A stretch of DNA of 64,000 nt from Lacticaseibacillus yichunensis (lineage in GTDB: Bacteria; Bacillota; Bacilli; Lactobacillales; Lactobacillaceae): positions 124,001 to 188,000 of the forward strand of contig NZ_RHOG01000001.1 in assembly GCF_003946405.1 (NCBI RefSeq), in the 5' to 3' direction. Position numbers and translations under genes: made by a program. Within the stretch, counting starts at the first letter, position 1, and each line of letters starts with the position of its first letter. Below the pieces are notes generated by a model, which did not search any database, had not been told where the DNA came from, and worked only from the letters and a program-made list of their open reading frames with translations. Below, in pieces: positions 1-64,000 of the stretch.

Positions 1-915
1 ACGCTTGCCAGTTTCGGCGAAAGCGGGTTGCGTTTTGTGGCATGGATCACCATCTGGGGCCTGCAAACACTGCTGATCACCGGCACCCGCCGCTACCTGC
101 ACAGCCTCACGCCCCTGATCACACTCGGATTCTCGCTTGTGTTTGCCATCACAGCCGGCACCCAGGTGGCCACGAGTCTGCCTGCCACCTTGGCGATTGC
201 CGGGGCGGAAGGCTGGCTCGCTTGGCAAACCTGGCACCGGGACGGGCTGGCCAGCGGGCTGGTGGGGGCCGGCGCCTTGGCGACCGCCGCGGTCAGTTTT
301 CTGCCGACCGGGCTCGCTACCAGCTTTCTGTGGGCGGCCCAGCTGGTGGCCTTTGCTGGCGCCATGCGCCTCGCGCGAAAAACAGGTCAGCTGCCGGTTG
401 GCCATGTGGTCCTACTCGTGGAATTGGTGCTTGGCCTGCTTTTGATTCAGCTGGCCAGCGATGGTCGGGGCGCGCCCAAGACTGCACTGCCGGCCGCCAT
501 TGCGATCGGGCTGATGCTCGCGATGTACGCCATCGCCGGTCCCCATTTCACCCGCGCCGCCACCCATCTGCCGGCCTTTGTGCTGGGCCATGTCGTGCTG
601 CTGGCCAGCGCGCTGGGCTCTGCGGGACTGCTGCAACTCGACGATGCGGCTTTGTGGCTTGGCGCCTTGCGCTGGGCGTTGTTGGCCGCATTTTGCCTGG
701 CCGTTTTTACCTTGCTGACCTGGTGTGGGGAATCCACCATCGATACCGGCTACAAGCGTTGGTTTTTCATCGGCTTTACCTTGCTCATCGATGCGCTTTA
801 CACCGCGATGACGCTGCACCTGGCACTTGCGTATCTGATTGGCACATGCGCGTATCTCTTGGCGGTGACGCTGTATGTTTGGCAGTTTATGATTCAGCGT
901 GCAACACCACGTTGA
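1..915 (+). CDS. polytopic membrane protein, 5' end outside window
   Basis: The reading frame is open from base 1 and ends at a TAG at 913-915. The first possible start (TTG at 28) has no convincing ribosome site and the frame continues upstream of it, so the gene most likely begins before the window. The visible ~304 residues are almost entirely hydrophobic segments separated by short basic loops (about eight to nine membrane spans), with Ala, Leu and Gly dominant. No catalytic motif or family signature was recognised; it could be an integral membrane enzyme or a transporter-like protein. A strong hairpin terminator follows directly. I am sure it is a coding region but not of any function. 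Confidence 0.7.
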   Translation, partial: TLASFGESGLRFVAWITIWGLQTLLITGTRRYLHSLTPLITLGFSLVFAITAGTQVATSLPATLAIAGAEGWLAWQTWHRDGLASGLVGAGALATAAVSFLPTGLATSFLWAAQLVAFAGAMRLARKTGQLPVGHVVLLVELVLGLLLIQLASDGRGAPKTALPAAIAIGLMLAMYAIAGPHFTRAATHLPAFVLGHVVLLASALGSAGLLQLDDAALWLGALRWALLAAFCLAVFTLLTWCGESTIDTGYKRWFFIGFTLLIDALYTAMTLHLALAYLIGTCAYLLAVTLYVWQFMIQRATPR

Positions 916-933
916 CTCCCACGGAACACAAAG

Positions 934-972
934 AATCGGCCGCTGCGTCCGTCGCGCAGGGCCGATTTTTTT
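934..972 (+). terminator. intrinsic terminator after the membrane-protein gene
   Basis: A GC-rich inverted repeat (AATCGGCCGCTGCG paired with CGCAGGGCCGATT) is followed by a run of seven T. It lies 20 bases after the stop of the upstream gene and ends its transcript. Confidence 0.85.
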
Positions 973-1037
973 GCGGGCTTTTTCCCTGGCGAGCGGGGAG
1001 CCCTTATGTGCTGAGCGCCATGGACCCAGCAAATGAG

Positions 1038-1268
1038 TTATTTCTTTGATGAATCGACGGCGTCATTGAACTTCTTTGCCACTTTGTCAGTGGCGTCGTC
1101 TGTTGCATCTTCGGCTTTCTTTTTCAGCTCGGCGGCCTTGTCCTTGGCCTCGCCTGCCATTTGCTCAGCTTTGCCTTTGGCTTCCAGCTTTTCATCACCG
1201 GAAACCTTGCCAGCTGTTTCCTTCACCTTGCCGACGACCTTATCCTTCATCGCATCGAAGTCTGTCAT
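1038..1268 (-). CDS. CsbD-like general stress protein
   Basis: A 76-residue, highly charged protein made of Lys/Ala/Glu/Asp, with no Cys or Trp. The repeated KxKETAGK / EKLEAKGKAEQ pattern is that of the CsbD family (small, helical, hydrophilic proteins induced by general stress in Firmicutes; biochemical role unknown). The ATG at 1268 has an AGGAGG nine bases upstream. It is a single-gene unit facing away from the nitroreductase-side genes' promoter region, and length matches the family. Confident in family, not in function. Confidence 0.9.
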   Translation of the reverse strand: MTDFDAMKDKVVGKVKETAGKVSGDEKLEAKGKAEQMAGEAKDKAAELKKKAEDATDDATDKVAKKFNDAVDSSKK

Positions 1269-1343
1269 GGGGGCAACACCTCCTTTCCTACTTCAAGCGT
1301 AGCAGGATGACGCCTGCAATTGCGAGCTGAACACCTCGGCTTC

Positions 1344-2099
1344 TCATTCGGCGAAAAATCCTTGCTGACTCAAGGCGGCTTTCAAGTCCCCCCGATGCGC
1401 TGGCAGCACTTGGCTACTGCCAGAGATCAAATGCGAAAACGTCTCGGCGCGCTGATTGGTGTCCCGCGTGGCGTAATACTCGCGGATCACCTCATCGTAC
1501 GCGGTCACCCGCGCTGCCTCATCCGCCGGCAAACGATAGCGATTTTCAAAATGCACAAGCGCCGAATCCAGCCGCGGCTTGAACTGCGGCGCTTGATCTG
1601 GCACGCCCACGATCAGGCCGATCACGGGAAAAGTCAGCCGTGGCAGTTGCAACAAGTCGATCAACTGCAACGGGTCATTGAGAATACTGACGAGCAAAAC
1701 AGTGCCCAGGCCCAAATTCTCGGCTGCGTTGACCACATTTTGTGCGGCCAGCAACGCATCCGAGGTCGCCTGCAGGAACTTGTCCGCCGACCCCAGGTGT
1801 GTCGCCGTGATCCCGGCACGCTGGGCGATCTGCCAAGCCCGGTGCTGGTCCGCAACGAAAATAAACAGATGCCCATTTCCCGCCACATAATCTTGCTTGG
1901 AGATCGCCGCGATCTGCCGCCTAAGCTGCGGATCCGTGATCGAGATCATGGAAAAAGACTGAAGAAAATGCGACGTCGCGGTGTGCTGCGCCACTGCCAC
2001 CAAGGCGTCGATGGTCGCCGGGTTGATAGGTGCCGGCAAAAAGCGGCGGATGGTGCGGTGATGGAGCTGATTGCTGAGTCTTGAATCGAAGGTTGCCAT
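1344..2099 (-). CDS. NADPH-dependent oxidoreductase, nitroreductase family (NfsA/FRP type)
   Basis: A 251-residue flavoprotein-like protein beginning MATFDSRLSNQLHHRTIRRF, the FMN-phosphate-binding N-terminal pattern (HRTIRxF) of the NfsA/FRP branch of nitroreductases. The middle (SHFLQSFSMISITDP, residues about 40-55) and the segment AENLGLGTVLLVSILND are also typical. Family members reduce nitro compounds, quinones or flavins with NADPH in the cytoplasm. The frame is open to 2189, but the ATG at 2099 has GGGAAGAGG at correct spacing and starts the conserved region, so I chose it. Natural substrate cannot be told. Confidence 0.88.
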   Translation of the reverse strand: MATFDSRLSNQLHHRTIRRFLPAPINPATIDALVAVAQHTATSHFLQSFSMISITDPQLRRQIAAISKQDYVAGNGHLFIFVADQHRAWQIAQRAGITATHLGSADKFLQATSDALLAAQNVVNAAENLGLGTVLLVSILNDPLQLIDLLQLPRLTFPVIGLIVGVPDQAPQFKPRLDSALVHFENRYRLPADEAARVTAYDEVIREYYATRDTNQRAETFSHLISGSSQVLPAHRGDLKAALSQQGFFAE

Positions 2100-2202
2100 G
2101 ACTGTTGGCCTCTTCCCCACAAATTTGGATGCCCCAAGCATAGCATTTTCGCGGCGTGCGTGGCGGCGAAAATGCGAGCCATTGTGCATGATCAGGCAAG
2201 CA

Positions 2203-2226
2203 AAAAGACCTGCCGCAGCAAGTCTT
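2203..2226 (-). terminator. intrinsic terminator after the first DUF2187-like gene
   Basis: On the minus strand AAGACTTGC, a short loop and GGCAGGTCTT are followed by TTTGC. The hairpin sits directly after the stop of the gene at 2233. Confidence 0.6.
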
Positions 2227-2232
2227 CTCGCA

Positions 2233-2475
2233 TTACTTATTCTCTTCTGGCTGCGGCGGAATGACCGCCTTGCCGCCCTTGCGGATGTGTTTATAGTTGA
2301 CGACGGTCTTATGCTTCAAGTCTTCGACCAGACTGGCATCTGCCTCTGCAAAACTGGTGATGGTGAGCAAAGCCGAGTTCGCGTACAATTTTTCCACTGT
2401 GCCCTTGAAGCTCAGCGGCACATTTGTACTCTTGCGCACCGAAACGTTATCACCGACTGCGATCTCTTCGTCCAA
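2233..2475 (-). CDS. small DUF2187/KOW-like protein
   Basis: An 80-residue acidic/basic protein: VGDNVSVRKSTN, FKGTVEKLYANSALLTI and TVVNYKHIRK are spaced like the small SH3-like (KOW-related) beta-barrel proteins annotated DUF2187 in Bacilli. It begins with TTG at 2475 preceded by GGGGGA. It is a paralogue of the next gene upstream (same length; shared GxVEKxYxNSA core), so the two form a tandem pair. Function of the family is not known; the fold suggests nucleic-acid or protein binding, which is inference. Confidence 0.75.
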   Translation of the reverse strand: MDEEIAVGDNVSVRKSTNVPLSFKGTVEKLYANSALLTITSFAEADASLVEDLKHKTVVNYKHIRKGGKAVIPPQPEENK

Positions 2476-2559
2476 AGAAGGTCCCCCTATTTCTGTCTAG
2501 CCTGATTTATCTGCGTCTACTTACAGTCTTCGATTATAACACAGCCAGCAAATTGGCGG

Positions 2560-2802
2560 TCAACCCACCTCGTCGATTGCCGGCAGGGGCATCGGCTCGC
2601 CTGCCTTGAGGACTTTCATCTTCTTTTTCGCAATGACCGCGCGGAATAAGAGCTCGCGGGCATTCATCGTGTCTTCGTCATCGTATTCGATGATCGACAC
2701 GAACGCCGAATTTTCGTAGACCTTCTCGACCTTACCAGTAAAGGGGTGCTCCATGTTGCCGTTTGGCTTGCACTGTACGATCGCGCCTTTCGTGACTTCC
2801 AT
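2560..2802 (-). CDS. small DUF2187/KOW-like protein, paralogue of neighbour
   Basis: An 80-residue protein starting MEVTKGAIVQCKPNG, followed by FTGKVEKVYENSAFVSI and AVIAKKKMKVL. It shares the central GKVEKxYxNSA segment and length with the gene downstream. The ATG at 2802 has GGAGG eight bases upstream, and a clear sigma-A promoter lies just before it. Both genes read in the same direction 84 bases apart and probably share that promoter. Role unknown. Confidence 0.78.
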   Translation of the reverse strand: MEVTKGAIVQCKPNGNMEHPFTGKVEKVYENSAFVSIIEYDDEDTMNARELLFRAVIAKKKMKVLKAGEPMPLPAIDEVG

Positions 2803-2834
2803 ATGAAAACCCTCCCATATTGTTTATTGGGAAA

Positions 2835-2862
2835 ATTATAACACGTATTTGCTTATCGTCAA
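2835..2862 (-). promoter_or_regulatory. sigma-A promoter for the DUF2187-like pair
   Basis: Minus-strand TTGACG (2857-2862), a 16-base spacer and TATAAT (2835-2840), about 33 bases before the ATG at 2802. One of the best promoter matches in the window. Confidence 0.8.
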
Positions 2863-2920
2863 CATAATCAACCGTTTATGTTTTTGAAAAACGTGCGGTA
2901 TTTTTTTGGCAACGGTCCGC

Positions 2921-4099
2921 TCACTCATACATGATCGATTCAACTTGCGCTGCAATGGCTTTGATCCGTGAAAAATCAAGCGTCTCCTGCCCATGGCCGC
3001 GGGTCATGATCACCAATAGATAGCGCTGGCCAGTCGGCAAAGTGACGAGCCCCGCATCGTTATTTTGATCATTCAAAAACCCGACCTTGTCCTGCACCGT
3101 CGCACCAGGTGTCACACTCGCCACGCCGGCCGGAATGCCGCTGCGATAGATCTGCACGCCCATGTACGATAGTAGCTCATTGCGCATTGTCGCGTCCGAA
3201 AAAGGCGCGCTGCCCGCCGCCAAAAGCTTGAGCAGGCGCATCAGATCATTGCTAGTCGTCGACGCCGCCTGGCCGGTCACAAAGGGGCTCGTGATGCCGA
3301 ACGTGTTGAGATAACCATTGATCGTGGTGTTGCCATAAGTCGACCGGATGCCTTCCGCAAATGGATTGAGGCTCTGCTCGATCATATTTTTAAAATTCAG
3401 GGCATCGCTACTTGTCCACTTGCGCTGGCCCGTCAACCGTAAATGATACAAAAACGCGGTGATGTAAAGCTTGTAGGTGCTGGCCGACACAGTCCAGGTC
3501 CTGCCATTCACGCTGGTCTCATATTTGTAGCGGGCCGGCGCCGACGCGGCCGCCTTGGAGCCAGCCACCGGGGTCAAATTTGTGTAACTGACGCTGACGG
3601 TGCCGTCCGCCGCCACATCAGTCAAATAGGCCTTCAACTGCTTTTGCCGGGCCGCCCAAGTGGTGCCGGTCGTGGCGGCCTGCGATTTCGTGGATGCCGC
3701 ACTGGCTGCCTTGGCTTTGGAGGAAGCCGCTGCTTTTTGGGCCGCTGCCTTTTTAGCTTTGGCTTCGGCGGCCGCCGCTTTGGCCTGGGCTTTTGCCGCT
3801 GCGGCTGCCTTTGATTTGGCATGCGAGGCCGCCTTGGCTGCCGACGCCGCCTTGGCCTTGGCCCGCGATGCCGATTCAGCCTTGGCTTTAGCCGCTGCCT
3901 TCGCTTGGGTCGCCGCTGAGCTACTCGCCGCTTCGGCCTTTTTGCGCGCCGCCCGACTGCTGGCGGCTTGTTGATCTGACTTTTCCGCCGCGATTGCCGC
4001 TGGTCGGGCCACAGTACGCTGCGTATCTTGCCACCAAACGACCACGCCGAATCCGAGCACCAGAATCGCACCTGCGACTGCGAGCCACCGTTTTTTCAT
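2921..4099 (-). CDS. membrane-anchored serine hydrolase, class A beta-lactamase-like
   Basis: A 392-residue secreted protein. Residues 1-25 form an N-terminal membrane anchor (KKR then a hydrophobic run). Residues ~35-145 are an Ala/Lys-rich low-complexity helix, likely a rod through the wall. The C-terminal ~245 residues resemble the class A beta-lactamase/penicillin-recognising fold: STYK at about 207-210 gives the active-site Ser and Lys, and KVGF takes the place of the KTG box. In lactobacilli such proteins are usually wall-active hydrolases or carboxypeptidases rather than resistance enzymes. ATG at 4099 is preceded by GGAGGG; an upstream in-frame GTG at 4120 overlaps that ribosome site and was rejected. 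Confidence 0.85.
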   Translation of the reverse strand: MKKRWLAVAGAILVLGFGVVVWWQDTQRTVARPAAIAAEKSDQQAASSRAARKKAEAASSSAATQAKAAAKAKAESASRAKAKAASAAKAASHAKSKAAAAAKAQAKAAAAEAKAKKAAAQKAAASSKAKAASAASTKSQAATTGTTWAARQKQLKAYLTDVAADGTVSVSYTNLTPVAGSKAAASAPARYKYETSVNGRTWTVSASTYKLYITAFLYHLRLTGQRKWTSSDALNFKNMIEQSLNPFAEGIRSTYGNTTINGYLNTFGITSPFVTGQAASTTSNDLMRLLKLLAAGSAPFSDATMRNELLSYMGVQIYRSGIPAGVASVTPGATVQDKVGFLNDQNNDAGLVTLPTGQRYLLVIMTRGHGQETLDFSRIKAIAAQVESIMYE

Positions 4100-4136
4100 G
4101 GGCGCGTCCCTCCGTTTCACATTATTCTGTCATGAT

Positions 4137-4150
4137 ACCGTATACACGGT
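4137..4150. promoter_or_regulatory. perfect inverted repeat in the promoter region of the serine hydrolase
   Basis: ACCGT-ATAC-ACGGT lies 38-51 bases before the hydrolase start. On the minus strand a TTAACG / TACGGT promoter-like pair overlaps it, so it could be an operator. No adjacent regulator identifies the ligand. The rest of 4151-4392 shows no gene. Confidence 0.4.
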
Positions 4151-4392
4151 CGTTTGGGTCGTTAATTATGCTAACTTAATCAATAACGAAATGGGCACTG
4201 CTGCCCAGCCAGGGTGCGTCACGAAAAAAATCCCGCCGCTTTCATCTCACCAAAAGCCCTCGGAAGATGTCAGAAGCTCAAGACAAGCGCAATTAATGGC
4301 ATTCCGCGTCCGTATGACTTGTTCGAATTTGTCATCAGAGAATACCTGGCATTTTCAAAATAAACAACAATACGCCCGGCTTAGACACAAAC

Positions 4393-4430
4393 AAAAAAAT
4401 GCGGCCGCCCTCGTTCATGCGGTCGCATTT
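4393..4430 (-). terminator. terminator at the end of the GntR/ABC operon
   Basis: Minus-strand AAATGCGACCGC ... GCGGCCGCATTTTTTT, immediately after the stop of the last operon gene at 4443. Confidence 0.85.
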
Positions 4431-4442
4431 CTTCAGTTCAAC

Positions 4443-5081
4443 TTACAGTTCTCGTTTCGAATACCAATGCAGACTCAGCGGCACCGACCCCACCAACAAC
4501 GCGACGGCCCCTGCCACAACCCAGCCAAAGGTGAAGCTCGGCGAAAAGTTATCGCCGAGCGCGGACAGAAAGTTGAGCCCGATCACCACCAGCACAATCA
4601 CCCCGGTGTAGATCCCGATCGTCGCGCTGGAATAGCCGACGCGCATCAAGAATGGGAATGGCACCGCGACTAACACAAGGAAAAAAGTCAGCGCGCCCAA
4701 TGCCACCATGGCGGCCACCGAAAGCGGCAGATCTTCCGGCCGCATGAAACTGTAAATTGCAGCCACGACGAAGAGATTCAAGGCGATCACGCACTGCACG
4801 CCCACCGCAAACAGATAATGGCCGAGCACCACTTGCCGGCGCGTCACCGGCAAAGCCGCCAACAAGCCGTCGACGCCGCGTTGCTGATTGCTGTAAAACG
4901 GCACCATTACCACCGAACTACCCGCCCCAAACACGATGCCCACGATGATGGCAAACACGTCAAAATTCAGCATGGCCAGCACCAAGATCACCGCATCGGT
5001 TGCCAAAAGCAGCGCCCACCATGGGAATTTTATCTGAAGCGTGCGCAGATCCAGCTGCGCGACTTTGACACTATTGCGCAT
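4443..5081 (-). CDS. ABC-2 type permease subunit
   Basis: A 212-residue integral membrane protein with six predicted spans and a cytoplasmic N-terminus, like the ABC2_membrane_5 group. The segment SNQQRGVDGLLAALPVTRRQ is the short amphipathic coupling helix region seen in these permeases (LxxLPVTRxxV motif). Its start overlaps the end of the ATPase gene upstream (5071) by 11 bases, so the two are co-translated and should form one exporter. Substrate unknown; GntR-YtrA-linked exporters often respond to cell-wall antibiotics or envelope stress, which is inference. Confidence 0.85.
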   Translation of the reverse strand: MRNSVKVAQLDLRTLQIKFPWWALLLATDAVILVLAMLNFDVFAIIVGIVFGAGSSVVMVPFYSNQQRGVDGLLAALPVTRRQVVLGHYLFAVGVQCVIALNLFVVAAIYSFMRPEDLPLSVAAMVALGALTFFLVLVAVPFPFLMRVGYSSATIGIYTGVIVLVVIGLNFLSALGDNFSPSFTFGWVVAGAVALLVGSVPLSLHWYSKREL

Positions 5082-5937
5082 CCGCCTGCACCTCTTTTCC
5101 GTAATAGATCATCAGCGCGTCCAGATCCACCGGCTCGATTGTCAGCCCAGCCGGTAAGTTGCGCGCCGCCTCTGCCCGCATCATGAGCGAGAACCCAACC
5201 GCCGTTTCGCGCAGCCCAAGTCCCAATTTCTTCAGCTCCGGCGTCAGCTTGCCGCGCCCGCCTTTGACGAGCACATAGCGGTCCAGAAGCGTGGCCGTCT
5301 CGCCGAAAAATAGCTGGTGGCCGCCCACGATGTAGAGCAGATAATCCGCGATGCGGGCGAGGTCGCCGGTGATGTGGCTGGAGAGGATGACCGAATGCTG
5401 GCCGTCTTCGATATACGCCTGAAGCAGCGTCATCAACTGGTCGCGCGCGATCGGGTCCAGCCCCGCCGCCGGTTCATCCAAGATCACAAGCTTGGCGTCA
5501 TGACTCAGCGCTGCCGCCAGATTCACCTTGGCCTGCGTGCCGCGTGAGAGCTTCTTGTATGCCGTTTTTTTAGCCACGCCAAACAAGTCGATCAGCTCGT
5601 GGAACCGCGCCGCGTCCCAATTTGGCAAAAACAGCGCCATGGCGGAATCCACATCCGCCACGCGCCAGCTTTCGGGAAAGCCAGTCGTGTCCAGCGCCAC
5701 GCCAACCTCTGCGCGGGCCAGCGCCCGGGCGGCCGGCGTCGTGTCCCCGTTGAGCGTCACAGTCCCGGCAGTCGGCGCCGCCATGTCCAGCAAGAGCCGC
5801 AGCGTCGTCGTTTTGCCTGCACCGTTTGGGCCGATCATGCCCAAAATGTAACCCGCCGGCACGTTGAAAGACAACGGGCCAAGCGTGAATTCCTGGTATT
5901 GTTTCGTCAGGTCTTTGACCGTGAGCAGATCAGCCAT
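5071..5937 (-). CDS. ABC transporter ATP-binding protein
   Basis: A 288-residue ATPase: Walker A GPNGAGKTT, signature LSRGTQAKVNLAAAL (a YtrB/BcrA-like variant of LSGGQ), Walker B KLVILDEPAAGLDP and a switch His (LSSHITGD). The C-terminal ~80 residues follow the exporter pattern. Two ATGs lie together (5940 and 5937); the second is six bases from GGAGA and starts MADLLTVKDL, so I chose it. It overlaps the stop of the GntR gene, indicating translational coupling. Confidence 0.92.
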   Translation of the reverse strand: MADLLTVKDLTKQYQEFTLGPLSFNVPAGYILGMIGPNGAGKTTTLRLLLDMAAPTAGTVTLNGDTTPAARALARAEVGVALDTTGFPESWRVADVDSAMALFLPNWDAARFHELIDLFGVAKKTAYKKLSRGTQAKVNLAAALSHDAKLVILDEPAAGLDPIARDQLMTLLQAYIEDGQHSVILSSHITGDLARIADYLLYIVGGHQLFFGETATLLDRYVLVKGGRGKLTPELKKLGLGLRETAVGFSLMMRAEAARNLPAGLTIEPVDLDALMIYYGKEVQADAQ

Positions 5938-6313
5938 CATTTTCTCCTTCCAGCAAGGTGTCGAGCATCGTGTGCAGATCAGCCGTCTCGACGCCGCCAA
6001 GTCTGGCCGCGTCGATCGCCATCTGGAGGCCATTTTCAATTGCGCGCAGGGCGTGTTCGTGAATCAATTCGTTGTCCTGCGGCGCCACAAAGGTCCCCTT
6101 GCCTTGCATGTTGGTCACAAAGCCCTGCGCTTCAAGGTCGCGGTAGGCTCGAGTGGTGGTGATCACAGAGATCTTGAGGTCCTTGGCCAGCTCCCGAATC
6201 GACGGGAGCTGCATCCCCGCCGGACAGTCGCCATTGAGAATCTGTGTTTTCACCTGGTCTTCGATCTGTTGATAGATCGGCACCCCGGCCTGATTGGATA
6301 AGACGACCTGCAT
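5930..6313 (-). CDS. GntR-family regulator, YtrA subgroup
   Basis: A 127-residue regulator: winged helix-turn-helix at residues ~12-75 (PIYQQIEDQV, LPSIRELAKDLKISVITTTRAY, GKGTFV) followed by a short C-terminal helix region of about 45 residues, the YtrA layout with no large effector domain. Start ATG at 6313 has GGGAA. It sits in the middle of a five-gene operon, between two ABC exporters, and is the likely autorepressor of both. Ligand unknown. Confidence 0.92.
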   Translation of the reverse strand: MQVVLSNQAGVPIYQQIEDQVKTQILNGDCPAGMQLPSIRELAKDLKISVITTTRAYRDLEAQGFVTNMQGKGTFVAPQDNELIHEHALRAIENGLQMAIDAARLGGVETADLHTMLDTLLEGENDG

Positions 6314-6345
6314 GCAATTCCCTTCTTTCTATTTTTCAAAAATGC

Positions 6346-7587
6346 TTACCGCGCCTTGGCCACCGTGATGCTCTTCTTCATCGCTTTCCACAGGCCGCTA
6401 TCGTTGTAGACCAAAACGTTTGCGGCGTAGGCTTTGGCGGCCAGCCAGGTGAAGGCGACCAAAAAGACGAGGTTCAGGAGCAGTGCCACGCTGACGTTGG
6501 CCAGGCCGACTTGATCGACGCCAAAGCGCGCAGGCATGATCATCGGCGACAGAAATGGCACGTAGCTCAGTACCGCGATGATCGGACTGTTGCCGGAACC
6601 CGCCATGATCGCCGCAAAATAGCCGATCATCGACACCATCACCACCGGCTGAAGTGCCTGGCCAGCTTGCTCCTGATTCGCGACCAGCGAGCCGCAGACC
6701 GTGGCCAAAATCGTGTAACTCAGGATGCCAATGATGAAAAAGCCCATGACGACCAACACAAACGGCCAACCGATCTGCGACCAGTCAAAACTCTTGAGCA
6801 GATCGCGCACCTGGGGAATTTTGTCCCGCACCGCCCAGGCGACCCCGCCCATCACGGCATACACGACAAGTTGCACCCCGAGCAAGCCAGCCACGCCGGT
6901 GATCTTGCCGTAAAATTGCGTGCTCGGATGCATCGCCGTCAGAATTGACTCTTCGATGCGCGACCCTTTTTCCGTGGCGATCTCCTGGGCGATCATTGTG
7001 CCATAGCTCAGCAAAAAGAGATACATCACAAGCCCGACGACCAGCGACAGCATGCTCTTCAGGTCCTCGGACTTGCTTTTTGCGAGGGTCATTTTGCCGC
7101 TGGCGGTGAAGGTGACGCTGGAACTGGCCAACTTCGGCGCCGTCAATAGCTCGCTCAGCTGCGCCTGCGTCAGGCCCAGCGACTGCGCAACGGCGGCAGT
7201 GTTCAGCCCGCCCAGCGCCGCAGTCAGGCTGTCGGTCTGGATGTTTTGGCCATCGTCGCGTTGAAACAGCTCGGCCTTTTTCGTCGGCAGGCTGGCCAGC
7301 ACCAGGAGCCCATCCGCCTTTTCTGCCGCCAACTGTTTTTCACCGGCGGCTTTGCTGGCAACAGCCTTGTAGTGCTGGCTGTCGCTGCTTTGCTTGACCA
7401 GCGCCGTTTGGACCGCGGCTGGGCCGCTGACCAAAACGGTGGCCGGCTTTTGCGTCTGGCTCATCACAAAGGCGATCACGCCGATCACCGCGACGCCGAT
7501 CAGCGGCATCAAGACCAGCGACCACCAGGAAAAACTGCGGATATTTTTGCGGAACACCTGCCCCGCGATCAATTTCAGATTACGCAT
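6346..7587 (-). CDS. ABC-2 permease, NatB-like
   Basis: A 413-residue exporter permease: one N-terminal span (residues ~20-45), a long extracytoplasmic domain of about 130 residues, then five to six spans with the NatB-type segment EIATEKGSRIEESILTAM. NatB-like proteins pair with NatA ATPases to export Na+ or small peptides/antibiotics. ATG at 7587 starts MRNLKLIAGQVF; an in-frame start nine bases upstream is also possible. It overlaps the 3' end of the ATPase gene (7580). Substrate not determinable. Confidence 0.85.
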   Translation of the reverse strand: MRNLKLIAGQVFRKNIRSFSWWSLVLMPLIGVAVIGVIAFVMSQTQKPATVLVSGPAAVQTALVKQSSDSQHYKAVASKAAGEKQLAAEKADGLLVLASLPTKKAELFQRDDGQNIQTDSLTAALGGLNTAAVAQSLGLTQAQLSELLTAPKLASSSVTFTASGKMTLAKSKSEDLKSMLSLVVGLVMYLFLLSYGTMIAQEIATEKGSRIEESILTAMHPSTQFYGKITGVAGLLGVQLVVYAVMGGVAWAVRDKIPQVRDLLKSFDWSQIGWPFVLVVMGFFIIGILSYTILATVCGSLVANQEQAGQALQPVVMVSMIGYFAAIMAGSGNSPIIAVLSYVPFLSPMIMPARFGVDQVGLANVSVALLLNLVFLVAFTWLAAKAYAANVLVYNDSGLWKAMKKSITVAKAR

Positions 7588-8479
7588 TCGGCTCACCTGC
7601 TTTCAAGCGGAAGATCTCATCCAAAGTCGGCGCCGCCTGCGCAAATTGGGCAATGTACCCATTTTGCGTGACAGCGGTGAAAATGTCGCGGCCAGCCGCC
7701 TCATCGCTGAGGTGCAAGGTGTAATGGCCGGCATGCTGCTGGACCTCTGTGACCCCAGGCAAGGCGCGCAACTGTGCCTCGTCCAGCGGCGGGTCCTGCA
7801 GATAGATTCGCGTGCGGCCGAACTGATTGCGAATGTCATCTACCGTGCCGGATAGCACCGTCTCGCCATTTTTCAGCATCACCAAATGATCGGACAAAGC
7901 CTCGACATTGGACATATCATGGCTGGAAAAAATGATCGCGGCCCCCTGTTTTTTCATCAATTGGATGCCCTGTTCCAGCAGGCTCGCATTCACCGGATCC
8001 AGCCCGGAAAATGGTTCGTCCAGGATCAACAACTTCGGCTGGAAGATCAGCGCACAGATCAATTGAATTTTCTGCTGATTGCCCTTAGAGAGATCCTTGA
8101 GCTTGTCCGTGCGTTTGCCCTTCACATCGAAGCGCTCGAGCCACTCCGGCAAGGCGTCCAGCACGTCTTTTTTGCGCATGCCGTGCAGCTGGCCGAAAAA
8201 GGCGACCTGCTCCTCGATACTCAGCTTGGGATAAAGCCCGCGCTCCTCTGGTAGGTAGCCGATCAGGTCGCGGTTCATCTTCCCGACTGGCTGCCCATCC
8301 CAGAGAATCTGTCCCGCATCAGTGCGCAAAAAGCCAAGGATCATGCGAAACGTCGTCGTTTTCCCGGCGCCGTTTTGGCCGATCAACCCCATGATCTCGC
8401 CCGGGTGAATGGTGAACGATTCGTCCGCCACCGCCAGCTGATCGCCGAAATGTTTGGTGATACCATGCACCTCTAACAT
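7580..8479 (-). CDS. ABC transporter ATP-binding protein, NatA-like
   Basis: A 299-residue ATPase with Walker A GQNGAGKTTT, signature DLSKGNQQKIQLICAL, Walker B KLLILDEPFSGLDP and switch SSHDM, plus the ~80-residue C-terminal domain common to NatA/BcrA proteins. ATG at 8479 has GAGGAGG eight bases upstream and starts MLEVHGITKHFG; the frame is open a little further but that is not used. First gene of the operon running 8479 to 4443. Confidence 0.93.
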   Translation of the reverse strand: MLEVHGITKHFGDQLAVADESFTIHPGEIMGLIGQNGAGKTTTFRMILGFLRTDAGQILWDGQPVGKMNRDLIGYLPEERGLYPKLSIEEQVAFFGQLHGMRKKDVLDALPEWLERFDVKGKRTDKLKDLSKGNQQKIQLICALIFQPKLLILDEPFSGLDPVNASLLEQGIQLMKKQGAAIIFSSHDMSNVEALSDHLVMLKNGETVLSGTVDDIRNQFGRTRIYLQDPPLDEAQLRALPGVTEVQQHAGHYTLHLSDEAAGRDIFTAVTQNGYIAQFAQAAPTLDEIFRLKAGEPNA

Positions 8480-8498
8480 TTGTGTTCCTCCTCGCACA

Positions 8499-8521
8499 TT
8501 GTATATATGTGCATATGTACA
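8499..8521 (-). promoter_or_regulatory. candidate GntR (YtrA-type) operator and promoter
   Basis: The imperfect palindrome TGTATATATGT/GCATATGTACA (nine of eleven positions pair) lies 20-42 bases before the first gene of the exporter operon, with minus-strand TATACT adjoining. Position and symmetry fit autoregulation by the GntR protein encoded inside the operon; this is inference. Confidence 0.5.
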
Positions 8522-8568
8522 GTATAACGCAGGAAGAAAAAGGTCAAGCCTTTTTTCAACGAACGCAA

Positions 8569-8605
8569 AAAGGCGCGGACAAGTTTTTCATTTGTCCGCG
8601 CCTTG
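8569..8605 (-). terminator. terminator after the aldo/keto reductase
   Basis: Minus-strand AAGGCGCGGACAA / TTGTCCGCGCCTT stem followed by TTTTT, nine bases beyond the gene's stop. Confidence 0.9.
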
Positions 8606-8613
8606 AGTTGCTT

Positions 8614-9516
8614 TTATTTAAATGTCGAAAACGCCTGATCGATCTGTTCATATTCCGCCGAGCTGAGCGTGAGCTTGAGCGCCGCAACATTGGCGGTCAC
8701 CTGTTGTGGCACCCGCGCGCCGGGAATGACGGTCATGATCGCCGGATTTTGCACATACCACGCGAGAATCACTTGCGCAACGGTTGCGTCATGCGCCTTT
8801 GCCACATCCCGAACTTCCGCCAGCCCGGTCATGATCCCCGCGTATTGGCCCGCCGTGAAGCGTGGAAAACGCGCCCCATCCGCCGCACTGTACTTGCCGG
8901 TCAAAAGTCCCGAGGCAAGCGGGAAATACGGGACAAAGCCGATGCCGGCCTCTTTCAGATAAGGTAACAGCGTGCGCTCGGCCTCGCGGTGCACCAAGCT
9001 GTAATTGTCCTCCACCACATCGACCAAGCCGTCCCGATTGGCTTCCTTCAGTTGCGCCAGCGAAAAATTCGAGACGCCGATCGCCCGGATCTTGCCGGCT
9101 TGCTTCAACTTGGCCAGCGCGGCGACCGCCTCATCTTTGGGCGTCGTCGCATCTGGGAAATGAATGTAAAACAGGTCGATTGTGTCGGTCTGAAGGCGGC
9201 GCAACGCGTCATCCACCGCCTGCGTCAAGAACGCCGGCGAGTTATTGGGCCGCCAATCGTTTGCCGGATCCTGCGCAGCTTTGGTCGCGATCAGCACACG
9301 CGACCGTGCGCGGCTGCGCTGAAGCACCTCACCAATGATCTCCTCGGAGCGCCCCTTGCCATATATGTACGCCGTGTCAAACAGCGTGACGCCATCCGCC
9401 AGCGCCTGCTCGATCACGGCAAACCCATCCTCATCGTTGAGGTCCTTGAACAAATTGTGTCCGCCGACCTTATTCGTCCCAAGACCGAACGTGGGAAATT
9501 CAACAGTTGTATGCAT
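8614..9516 (-). CDS. aldo/keto reductase
   Basis: A 300-residue (beta/alpha)8 oxidoreductase. The catalytic tetrad is visible: Asp and Tyr in LFDTAYIYGKGRSEE, Lys in VLIATKA, His in LFYIHFPD. GVSNFS and the C-terminal IPGARVPQQVTANV (cofactor phosphate grip) are also typical. It reduces carbonyls with NADPH in the cytosol; the substrate is unknown. ATG at 9516 has GAAAGAAGG upstream. Single-gene unit with its own terminator; the 5' region holds a structured RNA transcribed in the same direction (see 9630-9926). Confidence 0.93.
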   Translation of the reverse strand: MHTTVEFPTFGLGTNKVGGHNLFKDLNDEDGFAVIEQALADGVTLFDTAYIYGKGRSEEIIGEVLQRSRARSRVLIATKAAQDPANDWRPNNSPAFLTQAVDDALRRLQTDTIDLFYIHFPDATTPKDEAVAALAKLKQAGKIRAIGVSNFSLAQLKEANRDGLVDVVEDNYSLVHREAERTLLPYLKEAGIGFVPYFPLASGLLTGKYSAADGARFPRFTAGQYAGIMTGLAEVRDVAKAHDATVAQVILAWYVQNPAIMTVIPGARVPQQVTANVAALKLTLSSAEYEQIDQAFSTFK

Positions 9517-9612
9517 CTGCCAGCCTTCTTTCTGTATGGCCTTATTTTAAGCCCCGGCTGGCGAAAATTCGAGGCACACGCCTTTGATCAGAACCATCCT
9601 GAGACGCAAGAT

Positions 9613-9662
9613 CCATAAAAGCCTTCTGAAGGCACAGCAAACAGGCCGAAGCGTGCTCCGGC
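9613..9662 (-). terminator. tandem hairpins ending the minus-strand RNA
   Basis: On the minus strand AGGCCGGAGC/GCTTCGGCCT is followed 20 bases later by GCCTTCAGAAGGC-TTTTA. The first has a poor T-tract, the second a short one, so termination may be incomplete and the aldo/keto reductase could be read through. Confidence 0.5.
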
Positions 9663-9926
9663 CTGCCAAATTTTAGGTTGGATCCCTTTCCCTCTTCATT
9701 TTCGAGATTCCTCCCGTCGGTGTTAGGGAAACTTATTCAGTTAGAAATTGGGTGGTACATTTTTCCGGTACTTCCCAGTACCGGGTCCGTTTAAGCCCTT
9801 TGGGTCACCCCCTTACTGCAGGTAACCGTCATTGCGTCGCTCGGGGTGGGTCGCGGGTTGGCTCCCGCCGGACTGACCGACGCTGGGAGAGAACTCGTGG
9901 CAAGCTCCTCCACGCCTCTCAGTGTC
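9630..9926 (-). ncRNA. candidate structured RNA or long regulatory leader, unidentified
   Basis: A near-consensus promoter fires toward this ~300-base stretch, which has no long open frame but several strong hairpins, including a perfect CCGGTACT-GGGA-AGTACCGG stem (9765-9784 area) with a GNRA-type loop and a longer GC-rich 5' domain. Near the 3' end is a well-placed ribosome site (GGGAGG) ahead of an eight-codon frame reading MKRERDPT, then the tandem hairpins. I compared it by eye with tmRNA, RNase P, 6S, SRP, T-box and the main riboswitches and found no match. It may be a free RNA or the leader of the aldo/keto reductase gene. Confidence 0.5.
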
Positions 9927-9932
9927 GAAAAC

Positions 9933-9961
9933 AGTATAACGCCAGAAAACGCTATCGTCAA
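9933..9961 (-). promoter_or_regulatory. strong sigma-A promoter for the minus-strand RNA
   Basis: Minus-strand TTGACG (9956-9961), 17-base spacer, TATACT (9933-9938); start expected near 9926. Confidence 0.8.
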
Positions 9962-10185
9962 CTGTTTTGTGAATCTTTTTTCGCCGATCTCGCTTAATTA
10001 TTTCTTGCAACAAAAAGAGGGGTTCCCTCGTTGCTCCCAATTATCATCGTGTTTGTCTCAGTTAGCAGCCTAGGTTCTAGATACATATGAGTTTTTCGAT
10101 CTATACAAATTTCACAAGCCAATTGAATGACAAATAACGCTATTCGGTCTAAACTTTTTGGCAAACCAGGAAAGGAGTGATCAAA

Positions 10186-11007
10186 ATGGCGACCCAAAAG
10201 CAGATCATCACGTTGTATGGCTGGATTCTCGGCATCGTCAAAGCGGACATGATCGACCCTGTGACCAGCCACGTCACAACAGGCGTCTATGTAAAGATTG
10301 GCGCCGACTGGATGCAAGCCGGCGCAGACGAGTCCCGGCTTCCAATTGACTCGATCATTGTCTATATCGACGTGACCCCAGCCCTACTTCGACGAGACAT
10401 CTTCAGGATGGATATCGCCGGGATGAACAGTTTCACTGGTAAAGTCGCGGCGGCCTATCTCTCAGTATCCATGCCACAGACCAAATGGCGGCTGACTCGC
10501 CAGGCAGCTACAGCAAAGGAAATGATGCGGATCGAAGCGAGCTGGCTTGGCCGCCTCAAGAAAGCAAAAGACCTCGCCCCGCGTGACCTCACCCGGCTCG
10601 ATCGTCTCTATCTGCGTTACACGAATTCCGAGCTGACCCTCGACCAGCTTTATGACCTTCAAACAAAGCTCGTCAAACCCTACCGAGGCGGCCTGTCGCA
10701 CGAGTTGGTCGCAAAGCGGCGGGCCGAGCTCGCCCTCATCGAAGCGGACGATGCCAAAAACGGGGCGCCGGTGCCGCTTTTGCTCAATGCCAAGCCTGGC
10801 GACTGGTTGTATCAGGCGAAACTCGACGGCTGGGTCGATCCAAATTTCATTGAGAAACCAAATCTTGATTATGAGGCCAAGCTCACGCGGCTGATCGAGC
10901 GGCTTCAGGGCGAGGCCACTTACCGCGCGCGCAATCATGTGCCATTTTTCGAAGAAGGTGATCTGCCTCAGGATCTGAAACAACACCATTTTCAGCCGCA
11001 AAGCTAA
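10186..11007 (+). CDS. hypothetical protein, first gene of an unrecognised pair
   Basis: A 273-residue soluble protein with no signal peptide or membrane span. The N-terminal ~90 residues look like a beta-rich domain (ITLYGWILGIV, TTGVYVKIG, DSIIVYIDV); the rest is helical and charged (KAKDLAPRDLTRLDRLYLRY). No motif or family was recognised. ATG at 10186 has AAGGAG eight bases upstream; an in-frame GTG at 10177 sits on that site and was rejected. It is followed 21 bases later by another gene with its own ribosome site, and the pair shares one terminator. Confidence 0.75.
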   Translation: MATQKQIITLYGWILGIVKADMIDPVTSHVTTGVYVKIGADWMQAGADESRLPIDSIIVYIDVTPALLRRDIFRMDIAGMNSFTGKVAAAYLSVSMPQTKWRLTRQAATAKEMMRIEASWLGRLKKAKDLAPRDLTRLDRLYLRYTNSELTLDQLYDLQTKLVKPYRGGLSHELVAKRRAELALIEADDAKNGAPVPLLLNAKPGDWLYQAKLDGWVDPNFIEKPNLDYEAKLTRLIERLQGEATYRARNHVPFFEEGDLPQDLKQHHFQPQS

Positions 11008-11028
11008 TTTCGATAGGAGATGCTAATT

Positions 11029-12093
11029 ATGGCCGAAAAAGCGTTTCAAGCCGACCTTTCAGCGACCATTATCGGTGGTGTCACTGAGTACGTCCAAAAT
11101 GCGAGCGGTTAGTTCGTTCCGCGAGATTTCGTTCACTTCAAGCTTAGTGTGGTGAAAACGTATGCACAAGATGTCGATCTCGATACCGAAGAGGCGCTGA
11201 TGCCGTTTTCCACGGACTTCATCGCACGCAACGTCAACGTGGGCGACCAGCTTGGCCCCCAACACCCGGTCACGCTAGCTCGAATGGTGATCTATTCTGC
11301 AGAGGCGGTGCAAAACTGGGAAAAACAGAAAGCATCCGCGCGTGATCAGCTTGTTCTAGCCGCACAAAACTTTGCCCGTGATCAAAAGAATGGCAAGCCA
11401 GTGGTGGAAGCCGCCAAACAATTTGCATCAGGTAAGGGCACGTTCGAGGCAATGCAAGCCAGTGAAGTCCGCGCGGCTGGCCAGTATGGTAAAAAAGCCA
11501 CAGGTCCACTTGGCCGATTGCTTTCGCGGCAGCGCCAAGTATGGACGCGGTATCAGGCACAACCCGCACCAAAGCCACGGGAACGCACGTTGATCATTGG
11601 TCTTTCGCTTAATGATGTCGATTCTTCCGAGATCACTGACGATCGGATGCCGTACAACGAATATCGCATCAAAGATCCCGTCTATCGCCACCAGCTGTTT
11701 TTGTGGTGGAAGGATCGCGAAGATGGCGTCCCGACTGGTGATAGGAGCGCCATCGGAATGCCGCATAGCCGGTCGTACAAGAGCAAGATCATGCTCGGAG
11801 AAGATGATTTCCGGCGACTAGAAGCCGCTAAAGAGCCAGTTGGGTCCGACTCAAAACCAGCGATTGGGGAAGCGCCAAACCCTGCTGAGGCCAAGCCAAC
11901 GACTGAGGAAAAGGTGCCTGACTTGGGCACAAAGTCAGAAGCTGGGGACAAGCCCAGTGACCTGATTTCAAAGTCAGAGTCCGAAGTGCGATCAAGCACC
12001 CCTGCATCTAAGTTAGCGCCCAACGAATCGCCAACTGTCTCCGACAAGAAGCCAGAAGACGGGACCACAGATTCCGCCACACCGCCGCAATAA
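11029..12093 (+). pseudogene. hypothetical protein gene interrupted by TAG at codon 28
   Basis: ATG at 11029 has AGGAG nine bases upstream and reads 27 sense codons (MAEKAFQADLSATIIGG...NASG) to an in-frame TAG at 11110-11112. The same frame then runs another 327 codons, FVPRDFVHFKLSVVKTY onwards, to 12093. So one ~354-codon gene is split by a single nonsense codon (CAG to TAG would explain it). The N-terminal part is beta-rich, the middle helical, and the last ~90 residues are a Pro/Ser/Glu/Lys-rich disordered tail. No family was recognised. Downstream restart at GTG 11149 would lack a ribosome site. Confidence 0.75.
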
Positions 12094-12099
12094 CCTATA

Positions 12100-12135
12100 C
12101 AAAAAGCCGAGGCGCTCACCCTGCCTCGGTTTTTA
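12100..12135. terminator. bidirectional terminator
   Basis: AAAAAGCCGAGGC, eight-base loop, GCCTCGGTTTTT. It separates the plus-strand pair from the convergent fluoride-channel operon. Confidence 0.9.
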
Positions 12136-12156
12136 CATACTTCTCTCTCGGCCCGC

Positions 12157-12510
12157 CTACCCGACCCACTTACCCAGCAACATACCGAGCACCAGTGCGC
12201 CGCCGCCCAGCGCCACGCTGCCTAGCCAATAGGATAGTGCCGCGCCCCACCGCCGATTTTTCAACAGAATAAAGGTCTCGGTCATGTAGGTGGAAAATGT
12301 GGTGAGGCCGCCGCAAAAGCCGGCCAGCAGGATCACCGACCCGCCCCATGTGGCAAATAACCCGAAAAATGTACCGGCAAGAAAAGCGCCCAGGAGATTG
12401 ACCAGCAGCGTCGCCAATGGCAAGTTTGGCCACCGCTTTTTTCCCCAGATCGTCACCTCATAACGCACCACGGCACCGCAACCGGCCGCCGCTGCCACCG
12501 CGATCACCAT
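12157..12510 (-). CDS. crcB: fluoride channel subunit Fluc/CrcB (second copy)
   Basis: A 117-residue, four-span membrane protein: GCGAVVRYEV at the N-terminus, NLLGAFLAG in span 2 and GGLTTFSTY in span 3 (the Phe-box and Na+-site region of Fluc). Fluc proteins export fluoride as antiparallel dual-topology dimers; in many Firmicutes two different subunits form a heterodimer. Its start overlaps the upstream crcB by seven bases (12504-12510). Both are governed by the fluoride riboswitch at 12922. Confidence 0.95.
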   Translation of the reverse strand: MVIAVAAAAGCGAVVRYEVTIWGKKRWPNLPLATLLVNLLGAFLAGTFFGLFATWGGSVILLAGFCGGLTTFSTYMTETFILLKNRRWGAALSYWLGSVALGGGALVLGMLLGKWVG

Positions 12511-12902
12511 ATTTTCACCCCGTCATGCGTGATGCGCCGCGCAAGCAGGTACCCCAGCGCGCTGGCCAGCAAGCCGCCGACCAGATTCACGGCCAGCAAG
12601 CCCAGCGCCTGTGCCGGCCGATCCGCCAGCAGATTCGCCACGTTCAGCAGCAGCGATGAAAATGTGGTGAAGCCGCCGATCAGCCCCGTGCCAAGCGCCA
12701 AGATCAGCGTTTCGGGCAGGTCGAATTGCATGGCGATGCCGTACGTCAATAGCACCAGCAAAAAACTGCCGAGCAGATTGACGCTGGTGGTGCCCAATAA
12801 GGTGTCGCTATCATGGAGGCGCTGGCTGACCGCAAAGCGCAGGCCCCCGCCCAGCGCGCCACCAAGGAAGACTGCCAGATCATTTTTCAGGTGCGTAGAC
12901 AT
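12504..12902 (-). CDS. crcB: fluoride channel subunit Fluc/CrcB (first copy)
   Basis: A 132-residue, four-span protein with GGALGGGLRFAVSQ, NLLGSFLLV and GFTTFSSLL, all diagnostic for the CrcB/Fluc fluoride channel. ATG at 12902 follows the riboswitch terminator hairpin and a GGGAAGGGG ribosome site. Together with the overlapping gene it should encode a heterodimeric channel that removes cytoplasmic fluoride. Confidence 0.96.
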   Translation of the reverse strand: MSTHLKNDLAVFLGGALGGGLRFAVSQRLHDSDTLLGTTSVNLLGSFLLVLLTYGIAMQFDLPETLILALGTGLIGGFTTFSSLLLNVANLLADRPAQALGLLAVNLVGGLLASALGYLLARRITHDGVKIW

Positions 12903-12921
12903 TTAGATCCCCTTCCCAAAA

Positions 12922-12996
12922 TAAAGACACCTACCCCAATCGACTGGGATAGGTGTCATCAACTCAAACGTTTAGGCGAACACCTTCGCCATTTAG
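12922..12996 (-). promoter_or_regulatory. fluoride riboswitch (crcB motif) with terminator
   Basis: On the minus strand GGCGAAGGTGTTCGCC-TAAACG (12975-12990) is followed by TGATGACACCTA, the two conserved pieces of the fluoride aptamer. The second piece is also the 5' arm of a terminator (GACACCTATCCCA / TGGGGTAGGTGTC then TTTATTTT, 12917-12958), as expected of a transcriptional ON switch opened by fluoride. It lies directly before the crcB pair. Confidence 0.93.
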
Positions 12997-13005
12997 ATGC
13001 GTTTT

Positions 13006-13034
13006 AGTATACACAGTGAGCGCGGCGGTGGCAA
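13006..13034 (-). promoter_or_regulatory. sigma-A promoter of the crcB operon
   Basis: Minus-strand TTGCCA (13029-13034), 17-base spacer, TATACT (13006-13011), placing the start just before the riboswitch. Confidence 0.8.
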
Positions 13035-13061
13035 GGATGGATGCCAACGGGTCTCGGTTTC

Positions 13062-14638
13062 TCAGATTGTGGTTGAGCCCGTGATCCTGCCATTTTCGAG
13101 CGTAATTTGGTGAGTGAACAGCGCCAAATCGATTGGACTGACATCATGAGTCACACTGATCACGATTCCAGAATAGCCATCCAGCAGCAATGACAACAAT
13201 CGCTGTTGATTGACCGGGTCCAAAGCCGAGGTCGCTTCATCCAACAACAGTATTTTTGACTGGAAAAATTTTGCGCGCAGAAGGGCAAGCCGTTGTTTTT
13301 GGCCCTCCGAGAGCTCATTGACCGGCGACTCGATTTTATTCGCCAGGTCTGCCTCACTGATCCAAGCCGTCATCGGCACATTCCCCGTTTTGTGAAAAAG
13401 GGAAATATTGTCGCGCGCGCTGGCCTCAAATACAAAGCGTGTCTCATCAAGTAGCACAATGTCCGCTTGTTCAGTCTCCTTTGGCAAGTGACAGTCCTAC
13501 CCGATGGCACGAGATTGCCTTTGATCAAATTCAGTAACGTACTTTTCCCCGCCCCAGACGCCCCAGTCAATAAGTAGCGGTCTCCCGGAAAAAGTGTCAG
13601 CGTCAGGTCGTCAATGATGCGTTCATCGCCTCTTTGGAAGCTGAGATCTTGCAATCTGAGCGCGTCATCACGGCCGGTAATCGGCAATTTCTCATGCGAC
13701 TCAGTGGCACCGAGCATCAATGACTCAAAATCCTCGTACACCGTCTTCGTTCCCATAATGTCCTTGATATTATCTGCGATGATCTGGATGGGATAAGTCA
13801 CCTGGTCATTGAGTTGTAGCACCCCGGCAATAGTCCCCGGCGAAATGATACCTTGCAGTGCTCGGAGCCCACCGATTCCCAAGACTGCCAGGCTTGAAAT
13901 GTAGAAAAAGAATCCACCAAGAACATTGGCCGTCACAGTAACTATGACATACCGTTTGAAGGCGTCGTAAAAACGACTGTTGGCAGTGGCCATATGTGTT
14001 TGAAACTGAGGCTCACTCTTAAAAATCTTGATGATGCGATGCCCATTTAAAATGTTGGAAAAAGCCCGCCAGTTCGCTTCTTTTGAGGAGGTCATCGTCT
14101 GTTTTCGCTGGGAGATCGACTTCCGGAACAACAACGGAATGACAAGGGGCAGCACACTGGCGGCCAAAACAACACCCATCAAAACAGGATCCAGATAACT
14201 CAACGCAGCGAGGCTAAACCCAAAGCCAGTGACCCCTTGGATGATGCCAACAACCGGCATCAACATATCATCGACGATCGATTCAATTTCGGTCGTGTAG
14301 GCATTCTGATAACGAGTCGTCTGATGTTTTTGAAAGGCCGTGATACTCATCGTTAACAAGCGATGACTCAACCTCGCTTGCATGCTTACCAAAAGACGCG
14401 TCCGAAGCCCACGAGAATAATATTGGGAGAGAAAATCAAACAAGACGATCGCAATAAAACTGAGTGCATAAATACCACAAAGGAGGCCAATCGCTTGACC
14501 ATTCCGACGCAACGCCGCATCCAGCAGTCGTTGCGTCAGAATCGCGAGAAACGCGTTGCAGAATTGCGTCCCGGTGATCGAGAGCACAATCACCCAAAAG
14601 ATCGGAATCTTGCATATGATTCGAAATGAGTTTCTCAT
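13062..14638 (-). pseudogene. ABC exporter (fused permease-ATPase), frameshifted
   Basis: The first frame gives a six-span exporter transmembrane domain, then Walker [11 protein letters not shown] and ends in nonsense (from about TVTCQRR). The -1 shifted frame supplies the rest of the ATPase: QADIVLLDETRFVF (Q-loop region), signature NELSEGQKQRLAL, Walker B ILLLDEATSALDP and H-switch SVTHD. A single lost T near 13486-13490 (minus strand ACTTGCCA where ACTTTGCCA would stay in frame) explains it. Type IV exporter of the bacteriocin/multidrug class. The ATG at 14638 has no good ribosome site and the frame stays open for 43 codons upstream to a TAG at 14768, so the N-terminus may be damaged too. 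Confidence 0.85.
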
Positions 14639-14867
14639 ATGGTCATCTGACTCATCTGAAAGAGCTCTGAACAGATCGGCTTCAGATGAGGCTTCTCCTT
14701 TATTTTTGTAAAAATACAGTGGCGCCTCTGAGTCGTTCGCAGGTACCTGGCCATGCGGCGAATACTCCTATTGCTCATCGACCGGGGTAGCGGGATTCCG
14801 CGTCCCGATTCATTTTTTCGCCCTGGGGCTCACTTGCGTATGACCTCCGAGATCGTCCAAGCTGCCC

Positions 14868-15368
14868 TCAGTTCCAAACCGGCCGTTCCAGAACAGGCCA
14901 CTCCTGAAAGGTACGCGAGGTCAGATTGGCGGTGCCAGTCGTCAAGAAGCGCGCCGCCCACAACACAAGTGGCGAACTGTTTGCCAACGTCAGAGAATCC
15001 GGTGGCATCAAAAGCGCGCCCAGCGTATCTTGGCCCTGGAACTGAACGGGGTCACTTAGCAGGCCGCCCGCTTCAGCCGTCAGCGAGTAAAAAATGCACA
15101 GGTGCTGATTGAGATTCCAGCGTTTGTAGGCCCAGGGGTAAACAAAACTGACGGCTCCTAACTGGCGGTCGATTCGGCAAGTCAAGCCAGTCTCTTCGCG
15201 GACCTCACGCAAAACTGTTTTGTCTAAAGGCTCCGGTCCATCAAGACTGCCGCCTGGAAGGTCATAACGATTTCGATACGGCCCGCCGCTTTTTTTCATG
15301 ACGACAAGCTGGCCATCGATTCTGATCACACCATATCAGCCAAAAGCGCGATGTAGTTCAACACTCAT
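14868..15368 (-). pseudogene. Nudix hydrolase gene with TGA at codon 11
   Basis: From ATG 15368 (GGAGG eight bases upstream) the frame reads MSVELHRAFG, then TGA (15336-15338), then YGVIRIDGQLVVMKK and on to 14868. The full Nudix box is present: GGSLDGPEPLDKTVLREVRE followed by ETGL, fitting Gx5Ex7REUxEExGU. Without the TGA the protein would be 165 residues, the usual length of YjhB-like Nudix enzymes that hydrolyse nucleoside diphosphates linked to X. A restart at GTG 15329 lacks a ribosome site, so the natural reading is one gene with a nonsense codon (from TGC, TGT, TGG, GGA or CGA). Confidence 0.8.
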
Positions 15369-15522
15369 TTTGTTTTCCTCCATGCCTCCAGCCAGTTGAA
15401 CCCGGAAGGTAACGTCTATTTCCAAATATGCCTTACTTTGATTGTACGCTTTAATGGACGTTCGAACTACCTGCTCGGCGATAAGCGGCGTCCGCGTCCC
15501 TTTTTCCCTTGCACGGTTTCAG

Positions 15523-15550
15523 TTGAGGGTGTAACCTGTGGATGTACAAA
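15523..15550 (+). promoter_or_regulatory. probable promoter of the fluoride-regulated enolase
   Basis: TTGAGG (15523-15528), 16-base spacer, TACAAA (15545-15550), just before the aptamer. The match is moderate. Confidence 0.5.
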
Positions 15551-15554
15551 CGAA

Positions 15555-16956
<1,402 letters not shown>

Positions 16957-16960
16957 AAAA

Positions 16961-17080
16961 GGGTGCGGCGCGCGGCGCTCTGGTCTGAGCAGCTAGGCTA
17001 GCCTGGCGCTTGGGGCGCACTTCGCCCCGAGTGACGGGCGTACCTAAATGTCTCAGACCTGCCGCGCGGAGCCCAACTGA
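16961..17080 (+). repeat. palindromic intergenic repeat, copy A
   Basis: Starts GGGTGCGG and ends GCCCAACTGA. Outer arms CGCGCGGC and TGGTCTGAG pair with CTCAGACC and GCCGCGCG; the apical stem CTTGGGGCG / CGCCCCGAG closes a five-base loop. Begins four bases after the enolase stop. Confidence 0.85.
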
Positions 17081-17117
17081 AACCATCTCATCGCTCATGT
17101 CACGTGAGCGCAACAGT

Positions 17118-17242
17118 TTCACCTCAGCCTCGCCGCTGGGGCAGTGCCGCCGAGTGTGGGCGACGGTACTGCCGGGGCGGCGACGCCCTTTGTGATAATA
17201 GGCAGGATGCGGGTCGCGCCAAGTACGCGGCCCCTTTCTTTT
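17118..17242 (+). promoter_or_regulatory. structured leader before the P-type ATPase
   Basis: GGCAGTGCCGCC pairs with GGGCGACGGTACTGCC, overlapping a second hairpin ending CGACGCCC-TTTGTG. Then TGTGATAAT (extended -10) and a hairpin GGGTCGCG / CGCGGCCC followed by CTTTCTTTT (17211-17242) directly abutting the GGAGGA ribosome site. A terminator placed just before a start suggests attenuation, but no known riboswitch pattern was recognised. Confidence 0.4.
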
Positions 17243-17255
17243 GGAGGAGATCAAC

Positions 17256-19511
17256 ATGGCAGATACCGGATTAAGTGAACAAGAAGCAGCGGCCCGCTTG
17301 AAAGCGGATGGCCCCAACGAGGTCGCCGAGGCGCCTTATTCATTTTGGCGTGCGGTGGCGACGCGGCTGTGGGAGCCGTCCGCCTGGATCTTGGAGGCGG
17401 CGCTGGTCGTTGAGCTTCTGCTAGGCAAAACCGTGCAGGCCGGCTTCATCGTCTTGATGCTGCTATTTGCTGCGGTGAATGGCGCGATTCAGGCCGGGCG
17501 CGCGCATCGCGTCCTGGCAAGCCTCTCCCAGCAACTGACCCTGTCCGCGACCGTGATGCGCGATGGTAAGTGGGGCGTGCGCCCGGCCCGCGAGCTCGTG
17601 CGCGGGGACCTCATCCGCCTGCGTCTCGGCGCGATCGTCCCGGCGGATGCCCAGCTCCTGGCAGGCGGTCCGATCCAGCTCGATGAAAGCAGTATCACCG
17701 GTGAATCCGAAGCGGTGACTCGGGGTCAACACGACCCTATTTTCGCGGGCACCGCGGTCTTGACTGGCGATTGCTTGGCGACGGTCACGGCGACGGGCGC
17801 CCAGAGCCGCAGTGGGAAAACACAGACGCTGCTTGCGACGGCCAGCGCGCCTGGGCATCTCCAGCGGCTGCTTGGCCAGGTGATCAAGGATCTGGCGCTC
17901 GTCGACAGCGTGCTTGTCGTGATCTTACTGGTCGCCGCCTTGGTGCGCGGGCAAAATTTGATCAGCCTGCTGCCTTTTTTGGCGATGCTGTTCATCGCGA
18001 CCATCCCCATTGCGATGCCGTCGAGCTTTGCCGTCGCGAATTCGGTGGAGGCCAATGTCTTGAGCTACCAGCACATTTTGGTGAGCGACCTCGTCGGCAT
18101 TCAGGAAGCCGCAGCGATGGATGTGCTCGTGGTCGACAAAACTGGAACGCTAACGGCCAACAAGACCTCGGTCCAGCAGTTTCTCAATCTCAGCGCGCGG
18201 CCGGATGTCCAGGTGCGCCAGGCAGCCGCGCTGGCCTGCGATCCGATCGCGCCGAGCCCGCTTGAACAGGCCGTGCGCGATTTTGCCGGACCGCTGCCGC
18301 AAACCGCGACCGATTTTTCCGCGTTTGACGCGACGCGCGGGTATTCCCAGGCGATCACCCCGCTTGGCGTCGTCCGGCTCGGCGCGTTTGCCAAGCTTTC
18401 GGCGCTGGCGCAAAATACATTCGAGACGCCGGCCGCGGCGCTGAAAACAGGCCGCAGCCTCGCCGTGATGATCGACGATGAGTTGTGCGGCGTCTTCATT
18501 TTGGCCGACACGCTGCGCCCGGATAGCCAAGCGGCGGTGCAGGCGCTGCGAACCCGCGGCGTGCAGGTGATCATGCTGTCCGGTGATCACAAGGCCACCG
18601 CTCAGCAGATCGCCGGCGCGGTCGGCCTCGATGGCGCAGTCGCGCGATTCGCCGACCTGTCTGACACCGCCGATGTGACGGCGTTGGCCGGCATCGCCGA
18701 GGTGCGGGCGGAAGACAAGCTGACCATCGTCAAGCGGCTTCAAGCGGCCGGCCACATTGTCGGGATGACTGGTGATGGGGTCAACGACGCCCCTGCCCTG
18801 CGCCAGGCCGAAGTCGGCGTCGCGGTGGCCAATGCGGTGCCGATCGCCAAGCGTGCCGCAAAAATCGTCCTGCTCACGCCCGGCCTGACGCCTCTGACCG
18901 CGATTCTCGATAGTGGCCACCGGGTGTACCAACGCATGCTGACTTGGACCATCACCAAATTATCGCGGACGGCTGAGCTGATGATTCTCTTAACGCTGGG
19001 CGTCTTGTTGTTTGGCCGCGTCCCCCTGGCCCTGAATGCGATGGTGCTGGTCGCGATCTTGAACGACCTGGTCACCTTGGTGCTGGGCACGGATCGCACC
19101 ACCATCACCTATCGCCCCGAAAACTGGGGCCAGCGCCGCCTGTTGCGGACGGCCAGCGTCCTCGGCGCCGGCTGGACGTTCCTGGGGCTCGCCTTGTTGA
19201 TCGGGCTGCACCTGGCCGGCATGTCAGCCGGGGGCATGAGCACCTTGCTGTTCAACTATTTGATCGATAGTGCCATGCTGACGATCCTGATCACCCGCAC
19301 CGCCCGGCCATTTTGGCGCAGTGCACCTAGTCGCGCGGTCGGGGCCGCGATCTCAGTGAATGTGATTCTGACGGTCGGCCTGTCGCTGCTTGGCCTCGGG
19401 GTCACCGCCGTTTCGTGGCAGGCGCCGGGGGCCGTGCTTGCGCTGACCGTGGTGGCGGCCGTGCTTTTGGATGGGTTGTATCTGCTCATGAATAAGCGGC
19501 ATCAATCTTAG
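17256..19511 (+). CDS. P-type ATPase, P3A (proton pump-like)
   Basis: A 751-residue cation ATPase. N-terminal cytoplasmic segment GLSEQEAAARLKADGPNEV, actuator motif DESSITGESEAV (TGES), span-4 motif IPIAMPSS, phosphorylated Asp294 in DKTGTLT, and hinge TGDGVNDAPAL. Domain order and IPIAMPSS point to the plasma-membrane H+-ATPase type (P3A). It would pump protons out of the cell and may support pH homeostasis. ATG at 17256 has GGAGGA seven bases upstream. Its closeness to fluoride genes may be chance or may reflect that fluoride enters as HF and acidifies the cytoplasm (inference). Confidence 0.92.
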   Translation: MADTGLSEQEAAARLKADGPNEVAEAPYSFWRAVATRLWEPSAWILEAALVVELLLGKTVQAGFIVLMLLFAAVNGAIQAGRAHRVLASLSQQLTLSATVMRDGKWGVRPARELVRGDLIRLRLGAIVPADAQLLAGGPIQLDESSITGESEAVTRGQHDPIFAGTAVLTGDCLATVTATGAQSRSGKTQTLLATASAPGHLQRLLGQVIKDLALVDSVLVVILLVAALVRGQNLISLLPFLAMLFIATIPIAMPSSFAVANSVEANVLSYQHILVSDLVGIQEAAAMDVLVVDKTGTLTANKTSVQQFLNLSARPDVQVRQAAALACDPIAPSPLEQAVRDFAGPLPQTATDFSAFDATRGYSQAITPLGVVRLGAFAKLSALAQNTFETPAAALKTGRSLAVMIDDELCGVFILADTLRPDSQAAVQALRTRGVQVIMLSGDHKATAQQIAGAVGLDGAVARFADLSDTADVTALAGIAEVRAEDKLTIVKRLQAAGHIVGMTGDGVNDAPALRQAEVGVAVANAVPIAKRAAKIVLLTPGLTPLTAILDSGHRVYQRMLTWTITKLSRTAELMILLTLGVLLFGRVPLALNAMVLVAILNDLVTLVLGTDRTTITYRPENWGQRRLLRTASVLGAGWTFLGLALLIGLHLAGMSAGGMSTLLFNYLIDSAMLTILITRTARPFWRSAPSRAVGAAISVNVILTVGLSLLGLGVTAVSWQAPGAVLALTVVAAVLLDGLYLLMNKRHQS

Positions 19512-19533
19512 TTCGCCTTGATTGCCCTCACTA

Positions 19534-19573
19534 GGACGTCAACCGAAAACAATCGGTTTGCGTCCTTTTTTGT
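19534..19573 (+). terminator. terminator after the P-type ATPase
   Basis: AGGACGTCAACCGA, loop, TCGGTTTGCGTCCT, then six T. Confidence 0.88.
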
Positions 19574-19670
19574 GCTCCCGAGACCGCTGCCCCGGGTCCG
19601 TTTTTCGTGATCGCATCCCCTGTCACCCGTCATCGCCGCTGCATGAGAAGCCCTCTCATCATATTTTTCA

Positions 19671-19703
19671 TTGACGGCAATCGGTGTTTAGGATAGCCTA
19701 AGC
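19671..19703 (+). promoter_or_regulatory. promoter with DtxR/MntR-type operator
   Basis: TTGACG (19671-19676) is followed by the perfect inverted repeat TTAGG-ATAG-CCTAA (19688-19701), which matches the TTTAGG-CCTAAA pattern of MntR/ScaR operators and would cover the -10 region. It precedes a Mn-type ABC importer, so manganese-dependent repression is expected. Confidence 0.75.
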
Positions 19704-19746
19704 TCCGTAAAACGTACTCGTTACGTTTTGGAAGGGAGGTGATCTC

Positions 19747-20490
19747 ATTTTAGAAGCTCGTCAACTCAGCGTCAGTTATTCCCGTGGCCAGCCCGTGCTC
19801 CAGTCCGTGTCATTCACCCTGCCGGCCGGCTGCCTCGTTAGCATCATTGGTCCCAATGGCGCTGGTAAGTCCACGTTGATCAAAGCGATGCTGTCGCTCA
19901 TCCCCCATCGCGGCCGTACCCTTTTTGACCAGCAGGACTTACATGCGGTGGCGCGCCATGTCGCGTATGTCCAGCAGAAAAGTGGCCTGGATCTGACGTT
20001 TCCGATCACGGTCTGCGAATGCGTGGCGCTGGGCCGCCAAGCCGACGCAAATGCGTTCGGTCACGTGCGCGGCGCAACGGAAGCCGTCGCCCAGGCCCTG
20101 GCGCAGGTCGAGATGGCCGATTTTGCGGCCCGGCCCTTGAGTCAGCTGTCTGGCGGCCAGCTCCAGCGCGTTTTGATCGCCAGGTGCCTCGTGCAAAACG
20201 CGCAACTGTTGGTGCTCGACGAACCGTTTGTCGGCATCGATGTGCAAAGCGAGGCGGCGATCATGGCCGTGTTGCGCGCGCAAAAACGGGCCGGCAAAAC
20301 GATCTTGATCGTGCACCACGACCTCAAAACGGTGCCCGATTATTTTGACTGGGTCGTGATGCTGAACCGCGCGCTGATCGCCGCCGGGCCGGTCGCGACC
20401 ACCTTCACCCCTGACAATCTTGCAGCGACATACGGCCTGCCGCAGCCCGCCGAGAAAGGAGCGCCCGATGCTTCAGCTATTTTTCACTGA
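19747..20490 (+). CDS. mntB: Mn/Zn/Fe-type ABC importer ATPase, apparent non-standard start
   Basis: Walker [11 protein letters not shown]-loop YVQQKSG, signature [16 protein letters not shown], Walker [13 protein letters not shown] and switch HHD: a metal-importer (cluster 9) ATPase of about 247 residues. The conserved N-terminus [17 protein letters not shown] is encoded from 19750, and a perfect GGAGGTGAT site at 19735-19743 points to 19747-19752, but the codons there are ATT TTA, not ATG/GTG/TTG. The first normal start (GTG 19795) would remove the first strand and A-loop Tyr. I annotate ATT 19747 as the likely start; TTG to TTA mutation is the alternative. Overlaps the permease gene by 23 bases. 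Confidence 0.85.
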
Positions 20491-21316
20491 CCTGGCAGAA
20501 TTTCATTTTTTGCAAAACGCCTTGATCACCGCGGTGGCAGTCGGCATTGTCGCCGGGGTGATCGGCAGTTTCATCATTTTGCGCGGCCTGTCCTTGATGG
20601 GTGACGCGATCTCGCATGCCGTGTTGCCCGGCGTCGCGTTGTCCTTCATGTTGCACATTCCGATGGTGATCGGCGCGGCCGCATTCGGCATTTTGGCGGC
20701 GACCATCATCACGTTGATCAAGCAATTCAGCGCAATCAAAAGCGACACCGCGATCGGCATCACCTTCAGCACGTTTTTAGCGCTGGGCGTGATCTTGATC
20801 GGCTTGGTTCACACCACCACCAATCTCTTTCACATTTTATTTGGCAATGTCCTGGCCGTCCAAGATGCCGACCGCAACCTGACGCTGGGCATTGCCGCCG
20901 CGGTCCTGGTGCTGGTGGGCCTATTTTTCAAGCGCCTGCGCCTGACGTCCTTTGACCCCATGATGGCGCAGGCAATGGGCATCCGCACGAACTTTTACCA
21001 TTTTCTATTGATGATCATGCTGACGCTGGTGGCCGTTGTGTCCATGCAAAGCGTCGGCACCATTTTGATCGTCGCCTTATTGATCACGCCGGCCGCGACC
21101 TGCTACCTATTTGCGGACCGCCTGGTGGTGATGGTCATCGCCTCGGGCCTGCTCGGCGGCCTGATTTCGCTGGTCGGCTTAGTATTCGGCTATACCCACA
21201 ACATTGCAGTTGGTTCTTGTATCGTCATTCTCGGCGCGCTGGTCTTCGTCGTCTGTTTTCCATTTTCGAAAAAACAGCACCTGATCACGCGCCCTCTTGG
21301 AGGAAAAAATGTTTAA
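20468..21316 (+). CDS. mntC: Mn/Zn-type ABC importer permease
   Basis: A 282-residue, eight-to-nine-span permease of the metal (ABC-3) family: [20 protein letters not shown] is the conserved cytoplasmic coupling segment, and [20 protein letters not shown] the conserved C-terminal span. ATG at 20468 has AAGGAG. Overlaps the ATPase gene upstream and the binding protein gene downstream (21309), so the three form one coupled operon. Confidence 0.94.
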
Positions 21317-22268
21317 ATCAATGACCCGTCTCTTGCCCCTGACCGCCGCTGTGGCTGCCTTGATTGGCCTTGCTGCATGCGGCCACGCCCAACCCAAAAC
21401 ATCTGAGGCCACCAAACCCATGCTGGCCAAAAAAGTCTCGGTGGTCGCAACGGATACCATTATCGGCGACATCGCCCACAACATCGCCAAGGATAAAGCG
21501 ACGATTCACGTCATCGTCCCAGTGGGTCAAGACCCCCATGAATACGACCCAAAACCGGCTGACGTGTCAGCTGCGGGCAAAGCCGACGTGATCTTGTACA
21601 ACGGCATCAATCTGGAAAATGCGCCTGGCGCCTGGTTCACCAAGATGATGGCCAACGAAGGTCCCAAGGCGCAAAAGAAGGCCTTTGCCGTCAGTGATGG
21701 CGTTGAGGTCATTCACCTACAGGGCAAACAGGAAGCCGCCAAGCTCGACCCGCATGCCTGGCTCAGCGTCGGCAACGGCATCATTTACGCGCAGAATATC
21801 GCCAAGCACTTAAGCGATGCCGATCCGAAAAACGCGACGTTCTACAACAACAATATGGTGGCCTACACTACCAAGTTGGCAAAACTACATAAAGAGGCCC
21901 AGGCCAAATTCGACAAGATCCCGGCCGCGAAAAAGCTGATCGTCACCAGTGAAGGCTGCTTCAAGTATTTTGGCAAGGCCTACAACATTCCTTCCGCTTA
22001 TATCTGGGAAATCAACACGGAGGAAGAAGGCACCCCGGCGCAGATCTCGACTTTGGTCCGCAAGCTCAAGAAAACCAAGACGCCATCGCTGTTTGTCGAA
22101 AGCAGCGTCAACGGCAAGCCAATGGCCACCGTTGCCAAAGACACGGGCATTCCGATTCACGCGACCCTGTTCACCGACTCCATCGCGGCGCCGGGTCAAC
22201 AAGGCGATAACTACTATGACATGATGAAGTGGAACCTGGATCAGATCGCGGAAGGGCTCTCGAAGTGA
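21309..22268 (+). CDS. mntA: metal-binding lipoprotein of the Mn-type ABC importer
   Basis: A 319-residue cluster A-I (ZnuA/PsaA-like) solute-binding protein. Signal peptide with lipobox LAAC (Cys ~24). Metal ligands are seen as His in [13 protein letters not shown], His in [10 protein letters not shown], Glu in INTEEEGTP and Asp in LFTDSIA: the His-His-Glu-Asp set of manganese-type receptors, and there is no His-rich loop as in zinc ZnuA. Start ATG 21309 has GGAGG. With the MntR-like operator, manganese is the best guess. Confidence 0.93.
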
Positions 22269-22350
22269 GAAACGGTCGAGTTTGGCGCTATTGGTTGTCG
22301 CTTGTGCTGTTTCTGACGCGGGGCTGCTGACCGGGCTGGGGGCCCTCCCT

Positions 22351-22470
22351 ATTGGACTTCGCGTTCAGGTCTGAGGCATCTAACTGGGCCCGGCACTCGG
22401 GGCTAAGTTCAGCCCCCAAGCACCAGCCCCTGTTAGCTGCTCAGACCTGAACGCCGCGCGACGCACCCTT
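22351..22470 (-). repeat. palindromic intergenic repeat, copy B
   Basis: Minus orientation of the same family: GGGTGCGTCG start, arm GCGGCGTTCAGGTCTGAG pairing with CTCAGACCTGAACGC, apical GGGGGC/GCCCC region. The 3' boundary is degenerate (AAGTCCAATAGGGA). Lies between mntA and dps. Confidence 0.85.
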
Positions 22471-22581
22471 ATGCCACAGGCTTCCCCCTTGCCTCAGCGC
22501 CTTGGTCCAGTATGCGGCGAAGTCATTCTGCTAGCCCACCGATTTTGAAACCAGATATAATAGAAGAAAAGGAGGATCACT

Positions 22582-23052
22582 ATGTCATATTCTCAAACCA
22601 AACTTGTTTTGAACCAGCTTGTCGCCGATCTCAGCGCGCTGGCGGTCCACGTGCATCAGGTGCACTGGTACATGCGCGGCCCGAATTTTCTGAAGCTGCA
22701 TCCCCTGATGGACAAGTATATGGATGAGCTCAACGACCAGCTCGACGTCGTTTCCGAACGGCTGATCACGCTGGACGGCTCGCCATATGCCAGCCTCAAG
22801 GAATTCGCCGACCACACGACGATGGCCGATGAACCCGGCGAATGGGGCGTGGCCACCCCGGAGCGCCTGCGCGGCTTGGCGACGGCGTACAGCCGGCTGG
22901 CGGATACTTACCAGCGCGGCATCGACGTGAGCGGCGACGAACACGACGATGTGAGCCAAGACATCTTCATCGGCTTCAAGGGCGACATCGAAAAGAAGAT
23001 CTGGATGCTGAAAGCCGAACTGGATGAAGCCCCTGGCATCGATCCAAGCTAA
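22582..23052 (+). CDS. dps: Dps-family ferritin-like protein
   Basis: A 156-residue four-helix protein: HVHQVHWYMRGPNFLKLHPL (two ferroxidase His) and DELNDQLDVVSERLITLDG (Asp and Glu ligands) form the inter-subunit iron site of Dps. Dps dodecamers store iron and protect DNA from peroxide. ATG at 22582 has AAGGAGG, and TATAAT (22555-22560) lies just upstream. Follows the Mn importer, consistent with a metal/oxidative-stress region. Confidence 0.95.
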   Translation: MSYSQTKLVLNQLVADLSALAVHVHQVHWYMRGPNFLKLHPLMDKYMDELNDQLDVVSERLITLDGSPYASLKEFADHTTMADEPGEWGVATPERLRGLATAYSRLADTYQRGIDVSGDEHDDVSQDIFIGFKGDIEKKIWMLKAELDEAPGIDPS

Positions 23053-23063
23053 CTGAAGGCACA

Positions 23064-23103
23064 CAAAGAGGCGGCGAGCGCATTGCTCGGCCGCCTCTTT
23101 AAG
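23064..23103. terminator. bidirectional terminator between dps and glycosyltransferase
   Basis: AAAGAGGCGGCGAGC, short loop, GCTCGGCCGCCTCTTT: serves both convergent genes. Confidence 0.9.
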
Positions 23104-23154
23104 TGCATTTCATGGCACCGCTCAATGGATCAGCGTCAAGCCGGCTGATCGATA

Positions 23155-24174
23155 TCAAAGCTCCGCTTGTTTTTCCTTGGCGATCTCCTCTTCAAGCGGC
23201 GATGGCGGACCGATCAGGGTGGACCAGGCGGCCAGCCGCGCGCGCAAACTCGGTGTCGCTTGCGGCCCGTTTTCCAGCTCGGCGGCTTCCTTGGCATCCA
23301 CCTCGTCGGCAAACACGCGCCGGTATTCCTGAAGCACGCGGCCGAGCTGCTGGACATAGCCCCAATGATGGACGAGTTGCGCCGCGTTCATTTTCGACAG
23401 CACAAACAGGCTCAGCGAGGCGTATTTTCGCACCGCGATCGGCGTCAGGGCTGGCTTGGCCTCGGCCACTTGCAGGTACATCGCACCGAGTTGGTGAATC
23501 GCTTCGAGGTCGCTGCGCTTGAAGCCCGTGTGCACCGTGCTGCCGAGGTTGATGCGGTACTGATAGACCGGCTCGTCGACAAAATTGATGCGGCTGACCC
23601 GCGGCAGGAGCTGGCCGATCAAAAACGCGTCTTCCATCAAATTGAAATCCGCAACGGGCAGCGGCGGCTCAAACAGATGGGCGGCAAATAATTTATCCCA
23701 CAAGTAGCCGCGCATTTCCTTGTCCTCCAGCCACAACCGATACATCTCATCGCCTGTCGCCGAAAAGGTCGGGGCATGAAAGGGGCGGCTGAATCTGGCC
23801 GCAGGATTCCAGTAGGCGTAATGATTGACCGCCGCAATGTCGGCCTCCCCGATCGCATTTTGCATGGTCGACAGCCAGTTGGGCAGCACCATGTCATCGC
23901 TATCCATAAAGGTGATGTAGGCGCCGCGGGCCTGGTTCAACCCGACTTGGCGCGCGATTGCCTGGCCGCGGTTGGGCACATGACTCACTTGCAGGCGTGC
24001 ATCGGCCGTCGCGTAGGCATCGAGGATTCCCGGCGTTTCATCCGTCGAGCCATCGTCGATGAGTAGCGCCTCGAAATTGAGATAATCTTGGGCAAGCAAA
24101 CTGTCCAGCGCCGCCTCAAGGTATTTTTGTGCGTTATATACGGGCATGATCACCGAAAGCAAAGGTTGTGTCAT
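23155..24174 (-). CDS. glycosyltransferase family 2
   Basis: A 339-residue GT-A fold enzyme: SVIMPVYNAQKYL, LIDDGSTDETP (nucleotide-sugar Asp) and FMDSDD (DxD metal site) in the first 100 residues, then a ~200-residue C-terminal region typical of exopolysaccharide or wall-glycan transferases. No membrane span. ATG at 24174 has GGAGG; the longer open frame to 24276 has no start signal. Single gene; sugar and acceptor unknown. Confidence 0.92.
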   Translation of the reverse strand: MTQPLLSVIMPVYNAQKYLEAALDSLLAQDYLNFEALLIDDGSTDETPGILDAYATADARLQVSHVPNRGQAIARQVGLNQARGAYITFMDSDDMVLPNWLSTMQNAIGEADIAAVNHYAYWNPAARFSRPFHAPTFSATGDEMYRLWLEDKEMRGYLWDKLFAAHLFEPPLPVADFNLMEDAFLIGQLLPRVSRINFVDEPVYQYRINLGSTVHTGFKRSDLEAIHQLGAMYLQVAEAKPALTPIAVRKYASLSLFVLSKMNAAQLVHHWGYVQQLGRVLQEYRRVFADEVDAKEAAELENGPQATPSLRARLAAWSTLIGPPSPLEEEIAKEKQAEL

Positions 24175-24258
24175 AAGAGCCTCCGCGTTGATTTTAGCAT
24201 AGCCGAGAGCTTTTCTGGGCCGCGAAGTCTTGGAAAAATAGAATCTTACTGAACTTGC

Positions 24259-24296
24259 AAACGCGCGCACCCCCATTTGAGGGATGCGCGCGTTTG
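24259..24296 (-). terminator. hairpin at the end of the FtsX exporter operon
   Basis: AAACGCGCGCA / TGCGCGCGTTT with CCC-GGG inner pairs; the T-tract is short. Confidence 0.6.
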
Positions 24297-24312
24297 CGTC
24301 CTTATGGTGAAC

Positions 24313-27300
24313 TCAATCGACCGACTTCAGGGCGGCCAGCATGTCCACATTTTTCAGGGTGCGACTGACGACCCAGCCAAGCACCGCAGTGATCACGGCG
24401 ATCAACAGCGTCGGCCACAGGAAGCTTGTGCCGACCAGCGCCGGGTTGAACATGACTTCATCGGGCGGCACCACGGCCAGGATGTAGCGGAACAGCACAT
24501 CCCCGATGCCAAAGCCGACCAGAATGCCGATGCCCGTCAGCAAAATTGTCTCGCGGTAAATATACATCGTGACCTCATTGTCAAAGAAGCCGAGGACCTT
24601 GATCGTGGACAACTCGCGAATCCGCTCAGACACGTTGATGTTGGTCAGGTTGTAGAGAATCACGACCCCGAGCAGGCCCGCGACAATGATCAGGACCAGC
24701 ATGATCTTGTTGAGAGATTTAACGATCGTGTCGATCTGATTGGTCAGCGTCGTATTTTGCACGACACCCGCCGTTGCCGACAAAGCCATGAACTTGGCTG
24801 CTTGGGCCTCGACGTTTGCCTGACTGCGATTCTTGAGGATGACCAGCTCGCCATTGGTCGTGTAGTCCGTCGCAAAGGCTTTTTCATAGGCGGTGCGGCT
24901 CATGATCATGAAGTGGCCCATGTACATTTCGGTGATGCCACTGATGGTCACGTGGCGGGTCACATCGCTGGCGTCCTTGAAGCTGATCGTGTCGCCGACT
25001 TTGGCGCCGACCAGGTTGGCCAGCCGCTCCGAGATGATCGCGCCGCTTGACTGGAGCGGCAGCGCCGTTTGCGTTTTGCGGTTTCGGGTCTCGACATATT
25101 GCTCAAATTTCGCCGTGGTCTGAGGGACGATCAAAGTGATGGCCTGACTGTCATTATTTTTCCCGGCGACCTTGCTGAGGGATTCGTAGTGAATCGCCTT
25201 GGTGGACTTGATGGCGTCACTTTCCGCCTGCTTTGCGAATTCGCGCGTCTCGGCCGACGTCAGCCCACTATTCTTGGCGACGATCATGTCGTAATGGATG
25301 ATGCCGCCGAATTGCGTCTGGCTCATCCCACCGATCGACGCACGGACGCTGTAGCCGGTCAGCAGCAGCGCCACCGCGCCGGCCACGCCGAAGATGGTCA
25401 TCAGCATGCGCTTCTTGTAGCGAAAAGTATTGCGCGCCGTCACTTTATGGGTGAAGCTCAAATGATTCCATACGGGCGTGATGCGCTCCAGGAAGATCTT
25501 AGACCCGGCGACCGGCGGCTTTGGCAAAAGCAGTTCCGCCGGATTGGCCGCGAGCTCCCCTTTTGCGCTGAGATAGGCCGGCAACACCGCAGACAGAAGA
25601 GCCAGCGCGATCGCCGCCAGGGTCACCCAGGGATGAAAGGCCAACGTGATCCGCGGCAAGGTGAACCCGTCGCTGTAGGCGTTATAGACGATCAGAGGCA
25701 ACAGGGTATGGCCCGCCGCGACGCCGATCAGCGTGCCGAGCATGCTGGCGGCAAACCCGTACACGGTGAATTTGCGCGTGACGTCTTTTGGCTCGTAGCC
25801 CAGCGCCCGCAATGTCCCTGCGTTGATGCGCTCCTCATCGACAAAGCGGCCCATCGTGGTGAAGGTCACCAGCGCGGCCACAAAGTACAGGAAGATTGGG
25901 AACACATTGGCCAGCGCATCGATGATCTCGGAAACCGTGGTGTACGTCTTGTACCCGATTCCGCCGGGCATCTCGCGGCGGCTGTACGCGGTATAGGTCG
26001 GCAGGGCCAGCTGTTTGACTTGCTTCTTGGCGGCTACAAGTTTGGTTTCCCCTGATTTGATCTCGGCGCGGGCGGCTGGGGCCTGCTTGGCAAAATCGGC
26101 TGCGCCTTTCTTGTAGGTCTGCTCTTTGCTTGCAAGCGTCTTTTTGGCAGCCGCCAGCTGGGCTTCGCCGCTTTGCTTCTGGGTGGCCAGTGTGGCCTTG
26201 CCCTGTGCCAATTCGGCCGTCTTCGCCTGGTACTCTTTGAGGCCGGCGTTGTACGTGGCCAAGTTCTTTTCATACAACTGTTGGCTGGCGGCGAGTGTTT
26301 TGGCGCCTTGGGTGATCTGCGTTTGGGCAGTGGCCGCCTTGGCTTTGCCTTGCGGATACGCGGTGCGCTGAGTCTGGTAACGCGCCTCGCTGGCATCATA
26401 CTGTTTCTGTTTTTGCGCGAGCTCGGACTTCGCCGCGGCCAACTGATTGGTGCCTGCCGCGATCTGCGCCATGCCAGGGTCATAGGTGCCCGACTGGAAG
26501 GTGGCATAGGCCTGCTGGGTGGCGGTTAGGTTGGCTTGGGTCGCCTTGAGTTGAGCAGTCAGTTGCGCCTGCTGGGTCGCGCTGAGGCCCGATTGCGCGA
26601 GCTGTTTTTCCAGCTGGGCGACGGCCGCCTGCAATTGCGCGAGGCCGGTCTTGTATTGCGTGTTGGCAGCGGTCAGTTGCTTCTTTTTGCTGGTCAGCGT
26701 GGCTTGGGTCTTGGCGATGGTCTGCTGGCCGGTAGTCAACTGCTGCTTGGCCGTTTTGAGTTGCGCTGCGGCGGCGGTGAGCTGCTTTTGGGCCGTCGCC
26801 AGCTTCGCCTCGGCCTTCGCCAGTTCATCGCGTTTGGTCGCTAGTTCTTGGGCGCCGGCCCTGAGCTTTGTGTCAGCCTGAGCCAGTTGTTGCTTCGCAG
26901 CACTCAATTTGGCAGCCGCGGTTTTCAGTTGCGCGGCGCCGTCATCGAGTTTCTTTTGCGCCGCCGTCACCTGCGTGGTCAGCGCTTTTTGCTTGGCCGT
27001 CAGTTCCGCCTGCCCTGCATCGAGCTGGCGCCGGCCGGCTTGGAGCTTGGCCTGCGTATCGGACAATTTTTTGGCCGCCGCATCGAGTTTGGCCTGATTG
27101 CTTGCAATCGTCGTTTCCGCCTCAGTTTGAAGTTGCGCGAGACGATTTTTCGGTTGCGTCTTCAGCGCCTTGTCGATCGCGGTCTTGTGCGTCTGCAGGC
27201 GGTCCTTGTACGTGTTGCCGTATGGATCGACGGTCTTCAGATCGGTGAACCGCATCCGCGCCAGCATGTAGACATCCGAGTCAAAGGCGCTGGGCAGAAT

Positions 27301-27888
27301 CACCGCATAACCATTCAGCTCGCCGGTGCCGGCTGTGGTCTCACCCATGTTGACCGAGGACAGAATCTCACCGGAGGACACGAAGCCGACGATCTTGAAC
27401 TTGGTGCGCCGCAGGACTTTAGCGCCGGTCGCATCCGCTTTTTCCGTGACGCGCAGGGTGTCGCCGAGCTTGTATTGGCCCTGATACTCGGCGTCCAAGG
27501 CGACCTCATTGACCGCAGTCGGCATCCGCCCGGCTTTGACGTCGTAGGTCGAAATGGTGCTGGGCTTGCTGAAAAGGCGGAGGCTGGTGGTTTTTCCCTT
27601 GATGGTCACATCTTTCAGATAGCCGTATTCGACCTTCGAGGTGCCCTTCACCGCTTTGAGTTTCGCCTGGTCGCTTTGATCGAGCCCGTAATCGCCGATC
27701 ACCGTTACATCCGCAACATTCAAGCGGTTCGCATAGTCGGCGCCGGTCGCCCGCATGTCGGGGCCTGCGACTTTCAGGCCGACGAGCGCAAACGACCCGA
27801 TCGCCATCAAGCCCGCAATCGACAGAAACCGCCCTTTGGACTTGCCGATCGCCTGCCAAATGTCTTTCCATAAAATATGCTTCGTCAC
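24313..27888 (-). CDS. MacB/FtsX-type ABC permease with long coiled coil
   Basis: A 1191-residue permease. One N-terminal span (residues ~18-38), an extracytoplasmic domain (~45-240), an Ala/Gln/Lys coiled coil of nearly 400 residues (~245-640), an FtsX domain with three spans (~660-800), a second extracytoplasmic domain and a second FtsX domain (~1060-1185). Such giant FtsX proteins in lactobacilli couple an ATPase to extracellular events or move amphiphilic compounds. It follows its ATPase by ten bases. GTG start at 27888 (VTKHILWKDIW). Substrate not known. Confidence 0.9.
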   Translation of the reverse strand: MTKHILWKDIWQAIGKSKGRFLSIAGLMAIGSFALVGLKVAGPDMRATGADYANRLNVADVTVIGDYGLDQSDQAKLKAVKGTSKVEYGYLKDVTIKGKTTSLRLFSKPSTISTYDVKAGRMPTAVNEVALDAEYQGQYKLGDTLRVTEKADATGAKVLRRTKFKIVGFVSSGEILSSVNMGETTAGTGELNGYAVILPSAFDSDVYMLARMRFTDLKTVDPYGNTYKDRLQTHKTAIDKALKTQPKNRLAQLQTEAETTIASNQAKLDAAAKKLSDTQAKLQAGRRQLDAGQAELTAKQKALTTQVTAAQKKLDDGAAQLKTAAAKLSAAKQQLAQADTKLRAGAQELATKRDELAKAEAKLATAQKQLTAAAAQLKTAKQQLTTGQQTIAKTQATLTSKKKQLTAANTQYKTGLAQLQAAVAQLEKQLAQSGLSATQQAQLTAQLKATQANLTATQQAYATFQSGTYDPGMAQIAAGTNQLAAAKSELAQKQKQYDASEARYQTQRTAYPQGKAKAATAQTQITQGAKTLAASQQLYEKNLATYNAGLKEYQAKTAELAQGKATLATQKQSGEAQLAAAKKTLASKEQTYKKGAADFAKQAPAARAEIKSGETKLVAAKKQVKQLALPTYTAYSRREMPGGIGYKTYTTVSEIIDALANVFPIFLYFVAALVTFTTMGRFVDEERINAGTLRALGYEPKDVTRKFTVYGFAASMLGTLIGVAAGHTLLPLIVYNAYSDGFTLPRITLAFHPWVTLAAIALALLSAVLPAYLSAKGELAANPAELLLPKPPVAGSKIFLERITPVWNHLSFTHKVTARNTFRYKKRMLMTIFGVAGAVALLLTGYSVRASIGGMSQTQFGGIIHYDMIVAKNSGLTSAETREFAKQAESDAIKSTKAIHYESLSKVAGKNNDSQAITLIVPQTTAKFEQYVETRNRKTQTALPLQSSGAIISERLANLVGAKVGDTISFKDASDVTRHVTISGITEMYMGHFMIMSRTAYEKAFATDYTTNGELVILKNRSQANVEAQAAKFMALSATAGVVQNTTLTNQIDTIVKSLNKIMLVLIIVAGLLGVVILYNLTNINVSERIRELSTIKVLGFFDNEVTMYIYRETILLTGIGILVGFGIGDVLFRYILAVVPPDEVMFNPALVGTSFLWPTLLIAVITAVLGWVVSRTLKNVDMLAALKSVD

Positions 27889-27898
27889 GCTGTCTCAC

Positions 27899-28600
27899 CT
27901 ACCATTCAATGTTTTCGATCGCCGCCGGATGCGTGTTTTGCGTGATCTGGGAGACCTTGGCATCGCGCATGTGAATCACGCGATCCCCGATCGGCGCGAT
28001 CGCCGCGTTATGCGTCACTACGATCACGGTCGAACCGTGCTTACGGGCCATGTCCTGAATGATCTGGAGGACCTGCTTGCCCGTCTCATAATCCAGCGCG
28101 CCGGTCGGTTCATCGCAAAGCAGGATCTTGGGATTTTTCGCCACGGCCCGGGCGATCGCGACACGCTGTTGTTCGCCGCCGGACAGTTGCGCGGGAAAAT
28201 TGTCGATGCGCTTCGCCAGCCCGACGTCGATCAGCGTCTGCGTCGGGTCCTGGGCGCCTTCCACAATCTCGGAGGCCAGCTCCACATTTTCCTTAGCGGT
28301 GAGGTTCGGGACCAGGTTGTAGAACTGGAAGACGAACCCGATGTCTGTGCGCCGATATGCCGTCAGTTCACGGGAGGAAAAATGGGAGATATTCTGGCCA
28401 TCGATAATGACATCCCCGCTACTATTGGTGTCCATGCCACCGAGAATGTTTAAGATCGTGGACTTTCCTGCGCCGGATGCGCCGAGGATGATTGCCAGCT
28501 CCCCCTTTTCGATCTGAAAGCTGACATCGTTGTTGGCAAGAATCTCGGTCTCGCCCATTTGGTAACGTTTGGTGCTGTGCTTGACGTCGATGTAACTCAT
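27899..28600 (-). CDS. ABC transporter ATPase, MacB/LolD type
   Basis: A 233-residue ATPase: Walker [10 protein letters not shown], signature [14 protein letters not shown], Walker [13 protein letters not shown], switch VTHN. This is the short LolD/MacB class that works with FtsX-like permeases. ATG at 28600 has AGGAG eight bases upstream. First gene of a two-gene operon, divergent from a TetR regulator. Confidence 0.94.
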
Positions 28601-28619
28601 TTCGCTCACTCCTGTTTTT

Positions 28620-28760
28620 TTAAAAATGAACAACACGTTGATTTGTTGATGGCCCAAGTATATGATTGTCTATGGGCCAGTTGCAATAAACAGATTCATC
28701 AAACGTGTTGATTTTCGCCCAAAATGAACACAAATCGACAATGTGTTGTTTTTAAAAAGG
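28620..28760. promoter_or_regulatory. divergent promoter/operator region of the FtsX exporter and TetR
   Basis: Contains the repeated half-sites CAACACGTTGA, CAAACGTGTTGA and CAATGTGTTGT on both strands, with CAACACGTTGATTTGTTG a near palindrome, and an inverted repeat GGCCCA...TGGGCC (about 28651-28676). Likely TetR sites controlling both genes. Confidence 0.55.
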
Positions 28761-28770
28761 GAGTGAGCGC

Positions 28771-29358
28771 GTGCCAGAAATGCGGCCGCAAACAGAAAAA
28801 AAGATCAAGCAGGTCTTCACCCACTTGATGCAAACGAAAGGCTTGAACGATCTGACCGTCAGTGATATTGCGCGCGGGGCCAACATCAACCGCGGGACAT
28901 TTTACCTGCATTTTGTCGACAAATTCGCCTTGCTTGCGTATTTCGAGGACCAGACCATTGACCGCCTGACCGCGATCTTGACAGCCCCCTGTGGCCAAGT
29001 GGAAAATGCCACGCCGATCGACTTTATTTCCCGGGACACAGTCTACCAGGCGCTGATCTATGTGCAAGGCGACCGCGAGTTTGTGCAGGCGCTGACGAGC
29101 GAGACTGGCGATCCTAAATTCGTCGGGCGCTTCAAAGGGATTCTCGCGGGCTTGCTCGACGCGCAGGCAGCCAAGTCACCAGAATTCAGCTTCAATAAGG
29201 TCGGGTTCCCGGCCGATTACGCCAGCGAGATCCTCTTGTCGACGGTCGTCTCGATCATCCTCCTGTGGCTACAGAAAGGCGCAACCGAGGACCCCGCGAT
29301 GATCGCCGACATGATTGATCGCTGCAAGACCCTCGCGCCGGTGGAGCTGTTTCGGTGA
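28771..29358 (+). CDS. TetR-family regulator next to the FtsX exporter
   Basis: A 195-residue regulator: N-terminal helix-turn-helix (LTVSDIARGANINRGTFYLHF, residues ~28-48) and an all-helical ligand domain. GTG start at 28771 has GGGAG seven bases upstream. Transcribed away from the ABC exporter, which it probably represses. Confidence 0.92.
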   Translation: MPEMRPQTEKKIKQVFTHLMQTKGLNDLTVSDIARGANINRGTFYLHFVDKFALLAYFEDQTIDRLTAILTAPCGQVENATPIDFISRDTVYQALIYVQGDREFVQALTSETGDPKFVGRFKGILAGLLDAQAAKSPEFSFNKVGFPADYASEILLSTVVSIILLWLQKGATEDPAMIADMIDRCKTLAPVELFR

Positions 29359-29470
29359 GTGAGCTGCGCGCAAAAAATATAGCGGGGCCGCTTCTGGGGG
29401 CACCGCTATTTGGTGTAGTTGTGCTTCTTTCGGGGGAGCCGTTTTTTCCCGTGTGGCATGCTGTGAGCCA

Positions 29471-30505
29471 CTAAATTGTAAAGGCCCGTCCACTCAGCGT
29501 TTCGCCCAATGTCCAAAGTTGAGTCGCCAAGGCCGGGTCGATCGACCAAGGCCGGGCGCCGAACTTGGACTGGCTGTCAGCGGCCACCGCCGTGCCGATG
29601 TTGCAGTCCTCAATGAACACCCCACCCTGATCCGCCAATAACGGACTGGTTGCGGCCCACAGCACTGAGGCTGCGCCTTGGCTTGTGGTCTTGAAATAAT
29701 CGTACTCGGAGTGGCCGCGTCGTTTGGCCTGAACCGCATGCCACGCACTGATCAGCCGCGTGCGCTGCAAATCGTTCATCACCACGCCGGCTGCCCGCTG
29801 CAGGTGCGCATTTTGATTAATGAAGCGGCCCAGTCCGGTGCCTGGTACGAGTCCGGGATGCACCGCAAACGCCCGCACGCCATCTTGTTTGGCGCGCCGG
29901 TCGAGCTCGAAGGCAAACAGGATATCCGCCGCCTTGGATTGCGCATACGCCACCCGCGGGTCATAGTCGCGCCGCTCGAAATTGGGATCGGCGAAATCGA
30001 CGCCATTCCAGCTTTGGGCGCGGGAGGACACCACGACGACCCGCGCACCGAGCGTTTTTTTCAAAGCCGGATACAGCGCAGCCGTCAGCTGAAAATGGCC
30101 GAGATAATTGGTCGCCAATTGCGATTCGTTGCCGCGGGCGTCGCGGTGCAATGGGGCAAACATGATTCCCGCGCATTCGATCAGAAGGTCGAGGCGGTCA
30201 TGCTGGCGCAAAAAATCAGCCGCAAACGCCGTGATCGACTGCGCATCCATCAGATCCAGCACGCCAACTGTGGTGTGCGGCAACGCCCCCACCGCCGCCT
30301 GGGCCTTGGCCAGAGTGCGAGCCGGCACCACCACCGTTGCGCCGGCTTTCACCAACGCACGGGTGATCATCAGGCCGATGCCGCTGTAGCCGCCTGTGAC
30401 GATGGCGACTTTTCCCGTCAGATCAACGCCGCGCATCACTTGGCGGGTCGTCGTTGTTTTCGAAAAGGGACTGGCAATCGGTGCTTGTTGCGTCAACTGA
30501 ATCAT
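29471..30505 (-). CDS. short-chain dehydrogenase/reductase
   Basis: A 344-residue SDR: NAD(P) site TGGYSGIG (residues ~35-42), ECAG in place of NNAG, catalytic Ser in VVVVSSRA and YAQSKAA (YxxxK). The length and C-terminal extension resemble retinol-dehydrogenase/WW-domain-oxidoreductase-like SDRs. Substrate unknown. ATG at 30505 has AGGAG. Divergent from a TetR gene with a shared operator; likely an inducible detoxification gene. Confidence 0.9.
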   Translation of the reverse strand: MIQLTQQAPIASPFSKTTTTRQVMRGVDLTGKVAIVTGGYSGIGLMITRALVKAGATVVVPARTLAKAQAAVGALPHTTVGVLDLMDAQSITAFAADFLRQHDRLDLLIECAGIMFAPLHRDARGNESQLATNYLGHFQLTAALYPALKKTLGARVVVVSSRAQSWNGVDFADPNFERRDYDPRVAYAQSKAADILFAFELDRRAKQDGVRAFAVHPGLVPGTGLGRFINQNAHLQRAAGVVMNDLQRTRLISAWHAVQAKRRGHSEYDYFKTTSQGAASVLWAATSPLLADQGGVFIEDCNIGTAVAADSQSKFGARPWSIDPALATQLWTLGETLSGRAFTI

Positions 30506-30525
30506 TTTTTCCGCGCTCCTTTGGC

Positions 30526-30622
30526 GTGACACTTGTCACATTCATTGGCTCATGTTAGGCTCAGATGACGCAAAAAACAAGGCAATCACGGGCAGCCGTG
30601 ACAGATCGGGGGCAAGTGTCAT
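30526..30622. promoter_or_regulatory. TetR operator sites between the dehydrogenase and its regulator
   Basis: GTGACACTTGTCAC (30526-30539) is a perfect 14-base palindrome 21 bases before the dehydrogenase start. The half-sites GTGACA and TGTCAT recur at 30598 and 30617, the second touching the tetR start. This fits joint repression and autoregulation. Confidence 0.7.
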
Positions 30623-31154
30623 GGCAACTTATAGTCAGGAACAACAAGAACTCAGCCGAGAAAGCCTGCAGCTGGCGCTTTTTGACCTCATGCAACACGA
30701 GGCTTTCGCCAGCATTACCGTCAGCGCGCTGGCCGCCCGTGCCGGTATCTCGCGCATGGGCTTTTACCGCAATTACGACACCAAGGAGCAGGTGCTCAGT
30801 GACTATTTTGATCGGCGCGTCGCCCCTTTTTATGACGCGCTGTCGGCCAGCGTGGACCAAGGCCCAGCCTCGATCAGCCAGGCCTATTTTGCCTACATCG
30901 ACCGCCACAGCACACTGTTTGAGGTGCTGATTCAAAGCGGCGCGGAAAACGTGCTGATCGACCGGTTCACCTACTACGTTGACCACTTCTACCGCGACCA
31001 TGTCAAAACCGTGCCGTTCACGGGCGACTACGCGTTTTTCTGGACCAGCTTCGTGGCGGCCGGTCTATACAAAATGACGATCGACTGGCTGAAAACCGGC
31101 AAGCGCGCCTCAGTGGCCACATTGGCGGCAATCGCGACAAAGCTGGCGGGGTGA
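30621..31154 (+). CDS. TetR-family regulator
   Basis: A 177-residue regulator with helix-turn-helix ITVSALAARAGISRMGFYRN near residues 28-47 and a helical C-terminal domain with several Tyr/Phe. ATG at 30621 has a weak GGGG site; the frame is open upstream to 30552 but those starts lie in the operator region. Divergent from the short-chain dehydrogenase. Confidence 0.9.
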   Translation: MATYSQEQQELSRESLQLALFDLMQHEAFASITVSALAARAGISRMGFYRNYDTKEQVLSDYFDRRVAPFYDALSASVDQGPASISQAYFAYIDRHSTLFEVLIQSGAENVLIDRFTYYVDHFYRDHVKTVPFTGDYAFFWTSFVAAGLYKMTIDWLKTGKRASVATLAAIATKLAG

Positions 31155-31315
31155 CGTGACAGATAGCGCACTGGAGGTTTTTTTCTACAAACATATTTTT
31201 TCCCTCTTCGGCTCTTTGGGGCGAAAATCACGGGTATATAAAAAGAGCAACTCCTTTAACGAGAGTCGCCCAAACGTTAGCGTAAAGAGGAGCCCGAGTA
31301 ACAACTCAAAAAAGC

Positions 31316-31519
31316 CTAGACCAAATCGAACCAGTCTTTAGCGACCAAGCTTTCATAATTGTCGTGAACAGACGCGACTCGTCCTGTTGAATCGGCCATA
31401 AACCAGAAACGAAACGGTTTTCCCTCATATTAGAACTCAATATTTGACTTCATAGGTGAGGTGCGAAGGCCAAAGTCCACAACTTGACTATTGATCTATC
31501 GGGAAGCATCGATTTGCAT
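31316..31519 (-). pseudogene. small protein gene with two in-frame stops
   Basis: From ATG 31519 the frame reads MQIDASR, TAG (31496-31498), INSQVVDFGLRTSPMKSNIEF, TAA (31430-31432), then YEGKPFRFWFMADSTGRV and on to a final TAG at 31316. Joined, it is a coherent 67-residue soluble protein; both stops could come from Lys or Gln codons. No family recognised. The flanking 31155-31315 shows no gene, though TTCGGCTCTTTGGGGCGAAA (about 31207) looks like the end of an ISL3-type element; too weak to annotate. Confidence 0.55.
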
Positions 31520-31553
31520 CCCGCAGTGACCTCGCAAACCATAATACGACGAC

Positions 31554-32585
31554 TCATTCAACCGGCAGTGTCAGTGTGAACGTACTGCCTTCCTCAAGCT
31601 GACTGGCGACAGTGATCGCGCCGCCCAGTTCGTGGGCAACCGCCTGCGCGATGTATAACCCTAATCCATGGCCCCCTGTCTTTGTGCTTCGCGAAGTTTC
31701 GGCCCGATAAAGGCGCTTAAAAACATCTTCCAGATCACTCGGTCGAATGCCAATGCCGTGATCAGTCACTGCAATCTGAAGTTGCTGGTCAGCCAGCGTT
31801 GCGGAGATCTCCAACGAACTCCCAACAGGTGAATACTTTAACGCATTATTGATCAAGTTGTAGATGATGCGGGCTAATTTATCCCGATCCGAAATAATCT
31901 TCGCGTCTGGCGGCAAAATCGACACATGGACTGATCGGGTGTCCCTATCGAGTTCAAACTGGAACTCAGATAGCGTTTCAATCAAAAGTTGGTCAATCAA
32001 CACCTCTGATCTGACCAATACCGGTGGGTTAGCTTGCGTGTGTAGCGAGATGTAACTGAGCTCTTCAACTAGATTGTTTAAACGGTCGGTTTGCCGGTCG
32101 ATGGTTTGCAGATAGTCTGGCACCTCTTCGCGGGCGATGACGCCATCCAGGATTCCTTCGACAGTCGAACGAATCGAGGTGATCGGCGTTTTAATGTCGT
32201 GGGACAATTGTGCGATCATCATATCCTTTTCATGCTCACTTTCTTTGAGTGACGCGAAGGACGCCTCAAGGTGGGTCGACATCGTGTTGAAGTCGGCAGA
32301 TAACTCGCGAAATTCAGAGGGACCGATAACATCGTGCACCGTATTAAAATGATTCTCAGTGATTGCCTGCGCCTGAGCCTTTAGCCGCTCCAATGACTGA
32401 AACGTTGGGCGCAACAGTAATAAGTCAACCACCGCGCCCAGCGAACTGGCGATCAACGTGATCAGTACCAAAAGAAAGCCGCTACTTTGAACAATAAACA
32501 TTTTGTTGACGGCCCACACCACGGCAACGATCGTGATCAAGATCGACAAAAGGTGCCCCATCATGATCAGATATTTAAGCTTCAT
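31554..32585 (-). CDS. sensor histidine kinase
   Basis: A 343-residue kinase: two N-terminal spans (residues ~8-28 and ~36-58) with almost no outside loop, HAMP-like segment, H-box SHDIKTPI with phosphorylated His129, N-box NLINNALKYS, G1 DHGIGI and G2 GHGLGL. The tiny sensing loop is the intramembrane-sensing layout seen in SaeS-like and cell-envelope sensors. Starts four bases after the response regulator stop. Confidence 0.94.
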   Translation of the reverse strand: MKLKYLIMMGHLLSILITIVAVVWAVNKMFIVQSSGFLLVLITLIASSLGAVVDLLLLRPTFQSLERLKAQAQAITENHFNTVHDVIGPSEFRELSADFNTMSTHLEASFASLKESEHEKDMMIAQLSHDIKTPITSIRSTVEGILDGVIAREEVPDYLQTIDRQTDRLNNLVEELSYISLHTQANPPVLVRSEVLIDQLLIETLSEFQFELDRDTRSVHVSILPPDAKIISDRDKLARIIYNLINNALKYSPVGSSLEISATLADQQLQIAVTDHGIGIRPSDLEDVFKRLYRAETSRSTKTGGHGLGLYIAQAVAHELGGAITVASQLEEGSTFTLTLPVE

Positions 32586-32588
32586 TCC

Positions 32589-33278
32589 CTATACCTCAAT
32601 TTTGTAGCCTAACCCCCAAACTGTTTTGATGGTGGGCGTCTGTTCGTCACCATAAGAGCAGAGTTGGGCGCGTAACGCGTGAATATGGACATTCAAGGTG
32701 TTTGCATCTACCTCAAGATAAGCCTCGCCCCAAACAATTTGATATAGCTCCGTCTTCGAGAAAACATGTCTCGGGTTGCCAGCCAATAACCACAGGAGTT
32801 CAAAATCCTTAGCCGTCAGATCAAGTGCTTGGCCTTTCACGGTCGCTTCGTGCGCAGTGTAGTCGACGCGCAAATTACCCAGTTGGGTCTTATCTTGCTG
32901 GCCTCGAGACCCATTGATTCTGCGTAAGATATTTCCAACGCGAAGCACCAATTCCCGAGGACTGAATGGCTTGCTGATAAAGTCGTCTGCCCCAAGGTTC
33001 AGTGCAAAGATCTTATCTTGATCTGAGGTCTTGGCCGTAATGAACAAGAAGGGTTGATCCGGATTTAACAGCTGGACCTCATCGATCAGATCATAGCCAT
33101 CCATATTGGGCATCATGATGTCCGTGATCACGAGGTCGACGTGTTGATGTTTAAACACGTTCAACGCCTCGGCCCCGTCTGCTGCAGTGAGCACAACATA
33201 GCCCGCGTCCTTCAAATACCGCTGATTAATTTCCATAATGGCAGATTCGTCATCTGCCAGCAAAATTGTCTGCACCAC
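32589..33278 (-). CDS. OmpR-family response regulator, SaeR-like
   Basis: A 229-residue regulator: receiver with phospho-acceptor Asp53 (VITDIMMPNMDGYD) and Lys in ISKPFSP, then a winged-helix DNA-binding domain ending IKTVWGLGYKIEV. GTG-GTG start with AAGGAG. Forms an operon with the histidine kinase; promoter TTGAAT / TACATT seen about 40 bases upstream. The adjacent surface-protein gene is the obvious target candidate. Confidence 0.94.
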   Translation of the reverse strand: MVQTILLADDESAIMEINQRYLKDAGYVVLTAADGAEALNVFKHQHVDLVITDIMMPNMDGYDLIDEVQLLNPDQPFLFITAKTSDQDKIFALNLGADDFISKPFSPRELVLRVGNILRRINGSRGQQDKTQLGNLRVDYTAHEATVKGQALDLTAKDFELLWLLAGNPRHVFSKTELYQIVWGEAYLEVDANTLNVHIHALRAQLCSYGDEQTPTIKTVWGLGYKIEV

Positions 33279-33378
33279 AGTTTTCTCCTTAAAAAAAGAA
33301 TAGTACTACACATAATGTATAATACTATCCCCCAAATTCAAATTATTTTGCTTATCAATTTCCCGCTGAAGACTCGCT

Positions 33379-35406
33379 CTAACCAGCCCGCCGCTTGCTA
33401 TTGATTCCGACAGTGGTCCCAACCACAGCAAGCAACGCGAGCATTGCCGTCCCAAACAGGGTGAGCCCTTCGTTGACCGCATCGCCAGCCTGAGGTAGCG
33501 ACTTTTCAGAAGGCATCTGGGAGGACATCTGACTCGATTTGTCAGCAGATTTCTGCATCATGGCTGGCTTCATCGCCGTGTCAGAACCAGGTTTTGTGGT
33601 CATGCCACTCTTGGCTGGGGCCGTCATCGCAGCTATCTTGCCGGTTGAAGCGCCATGACCACTTGGCTTAGGCATGGCCGCGCTCTGATCGCTCTTTGAT
33701 TGATCTGGGGTGGTCATGGCTTTCTCAGGCACATTGATGGTGATCTGAACGCCGGCCTTGGTCGCGACCGGGCTTGTCGTGATTGCTTTGCCATCGCTAC
33801 CGATCGCATAGATAGTCACGGTTGCACCGTAAGTCTGCGTGCCATTTTTGCGGAGCTGATCAATCAACGCTTGACCTGTTTTCCCGGCAAGATTGCCGCC
33901 AAGGACCACCGAATAGGCATATTCCGCCTTAGCTAACCCGCTTATTGGCAGAATTGGCGTGTTCATGGCCGTCCCATTGTTCGACCACGCCGCGAGATTT
34001 GAGCCGCTCAGCAGAAGCCGGGTGAGCATCCCATCCCCACCGAATGCCTCAAATGGAATCACCTGATTAACGCCCGCGGTGAATGGCCCATCGCCCTTGG
34101 CCGCCACTAAATAGGCTGCCGGCACATTGATCTGGTTCTTAATGTTGCTCGTCAAGCCTTCAACATTGAGCTGAATGCCGGTCTTTGTCGCAATGACCTT
34201 CGACGTATCCGCCTGACCGTCAGCACCTGCAGCGTATAGCTTGACTGTTGCGCTGTATGTCTGGGTGCCATTCAGCCGCAACTGCTCTAGCAAGGCTTGG
34301 CCCTGCTTGCCCGCAACATTGCCAGCAAGATCAACTTCATAGAAATATTGACCAGTGGCAAGGCCTGAGATTGGCAATAGCGCGGCGTTCATCGCGGTTC
34401 CGTTATCAGACCATGGTGCGGCCACAGAACTGTTTAACAAAAGACGTGTCAGCATGCCATCCCCGCCAAACGCCTCATACGGAATCACTTGGTTGACGCC
34501 TGCCGTGAACGGGCCTGATGCCGTCGCATTTGCCAAATACTGTGCAGGCACTGTGATTGTGCTTTTAACCTGGTTCGTCAGGCCGGCGAACGAGATCTGA
34601 ATTCCCGTCTTTGTCGCCACCACGTTCGTTGTATCAGCCTGGCCATCACTACCCGCGGCATAAACTTTTAGTGTCGCGCTGACTGTTTGCGTCCCATCTT
34701 CGCGTAACTGATCCAGCAGGGCCTGGCCTTGCTTCCCTGTTAAGTTACCCCCAAGATCCACTTCATAGAAATACTGACCACTAGGCAGCCCCATAACCGG
34801 TGATAACGCGGCATTCGCACCTGTCCCATTGTCAGACCATGGGGCAGAAGCGGCACTGGTCAACAGCAACCGTGTCAGCATCCCATCACCACCAAACGCT
34901 TCGAACGGAATGGCCTGGTTGACCCCGGCAGTGAACGGCCCATCACCAGTTGCATTGGCTAGTGTCTGAGCCGAAACCATCAAAGTCGAAGTCACGTTGG
35001 CGGTCAATTCGCTGGCCGAAAGATTTGAACTGACTGCCGGCGTTGACGCAGCGCTGGCGACCTTCTCCAAATCAGCAGGTGTGGAAGTGGAGGTCCCCGA
35101 TGCCTCACCTGTCGCGGTAGTAGTGCTTGACGCCAATGGTGTCGTCTCATCAGCCTGTGTTGATTGAGGCGCGGTCTGAGCGTCCTGTAATGACTGAGAA
35201 GTCGTCGTCTTATCCATAGTTGCGGATGCTTGAATGGCAATTGGCTCAGTGGCCGCACTCACCGCGGTGATTGTCCCACCCAAACCACCGGCCAAGGTCG
35301 CAAGAACGATCGCACTGTACACCCAGAATTTTCCGACCTTATATGCTTTGTAATGAACCCGCATGTCCCGTAATGCAGCCTTTACAGTATGTCGAGAATT
35401 ACTCAT
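33379..35406 (-). CDS. KxYKxGKxW-type cell-wall protein with three repeats
   Basis: A 675-residue surface protein. Residues ~19-28 read YKAYKVGKFW, the KxYKxGKxW signal, followed by a hydrophobic span ending VSAA. A Ser/Thr/Ala-rich linker leads to three ~141-residue repeats (each with FTAGVNQ-IP-EAFGGDGMLTRLLL and GTQT-A), about 34995-33737 in DNA. A Lys/Met/Ser-rich stretch then leads to the sorting signal LPQAG, a hydrophobic span and KRRAG. Sortase would anchor it, with LPQAG rather than LPxTG. Three ATGs lie together; the third (35406) has best spacing from GGAGG. Function unknown; likely adhesion or protection. Confidence 0.9.
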   Translation of the reverse strand: MSNSRHTVKAALRDMRVHYKAYKVGKFWVYSAIVLATLAGGLGGTITAVSAATEPIAIQASATMDKTTTSQSLQDAQTAPQSTQADETTPLASSTTTATGEASGTSTSTPADLEKVASAASTPAVSSNLSASELTANVTSTLMVSAQTLANATGDGPFTAGVNQAIPFEAFGGDGMLTRLLLTSAASAPWSDNGTGANAALSPVMGLPSGQYFYEVDLGGNLTGKQGQALLDQLREDGTQTVSATLKVYAAGSDGQADTTNVVATKTGIQISFAGLTNQVKSTITVPAQYLANATASGPFTAGVNQVIPYEAFGGDGMLTRLLLNSSVAAPWSDNGTAMNAALLPISGLATGQYFYEVDLAGNVAGKQGQALLEQLRLNGTQTYSATVKLYAAGADGQADTSKVIATKTGIQLNVEGLTSNIKNQINVPAAYLVAAKGDGPFTAGVNQVIPFEAFGGDGMLTRLLLSGSNLAAWSNNGTAMNTPILPISGLAKAEYAYSVVLGGNLAGKTGQALIDQLRKNGTQTYGATVTIYAIGSDGKAITTSPVATKAGVQITINVPEKAMTTPDQSKSDQSAAMPKPSGHGASTGKIAAMTAPAKSGMTTKPGSDTAMKPAMMQKSADKSSQMSSQMPSEKSLPQAGDAVNEGLTLFGTAMLALLAVVGTTVGINSKRRAG

Positions 35407-35508
35407 CATCATAGCCTCCAAATAGTGTATAAATTTCAGTCGCCATTACGCGTTCCTGTTTAGGGTCCCAATGTATCATCAGAGGCTTAATTGACTTGTA
35501 GTAAATTC

Positions 35509-35524
35509 TTAACAGACTATTAAA
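35509..35524 (-). promoter_or_regulatory. direct repeat resembling a SaeR site
   Basis: Minus-strand TTTAA-TAGTCT-GTTAA is a GTTAA-N6-GTTAA arrangement with one mismatch, about 100 bases before the wall-protein start. The neighbouring regulator is SaeR-like. The remaining 35413-35675 shows no gene. Confidence 0.45.
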
Positions 35525-35675
35525 TCATAAGTAAGCGCTGTCCCTTCTCGCGAGCCGCCATCAATCCACGACCAGAACTATTTATTTTGCTTTTACCACT
35601 GGTCCAAATCAAAAAGAGTCATGAAGAATCTCAGCTTAGGTCCCAACAATCACTGTCCGACTGTTTTTGGGGTGT

Positions 35676-35728
35676 ATAAAAAACGCCTTTCAAACGCAAC
35701 CGAATCGGCTGCGCATGAAGGCGTCTTT
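35676..35728 (-). terminator. terminator after the Fic gene
   Basis: Minus-strand ACGCCTTCATGCGCAGCCGA and its complement enclose a TT loop and end in TTTTTT. Confidence 0.88.
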
Positions 35729-35741
35729 GACTACTCACCTT

Positions 35742-36392
35742 TCAATTTATCCCGAACACCGCATTCTCATACAACCAATTGAGCACCGCATCATTCCTAG
35801 TCAGATAATATTTTTGCAGCTGGCTCAGATACCAGTGCATCTTATCATCGGGAATGGCAAGAATACCGGCGCCGGCGTGATAGAGAATCGCATTGGCGGC
35901 GACCAGTGCCGTCCGCTTATTGCCATCGTAAAAAAGCTGTGCCTTGGACAAATACAGCATCGTCCGAAGCGCGGTCTCAGTCGCACTTCCGGCATTCTCT
36001 TCTAGTCCCTGTAGTGTGGCCGTTGCAATCACTGCATCCGGCAATGGCGGGACATAATCATCGCGACTGAGACTGACCAGCACATTTTCCGTCCGAAGCG
36101 TCCCGGGCCGCATTCCCCCACCACCTTGCACGACTGCATTCAGTTGCGCGATTGCGGCCAGATCCATCTGAGGAAGCGTCTTCGCCAATTCCAGCGCATG
36201 CTTCAAGTTGAGGATGATCTCAATCGCCTCAGGCTTCACGCCGGCGACGGTGACATTGTTGAGAATCGCCTCCGTGTCCAGCCGAGTGGTTGCAAGCCCC
36301 TCGAAATGACCGGCGCTGTAGACGATCCCCGGCAAATTTTTTTCAAACAACATCGCTTCTTGCGAAGGCGTCAGGTGAAACTTGTTTTGCAT
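35742..36392 (-). CDS. Fic-domain protein with altered active-site motif
   Basis: A 216-residue Fic protein. The core motif, normally HPFxDGNKRTA, reads QLFYDGNKRTALVAAN, so the general-base His is Gln and Pro is Leu, while the anion-binding DGNKR is intact. An N-terminal GHFEGLATTRLDTE resembles the inhibitory-helix E-G motif. Fic enzymes transfer AMP or other phosphate groups to proteins; loss of His should abolish or change this. ATG at 36392 follows a GGGGATGG stretch. Single gene with its own terminator. Confidence 0.87.
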   Translation of the reverse strand: MQNKFHLTPSQEAMLFEKNLPGIVYSAGHFEGLATTRLDTEAILNNVTVAGVKPEAIEIILNLKHALELAKTLPQMDLAAIAQLNAVVQGGGGMRPGTLRTENVLVSLSRDDYVPPLPDAVIATATLQGLEENAGSATETALRTMLYLSKAQLFYDGNKRTALVAANAILYHAGAGILAIPDDKMHWYLSQLQKYYLTRNDAVLNWLYENAVFGIN

Positions 36393-36445
36393 CTTGCCAT
36401 CCCCTCTCAGCGATTGGGTGGTCGCGTCGAATTTGTTCAGGATAT

Positions 36446-36474
36446 AACAAAGCGACCCTCGAAAGGAGGATCGC
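36446..36474 (-). terminator. terminator after rpsI
   Basis: Minus-strand GCGATCCTC, loop, GAGGGTCGC then TTTGTT. Confidence 0.75.
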
Positions 36475-36505
36475 AGCGTTGTTGTAAAAATTGAGAGACG
36501 AAAGA

Positions 36506-36898
36506 TTAACGCTTGGAGAACTGGCTCGCTTTGCGGGCTTTCTTCAAACCGTACTTCTTACGTTCCTTCATACGAGGGTCACGTGTGAGCATGCCGGCAC
36601 GCTTGAGGGGACCGCGGAAATCCGGGTCAACAGTCAAAAGAGCGCGGGAAATGCCGTGACGAACTGCCCCGGCCTGACCGGAGAAGCCACCACCGTTAAC
36701 GTTGACAAGGACATCGTAGCTGCCCTTTGTCTCGGTGATATCGAATGGCTGGTTGATATCCAAGATCAAGTTCTCATATGGAAGATAGTCATGGACGTCT
36801 TTGCCGTTCATCGTGATTTTACCGGAACCTGGGACCAAACGGACCCGGGCAACGGAGTTTTTGCGGCGACCTGTGCCGCTGTAAGATACTTGAGCCAC
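36506..36898 (-). CDS. rpsI: 30S ribosomal protein S9
   Basis: A 130-residue protein with [16 protein letters not shown] at the N-terminus and the basic C-terminal tail ending KASQFSKR, whose last Arg/Lys reaches the P-site tRNA anticodon in ribosomes. Second gene of the rplM-rpsI operon, 13 bases after rplM. Confidence 0.98.
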
Positions 36899-36911
36899 AG
36901 TTGTGTCCTCC

Positions 36912-37358
36912 TTAGATTAGGTTCGTAATGTCGAGTACTTCCGGCTTCTGCGCTTCGTGAGGGTGCTGGTCCCCTGCGTAAACGTGAAGCTTCAGAAATT
37001 GCTGATGGCCAAGCGTGTTCTTGGTCGGCAACATTTTCTTAACGGCATATTCGACTAAGCGAGCTGGGTTGTCCTTCAAAAGGTCGCCAGCCACTTCATG
37101 CTTCAAACCACCTGGATGTTGACTGTGGTGATAGTAGATCTTATCCGTTGCCTTACGACCGGTCAGCTTAACTTTGCCGGCGTTGATGACGATCACGTTG
37201 TCGCCCACATCGGTATGAGGGGTGTAGGTCGGCTTGTTTTTGCCGCGCAAGATGGTTGCAACGACAGAAGCCAAGCGGCCGAGACTGATATCAGTGGCGT
37301 CGATCAGGACCCACTTGCGTTCGATTTCACCTGGCTTAGCCATGAATGTTGTACGCAC
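36912..37358 (-). CDS. rplM: 50S ribosomal protein L13
   Basis: A 148-residue protein starting with [19 protein letters not shown], with the typical [17 protein letters not shown] and HxxxPGGLK segments. GTG 37358 is nine bases from GGAGG; the frame is open to 37394 but without start signals. L13 is an early-assembly 23S binding protein. A consensus promoter lies about 85 bases upstream. Confidence 0.98.
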
Positions 37359-37441
37359 GATTTGTTTCCTCCAATATTCTGTGCTGTTTGACACGCATTA
37401 AGTTTCCGGGGCTTATTGTGGGGCAAACAATACCGTCTACT

Positions 37442-37470
37442 AGAATACAAAAAAAAGGCGCGCGTGTCAA
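37442..37470 (-). promoter_or_regulatory. sigma-A promoter of rplM-rpsI
   Basis: Minus-strand TTGACA (37465-37470), 17-base spacer, TATTCT (37442-37447). The ~75-base leader (37359-37435) may hold an L13 autoregulatory site, which I could not confirm. Confidence 0.85.
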
Positions 37471-37482
37471 TCATTATCAAAA

Positions 37483-37604
37483 GGGTGTGGAGGCTCGCGT
37501 TTAGGGGTGGGCAGTTAGCTTAGCCTGGGTGCTTGGTGGCGCTCCTTGCCACCGAGTACCTAGGTCAGCTAAATGTCCCACCCCTGCGAGCCGGAACCCA
37601 ACTA
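37483..37604 (+). repeat. palindromic intergenic repeat, copy C
   Basis: GGGTGTGG start; arms CTCGCG and TTTAGGGGTGGG pair with CCCACCCCT and GCGAG; apical GCTTGGTGGC / GCCACCGAGT. Ends ACCCAACTAAA. Between the rplM promoter and truA. Confidence 0.85.
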
Positions 37605-37605
37605 A

Positions 37606-37635
37606 AGGGTGCGGTGCTCGCCAGAGCCCAACTGA
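37606..37635 (+). repeat. collapsed copy of the palindromic repeat
   Basis: GGGTGCGGTGCTCG followed at once by CCAGAGCCCAACTGA: only the two outer boundaries of the family remain, directly abutting copy C, as if the hairpin itself had been deleted. Confidence 0.7.
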
Positions 37636-37652
37636 CAGCACGCCCGATGGAA

Positions 37653-38417
37653 TCAACGCACCGGCTGCTCCCCATCATAGTAAACTTCTTTCAGATATAA
37701 CCCTGATGCCGGCGCAGTGCCGCGGGCCTGCTGGCGGTCTTTGACCTCAAACAGCCGCAAAAAGTCGTGCACATCGCGGCGCCCGGTTCCAATTTCCAAA
37801 AGCGTTGCAACCAGAATACGGACCATGTTGTACAAAAAACCATTGCCGTAAAATTCAAAGATCACCTCGTTGGCAGCCACATCCTCGCGCACCGTTGCCT
37901 CATAGATCGTGCGCACCTTGTCCGTAATCTCCCCACCGCTTGCCGCAAAGCTGGAAAAATCATGCGTGCCGACCAGATCATCGAGCGCGACCCGCACCCG
38001 GTCCAAGTCAAGCTTATAGGGAAAATGTCCTGTGTACAGGCGTTTGAACGGATCGGTGTAGCGCCCGCGCTGAACGCGATACAGGTAGCGCTTGCCAGTT
38101 GCCGAATAGCGCGCGTGAAAATCGGCCGGCACGATCTCTGCCTTGAGAATCTCGACATCCAGCGGCATCAAACTGTTCATCGCGCGCAGTATCGCTTCGA
38201 CCGGAATATTTCCCGGGTAATCAAATGACACGACTTGCCCGAGCGCATGGACCCCGCTATCGGTGCGGCCAGAGCCGTCGATGTGGAAATGATCCACCTT
38301 CGCCATTTTCGCCAGCGCTTTTTGCAACACGCCTTGGACCGTTCGTTGATTGGGTTGGACTTGGTAGCCGGCAAAATGCGTGCCGTCATAGGCCAAGGTC
38401 AATTTATAATGCGTCAT
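37653..38417 (-). CDS. truA: tRNA pseudouridine(38-40) synthase
   Basis: A 254-residue Tru[13 protein letters not shown] at the N-terminus, catalytic Asp in [11 protein letters not shown] (about residue 52), and the C-terminal [17 protein letters not shown]. It converts uridines 38-40 of tRNA anticodon arms. ATG at 38417. Follows ecfT by 14 bases as in other Firmicutes, so co-transcribed with the ECF genes. Confidence 0.97.
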
Positions 38418-38431
38418 TGACGGTTCCCTTT

Positions 38432-39226
38432 CTAAGCGCGGAGCAACAGCAGCAACCCCGTGAGCACGATCATCCCCGCGGCGGCCACCCCGTCTCTGCG
38501 GTGATACTTCAGCACGCGGAACTTGCTTCGCCCGTCGCCGCCTTGGTACCCGCGCGCATCCATTGCGGTGGCAAGGTCCTCGGCGATGCTAAAGCTATCG
38601 ACAAACAGCGGAATGAGAAGCGGTACGACCGCCTTCATCTGCTGGAAAAGATTGCCCGAGCCAAAATCCACGCCACGCGCGCGCTGCGCATTCATGATCT
38701 TCGTCGTCTGATCCATCAGCGTTGGCACGAACCGCAGCGCAATCTGCAAGACCAGCGCGAGCTCGGTCACCGGCACATGCAACACCCGCAGCGGCCGCAG
38801 CAGGCTTTCCACCGCATCCGCCAGCGATAAAGGCTGCGTGGTCAGGGTCAACAGCGTCGAAATGAAAATGATCAGCACGAAGCGCATGAAGATGAACGCC
38901 CCGTTGGACAGGCCAAACTGCGTGATCGCCAGCCAGCCCCACTGCCAATACACTTTGCCGCCTGTGGTGAAAAAGACCTGGAGCAGCACGGTAAACAGAA
39001 TCAGCCACAACATCGGCCGGACGCCCCGCAGGAAGAAGCCCAGCTTGACTTTAGATAGCCAGATCATGAAAAAAGTGGCCAGGGTCATCACTAAATAGCT
39101 TTTCCAGTCATTGGCCAGGAAAATAATGCCGATGTAGTAGAAACTCGCCAGCAATTTTGTCCGCGGATCGAGTTGATGAATCCAGGAGTCCCCCGGTATG
39201 TAGCGCCCTAAGATCAATTTATTCAT
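38432..39226 (-). CDS. ecfT: ECF transporter transmembrane subunit EcfT
   Basis: A 264-residue membrane protein with [10 protein letters not shown] near the N-terminus and two Ala-Arg-Gly coupling motifs ([10 protein letters not shown] and MDARGYQGG) in the C-terminal part, which dock on EcfA1/EcfA2. EcfT with the two ATPases energises interchangeable S-components for vitamin uptake. ATG at 39226 overlaps the end of ecfA2; the upstream frame to 39271 lies inside ecfA2 and was rejected. Confidence 0.96.
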
Positions 39227-40085
39227 GGTGGGCGCCTCCGATCTGTGGCAACAGTTGATCCGCCAGCTCATCTGAGGTCAATGGCAACGGGTCGAACCGA
39301 AAGCCCTTGGCCATCAGTTGCTCGGCCATCGCGGTGGCTTTTGGCAGCCCCAGCTGATGCGCACGCAGCCAATCGGGATCCGCGAAGATCTCACGCGGGC
39401 TGCCTTCCTTGATCAAAGCGCCTTGATCCATCACGAGCACGTGGTCGGCAAAATCGGCGACATCATCCATTTGATGCGTCACCAGCACGATCGTCAGGCC
39501 CTGCGTTTCATGGAGCCGCTCAAACATCGTCATCATGTCGCGGCGGCCCGCCGGATCCAGGCCCGCAGTCGGTTCATCGAGCACCAACACCTGCGGCTGC
39601 ATCGCAAGCACACCTGCGATCGCGACTCGGCGCATTTGCCCGCCCGACAGATCAAACGGCGACTGCGTGAGCACCTCTTCAGGCAGGCCCACCAGTGTCA
39701 CCATTTGTTTGGCCAGGGCGGCCGCCTCATCATCACTGGCCCCGAAGTTTTTCGGGCCAAACGCGATGTCTTTTGCGACGGTCTGCTCGAACAGCTGATT
39801 TTCCGCAAATTGGAAAACCATCCCGACTTTTTGCCGCAACGGCTTCAGATTTTTATTATTGGTCTCGGCTGTGATCACCCGGTCGCCAATGGTCACCGTG
39901 CCGCTGGTCGGCTTCAGCAACGCGTTCAAGTGCTGCAGAAGCGTCGACTTACCGCTGCCGGTGTGGCCAATGATGGCCGTATAACTGTGATTGGAAATGG
40001 TGGTCGAGACGTCGCGCAAGCCTTCCCCGGCAAACGGGGTCCCTGCCTGATAGGTGAAGCTTACATGGTCGAATGTAATGTCCAC
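39219..40085 (-). CDS. ecfA2: ECF transporter ATPase EcfA2
   Basis: A 288-residue ATPase: Walker [11 protein letters not shown]-loop [11 protein letters not shown], signature [14 protein letters not shown], Walker [14 protein letters not shown], switch VTHQMD. Overlaps ecfA1 by 25 bases and ecfT by eight. Together they form the shared vitamin-importer energising module. Confidence 0.96.
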
Positions 40086-40897
40086 AGGTAGTTCACCAGG
40101 CCTTCCTCGTCAAGATAATGTGCGGGCATATTGATCCCGCGGGAAATAAGCGCATGTTTGAGGCGCTCTGCAAATGGCACGTCCAACCCAAGCTCGATCA
40201 GCTCAGGCCCTCGGGCGAAAATCTCCGCCGGGGTCCCGCTTTCCTTGATCGCGCCGTCGTTCAAAATGATCACGCGATCCGCACTGGCCGCCTCGTCGAT
40301 GTCATGGGTGATCGATAAAACCGTGAGACTTTGCCGCTCACGCAGCGCCTGAATCAATTGAAGCACTTCCAGGCGGCCAGCCGGGTCAAGCATCGACGTC
40401 GCCTCATCTAAGATGATGATGTCCGGCCGCTGGGCAATGATCCCGGCGATCGCGACCCGCTGTTTTTGCCCACCGGAAAGCCGCGCTGGCTCCCGCGAGG
40501 AAAAAGCAGACATGTTGACCTGCTCCAGCGCATCATCAACGCGCACGATCATCTCGTCACGCGGCATCCCACGATTTTCCAATCCAAACGCCACATCATC
40601 GCCGACTGTTGCGCCGACGAATTGGTTATCCGGATTCTGAAAAACGATCCCGACCTTCGCCCGAATATCCCAGATATTTTCTTCAGTGAGTGGTAGCCCC
40701 GCCACAGTCACCTGGCCACTGGTGGGTGCCAATAGACCATTGATATTTTTCGCGAGTGTGCTTTTCCCACTCCCGTTGTGGCCGATAATGGCGACCCACT
40801 CCCCCTGTGCGATGTCCAAAGAGACATCCGCCAAGGCCGGGTGCGTCGCGTCGGGATACGTATAGCTCAAATGATCGATCTGAATGGCCTCTGTCAT
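40061..40897 (-). CDS. ecfA1: ECF transporter ATPase EcfA1
   Basis: A 278-residue ATPase: Walker [11 protein letters not shown]-loop [11 protein letters not shown], signature [13 protein letters not shown], Walker [14 protein letters not shown], switch ITHDID. ATG at 40897 has GGAGG eight bases upstream; the longer frame to 40939 has none. First gene of ecfA1-ecfA2-ecfT-truA. A TATTAT -10 element lies at 40930-40935. In related bacteria it directly follows rplQ; here 3.4 kb intervenes. Confidence 0.96.
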
Positions 40898-40972
40898 GAC
40901 GCCCCTCCGTTCCAATGCATAACACGAACATAATACCATATTTTAGCCCTAAGCGGAGGCGATGAAAAGGTA

Positions 40973-41383
40973 GGGTGCGGAGCGCGGCGTTCAGGTCTGG
41001 GTAGCTAGTTCGGCTTAGGCGCTTGGTGGTGTACTTGGCCACCGAGTGCCTGAGTCGACTAGATATCCCAGACCTGCCGCGCGAAGCCCAACTGGAGGGT
41101 GCGGCGCCGAGCGCTTAGGGGTGGGCAGCTAATCTGGTTCTGGCGCTTGGGGCCGCACTTAGCCCCGAGTGACGGAACCAGTTAGATGTCCCACCCCTGC
41201 TCGGCGAAGCCCAACTGGAGGGTGCGGAGACCCGCGGGATGGTGGGTCAGCTAACTTGGCTAGGGTGCTTGAGGTGCCCTTCGCCTCGAGCATCCAAGCC
41301 AGTTAGATGTACCCACCATGCGGGCCGAAGACCAACTGGAGGGTGCGGCGCGCGGCGTTCAGGTCTGGGTAGCTAGTTCGGCT
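40973..41383 (+). repeat. tandem array of palindromic repeats, copies D1-D4
   Basis: Three full head-to-tail units (40973-41096, 41097-41219, 41220-41340; 124, 123 and 121 bases) and a fourth cut after ~43 bases. Each unit starts GGGTGCGG and ends (G/A)CCCAACTGGA or ACCAACTGGA. Outer arms differ completely between units yet pair within each: TCAGGTCTGGG/CCCAGACCT, TAGGGGTGGG/CCCACCCCT, ATGGTGGGT/ACCCACCAT. Fixed elements are (C)AGCTA, GCTTG, CGAG and TAGAT. Confidence 0.9.
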
Positions 41384-41440
41384 CGAATGCTTTTACCCCT
41401 TCCCCATCAGTTCGTTTGACCTCTTATCTAGCTCATAGAA

Positions 41441-41469
41441 TTGACGAAAGCGTTCACAAATGCTACGGT
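41441..41469 (+). promoter_or_regulatory. promoter with candidate cre site for the GH32 gene
   Basis: TTGACG (41441-41446), 17-base spacer, TACGGT with TG ahead (extended -10). ACGAAAGCGTTCACA (41443-41457) resembles the CcpA cre consensus with about three mismatches and overlaps the promoter, as for catabolite repression. Confidence 0.55.
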
Positions 41470-41511
41470 TTTGGGGTTGTTTGACCCACTTTCCCATCTT
41501 CGGAGGTCACC

Positions 41512-42882
41512 ATGACACTTACCCTTGCTCAAGCAGATGCCTATATCCGCGATCATGCCGCCACCGTCGCCCCACAATTTCGCCCGCAAGCGCATTTTGC
41601 CGCGCCAATTGGGTGGCTGAACGACCCCAACGGCCTGGTCTATTTTGCGGGCCGCTTCCACCTGTTTTACCAGTACAATCCTTACAGCGCTGTCTGGGAC
41701 ACGATGCACTGGGGCCACGCGACCAGTCGTAACCTGATCGATTGGCACGACGAGCCGGTCGCGTTGGCCCCAGATCAGGACTACGACCGCAACGGTGTTT
41801 TCTCGGGCTCTGCGATTGTGGCAGGCAACACGCTGGTTTTGATGTACACGGGCAACGTCCAGCAAGCCGACGGAACGGTCCGGCAAAATCAGAACATCGC
41901 CACTTCGACGGATGGCATTCACTTCACAAAATACGCCAGCAACCCAGTGCTGACAGAGGCGGACCTGCCCGCCGGCGCTTCGGTGCAAAATTTTCGCGAC
42001 CCGAAACTGACGATGCACGATGGCCATTATTATGTGGTCCTCGCCTCCTCTGACCGGGCCGAGGCCGGCCAGATCCTGCTCTACACCTCTGATGACCTCC
42101 TGCATTGGCGCTTCGTATCGATCTTGCTGCGTGGGATTCCCGAGCTAGGAACAATTGCGGAATGCCCGGACCTCCTGACAATCGACGGCCAGGACGCGTT
42201 GGTCTTCAGTGCGATCGGCGTCGTGGGCGGCGGCGCCAACGTGAACCTCGCACTCGGCCAGATGGATTGGCAGACGGGCCAATTTTCACCGCGCACCATT
42301 CACCCACTTGATCACGGCCGCGACTTCTATGCCCCGCAATCCTTTGAGCATCTCGGTACGCGTTACCTGATTTCCTGGCTCCACTCGGCGGACGCAACGG
42401 ATTATCTTCCCTCGCACGACCAGCAGTGGAACGGCCAGATGGGCAGTCCGCGGGTCCTCCATCTAGGGAAAAACGGGACATTGCGCCAAACACCCGTGCT
42501 GCCGGCCGGCTACGAAACCGATGTCGTCGCGACGGACAAGTCGATGCCGCTTGCGATTGCAACGGCTGTGACTGCATGCGATGGACTAGCGGCTGGCCAA
42601 TCGCTGATGCTCGCTGGAAAACACGGGGCCATCCAGCTCGAGCAAACCGCGCAGACATTGATGATCACTACCCACGATGCCATCCCGACGCAACATCTAG
42701 CCTTGTCACTCGCCCCTTCAACCTCGTTTCAGATCATCCTCGACCGCTCCTCGCTCGAGGTGTTCACCGCGACAGGGCAAGTTGCCAGTTTGATCTATTT
42801 TGTAGACACACCTCTAACTGAGGTTCGCACCTCTGCCGGCCAGGTGCCACTCGCGATCTGGCACGAAACAGCTAACAATTGA
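41512..42882 (+). CDS. scrB: GH32 beta-fructosidase / sucrose-6-phosphate hydrolase
   Basis: A 456-residue GH32 enzyme without signal peptide. All three catalytic signatures are present: WLNDPNG (nucleophile Asp, ~residue 36), FRDPK (transition-state Asp, ~163) and ECPDL (acid/base Glu, ~218). A C-terminal beta-sandwich includes SFQIILDRSSLEVF. Cytoplasmic members hydrolyse sucrose-6-phosphate or short fructans. ATG at 41512 has GGAGG. It stands alone, without a PTS or LacI gene, inside an accessory insertion at the ribosomal cluster's edge. Confidence 0.93.
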   Translation: MTLTLAQADAYIRDHAATVAPQFRPQAHFAAPIGWLNDPNGLVYFAGRFHLFYQYNPYSAVWDTMHWGHATSRNLIDWHDEPVALAPDQDYDRNGVFSGSAIVAGNTLVLMYTGNVQQADGTVRQNQNIATSTDGIHFTKYASNPVLTEADLPAGASVQNFRDPKLTMHDGHYYVVLASSDRAEAGQILLYTSDDLLHWRFVSILLRGIPELGTIAECPDLLTIDGQDALVFSAIGVVGGGANVNLALGQMDWQTGQFSPRTIHPLDHGRDFYAPQSFEHLGTRYLISWLHSADATDYLPSHDQQWNGQMGSPRVLHLGKNGTLRQTPVLPAGYETDVVATDKSMPLAIATAVTACDGLAAGQSLMLAGKHGAIQLEQTAQTLMITTHDAIPTQHLALSLAPSTSFQIILDRSSLEVFTATGQVASLIYFVDTPLTEVRTSAGQVPLAIWHETANN

Positions 42883-42891
42883 ATTGCATCT

Positions 42892-42922
42892 GGCGCCGGG
42901 GCAATCGCCTCGGCGCCTCTTT
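42892..42922 (+). terminator. terminator after the GH32 gene
   Basis: GGCGCCG, loop, CTCGGCGCC then TCTTT. Confidence 0.8.
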
Positions 42923-42965
42923 GCCACTTGTGCAGCTCCTGATTCAGACAATCAGCGGGTGCGTT

Positions 42966-43163
42966 TCACCCATTATTCCCCTCCATATAATTAAGCGAGT
43001 GCGCGGCAAAAAATGGGATCGCAATTTTTGAAATACCCGCTTCACACGATTCTTTAGCTGGTGACAGCGGGTCAGCAATGGCAATCGCCTCACGAACGAT
43101 GCGCACAGCTAAGTCCGCAGCCAATAAATGCGGCACAGGTTTGGAGGCTTTAAACCCAGTACA
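42966..43163 (-). pseudogene. unidentified gene remnant
   Basis: A 65-codon frame without start, reading GFKASKPVPHLLAADLAVRI, then VREAIAIADPLSPAKE and ending NYMEGNNG. It looks protein-like (helical, balanced composition) and ends in TGA, so it may be the C-terminal piece of a deleted gene. No family recognised. A chance open frame cannot be excluded. Confidence 0.35.
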
Positions 43164-43455
43164 TCAGCGCGAATGGTCTAGCCCATACGTGCGTGTTTAA
43201 AAATCCTGTCACATCGGCATTCCTGACCAATGTTTAAAATTTCCCCGAGATCTCGATCACATTTTCCGCCTGCCACCCGCTTAACTATATGTAAGGGTCA
43301 GGAAGGTGGACTCTTACCGGCCCCCTGGGTGAGCCATGCGTCAACCGGATATTGGCGCAGGCGTTCCAACCCTATCCGGACAGGACTGAGGGAAACAACA
43401 CACCTACAGAGCGCACGCCTGATCAGCAGCGTTCAGCACCACCTGCACCACGGGG

Positions 43456-43471
43456 ACCCGGGTCCCCACAA
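43456..43471. repeat. perfect 16-base palindrome
   Basis: GGGGACCCGGGTCCCC, in the degenerate stretch between the GH32 gene and rplQ. Confidence 0.7.
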
Positions 43472-43492
43472 TAGTCTTTCATCAAAATATCG

Positions 43493-43592
43493 TGCAGCCC
43501 ACCTTCGTTTGCAGGAGCTGAATGCGGCCCATCTTGAGAACGACACCTTCTTCTTCGGAAGGGGGAAGGTCACCGAAATTCTAAGCCTATAT
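43493..43592 (+). repeat. ~100-bp direct repeat, copy 1
   Basis: From CGTGCAGCCCACCTTCGTTT to CCGAAATTCTAAGCCTATAT. It matches 43767-43866 with a few substitutions and one short divergent patch (GAGCTGAA against CACCGGGTA). The differences do not favour third codon positions in any frame, so it is probably not coding. The surrounding 42924-44086 contains no gene I can support. Confidence 0.7.
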
Positions 43593-43766
43593 GTCACCCA
43601 ACTTGCACCAGCGTCCGATATGGCGGCGACTCAAAGAACCACCCATGATGAAAGACGAACGACTTGCGCAAGCGGGTCGTTACCGATGCAACGTCCCCGG
43701 CGGCAACGCCATGTCACGCTCTTTGACAGCTGAATAAGCACCACCGGCATCCACACAAGTGTCGTG

Positions 43767-43866
43767 CAGCCCACCTTTGTTTGCAGCACCGGGTATGCGG
43801 CCCATCTTGAGAACGACGCCTTCTTCTTCGGAAGCGGGAAGGTCACCGAAATTCTAAGCCTACATG
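43767..43866 (+). repeat. ~100-bp direct repeat, copy 2
   Basis: Second copy of the element at 43493, same orientation, 274 bases further on. The short open frames over it (for example 43764-44051) are not conserved between the two copies. Confidence 0.7.
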
Positions 43867-44091
43867 ACCTAAGCTTACTGCACCAGCAATCGATATATGG
43901 CGGCGGCACGGATACCACAAAGTTTTCAAAGAGGAATGCAATCACACAAGTTACGACTGGCGAGGGCCTGTCGTTCGCAACGTGTGTGGCCCCTGGTCCA
44001 GTTAACGGCCCGACTGGATCAGGGGTACATAAGCCAAGCCGCGATGATTAGGCCCTGTTTTCCCCATCGAGCGCCGCCTAACCCCTGAATC

Positions 44092-44123
44092 AAAAAAAGA
44101 GCCACGCACCAAGGCGCAGCTCC
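44092..44123 (-). terminator. terminator of the ribosomal superoperon
   Basis: Minus-strand GAGCTGCGCC, loop, GGTGCGTGGCTC followed by seven T, about 210 bases after rplQ. Confidence 0.88.
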
Positions 44124-44138
44124 GCTATGTAAAAAAAT

Positions 44139-44275
44139 CATTTAATGATGGAGACACCGGTTGCCCGGTGCTCGCAAGCTAGACTCGGCGGCGCTGCAAG
44201 CAGTGCCGGGCGCAAGGCCCATGCCAGAAGTGGCAGCCAACATCGTAACGCTCCATCGATCAAATGATCAAAGTG
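44139..44275 (-). repeat. long inverted repeat downstream of rplQ
   Basis: Minus-strand ATCATTTGATCGATGGAG pairs across ~100 bases with CTCCATCATTAAATGAT, which is followed by TTTTTTT. It could act as a large terminator ahead of the one at 44092. It does not share the boundary motifs of the 121-124-bp family. Confidence 0.5.
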
Positions 44276-44335
44276 AATCGACCACGGGGGCCGATTCGTT
44301 TTAGAAATGGTCCCGCCGAGGCGGGAGGTCAAACA

Positions 44336-44716
44336 TTACACCAGCTCGATGATGACCATCGGTGCTGCGTCGCCGCGACGAGGTGCAGTCTTCAAGATGC
44401 GGGTGTAGCCGCCCTTACGATCTGCATAACGTGGTGCGATATCGGTAAAGAGTTTCTGCAAAGCGTTCTTTACGACCGGCTTGCCGTCAACTTCTTGGAC
44501 ATCAGCGATCTCCTGGCGAACATAAGCAGCTGCCTGACGACGTGCGTGCAGGTCGCCGCGCTTGCCGAGGGTGATCATCTTTTCAACCGTGCCGCGAACT
44601 TCTTTAGCGCGAGCTTCGGTGGTGATCAGACGTTCGTGAATGATCAGATCTGTGGTCAAACTGCGCAGCAAAGCTTTACGCTGAGACTTCGTGCGCTGTA
44701 ATTTCCGGTAACTCAT
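44336..44716 (-). CDS. rplQ: 50S ribosomal protein L17
   Basis: A 126-residue protein starting [20 protein letters not shown], with the [11 protein letters not shown] segment. Last gene of the alpha operon, 27 bases after rpoA. Length and N-terminal motif are typical of bacterial L17. Confidence 0.98.
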
Positions 44717-44743
44717 GGAATTGGCCTCCTTTGCGAATTTTGG

Positions 44744-45682
44744 TTAATCTTCTTTACGCAATCCTAAGCCAAGATCAGAGAGCTTGTTCTTGACTTCCTC
44801 AAGCGACTTGCGGCCCAGGTTGCGCACTTTCATCATATCGGCTTCTGTTTTGTTGGTTAATTCTTGAACCGTATTGATGCCGGCGCGCTTGAGGCAGTTG
44901 TATGAACGGACAGACAAGTCGAGCTCTTCGATGGTCATCTCGAGCATCTTTTCCTTGTGTGTCTCTTCTTTTTCCACCATGATCTCGGCGTTCTTAGCTT
45001 CATCAGTCAGATTAACGAAGATATCAAGATGTTCAGTCAAGATCTTCGCGGCCAAACTGATTGCCTCACGTGGGGAGATCGAGCCATTGGTCCAAACATC
45101 CAGGGTCAGCTTGTCGAAATCGTTGCGGCGACCAACACGGGTGCTTTCCACCTGGTAGTTGACGCGACTGATCGGCGTGAAGATCGAATCGACCGGCAGG
45201 ACACCGATCGGCATGTCGTCGACCTTGTTCTGGTCGGCTGCGACATAACCGCGACCGGTGCGGACCGTCATCCGGATATGGAAATGACCGCCCTCAGCCA
45301 CCGTGCAGATATACTGCTCCGGATTCAGCACTTCAACGTCGCTATCGGTGACAATGTCGGCCGCGGTGACCGTGGCTGGCCCTGTCACGTCGATCTCAAC
45401 AGTGCGATCTTCGTCGGTATTCATCTTCAAAGCGAGCTTCTTGATGTTCAAGATGATCTGGGTGACATCTTCCAGTACCCCATCGATCGTGGAGAACTCG
45501 TGCAGGACGCCATCGATCTGGATGCTGGCTACCGCAGCCCCTGGCAGTGAGGATAAAAGGATACGCCGAAGGGAATTCCCAAGGGTGGTCCCATAACCGC
45601 GTTCCAGCGGTTCAACGACAAACTTGCCATAGTTGGTGCTTTCGTCAACTTTGGTGATGTTTGGCTTTTCAAATTCGATCAT
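44744..45682 (-). CDS. rpoA: RNA polymerase alpha subunit
   Basis: A 312-residue protein: N-terminal dimerisation domain with [20 protein letters not shown], and the C-terminal DNA/activator-binding domain ([27 protein letters not shown]). Assembles RNA polymerase and contacts UP elements. In the usual place between rpsK and rplQ. Confidence 0.98.
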
Positions 45683-45755
45683 CTAGTCTGTACCCCTTTC
45701 AAAACGAGAAGTGAAGTTTTGTCTACCCGACACAAACACGATCGCGGGGTAACAA

Positions 45756-46145
45756 TTACACACGACGACGCTTTGGAGGACGAGAACCATTATGCGGAAC
45801 TGGGGTCACGTCGCGGATCGCCGTAACTTCCAGGCCAGTTGCCTGAAGTGAGCGAATCGCAGCTTCACGACCAGAGCCAGGACCTTTGACCGTCACTTCG
45901 ACCGTCTTCATGCCATGTTCCATGGATTCCTTGGCTGCTGCCTCGGCCGCCATCTGCGCTGCAAATGGGGTCGACTTACGGGAGCCTTTGAAGCCCAACG
46001 CACCAGCCGAAGACCATGCGATCGCGTTGCCGCGCGGGTCGGTGATCATCACGATCGTGTTGTTGAAGGTGGAGTGGATATGAGCCACACCGGTCTCAAC
46101 GTTTTTACGTACTCGACGCTTGCGAGTAGTTTTGCGTGTTGCCAT
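45756..46145 (-). CDS. rpsK: 30S ribosomal protein S11
   Basis: A 129-residue protein with [15 protein letters not shown] and the C-terminal [18 protein letters not shown]. Forms part of the platform that binds mRNA at the exit. 20 bases after rpsM. Confidence 0.98.
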
Positions 46146-46164
46146 CGAAATTTACCTCCCTTGA

Positions 46165-46530
46165 TTATTTCTTCTTCCCGGCAATGGTAACTTTCTTACC
46201 TTTTCGGGTGCGTGCGTTGTTCTTGGTGTTCTGACCGCGAACAGGGAGCCCGCGACGATGACGAATGCCGCGATACGAGCCGATTTCCTGCAGGCGCTTG
46301 ATGTTCAGGCTGACTTCACGACGCAGGTCGCCTTCAACTTTAACGTTGTCGACAGCTGCACGGATCTTGTCTTCCTGGTCAGGCGTCAGGTCTTCTTCCT
46401 TGACGTTTTCAGGAACGCCGGCCTCTGCCAGAATCTTCTGCGCAGTGGTCTTGCCGATCCCGAAGATGTAGGTCAAGGCGATTACGATTTGCTTACCACG
46501 TGGTAAGTCAACACCAGCGATACGAGCCAT
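46165..46530 (-). CDS. rpsM: 30S ribosomal protein S13
   Basis: A 121-residue protein starting [20 protein letters not shown], with [11 protein letters not shown] and the basic tail [18 protein letters not shown] that contacts tRNA and the inter-subunit bridge. Follows rpmJ by 30 bases. Confidence 0.98.
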
Positions 46531-46560
46531 GTAGATGACACCTCCTATTTATTAAGTGAA

Positions 46561-46680
46561 TTAAGACCCTTGGCGTTGCTTATGCTTCGGGTTGGCAGAG
46601 CAAATGATCATGACGCGGCCTTTGCGGCGTACGACTTTGCAGTGCTCACACATCTTTTTTACAGATGGACGTACTTTCAT
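46561..46680 (-). CDS. rpmJ: 50S ribosomal protein L36
   Basis: A 39-residue protein, [20 protein letters not shown] at the start. The zinc ligands are Cys-x2-Cys and a later Cys and His (CEHC … CSANPKH), so this is the zinc-binding form. 50 bases after infA. Confidence 0.97.
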
Positions 46681-46730
46681 GATTAAGCCTCCTCAGGAAA
46701 CGTCCCAGGCGAACCTGGGCATTCTGGCAA

Positions 46731-46949
46731 TTACTTGAAGCGGTAGGTGATCCGGCCCTTGGTCAGATCATAAGGCGACAGCTCCACGGTCACCCGGTCG
46801 CCAGGCAAAATACGGATGTAATGCATCCGAATCTTCCCTGAAACATGGGCGAGAATCGTCGCGCCGTTTTCAAGTTCGACTTTGAACATCGCATTTGGAA
46901 GTGTATCCGATACGGTGCCCTGAATTTCAATGACGTCGTCTTTTGCCAC
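46731..46949 (-). CDS. infA: translation initiation factor IF-1
   Basis: A 72-residue OB-fold protein: [42 protein letters not shown] start with AGGAGG. IF-1 blocks the ribosomal A site during initiation. A promoter-like pair lies upstream, so it may also start a sub-operon. Confidence 0.98.
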
Positions 46950-47034
46950 TAAATATTCCTCCTAAATGATGGGTTGCAATGTAAAACGCGCTAAAAAGGG
47001 CGAGGCCACTGGCACTCACCGCACATACCGCGAT

Positions 47035-47063
47035 ATTGTACCATAATTTCTAGACTTTGAAAA
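47035..47063 (-). promoter_or_regulatory. possible internal promoter before infA
   Basis: Minus-strand TTTTCA (47058-47063), 17-base spacer, TACAAT (47035-47040). It sits in the longest gap of the cluster (148 bases) and could drive infA to rplQ. Confidence 0.5.
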
Positions 47064-47097
47064 CAGTCCGCGAGGCGGTGCAAAAGACATCAGTCGT

Positions 47098-47754
47098 CTA
47101 CTTTGCCACAGTGGCCAGAATTTTGTTGATTTCTGCAAATACCAAGTCGATGTCTTGGTCCCCGTTGACTGAGAAAAGCAGATCGCGCTGCTTGTAAAAG
47201 TCGAGAAGCGGGGTGTTCATTTCGATATTGACCTTGATGCGGTTCTTGACCGTTTCAGGCTTATCGTCTTCACGCTGGAAGAACTCGGTGCCGCCGCACC
47301 GGTCGCACACACCCGGCACTTTGGTCGGGTTGTACAACTTGTGGTAAGTGGCGCCGCAAGTCTTGCAGATGAAGCGGCCGGACAGGCGATCGATGAGGAC
47401 GCTAGGTTCAACATCGATGTTGATCACCGCGTCAAGCGGCTTGTTCAGGTCTTTGGTGATCGTCTCGAGCGCTTCCGCCTGAGCAATCGTCCGGGGAAAA
47501 CCATCCAGCATGTAGCCCTGGTCGGTGTCTTTTTCCTGCAGGCGATCCTTGACGATGCCGTTGGTCACATCGTCAGGCACCAATTGGCCCTTGTCGATGA
47601 ACCCTTTTGCTTCAAGGCCAAGCGGGGTCTTCGCAGCCATCGCTGCGCGGAACATGTCGCCGGTCGAGATATGGGCGATCGGGTAGGCGTCTTCAATACG
47701 TTCCGCCTGTGTCCCCTTGCCCGCGCCGGGCAGCCCCATTAAGATCAGATTCAA
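47098..47754 (-). CDS. adk: adenylate kinase
   Basis: A 218-residue kinase: P-loop [22 protein letters not shown], and a long LID domain with four zinc-binding Cys (CKTC … CDRC), as in Gram-positive enzymes. Interconverts ATP + AMP and 2 ADP. 34 bases after secY, the usual spc-operon order. Confidence 0.98.
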
Positions 47755-47788
47755 TTTTCTTCCTCCTAAAGCGAAGTGGAAAACGCGA

Positions 47789-49105
47789 TCAGTCCTTCGT
47801 CAGGTCGCCCTGGATGAAGCCGACATACTCGCGCTTCATCAGCAAGCCGTTCAACTGACGGACAAGTTCGATCGCTGTCATGACCACGATCAAAAGGCTG
47901 GTACCGCCAAGCCCAATGGACTGCGGCAGGCCCCAGATGTTCGCAGCAAGCTGCGGCATCAGCGCAACCAGACCCAAGAACAGCGCCCCCACCGTGGACA
48001 GCCGGATCAGAAGTGCAGAGAGATACTTCTCTGTTTCCTTACCAGGCCATACACCGATGATGTAACTGCCTTGCTTGGTCAGGTTCTCGGCCACCTTTTC
48101 TGGGTTGACCTGAACGAAGGCATAGAAGAAGGTGAATACAACGATCAAGACGGTGTAGATGATCGTGCCAACCGTCGTCTGCATGTTGAAGATGTTGGAC
48201 AAGGTCTGATACCAACCAGCATCTTTGAACTTGCTTTGCAGGCCCATCAAGATGGTCTGCGGGGTGACGATGAAGGAACTGGCGAAGATCACTGGGATGA
48301 CCCCAGCCACGTTGATCTTCAACGGCAGGTAGCTTTCACTGCCAGTCGCCGCAACGCGCCGCGTGTATTGAATCGGGATCTTGTAGTTCGCTTGCTGGAC
48401 CCAGGTCACAAAGGTCACAACGATCAAAATGAGGACGATCAAGGCAAGCAGGAAAAATGCCCCCTTGATGTGGTCGCTCGTTTCACCGCGCAACAGATTG
48501 TCATTGATCAGCGATAAGAACCCGCTTGGGAGGCGGGCAATAATACCCGCGAAGATGATCATCGACACCCCATTGCCGATGCCTTTGTCCGTGATCTGTT
48601 CGCCCATCCAGGTCAGCAGCATGGTGCCGCCGGTCAGGATGATCCCGATCTGGACATAAGTCATTGCTGTCGGGGCGCTTGTCAGCAAGCCGTTTTGGCT
48701 CAGTGCCTGGAAACCGGCGGTGATGCCGATCGCCTGGAAGAAGCCGAGGAAAATGGTCAGGTAACGGGTCCATTGGTTCAGCTTACGCCGGCCAACTTCG
48801 CCTTGCTTGCTCCATTCCACGAACTTCGGCACGATGTCCATTTGCAGCAATTGAACCACGATCTGCGCCGTGATATATGGTGAAACCCCCATAGAGAAAA
48901 TCGAGTATTGCGCCAGTCCCCCACCACTTACAGTGTCAAACAGGGGAACCAGCCCGCCTTTACTCAGGCCGGCGATCGCACCTGCATTCACACCTGGAAC
49001 TGAAATCTGAGCACCGAGTCGATAAACCAATAAAACGCCGAGCGTGAAGAGGATCTTATTGCGGATCTCTTTGACTTTGAGCGCATTGATGAGGGTTTTC
49101 AGCAT
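47789..49105 (-). CDS. secY: preprotein translocase channel SecY
   Basis: A 438-residue, ten-span membrane protein with the plug and pore-ring region near [13 protein letters not shown], and the cytoplasmic loops [12 protein letters not shown] and [14 protein letters not shown] that dock SecA and the ribosome. Its start shares bases with the end of rplO (TAATG), so they are translationally coupled. A single housekeeping SecY; no SecY2 is seen. Confidence 0.98.
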
Positions 49106-49545
49106 TAGATCACCTCGAGAGAACCGCCTGCCGCTTCGACAGCCGCCTTCGCAGCTTCAGAAGCTTTGTTGACTTGGATCGTCAGCTTCTTATCAAGCGA
49201 GCCATTGGCAAGCAACTTGATGCCGTCATACTCTTTCTTGATCAAGCCGCTTTCGACCAAAAGTGTCGGGGTGACTTCAGTTCCTTCATCAAACCGGTTG
49301 AGGTCGGCGACGTTGATAACGGCGTAGACTTTGCGGTTGATATTCTTGAACCCGCGTTTTGGCATCCGGCGGAACAGTGGCATCTGGCCACCTTCAAAGC
49401 CGAGACGCGTCTTACCGCCTTGGCGGGCCAGTTGGCCTTTGGTCCCTTTACCGGCCGTCTTACCCTGACCGCTGGAAGTCCCGCGGCCCAGGCGTTTGCG
49501 ATCACGACGAGAGCCTTCGCTTGGCTTTAATTCGTGCAATTTCAT
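49105..49545 (-). CDS. rplO: 50S ribosomal protein L15
   Basis: A 146-residue protein starting [20 protein letters not shown] with the Gly/Arg-rich [18 protein letters not shown] tail-like segment that threads into 23S rRNA. Precedes secY. Confidence 0.98.
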
Positions 49546-49572
49546 ACTCTAGGCACCTCCTTGTGGAAAGAT

Positions 49573-49758
49573 TTAGTCCTTGATCTCCTCAACGGAAACC
49601 AGGTGGGAAATTTGGAAGATCGCACCGCGAATTGCGGCATTGTCAGGCTTAACGACGGTGCTGTTCACACGGCCAAGGCCCAGCTCTTTAACGATCTTGC
49701 GCTGCTTCGGCAGGCGATGAACTGCACTGCGAGTCAGCGTGATTTTTAATTGTGCCAT
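49573..49758 (-). CDS. rpmD: 50S ribosomal protein L30
   Basis: A 61-residue protein, [20 protein letters not shown] at the start, typical short bacterial L30. Located between rpsE and rplO as usual. Confidence 0.97.
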
Positions 49759-49769
49759 GGTTCGCCCTC

Positions 49770-50276
49770 CTAATCTTGTTGCAACTGCGATACGGACAAG
49801 CCCCGCAGCTCCGCAACTTGTTCGACGGTCTTCAATTGCTTGAGGCCTTCCATGGTCGCGCGGATCATGTTGATCGGGGTGTTACGGCCCAGCGACTTGC
49901 TGGTGACATCAGAGATGCCGGCAAGTTCCATGACCGAACGGACGGCGCCGCCAGCAGCGACCCCGGAACCTTCAACGGCCGGCTTAAGCAGAACTTCGCC
50001 AGCGCCAAAGTGGCCGATCACTTCATGAGGGATCGTGGTGCCGACGATCGGTACTTCGATCAAGCTCTTCTTAGCGTCTTCGACCGCTTTGCGAATCGCT
50101 TCTGGCACTTCTTGCGCCTTGCCGGTACCGAAACCGACATGGCCGTGCTTATCGCCAACGATGGCGATCGCTGCAAAACGCAGACGGCGGCCACCTTTGA
50201 CAACTTTGGTGACGCGGTTGATCGCAACAACGTTGTCTTCGAGGTCCAGTTGGTTTGGATCGATATATGTTGCCAT
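49770..50276 (-). CDS. rpsE: 30S ribosomal protein S5
   Basis: A 168-residue protein with [23 protein letters not shown] (double-stranded-RNA-binding domain) and the C-terminal S5 fold. ATG 50276 follows GGAGG; the frame is open to 50318 but inside rplR. Shapes the mRNA entry channel and decoding fidelity. Confidence 0.97.
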
Positions 50277-50295
50277 GTATTGGTGTTCCTCCTTA

Positions 50296-50655
50296 TTAGA
50301 ATTCAAGGCCGTTTTCACGTGCTGCTTCAGCTAAAGCCTGCACGCGACCATGATAGAGGTAACCACCACGGTCAAAGACGACAACTTTTTTACCAGCGGC
50401 GACAGCACGCTCCGCGACCAGCTTGCCAACTGCGACAGCTTGGTCGGTCTTGTTGTCATCGGCTGAAACTTCTTTATCAAGAGTGGAGGCACTTGCTAGC
50501 GTCACACCCGCTACGTCATCAATTACTTGCGCGTAGATGTTTTTATTTGAACGAAAAATGTTCAAGCGTGGGCGCTCGCTCGTACCAGAGATCTTACCCC
50601 GGACACGTGCGTGACGACGTTGCCGAGTTTTGTTCTTATCTGGCTTGGAAATCAC
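50296..50655 (-). CDS. rplR: 50S ribosomal protein L18
   Basis: A 119-residue 5S-rRNA-binding protein: [34 protein letters not shown] 50655 has AAGGAG at eight bases and gives the standard start (I/V)ISKPDKNK; the upstream extension to 50721 is not conserved. Confidence 0.96.
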
Positions 50656-50790
50656 AATGTTCACTCCTTTGAATGGGTTGCATTTGACGATGTGCCTGAG
50701 AGGTCGGACCAGCCAGGTCACGCGGCCAAATGCGCGGCGCGATCCAATAGATGACGCCGCAATATTTTAAATGTGCGGTGAAGGTGAGAA

Positions 50791-51321
50791 TTACTTCCCA
50801 GTCTTCCCTTCCTTACGACGAACAACTTCATCCGTATAACGGATCCCTTTGCCCTTGTAAGGTTCTGGTGAGCGAACGGCACGAATCTCAGCCGCAAACT
50901 GACCAACTTTTTGTTTTGAAATGCCGTGCAGCAAAATGTTTGTTGTCGCAGGCACTTCAATTGTGATGCCTTTTGGCGCTTCCATCTCAACGGGATGGGA
51001 GTAACCAACGGCAAGGACCAGCTTATCACCCTGCATTTGTGCACGATAGCCGACCCCGACCAAGGTCAACGATACGGTGTAACCGTCTGTTACGCCGATG
51101 ACCATGTTGTTCAGGTTCGCGCGGGTCGTGCCGTGCAGTGCCTTGAAGCTGTCATCAGGGCGTGTGAAAGTAATTTCACTGCCGTCTTGATGCATTTCGA
51201 TTTCAGGGGCAAAGGCGCGAGTCAACTCGCCCTTCGGCCCTTTAACGGTGATGTTGTTACCATCCTTGGTGACCGTAACACCGGCCGGGATGGTGATCAC
51301 TTTATTCCCAATACGACTCAC
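50791..51321 (-). CDS. rplF: 50S ribosomal protein L6
   Basis: A 176-residue protein: [25 protein letters not shown] and the C-terminal [11 protein letters not shown] signature. Lies near the GTPase-associated centre. Ordered rpsH-rplF-rplR as usual. Confidence 0.98.
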
Positions 51322-51352
51322 TGGTGGGCACCTCCTTTAATGATTTAGCGTT

Positions 51353-51751
51353 TTACCAGATGTAGGCGAGCACTTCGCCGCCAACGTTCTTTGCCCGTGC
51401 TTCCTTATCGGTCAAAACACCGTTGGAAGTGGAGATGATCGCGATGCCCAGGCCATTGAGGACCTTCGGCACAGCGTCAGCTTTGACATAAGAGCGCAAG
51501 CCTGGCTTGGAGATACGCTTCAAACCGGAGATGACACGTTCGTTGTTCTTCCCATACTTAAGGAAGATCCGGATCATGCCTTGCTTGTCATCTTCAATGA
51601 CTTCGTAGTCACGGATGAAGCCTTCCCGCTTGAGGATCTCAGAGATATCTTTTTTCATCTTTGATGCAGGTACGACGAGTGATTCGTGACGAACCATGTT
51701 GGCGTTACGAATCCGGGTCAAATAATCTGCGATTGGATCGGTCAGGACCAT
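51353..51751 (-). CDS. rpsH: 30S ribosomal protein S8
   Basis: A 132-residue protein: [20 protein letters not shown] and the C-terminal [20 protein letters not shown]. Primary 16S binding protein and, in many bacteria, repressor of the spc operon. Confidence 0.98.
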
Positions 51752-51781
51752 TGATTTAACCTCCTTTGACTTGGTAGTGAT

Positions 51782-51967
51782 TTACCAGCTAGCTTTACGC
51801 ATGCCAGGAATCTGGCCGGCATGTGCTAATTCACGAAGGCAAATCCGGCAGAGTTTAAATTTACGATAAACGGAATGCGGACGGCCGCAACGCTGGCAGC
51901 GAGTGTATTCTTGCACTGCGAACTTTGCAGGCCGGCTGTTCTTAACGATCATGGACTTCTTAGCCAA
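51782..51967 (-). CDS. rpsN: 30S ribosomal protein S14, zinc-binding form
   Basis: A 61-residue protein with [20 protein letters not shown], i.e. two Cys-x2-Cys pairs: the zinc (type Z) S14. Zinc-independent versions are longer and lack these. 14 bases after rplE. Confidence 0.98.
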
Positions 51968-51980
51968 GTAGCGGACCCCC

Positions 51981-52523
51981 TTATTTCGCGAAAGGCATGC
52001 CGATTTGCGTGAGCAATTCGAGCGCCTCTTCGTCAGTATTAGCAGTGGTTACGATGACAACGTCGAGGCCGCGAACGCGGTTGACCTTATCATAATCAAT
52101 TTCAGGGAAGATCAGTTGCTCCTTGACGCCCAGGGTGTAGTTCCCACGGCCGTCGAAGGACTTGGCAGAGATCCCATGGAAGTCACGAACACGTGGCAAA
52201 GACACGTTGATCAGCTTGTCGAGGAAGTCATACATCCGCTCGCCGCGCAAGGTGACCTTGGCGCCGATGGACATGCCTTCACGCAGGCGGAAGTTCGCGA
52301 TGCTCTTCTTGGCCTTGGTGATCAGTGGCTGCTGGCCGGAGATCTCACGAAGCTCTTCAACAGCTTCGTCCAAGTTCTTGGCATTTTGCGTCGCATCACC
52401 GACACCCATGTTCAGAACGATCTTTTCGACCTTAGGTGCCTGCATCGAGCTCTTGTAGTTGAACTTCTTGATCATAGCCGGTGCGATCTCTTTGGTGTAG
52501 CGTTCCTGTAAACGGTTAGTCAT
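51981..52523 (-). CDS. rplE: 50S ribosomal protein L5
   Basis: A 180-residue protein: [34 protein letters not shown] (the L5 signature). Binds 5S rRNA and contacts P-site tRNA. Confidence 0.98.
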
Positions 52524-52546
52524 GCTAGTTTAGTCCTCCCTTCCTC

Positions 52547-52915
52547 TTATTTTGCATCCTTGTCGCTGTCGTCTTTGGCTTTTTTGTCGTCCTTAGACGG
52601 CTTTGCCCCTTCGATCACAGCGCCGGACTTCTTTGCGACCCGGACCTTCTTGCCATCCTTCAGATCAGAGCCGATGCGGCTTGGCTTGTTAGTCTCTGGA
52701 TCAAGCAGCATCACGTTGGACACGTGAATCGCCGCTTCTTTGTCCACAATACCGCCCTTTGGGTTGGTATTGCTTGGCTTTTGGTGTTTCTTGATCATGT
52801 TGACGCCTTCGACAATGACCTTGTCTGTGTTGAACAGCACTTTGATCACTTTGCCTTCTTTGCCAGCGTCTTTACCGCGCATGACCCGAACGGTATCACC
52901 AGTTTTGATTTTCAT
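52547..52915 (-). CDS. rplX: 50S ribosomal protein L24 with charged C-terminal tail
   Basis: A 122-residue protein: KOW motif [19 protein letters not shown], then [18 protein letters not shown]. The core ends near residue 103; an extra ~20-residue Lys/Asp tail ([15 protein letters not shown]) follows, unusual but not disruptive. ATG 52915 has AGGAGG. Confidence 0.96.
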
Positions 52916-52944
52916 GAGTTGCACCTCCTATTTGCTCAGAATGA

Positions 52945-53313
52945 TTACAGGACTTCGGGCGCTAAGGAAACGATCTTCATGAAATCGCCGTCACGCAGTT
53001 CACGTGCCACTGGTCCAAAGATACGAGTTCCCCGTGGGCTCTTGTCAGCATTGATGATGACTGCGGCATTTTCGTCGAACTTGATGTACGACCCGTCTGC
53101 GCGGCGGGCACCAGACTTCGTGCGAACGATGACCGCTTTGACGACATCATGCGCTTTGACAACGCCACCTGGTGTAGCCTGTTTTACAGTTGCAACAACG
53201 ATGTCACCGATGTTACCGGTCTTGCGGTAAGAACCGCCAAGCACCTTGATCACCAGCAACTCGCGAGCGCCGGAATTATCCGCCACTTTAAGACGACTTT
53301 CTTGTTGAATCAC
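52945..53313 (-). CDS. rplN: 50S ribosomal protein L14
   Basis: A 122-residue protein: [20 protein letters not shown] and [20 protein letters not shown]. Forms inter-subunit bridge B8. TTG/ATG choice is not in doubt; GGAGG precedes 53313. Confidence 0.98.
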
Positions 53314-53345
53314 GGGTTGGTCCTCCTTTCATCACGATAATAAAA

Positions 53346-53606
53346 TCAGATCTGAACTGCCTTTTCGACAACTTCCAATAAACGGAAACGCTTATTGCGA
53401 GACAGCGGACGAGTTTCCATGATACGAACGACGTCGCCGACCTTAGCGGTATTGTCTTCGTCATGTGCGTAGTACTTCTTAGAATACTTCACACGCTTGC
53501 CGTATACCGGGTGCGTCTTGGTCGTGTTGACTTCGACGGTGATCGTCTTGTCCATTTTGTCCGAGACCACGAGGCCTTGATAAACCTTACGATGATTACG
53601 TTCCAA
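53346..53606 (-). CDS. rpsQ: 30S ribosomal protein S17
   Basis: An 86-residue OB-fold protein: [39 protein letters not shown]. Primary 16S binder. 20 bases after rpmC. Confidence 0.98.
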
Positions 53607-53626
53607 GGTAAATGTCTCCTTTCCGA

Positions 53627-53821
53627 TTATTTATTGAGTTCTTGCTGCCGAAGGACCGTCTTGATCCGCGCGATGTTCTTGCGGACCTGCTTCAACCGGG
53701 CAGTGTTTTCCAGCGAGCCGGTCGCTTGCTGGAAGCGGAGGTTGAACAGTTCTTCCTTATATTGCTTCTCTTTGTCGAGCATTTCAGCAGTCGACAATGC
53801 AGTGATCTCTTTAGCCTTCAT
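53627..53821 (-). CDS. rpmC: 50S ribosomal protein L29
   Basis: A 64-residue two-helix protein: [36 protein letters not shown] 53821 (inside the last codons of rplP) gives the standard N-terminus. Located at the peptide exit. Confidence 0.97.
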
Positions 53822-54245
53822 TAGATTGCCCACCTACTTCCTCGCGTTTAACGATCTTTGTGCGAATCGGGAGCTTGGTAGAGGCCAAACGCAATGCTTC
53901 ATGTGCGACTGCAGCTGGCACGCCAGCAACTTCGAACATGATCTTTTCGCGCTTAACAACTGCGACCCAACCGGACGGGGCGCCTTTACCATTACCCATA
54001 CGAACGCCGACACCTTTGCTGGTGTAGGACTTTTGAGGGAAAATACGGATCCAAACTTTCCCGCCACGCTTCATGTAACGAGTCATCGCAACACGGGCGG
54101 CTTCGATCTGACGGTTAGAGATCCAGTGCGATTCAAGGGCTTCAAGGCCATATTCCCCAAAGCTGACTTCCTTGCCGCCTTTAGCGGCACCGCGCATCTT
54201 CCCACGGAATTCGCGACGGTGTTTTACACGCTTAGGTACTAACAT
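53811..54245 (-). CDS. rplP: 50S ribosomal protein L16
   Basis: A 144-residue protein: [39 protein letters not shown] (mapped near the A-site tRNA elbow). Overlaps rpmC by 11 bases. Confidence 0.98.
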
Positions 54246-54248
54246 GGA

Positions 54249-54917
54249 TTATTTGCCTCCCTTCGCATTTTTTGGCTGACGATTTGGCTTGTCAGGCAAA
54301 ACTTCACCGCGGTAGATCCAAGTCTTGACCCCGATCTGACCATAGGTGGTGCGAGCTTCCTGCCAGGAGTAATCGATATCCGCACGCAGGGTGTGCAGCG
54401 GAACGGTCCCGTCGGCATAGTGCTCACGACGCGCCAGGTCCGCACCGTTCAAACGGCCGGAAGCCTGGGTCTTGATCCCTTTGGCGCCGGCACGCATGGT
54501 ACGCTGCATCGCCTGCTTCATCGCACGACGGAACGCAACACGCTGCTCAAGTTGTTGGGCGATGCTTTCGCCGACCAGCTTGGCGTCAAGGTCTGGTTTC
54601 TTGATCTCGACAATGTTGATGTGAACTTTACGGCCAGTCAGGTCGTTCAGTTCTTTGCGCAAACTCTCAACTTGCACGCCGCCCTTGCCGATGACCATGC
54701 CCGGCTTGGCAGTGTGGATGGAGATGTTGACGCGGTTAGCAGCACGCTCGATCTCGATGGTCGAAACAGAGGCGTCTGCAAGCTTCTTGTTAATGAATTC
54801 CCGAATCTTGATATCTTCGTGAAGGAAGGAAGCAAAGTCTTTTTCTGCGTACCACTTTGCGTCCCAGTCACGGATCACACCGACACGGAAACCGATTGGA
54901 TTGATTTTCTGACCCAC
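54249..54917 (-). CDS. rpsC: 30S ribosomal protein S3
   Basis: A 222-residue protein: [22 protein letters not shown] domain with [14 protein letters not shown], and the C-terminal [16 protein letters not shown]-like segment. Part of the mRNA entry helicase. Confidence 0.98.
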
Positions 54918-54930
54918 GCGTTATCCCTCC

Positions 54931-55284
54931 TTACGCTTCTTTTTCGGAGACGACCACTGTGATGTGGCTTGTCCGTTTGTTGATCGGAGATGCAGAGCCC
55001 TTTGCTCGCGGACGGAACCGCTTGAGGGTCGGCCCCTCGTCAACATAAGCTTCGCTGACGAAGAGGTTTTGTGCATCTAAGTCGTAGTTGTGTTCTGCGT
55101 TCGCGATCGCGGACTTCAGAACTTTTTCGATGATTGGAGAACCCGCACGTGGCGTGAACTCCAGAATCGCGATCGCCTCAGCGACGTCGTGACCACGGAT
55201 CAGGTCAATGACGAGGCGCGCCTTGCGAGCTGCGATTCGAACGGTTTTAGCCGTTGCTTTAGCAGATTGAATTTCTTCAGCCAT
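54931..55284 (-). CDS. rplV: 50S ribosomal protein L22
   Basis: A 117-residue protein: [37 protein letters not shown], and the hairpin [20 protein letters not shown] that lines the exit tunnel, where macrolide resistance changes occur in other species; nothing odd is seen here. Confidence 0.98.
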
Positions 55285-55301
55285 GAATCATTTGCTCCTT
55301 T

Positions 55302-55583
55302 CTAGCGTGCTTTGGACTTCTTGTCGTCAGTGGCATGTCCACGGAATGTCCGAGTCGGGACGAATTCGCCAAGCTTGTGCCCAACCATGTCTTCAGAGAC
55401 ATAAACTGGTACGTGCTTGCGACCATCATAAACGGCGATGGTGTAACCGATAAAACTCGGGAAAATAGTCGAGCGACGAGACCAAGTCTTGATGACTTGC
55501 TTCTTTTCGCTGTCCGCCTGCGCTTCGATCTTCTTCATCAGATGAGCGTCGGCGAAAGGTCCCTTTTTAAGACTGCGACCCAT
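55302..55583 (-). CDS. rpsS: 30S ribosomal protein S19
   Basis: A 93-residue protein: [59 protein letters not shown]. Head protein forming bridge B1a. Confidence 0.98.
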
Positions 55584-55620
55584 TGTGTGACCTCCTTTAT
55601 TCGATGTGATTCAGAAATGA

Positions 55621-56460
55621 TCACTTGTTCTTGCGATGACGTACGATGAACTTCTCGGACTTGGCCTTGTGGTTCCGGGTCTTCTTGCCCAAGGTCTTCT
55701 TGCCCCATGGGGACAGAGGAGATGGACGGCCGATCGGTGCTTTACCTTCACCACCACCATGAGGGTGATCGTTCGGGTTCATAACAGAACCACGGACTGT
55801 CGGGCGGAAGCCGAGCCAGCGTTTGCGACCCGCCTTACCAATGCTGATCAGTTCGTGCTGTTCGTTACCGACAGCGCCGATGGTCGCACGGTTAACGGCG
55901 AGGATCATCCGTACTTCACCAGAGGACAGCCGCACGGTGACATACTTGCCATCATCGTTTTTACCCAGAAGCTGTGCATAGGTCCCAGCGGAACGTGCCA
56001 ACTGGCCGCCCTTGCCAGGCTTGAGCTCAACGTTGTGAATCGTCGTGCCATCAGGGATGTTCTTCAGCGGCAGGGTGTTGCCGACTTTGATATCAGCGTC
56101 TGCGCCAGAAACAATCTTGTCGCCGACCTTCAATCCCTTAGGTGCCAGGATGTAACTCTTGACCCCATCGTCATAGTGCAGCAATGCGATGTTCGCGGTA
56201 CGGTTTGGATCGTATTCGATCGCCTTGACCGTCGCCGTCACGCCGTCTTTTTGCCGCTTGAAATCAATCACCCGATAGAACTGCTTGTTACCGCCGCCAC
56301 GATGACGGACCGTGATGTGACCATGCGCATTACGGCCAGCGGTGTGACTCTGGCTTTCAAGCAAGCTCTTCTCAGGGCGCTTGTTGGTGATCTCAGCGAA
56401 GTCGGAACCGGACATGTTGCGCCGGCCGTTGCTCGTTGGTTTGTATTTAATAATCGCCAC
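55621..56460 (-). CDS. rplB: 50S ribosomal protein L2
   Basis: A 279-residue protein: [15 protein letters not shown] and the C-terminal [20 protein letters not shown] segment (here [20 protein letters not shown]) whose His is near the peptidyl-transferase centre. Confidence 0.98.
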
Positions 56461-56491
56461 GTTTTTTCCCTCCTAGTCGTAAATTTTGGTG

Positions 56492-56776
56492 CTAGTTTTC
56501 GAAGATCTTGATTTCTTTTGAATCGGCAGTCAAGGTCACGATGGCCTTGCGCCGCTTGCGGGTCAGACCAACAAAGTTGCCCTGACGCTTCTTTTTGCCG
56601 CGAACGTTCGCGATGTTGACCTTGGCCACCTGGACGTCGAAGATCTCTTCAACGGCGCGGCGAACCTGAGTCTTGTCAGCGTCACGCGCAACTTCGAACG
56701 TATACTTACGATCGTCCATCTGGTTGCTCGTCTGTTCGGTCACGATCGGGCGCAAAATGATGTCGCGTGCTTCCAT
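56492..56776 (-). CDS. rplW: 50S ribosomal protein L23
   Basis: A 94-residue protein: [38 protein letters not shown]. Docking site for trigger factor and SRP. Shares a base with the end of rplD. Confidence 0.98.
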
Positions 56777-57399
56777 TATGCGAGCACCTCCTCGATCTGC
56801 TTGAGCGCGGATTGGGTCAGGATCAGTTTGTTGTAGTTCACAACATCCAATACGTTGATCCCATCTGCTGGGATGACTTTGACGTTTGCCAGGTTGCGAG
56901 CGGCAAGAACGGTGTTGTCATTGCCGGCTTCAAGAACGACCAGCGCCTTTTCATTGACGTTCAATGCGTTCAAGCTGGCTGCAAAATCCTTGGTCTTCGG
57001 TGTGTCGAAGCTGAATGCATCGACAACGACCAGTTCTTTGTCCAACACCTTCTGGGAAAGCGCCGACTTGATTGCCAAGCGACGGACCTTCTTGTTGATG
57101 CTGTAAGCGTAAGAACGTGGGGTCGGGCCAAAGACGATCCCACCGCCACGCCACTGTGGGCTACGGATGGAGCCCTGACGCGCACGGCCGGTCCCCTTTT
57201 GGCGCCACGGCTTCTTGCCGCCGCCGGAAACAGCGGAACGGTTCTTAACAGAATGCGTCCCTTGACGAAGGGAAGCGCGCTGCATCACGACTGCGTCAAA
57301 CAAAACGCTGTCGTTCGGTTCGATTGCCCAGATGGTATCGTTAAGATCAACGGTGCCGTTTTCCGAGCCATCTTGCTTGAATAAAGTAATGTTAGCCAT
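56776..57399 (-). CDS. rplD: 50S ribosomal protein L4
   Basis: A 207-residue protein with the extended loop [20 protein letters not shown] reaching into the exit tunnel. In E. coli L4 represses its own operon; a leader with hairpins exists before rpsJ here (58417-58557). Confidence 0.98.
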
Positions 57400-57420
57400 T
57401 GGTTATGTCCTCCCTTCGAA

Positions 57421-58053
57421 TTATTTAGCAGCCTTAACGGCACTGCGAATCGTCACGAAGGACTTATTCGCACCTGGGACATTGCCCTTGATCAAGATCA
57501 CATTGTGCTCAAGATCGGTGGAAACAACGCTCAAGTTCTGCATGGTGCGGGTATGGTTACCCATCCGCCCTGGCAGCTTCTTGCCTTTGAAGACTTTGTT
57601 GATGATCGCCCCGAGCGAACCAGGACGACGGTGGTAACGTGAGCCGTGAGCCATAGGGCCGCGGGACTGACCATCTTTTTTGATGTTTCCCTGGAAACCG
57701 TGACCTTTAGAGATCCCGGTGACATCCACGATATCGCCAGCTGCAAATTCATCAGCCTTAACTTCCGCGCCGACCTTATAATCATCAAGCGCTACATCGC
57801 GGATCTCCTTAATGAAGCGCTTAGGGGTCGTATCCGCCTTTTTGGCGTGACCGACGCTTGGCTTATTGCTAAGCACTTCACGTTTGTCGCCGTAGCCGAG
57901 CTGAACTGCTTCGTAGCCGTCACTTTCAACGGTCTTGACTTGCAGGACGATGTTCGGGGTGACGTCGATAACGGTAACTGGGACCAGTTCGCCGTTGTCT
58001 GTGAAGACTTGCGTCATGCCAATTTTCTTACCTAAGATTCCTTTACGTGCCAT
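57421..58053 (-). CDS. rplC: 50S ribosomal protein L3
   Basis: A 210-residue protein: [40 protein letters not shown], the latter reaching the peptidyl-transferase centre. Confidence 0.98.
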
Positions 58054-58080
58054 GGGTACACCTCCTATTTCTGTTGGATT

Positions 58081-58389
58081 TTAGAGTTTGATCTCAATAT
58101 CTACGCCGCTTGGCAAGTCGAGCTTCATCAAAGCGTCGACCGTCTTCGGTGTTGGGTTAACGATATCGATGAGTCGCTTGTGCGTACGCATCTCGAACTG
58201 TTCACGAGAATCCTTGTACTTATGCGGTGAACGCAGCACCGTGTAGATGGTACGTTCTGTCGGCAACGGGATCGGACCCGAGATCTCAGCGCCTGTGCGC
58301 TTCGCGGTGTCGACGATCTTGTCTGCTGACTGATCAAGAATCCGGTGTTCGTAAGCCTTGAGCCGGATGCGAATCTTCTGTTTTGCCAT
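58081..58389 (-). CDS. rpsJ: 30S ribosomal protein S10
   Basis: A 102-residue protein: [40 protein letters not shown]. First gene of the S10 operon; also a transcription antitermination factor (NusE). ATG 58389 has GGAGG; the frame open to 58416 is not used. Confidence 0.97.
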
Positions 58390-58416
58390 TGTGTGACCTC
58401 CTTCGTCTATTATCAT

Positions 58417-58592
58417 TTAGTAGACTAGCTCCGTGAGAATTATCCGACGCGCTGCCGTGGCAAAGCGGCCGGGCGTGTCGCAACCTCTCACATCCACGCT
58501 ACCTGGCCCAGTCTTGGGCCAAAAGTGCATAGTAACCCAGCTAGATTACACAGCACTCCTGATAGTATACAGAAAAGGTCCCGGTGATACAA
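58417..58592 (-). promoter_or_regulatory. promoter and structured leader of the S10 operon
   Basis: Minus-strand TTGTAT (58587-58592), 17-base spacer, TATACT (58564-58569), then a ~165-base leader with TGGCCCA-AGAC-TGGGCCA (58504-58521) and a longer GC-rich stem (CGACACGC/GCGCGTCG). It may carry ribosomal-protein feedback control; not matched to a known leader. Confidence 0.75.
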
Positions 58593-58718
58593 GGTTTTTC
58601 GTGTGTTCTCATGGTTTTTTTCACACGGCGCGGTTGTGGGTCGCCCCTGCCTGGCAGATCCGAGCAGGCGGCTAGATAAAATTGGCGAGTCGCGCGTGAA
58701 AATTCCAAGGCATCTGTC

Positions 58719-58747
58719 TTGACACCATTCTGCCTACCCGCTAGCAT
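58719..58747 (+). promoter_or_regulatory. sigma-A promoter of the isochorismatase-family gene
   Basis: TTGACA (58719-58724), 17-base spacer, TAGCAT (58742-58747). Confidence 0.8.
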
Positions 58748-58770
58748 GAACCTAAAAGGAGCTGATTCAG

Positions 58771-59319
58771 TTGTCTGAAGCCTTATTGATCATCGATTAC
58801 ACCAATGATTTCGTCGCCCCAACCGGCGCGCTTACGGCCGGCCCAGCTGCCCAGGCGATCGCCCCGCGCATCGTCGAGCTCGCCGAGACCTTTGCCGCAC
58901 GCGGCGACTTTGTCTTTTTGCCCACCGACTTGCATGAACCTGGCGACCCATATCATCCTGAAACTGCGCTGTTTCCGCCGCATAACGTGGCCGGCAGTTG
59001 GGGCCGCGAGTACTATGGCCCGCTTGCGCCATGGGTGGCTGCCCATGCGAACGCTGCCAACGTGCGTCCATTTGCTAAGACCCGCTATTCGAGTTTTGCC
59101 GGCACCCCACTTGATCTGTGGCTCCGGGAACGCGGCGTCGAGCAGCTCCATTTGACCGGTGTGTGCACGGATATCTGCGTGCTACACACGGCGGTGGATG
59201 CGTATGACCTGAATTACCCGCTGATCATTCACCAAGACGCAGTGGCGACGTTCAAGCCAGGCAGGCAGGACTGGGCGCTCGATCACTTTAAAACAGTCTT
59301 GAATGCCACGCTCGTATGA
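58771..59319 (+). CDS. isochorismatase-family hydrolase (nicotinamidase-like)
   Basis: A 182-residue cysteine hydrolase: Asp9 (IIDYTNDF), Lys103 (FAKTRYSSF) and Cys136 (GVCTDICVLHT) form the catalytic triad. His residues after TDLH may bind metal as in nicotinamidases (PncA), so nicotinamide salvage is possible. TTG start at 58771, ten bases from AAGGAG. Monocistronic. Confidence 0.93.
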   Translation: MSEALLIIDYTNDFVAPTGALTAGPAAQAIAPRIVELAETFAARGDFVFLPTDLHEPGDPYHPETALFPPHNVAGSWGREYYGPLAPWVAAHANAANVRPFAKTRYSSFAGTPLDLWLRERGVEQLHLTGVCTDICVLHTAVDAYDLNYPLIIHQDAVATFKPGRQDWALDHFKTVLNATLV

Positions 59320-59355
59320 ACACGGCTATTATATAGGAAGAAATGGCATCGGCGG

Positions 59356-59406
59356 CAAAAAAAGCCCGTCAGCTGCGCGAGGGGGATCGCGTGCTGCCGG
59401 GCTTTT
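59356..59406. terminator. bidirectional terminator
   Basis: AAAAAAAGCCCGTCAGC ... GCTGCCGGGCTTTT, between convergent genes. Confidence 0.9.
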
Positions 59407-59459
59407 GCGTCTCGTAAACGGATGGTAGTGACTGCGGTTAGGGAGCCACAGTCAGGGAA

Positions 59460-60401
59460 TCAGGGTTGCTGCAATTTGCGGCGGATGCCGTAAGCCGCAC
59501 CGATCAGCCCCGCATCATTGCGCAGCTTGGCGGTCTTCACGCGGCCCAGTGCCGTATCTTTGATGCGGTCAAGGCTTTCGTGGCGGGCCAAGTACTCGTT
59601 GATTGTGGCCTGAAGCTCCTTCATGAAGCGGTCATTAGCGGAGATGCCGCCACCGATCAGAATCAATTCAGGATCGAAATCGGCAAACAGGTTCAACAGC
59701 ATGATGGTGACATCCTGCTTGAACTCATTGACGATCCGTTCGGCGAGCGTATCGCCGTTCCAGGCCCGGTCCAGGATCACCCGCGCGTCGCCGATCAGCT
59801 CGGCATCCGCATTGACCTGCTGGCAGGCCAAGTTGTAACGTCGCACTAGGCCGGCCTGAACCGCCCCGCGTTGATTGATCGACTGGGCCTCAAGTGGCAA
59901 GGTCAGGTCGATGTCATGCGTGATGTTCCAGCCAAACTCGCCGGCCATGCCATGCGCGCCACGGTAGACATCCCCATTGATGATGATGCCACCACCGACG
60001 CCTGTGCCCAGGACGATGGTCAGATAATCGTCGACATTTTGGGCATTGCCCAGCCACTGCTCCGCAATGGCGGCCGCATTGGCATCATTTTCCACGGTGA
60101 CAGGAAGGCCCGTCGCGGATTCAAGGGTCGCTGCCAGCGGAAAGGCATTAAAGGCTTGAATCGCGCCACCGGTGACCATGAACCCATCACGGCGGACGAT
60201 GCCAGGCGCGGAGATGCCGATGCCGGCAATGTCGGCTTGGCCGCGAAACTGAGTGACCACTGCCACAAGTTTGTCGATCATCGCCTCGGCGTCATGCTGA
60301 TCGGTGTCGAAGGCGGCCTTGTCTGTGATGGTCCCTTCGTCATCGACGATCGCATATTTGACGGTCGTCCCGCCGATATCAAAGCTTACATATTTACTCA
60401 T
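59460..60401 (-). CDS. ROK-family sugar kinase
   Basis: A 313-residue kinase: phosphate loop DIGGTTVKYAIVDDEG, IGISAPGIV, catalytic Asp in VENDANAAAIAEQ, and adenosine motif GTGVGGGIIINGDVYRG. The HGMAGEFG segment lacks the usual Cys-rich zinc motif (CxCGxxGCxE) that follows in many ROK glucokinases, which points to BglK/NanK-type members. ATG at 60401. Last gene downstream of a carbohydrate importer, so it probably phosphorylates the released sugar. Confidence 0.9.
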   Translation of the reverse strand: MSKYVSFDIGGTTVKYAIVDDEGTITDKAAFDTDQHDAEAMIDKLVAVVTQFRGQADIAGIGISAPGIVRRDGFMVTGGAIQAFNAFPLAATLESATGLPVTVENDANAAAIAEQWLGNAQNVDDYLTIVLGTGVGGGIIINGDVYRGAHGMAGEFGWNITHDIDLTLPLEAQSINQRGAVQAGLVRRYNLACQQVNADAELIGDARVILDRAWNGDTLAERIVNEFKQDVTIMLLNLFADFDPELILIGGGISANDRFMKELQATINEYLARHESLDRIKDTALGRVKTAKLRNDAGLIGAAYGIRRKLQQP

Positions 60402-60420
60402 ACTTACCATCCATTTCTGT

Positions 60421-61026
60421 TTAATACTGCGCAAAGACACGCTCCAGCATCGCGCACTGCAGGTACCCAGTCAGCGAAAAGCCGAAGAAGACCCAGAGGA
60501 ACAGCAATTTCCACTGAAAGATCGGGACGTAGATCGTGATGATCACCGTGAGCATGAAGATCACGATCGACTCGATCACGTTTTGGAGGCTCAACGTCAA
60601 CGCATTTTTCAGCGTCTGGCCAATGCCAGCTTCATATCTCGCCGATAAGGGGAAAAGATACCCGCTCATCAGCAAGATCATGGCTAACACCAGCAGCAGC
60701 GGCACCATGACCAGGATGCTGGCCTTCACCTGCACCGCGATCCACCAGATGAGCAAAAACAATGCGGCGAGACTGGCCACCAGTAGCAACCACAGCCCGA
60801 TCGTTTTTTTCCACTCCTGGCGATACGCCTGCCAAAAAGTCGCCCACAAGCCACCGAGTTCATGACTGCGTAATTTGAACAACACGGTGTACATTGCGGT
60901 CAAACTTGCGCCGACTGTGACCAGTGGCAAGCTGCCCAATAGCACCAGCAAGTTGAGCTCGAGCAGAATCGTGCCGGTGTTGAGGATCTTATAAAGCCGG
61001 CCGTCTGTTGAAAATAGTTGTTTCAT
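60421..61026 (-). CDS. YesL-like membrane protein (DUF624)
   Basis: A 201-residue protein with about five spans; LNTGTILLELNLLVLLGSLP with VTVGASLTAMYTV is the DUF624 signature. YesL proteins accompany YtcQ/LplABC carbohydrate importers in Firmicutes; role unknown. ATG at 61026 has GGAG. Confidence 0.9.
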   Translation of the reverse strand: MKQLFSTDGRLYKILNTGTILLELNLLVLLGSLPLVTVGASLTAMYTVLFKLRSHELGGLWATFWQAYRQEWKKTIGLWLLLVASLAALFLLIWWIAVQVKASILVMVPLLLVLAMILLMSGYLFPLSARYEAGIGQTLKNALTLSLQNVIESIVIFMLTVIITIYVPIFQWKLLFLWVFFGFSLTGYLQCAMLERVFAQY

Positions 61027-61065
61027 CGGAGGCGCTCCTTTCTGGTGACTTGGCGCAGTATCAAA

Positions 61066-61096
61066 GGCCGTCTGTCACAACAAAAGGCCATGACCA
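61066..61096 (-). terminator. weak intergenic hairpin after the binding-protein gene
   Basis: Minus-strand AGGCTGTGAC, loop, GTCATGGCCT then TTTGTT. It may lower expression of the YesL-like gene and kinase relative to the binding protein. Confidence 0.5.
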
Positions 61097-61128
61097 TGTT
61101 GCCGTCACAGCCTCTTGTGTCACAAAGA

Positions 61129-62763
61129 TCAGTTTTCGCCTAACTTCTTCTGGTTCTCTTTGATCTTCTCGTTACGTGTCTTGTTGATCTGGTCGATGTT
61201 GTTGTCCTTCTGGAATTGCTTGTACTTATTCAGGACACTATCAAATTCGGCCTTATCCTTGGCACGAATCAAGGAGACCATGGTCGTGCTCCAGTTCGTC
61301 TGAATCGCGGAGTAAGCACGAGACTCTTGGGTCCCAGGATCCGGGGCAATGTTTTCGATGTCGAACTGCGGTGTCAGATACTTTTGACCCCACTTTTGCA
61401 TCTGCCAAACAGCCTGAACGTAGGAATCCTTGTTCAATGCCTTCCACTTATCATGACTCATCAGGAAGAACTCGCCAATGCGGTACTGGTTCTGCCATGC
61501 AGAGGCATCTTCAGATTGAACCTTGGCAGCCTTAGCCGTCCACTTGACTTCGCCATTGGCATCCTGGGTATAAGTTTCCCCCTTGATCCCGTAGTTCGTC
61601 AACATCTGACCGCGGTCGCTCAACAGATATTCAAGCACTTGGGTGGCCTTGGATGGGTTCTTGGTCTTGTTGGAAACATAAGTGATCGTGAAACCGGAAA
61701 TGCCGGCCTGGCTCAAAGTCCGTTCGCGGCCTTCAGTGGAGCTGATTCCTTCGATCGCTTCATAGGCTTTGTTCTTGTCCTTGGACATCCAGGTCTGCAG
61801 GTTGGTCCCGTGGTTAACGTCGGAGCCAAGCATCATGGTCGCATACTTACCAGCGTTGATCTTTTCGTTGAAGGCGTTGGAGTCATCGGTGAAGGAGTCA
61901 TCGGAGATGTTGCCATCAGCGTGGACTTCACGGAAGGCTTCGAGCCACTTCAAGTAGTCTGGATCCAGATCGCGGTCATAGAACTTACCGGCTTTGGTGA
62001 TCGGCACACCGAGCATATCCTGGACAACGTTTTCCAGTGAGCTGTTGGCCCCGGAAAAATCGTTGAAGCCAAATGGAATGAGCTTCGGGAACTTTTCCTT
62101 GATGGCTTGCATCCCCTTGACGAAACCTTCAGGAGTGGTGAAATCCTGATCGCCAATCGCTGCCAGCACGTCTTTGCGGATGACAAACGCATCACGTGGC
62201 GCGATATCGCCAGACTTGTAATCGGCTGCCGTGTTGGAATAGCTCGGGTAGCCATAAGTCTTGCCGTCGCTGAGCTTGTACCAGTTCAGGGTATCCTTTG
62301 CGGCGTACTTCATGAAGGCTGGATCGTAAGCTTTGGACAGGTCCTGCAGGGAATAGGCCCACTGGTTAGCCGTCCGTGCCACTTTTGAGTTCGGATCAAA
62401 GATCGTGATCAGATCCGGCATGCTGCCAGAAGCAAAATAGGTGTTGAGTTTGGTGTCATCCCCGGTCACGAACTTAATGTCCACGTTCAGGTCCTTTTTG
62501 ATCTGCTTGGTGACCATATCCTTGCCGAATGATTTGTTCCACCAATCCGCGTTCACGTACCAGGTCAGCTTTTGGTTCTTACGCGTGTCTTTTTTCCAGG
62601 CAGGCGTGCTTGCTGTCGGCACCTTGTATGGCGCTTTTGGCATGTTGCTGCTACCTTTTGATGAAGACGAGTTTGAAGAGCCGCCGCCACATGCTGTGAG
62701 CGCAACGGCCGCTAGAGCGACTACCCCTAATCCTGCTAGCTTCTTGTGCCAATTCAACTTCAT
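61129..62763 (-). CDS. carbohydrate-binding lipoprotein of an ABC importer (LplA/YtcQ-like)
   Basis: A 544-residue extracellular solute-binding protein: signal peptide with lipobox LTAC, then GGGSSNSSSSKG linker, then a long two-lobed binding domain. Length (~545) fits the YtcQ/LplA subfamily, which binds oligosaccharides (e.g. rhamnogalacturonan pieces). ATG at 62763 has GGGAG nine bases upstream. Ligand not determinable. Confidence 0.93.
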   Translation of the reverse strand: MKLNWHKKLAGLGVVALAAVALTACGGGSSNSSSSKGSSNMPKAPYKVPTASTPAWKKDTRKNQKLTWYVNADWWNKSFGKDMVTKQIKKDLNVDIKFVTGDDTKLNTYFASGSMPDLITIFDPNSKVARTANQWAYSLQDLSKAYDPAFMKYAAKDTLNWYKLSDGKTYGYPSYSNTAADYKSGDIAPRDAFVIRKDVLAAIGDQDFTTPEGFVKGMQAIKEKFPKLIPFGFNDFSGANSSLENVVQDMLGVPITKAGKFYDRDLDPDYLKWLEAFREVHADGNISDDSFTDDSNAFNEKINAGKYATMMLGSDVNHGTNLQTWMSKDKNKAYEAIEGISSTEGRERTLSQAGISGFTITYVSNKTKNPSKATQVLEYLLSDRGQMLTNYGIKGETYTQDANGEVKWTAKAAKVQSEDASAWQNQYRIGEFFLMSHDKWKALNKDSYVQAVWQMQKWGQKYLTPQFDIENIAPDPGTQESRAYSAIQTNWSTTMVSLIRAKDKAEFDSVLNKYKQFQKDNNIDQINKTRNEKIKENQKKLGEN

Positions 62764-62833
62764 TAAAAACATCTCCCTTAACTCCAATAATGAGTTCTCT
62801 AACGCATCTGCCACTGACATGAGCCAGCGCTTA

Positions 62834-63742
62834 TCACTCTTTGACAGCCCCTAACATTGTCCCGCTGACAAAGTAACGTTGAACGAATGGATACAAGATC
62901 AAAATAGGAACGATCGTGATCATGATTGTCGCAAGCTGCACCCCCCTTGAAGTTGTATTGATCGCGACGGCGGCTTTTAGGCCTGTGGTTGATGCCGCTT
63001 GTGATTGAACGATGAGGTTGTACAGACGCATCTGAAGTGGATACAGGCTTTCATTGGTGACATAAAGCTTTGTCGTCATGAAGTCGTTCCACTGCCACAC
63101 GCCATGGAACAAGGCGATCGTGGCAAGCGATGGTTTGGACAGTGGCAAGATGATCGAGAAGAACACGCGCCAATCAGACGCGCCGTCGATTCGAGCTGAT
63201 TCTTCCAGCGACTCTGGCACCTGGCGGAAGAAGTTCATCAAGATGACCACATCGTAATAGGAAAACAGGGCGGGAATGATGTAGACCCAGAAGCTGTCAA
63301 GCAGCCCCAAGGACTTAATCAATAAGTACGTCGGGATCATCCCACCGGAGAAGAACATCGTCACGATGCCCATGGCCGAGTAGAGCTTGCGACCTTTGAG
63401 GGACCGCTTGGACAGTGGATACGCGACGATCGCACAGAACAAGGTATGTGCAACGACGCCGACCGCCGTTTTCAAAACAGAGATGAAAAACGACTGCCAA
63501 ATACCGGAATCTTGGAAAACCGCGCGGTAATTATCAAGCGACAGGGACTTCGGCCAGAAGATGAAGTTTCCGTTGCTCAGCGCATCGGATGTCGCAAATG
63601 AGGAGATCAAGATGTTCCACATCGGAACAATGATGATCACAGTGAAGATCAAGAGAATCGTCGCGTTGATGATGTTGAAGGTGCGCGAACCATGTTTGAC
63701 GCGGCTCTGCTTTGGTGCTGCTTTTTTGCTTGTCATTTCCAT
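62834..63742 (-). CDS. carbohydrate ABC permease (LplC/YtcP-like)
   Basis: A 302-residue, six-span permease of the MalG type: EAA loop ESARIDGASDWRVFFSIILP (EAA-x3-G-x9-I-x-LP). Pairs with the next gene upstream. Twelve bases separate it from that gene. GTG/ATG start at 63742 with GGAGG. Confidence 0.94.
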   Translation of the reverse strand: MEMTSKKAAPKQSRVKHGSRTFNIINATILLIFTVIIIVPMWNILISSFATSDALSNGNFIFWPKSLSLDNYRAVFQDSGIWQSFFISVLKTAVGVVAHTLFCAIVAYPLSKRSLKGRKLYSAMGIVTMFFSGGMIPTYLLIKSLGLLDSFWVYIIPALFSYYDVVILMNFFRQVPESLEESARIDGASDWRVFFSIILPLSKPSLATIALFHGVWQWNDFMTTKLYVTNESLYPLQMRLYNLIVQSQAASTTGLKAAVAINTTSRGVQLATIMITIVPILILYPFVQRYFVSGTMLGAVKE

Positions 63743-63754
63743 GCTGCACCCTCC

Positions 63755-64000
63755 TTACAAGACCGACTGGTTGTCGTTGAGTTTCTTCGTCGCCGTGTTG
63801 GTAATGATCAACAAAATGACGGAGATGATCGACACCCCGAGGCCAACAGCTGTCGCATAGGAGAAATCCCCCTGCGTCAGCCCAACGCGATAAACATAGG
63901 AATTGATAACTTCCGCTTTTGGCTGGTTCTGCGAGTTCATCAAGACCAAGGTCTGATCCAGGTTCGAGTTGAACAGCCCGGAAACAGACAGGATCAGGTT
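63755..64000 (-). CDS. carbohydrate ABC permease (LplB-like), partial
   Basis: The frame is open to the window edge. Only the C-terminal 81 residues are visible (…NQPKAEVINSYVYRVGLTQG, GLGVSIISVILLIITNTATK), with the last membrane span typical of LplB/YtcP-type MalF-like permeases. The rest lies beyond 64000. First known gene of the importer operon. Confidence 0.9.
   Translation of the reverse strand, partial: NLILSVSGLFNSNLDQTLVLMNSQNQPKAEVINSYVYRVGLTQGDFSYATAVGLGVSIISVILLIITNTATKKLNDNQSVL

What the first reader, a model, noticed from the sequence alone, without database searches (positions are those of the whole stretch)
40973..41383. Family of 121-124-bp palindromes with compensatory arm changes
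Six full copies (16961, 22351 reverse, 37483, 40973, 41097, 41220) and two partial copies share fixed edges (GGGTGCGG; CCCAACTGGA) and small fixed motifs (AGCTA, GCTTGG, CGAG, TAGATGT). Their arms differ strongly between copies yet pair within each copy: TCAGGTCTGGG/CCCAGACCT, TAGGGGTGGG/CCCACCCCT, ATGGTGGGT/ACCCACCAT. Such covariation shows that the hairpin, not the sequence, is maintained. I know of no described lactobacillus repeat with this layout. Possible roles: hairpin mobile element (MITE or REP-like), structured RNA, or recombination substrate.
Basis: partly seen in the sequence, partly recalled or inferred. Interest (0 to 1): 0.8.

Follow-up and report, generated by a model that had tools for sequence, protein, structure and literature searches.

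The report
Dispersed hairpins after bacterial genes
The window holds copies of a roughly 122-base hairpin element that sits, often in tandem, between genes and often just behind them in lactobacilli and some relatives; its stem sequences keep being swapped while the hairpin shape is preserved, and what moves it and what it does are unknown.

Summary
Six full copies of a 121-124 nt hairpin lie where stated, plus a 5' part and a stem-less mini-copy. The stretches read of the host genome hold about 200 copies, mostly in same-strand tandem clusters. Pairing survives arm changes: 97.8% of cells paired against 79.9% shuffled and 30-39% slid. G-U exceeds A-C, so the + strand fold is favoured. Models find relatives in 29 of 30 genus, 84 of 201 family and 14 of 198 order genomes. 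The left edge lies within 8 nt of a co-directional stop codon in 24 of 105 clusters, the right edge in none. Against a sister species, left flanks are 95.6% identical, but 17 of 24 first hairpins are another type. Best reading: a non-autonomous mobile hairpin family that settles between genes, preferring gene ends, multiplies in tandem and exchanges units under selection on its fold. Mover and function are not shown. I found no match in Rfam or in my paper searches; Efa/EFAR of enterococci is the nearest known kind.

The parts
40973..41096 (+). unit 1 of the tandem array, outer stem type GCGCGGC
   Evidence: cmsearch 127 bits; fold z -9.4
41097..41219 (+). unit 2, outer stem type GCCGAGC
   Evidence: cmsearch 130.2 bits; fold z -7.9
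41220..41340 (+). unit 3, ATGGTGG-type second stem
   Evidence: cmsearch 109 bits; fold z -6.8
41341..41392 (+). 5' part of a fourth unit, 3'-truncated at the right end of the array
   Evidence: nhmmer model 1-52; the L. mingshuiensis array ends in a part of the same model range
41093..41096 (+). junction tag TGGA between units 1 and 2; the same tag recurs at 41216-41219 and 41337-41340
   Evidence: sequence; tags compared
16961..17081 (+). single unit, 4 nt behind the stop codon (16954-16956) of the second part of an enolase-like gene
   Evidence: cmsearch 118.2 bits; context; Enolase_C
22347..22468 (-). single, lower-scoring unit between ZnuA-like and ferritin-like genes
   Evidence: cmsearch 85.5 bits; Pfam
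37483..37606 (+). single unit between the L13 and tRNA pseudouridine synthase genes; its orthologous place holds another hairpin type in L. mingshuiensis
   Evidence: cmsearch 123.9 bits; comparison; Pfam
37607..37635 (+). mini-copy: left and right edges without the hairpin
   Evidence: read by eye

Best explanation
A family of roughly 122-nt, non-autonomous, MITE-like hairpin elements, spread through Lactobacillales. Shown: units of an array point the same way; the + strand folds into one long interrupted hairpin; both arms change together; the left edge, and not the right, favours the first bases behind stop codons and T-tracts; between sister species arrays differ in units and unit order while outer flanks stay. 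Inferred: a trans-acting enzyme, not identified, occasionally places a unit between genes, preferably at a gene end; tandem duplication and unequal or ectopic recombination then multiply and exchange units and stem modules; units whose single strand (RNA in a 3' UTR, or ssDNA during transfer) no longer folds are lost. A side effect on mRNA 3' ends is plausible but not shown.
For: Copy number 150, the scoring cap, in the whole genome; 202 matches in 570 kb of stretches chosen around copies, a few of them antisense or overlap duplicates. 0 of 105 clusters overlap a called gene. All 95 multi-unit clusters of two genomes are same-strand. Covariation in own, G006, genus, other genera and other families. 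The top 16 mutual-information pairs are all structure pairs, and a further pair 6-123 was found. G-U against A-C 580:45, or 159:45 without fixed wobbles; 96:31 and 52:16 in two other sets. Left edge behind a stop: 24/105, 11/41 and 12/35 against 1.2-1.8% of random intergenic positions and 0 of 181 right edges. Turnover: 24 loci, flank median 95.6%, first unit median 0.74; in 18 of 24 a non-orthologous copy is closer. First and second junction tags match over 6.56 nt on average against 1.73 permuted (48 arrays); left flank and first tag over 2.58 against 1.60 (90 arrays). The site behind the enolase-like gene is filled in own and L. mingshuiensis and has no element in the six relatives with an 82-84% identical gene.
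Against: No transposase, autonomous copy or clear terminal inverted repeat was found; no systematic search for an IS with such ends was made. Y1_Tnp is absent from the copy-rich G006, G011, G001 and G014, RVT_1 from G000, G021, G006, G011 and G001, though both occur in some other copy-rich genomes. No clean new insertion was seen between own and L. mingshuiensis: 34 of 39 clusters with a mapped flank pair with an element or remnant there, two of these pairs being spurious or duplicate, and the eleven I read were all occupied or remnants. Target-site duplication is only suggested: tags vary in length, are A-rich, and in 17 of 48 arrays the first two tags agree over 0-1 nt only. 67 of 105 own left edges are at neither a stop nor a T-tract. 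In the set mostly from other families the strand preference is 63:33 and vanishes (34:33) without fixed wobbles.
Confidence: 0.58

Rival explanations
1. A host-maintained 3' UTR RNA: the hairpin directly behind the stop codon shields the mRNA from 3' exonucleases or is cut by RNase III, and the host keeps it for that.
For: Left edge within 8 nt of co-directional stops (24/105, 11/41, 12/35); + strand fold with conserved G-U wobbles; upstream gene co-directional in 28 of 35 G006 clusters. The Efa authors cite preliminary unpublished data that Efa RNA may stabilise mRNA (PMC1590033, passages).
Against: In own only 46 of 105 and in G021 16 of 41 clusters have a co-directional upstream gene; 14 of 105 own and 10 of 35 G006 clusters sit behind a T-tract and would be transcribed only by read-through if it is a terminator. 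The one position tested, behind the enolase-like gene, is not conserved in the genus.
Confidence: 0.25
2. Substrate of a single-strand DNA recombinase, like integron attC sites or REP/RAYT: the folded + strand is the mobile form.
For: For the one unit tested the + strand also folds better as DNA (-45.4 against -35.6 kcal/mol); same-strand arrays; the own-type 3' edge GCCCAAC resembles the attC core RYYYAAC (consensus recalled).
Against: No matching GTT core at the other end, and the 3' edge is not kept in relatives. Y1_Tnp is present in 13 of 30 genus genomes and absent from four copy-rich ones.
Confidence: 0.12
3. Covariation by mutation alone: hairpin-templated repair copies one arm onto the other, with no selection on the fold.
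For: Stems change as blocks on both arms: in 10 of 250 close pairs of copies one stem differs by three or more compensated pairs, the second stem in 7.
Against: Such copying should make perfect palindromes, yet a fixed G-U wobble at the top of the outer stem persists (145 of 147, 73 of 79, 30 of 33 and 29 of 36 rows), and G-U exceeds A-C.
Confidence: 0.12
4. Retroelement copied through RNA, SINE-like, inserted at transcript 3' ends.
For: + strand constraint, placement at stops and T-tracts, short variable tags resembling the flank.
Against: No RVT_1 match in G000, G021, G006, G011 and G001. Partials keep the 5' part (27 of 31), opposite to what target-primed reverse transcription leaves.
Confidence: 0.04

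Closest known systems
Efa / EFAR elements of Enterococcus faecalis
   Same: Same bacterial order (recalled); intergenic stem-loop repeats, Efa-1 163 nt and 65 copies, preferentially near the 3' ends of genes (PMC2267715 and PMC1590033, passages); EFAR is listed among MITEs (PMC3733652, passage). From recall only: variable assembly of sequence types and insertion into stem-loops.
   Different: Efa-1 is predicted as a pair of adjacent stem-loops; here one long hairpin of about 122 nt is the unit. No EFAR sequence was available, so homology is untested.
BOX, RUP and SPRITE of Streptococcus pneumoniae
   Same: Small dispersed structured repeats, BOX with tandem inner modules, novel insertions now slow (PMC3049150, passages).
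   Different: BOX repeats boxB inside one element; here whole hairpins repeat. The word 'compensatory' does not occur in that paper's main text.
ERIC and NEMIS/Correia elements
   Same: ERIC folds as a single long stem-loop (PMC2267715, passages); 30 to 711 copies by species; Correia and ERIC transcripts can be cut by RNases (PMC10969869, passages).
   Different: Sequence is largely fixed in those families (recalled); here the arms are free but paired, units are tandem and left edges favour stop codons.
REP/REPIN with RAYT
   Same: Dispersed palindromes outside genes.
   Different: REPs are 20-40 bp (PMC3733652, abstract in listing); Y1_Tnp is absent from four copy-rich genomes.

Membership tests
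MITE | short, multi-copy, intergenic, strong secondary structure | tested here: met
MITE | terminal inverted repeats shared with a resident IS | tested here: inconclusive
   Edges pair over GGG/CCC and 6-123; no autonomous copy was noticed in the stretches read, and no IS-end search was made
MITE | target-site duplication | tested here: inconclusive
   flank against first tag 2.58 against 1.60 permuted, but variable in length and A-rich
MITE | new insertions against empty sites | tested here: inconclusive
   one site without element in six relatives; none between own and G021 among the eleven read
REP/REPIN-RAYT | a RAYT (Y1_Tnp) in copy-rich genomes | tested here: not met
   absent in G006, G011, G001 and G014, present in 13 of 30 genus genomes
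attC | GTTRRRY/RYYYAAC cores at both ends (recalled) | tested here: not met
   only the 3' edge of own-type copies resembles it, not kept in relatives
Retroelement | reverse transcriptase in the genome | tested here: not met
   no RVT_1 match in G000, G021, G006, G011, G001; other reverse-transcriptase models were not tried
Any Rfam 15 RNA family | match at gathering score | tested here: not met
   window; permissive scans of chosen loci gave only sub-threshold hairpin models and T-boxes
EFAR | sequence homology to published elements | not testable with these tools
   no EFAR sequence in the passages seen

The most novel reading that the evidence does not exclude
A selfish genetic element of a whole bacterial order that is inherited as a shape rather than a sequence: its fold is held by selection on one strand, its stem modules are exchangeable parts, and a dedicated, unknown pathway targets it to the ends of genes (stop codons and terminators).
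Probability: 0.25. Interest if true: 0.85.

Novelty: new variant of a known kind. Interest (0 to 1): 0.62.

Why it matters
Copies often lie at gene 3' ends, so they may affect expression, genome assembly and strain typing. The paired, swappable arms give natural replicate data on how structured repeats evolve. Finding what places them behind stop codons would be new biology.

Tried and rejected
RAYT/Y1_Tnp as driver: absent from four copy-rich genomes, present in others, 13 of 30 in all. Reverse transcriptase: no RVT_1 in five copy-rich genomes, but present in others such as G014, G028 and G010, 11 of 30 in all. Plasmid or phage carriage: no BLAST match for the window array. Growth only at the left end, CRISPR-like: suggested by 3'-truncated last units (24 5'-parts last, 0 partials first), but by my hand count of the tables unshared units lie on both sides (about 13 left, 18 right), so not supported. 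The pattern for mini-copies mostly hit ordinary right edges: of 52 hits only six are true minis by eye, and shuffles give 5.8 hits on average, so their number proves nothing. For R2 I read copies, mostly higher-scoring ones, from seven other genera of the family and nine of ten non-family genomes; the rest are unread.

Rows dropped or flawed: two of 26 mapped loci with a partial first unit; overlap duplicates of stretches L181/L182; one antisense match in G006. One of the 17 replaced loci (cluster 10) has a G021 unit cut by the stretch end, so its 0.53 is too low; another (cluster 7) compares units that are probably not counterparts. In one search pair 57 is spurious, and pairs 52/77 and 51/76 overlap. 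Cluster sizes count partial units. The gene caller was a home-made codon-usage script and misses some genes. The L. casei sRNA and supragenome papers (PMC8220740, PMC3496567; passages) showed no such element in the passages seen.

Full report
Observation. The window units start with GGGTG[CT]G, five of six after an A-ending flank or tag (the reverse copy too), and end in CCCAACT or close variants. In the 40973 array the tag TGGA recurs three times. Over 48 arrays of three or more units the first two tags agree over all 12 compared bases in 21 and over 0-1 base in 17, so sharing is common but not general.

Scale. The host is a Lacticaseibacillus close to L. mingshuiensis: its GH32 protein is 89% identical to that species (Pfam), the genome of that record behaves as the unnamed same-genus G021, with the same match coordinates, and own-G021 alignments run mostly at 91-97%. 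In the stretches read, 205 full and 22 partial copies lie in 107 clusters: 37 of one unit, 38 of two, 19 of three, 9 of four, 3 of five and 1 of six, partial units counted (two clusters are overlap duplicates, hence 105 elsewhere).

Structure. On 147 distinct copies 97.8% of cells pair; shuffling gives 79.9%, sliding 30-39%. The 16 strongest mutual-information pairs are stem pairs, and a new pair, 6-123, appears. Stem types are discrete: 36 outer-stem combinations, of which six hold 110 of 147 copies; outer, second and third stems make 124 distinct 5'-arm sets in 147 copies. In 10 of 250 close pairs of copies (18 or fewer differing columns) one stem differs by three or more compensated pairs, the second stem in 7. 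G-U outnumbers A-C 580 to 45, or 159 to 45 without fixed wobbles, so one strand is constrained. RNA and single-stranded DNA cannot be told apart by this: the three array units fold better on + as RNA, and the one unit tested also as DNA. In the set mostly from other families the excess is 63:33, and 34:33 without fixed wobbles.

Spread. Model R1 matches 25 of 29 other genus genomes and none of 30 from other genera. Model R2, built from genus-wide copies, matches 29 of 30 genus genomes, 84 of 201 sampled family genomes (nine of the 84 are of the own genus) in 20 of 40 genera, and 14 of 198 of the order, ten of them outside the family. The 184 order genomes without a match show that R2 does not simply ring on any hairpin. 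Copies read from other genera and families share the edge layout, and several are tandem. A TTAG-like bulge is seen in 81 of 147 own, 74 of 79 G006, 22 of 33 and 32 of 36 other copies, and CTT in the apical part in 122, 76, 23 and 20 of these. Edges co-vary between species, e.g. GGGC/GCCC and GAGC/GCTC.

Placement. No cluster overlaps a called gene (105 own; 35 G006). The left edge lies within 8 nt of a co-directional stop in 24/105, 11/41 and 12/35 clusters of three genomes, and behind a T-tract in 14/105, 5/41 and 10/35. Random intergenic positions give 1.2-1.8% and 2.9-5.0%. Right edges give 0 stops and six T-tracts in 181 clusters. In own nine left flanks end in TA, so that the first G of the element completes a TAG stop. 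The rest, 67 of 105 in own, 25 of 41 and 13 of 35 in the others, have no such landmark.

Turnover. At 24 loci with mapped left flanks (of 107 clusters; only 389 kb of G021 were read) the flanks are 95.6% identical in the median, and the first hairpin is either conserved (7 at 0.91-0.98) or of another type (17 at 0.53-0.76; random pairs 0.66); in 18 a copy elsewhere is closer. One of the 17 is understated because the G021 unit is cut by the stretch end. Window 37483 is an example: 790 bp of left flank 99.7% identical, hairpin 0.69. Of 34 cluster pairs, 19 share a unit at 0.90 or more by my count of the tables, often at another position, including order changes that look cyclic in pairs 47 and 88. 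So sites are stable while their units turn over. Loss of different units from larger ancestral arrays can explain part of this; copies up to 0.97 identical at other loci point to exchange between loci as well.

Mechanism and limits. I favour a MITE-like non-autonomous element with later tandem and ectopic exchange. The mover is unknown, and two candidates were tested and not supported. Host use as 3' UTR RNA is the main rival. Novelty rests on Rfam scans and nine paper searches in an open-licence library (a tenth was for BOX/RUP); subscription papers, including the EFAR paper, were not seen. Papers were seen as passages or search listings only.

Noticed in passing
window 15548-15611 + and 37381-37434 -: Fluoride riboswitch and ribosomal L13 leader, both above Rfam gathering score.
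   Followed up: no
window 15670-16248 and 16327-16956: Two ORFs, one with Enolase_N and the start of Enolase_C, one with the rest of Enolase_C; they look like two parts of one second enolase gene, which lies in one open frame of about 440 aa in G021.
   Followed up: partly
L269/L286 (one locus), L287, L288 (all G027): Copies in this genome are followed by a similar tail (gcgtaag, gcgtaaa or gcataag, then ccagaac), so the unit may be longer there.
   Followed up: no
L150, L177, L181, L188, L199: Recurrent left flank TTTTTTGATTCA behind T-tracts at different loci; it may be a target motif or an extended left end.
   Followed up: no
window 9628-11007: Besides its orthologous place, a second match at about 83% identity on another contig of G021.
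   Followed up: no
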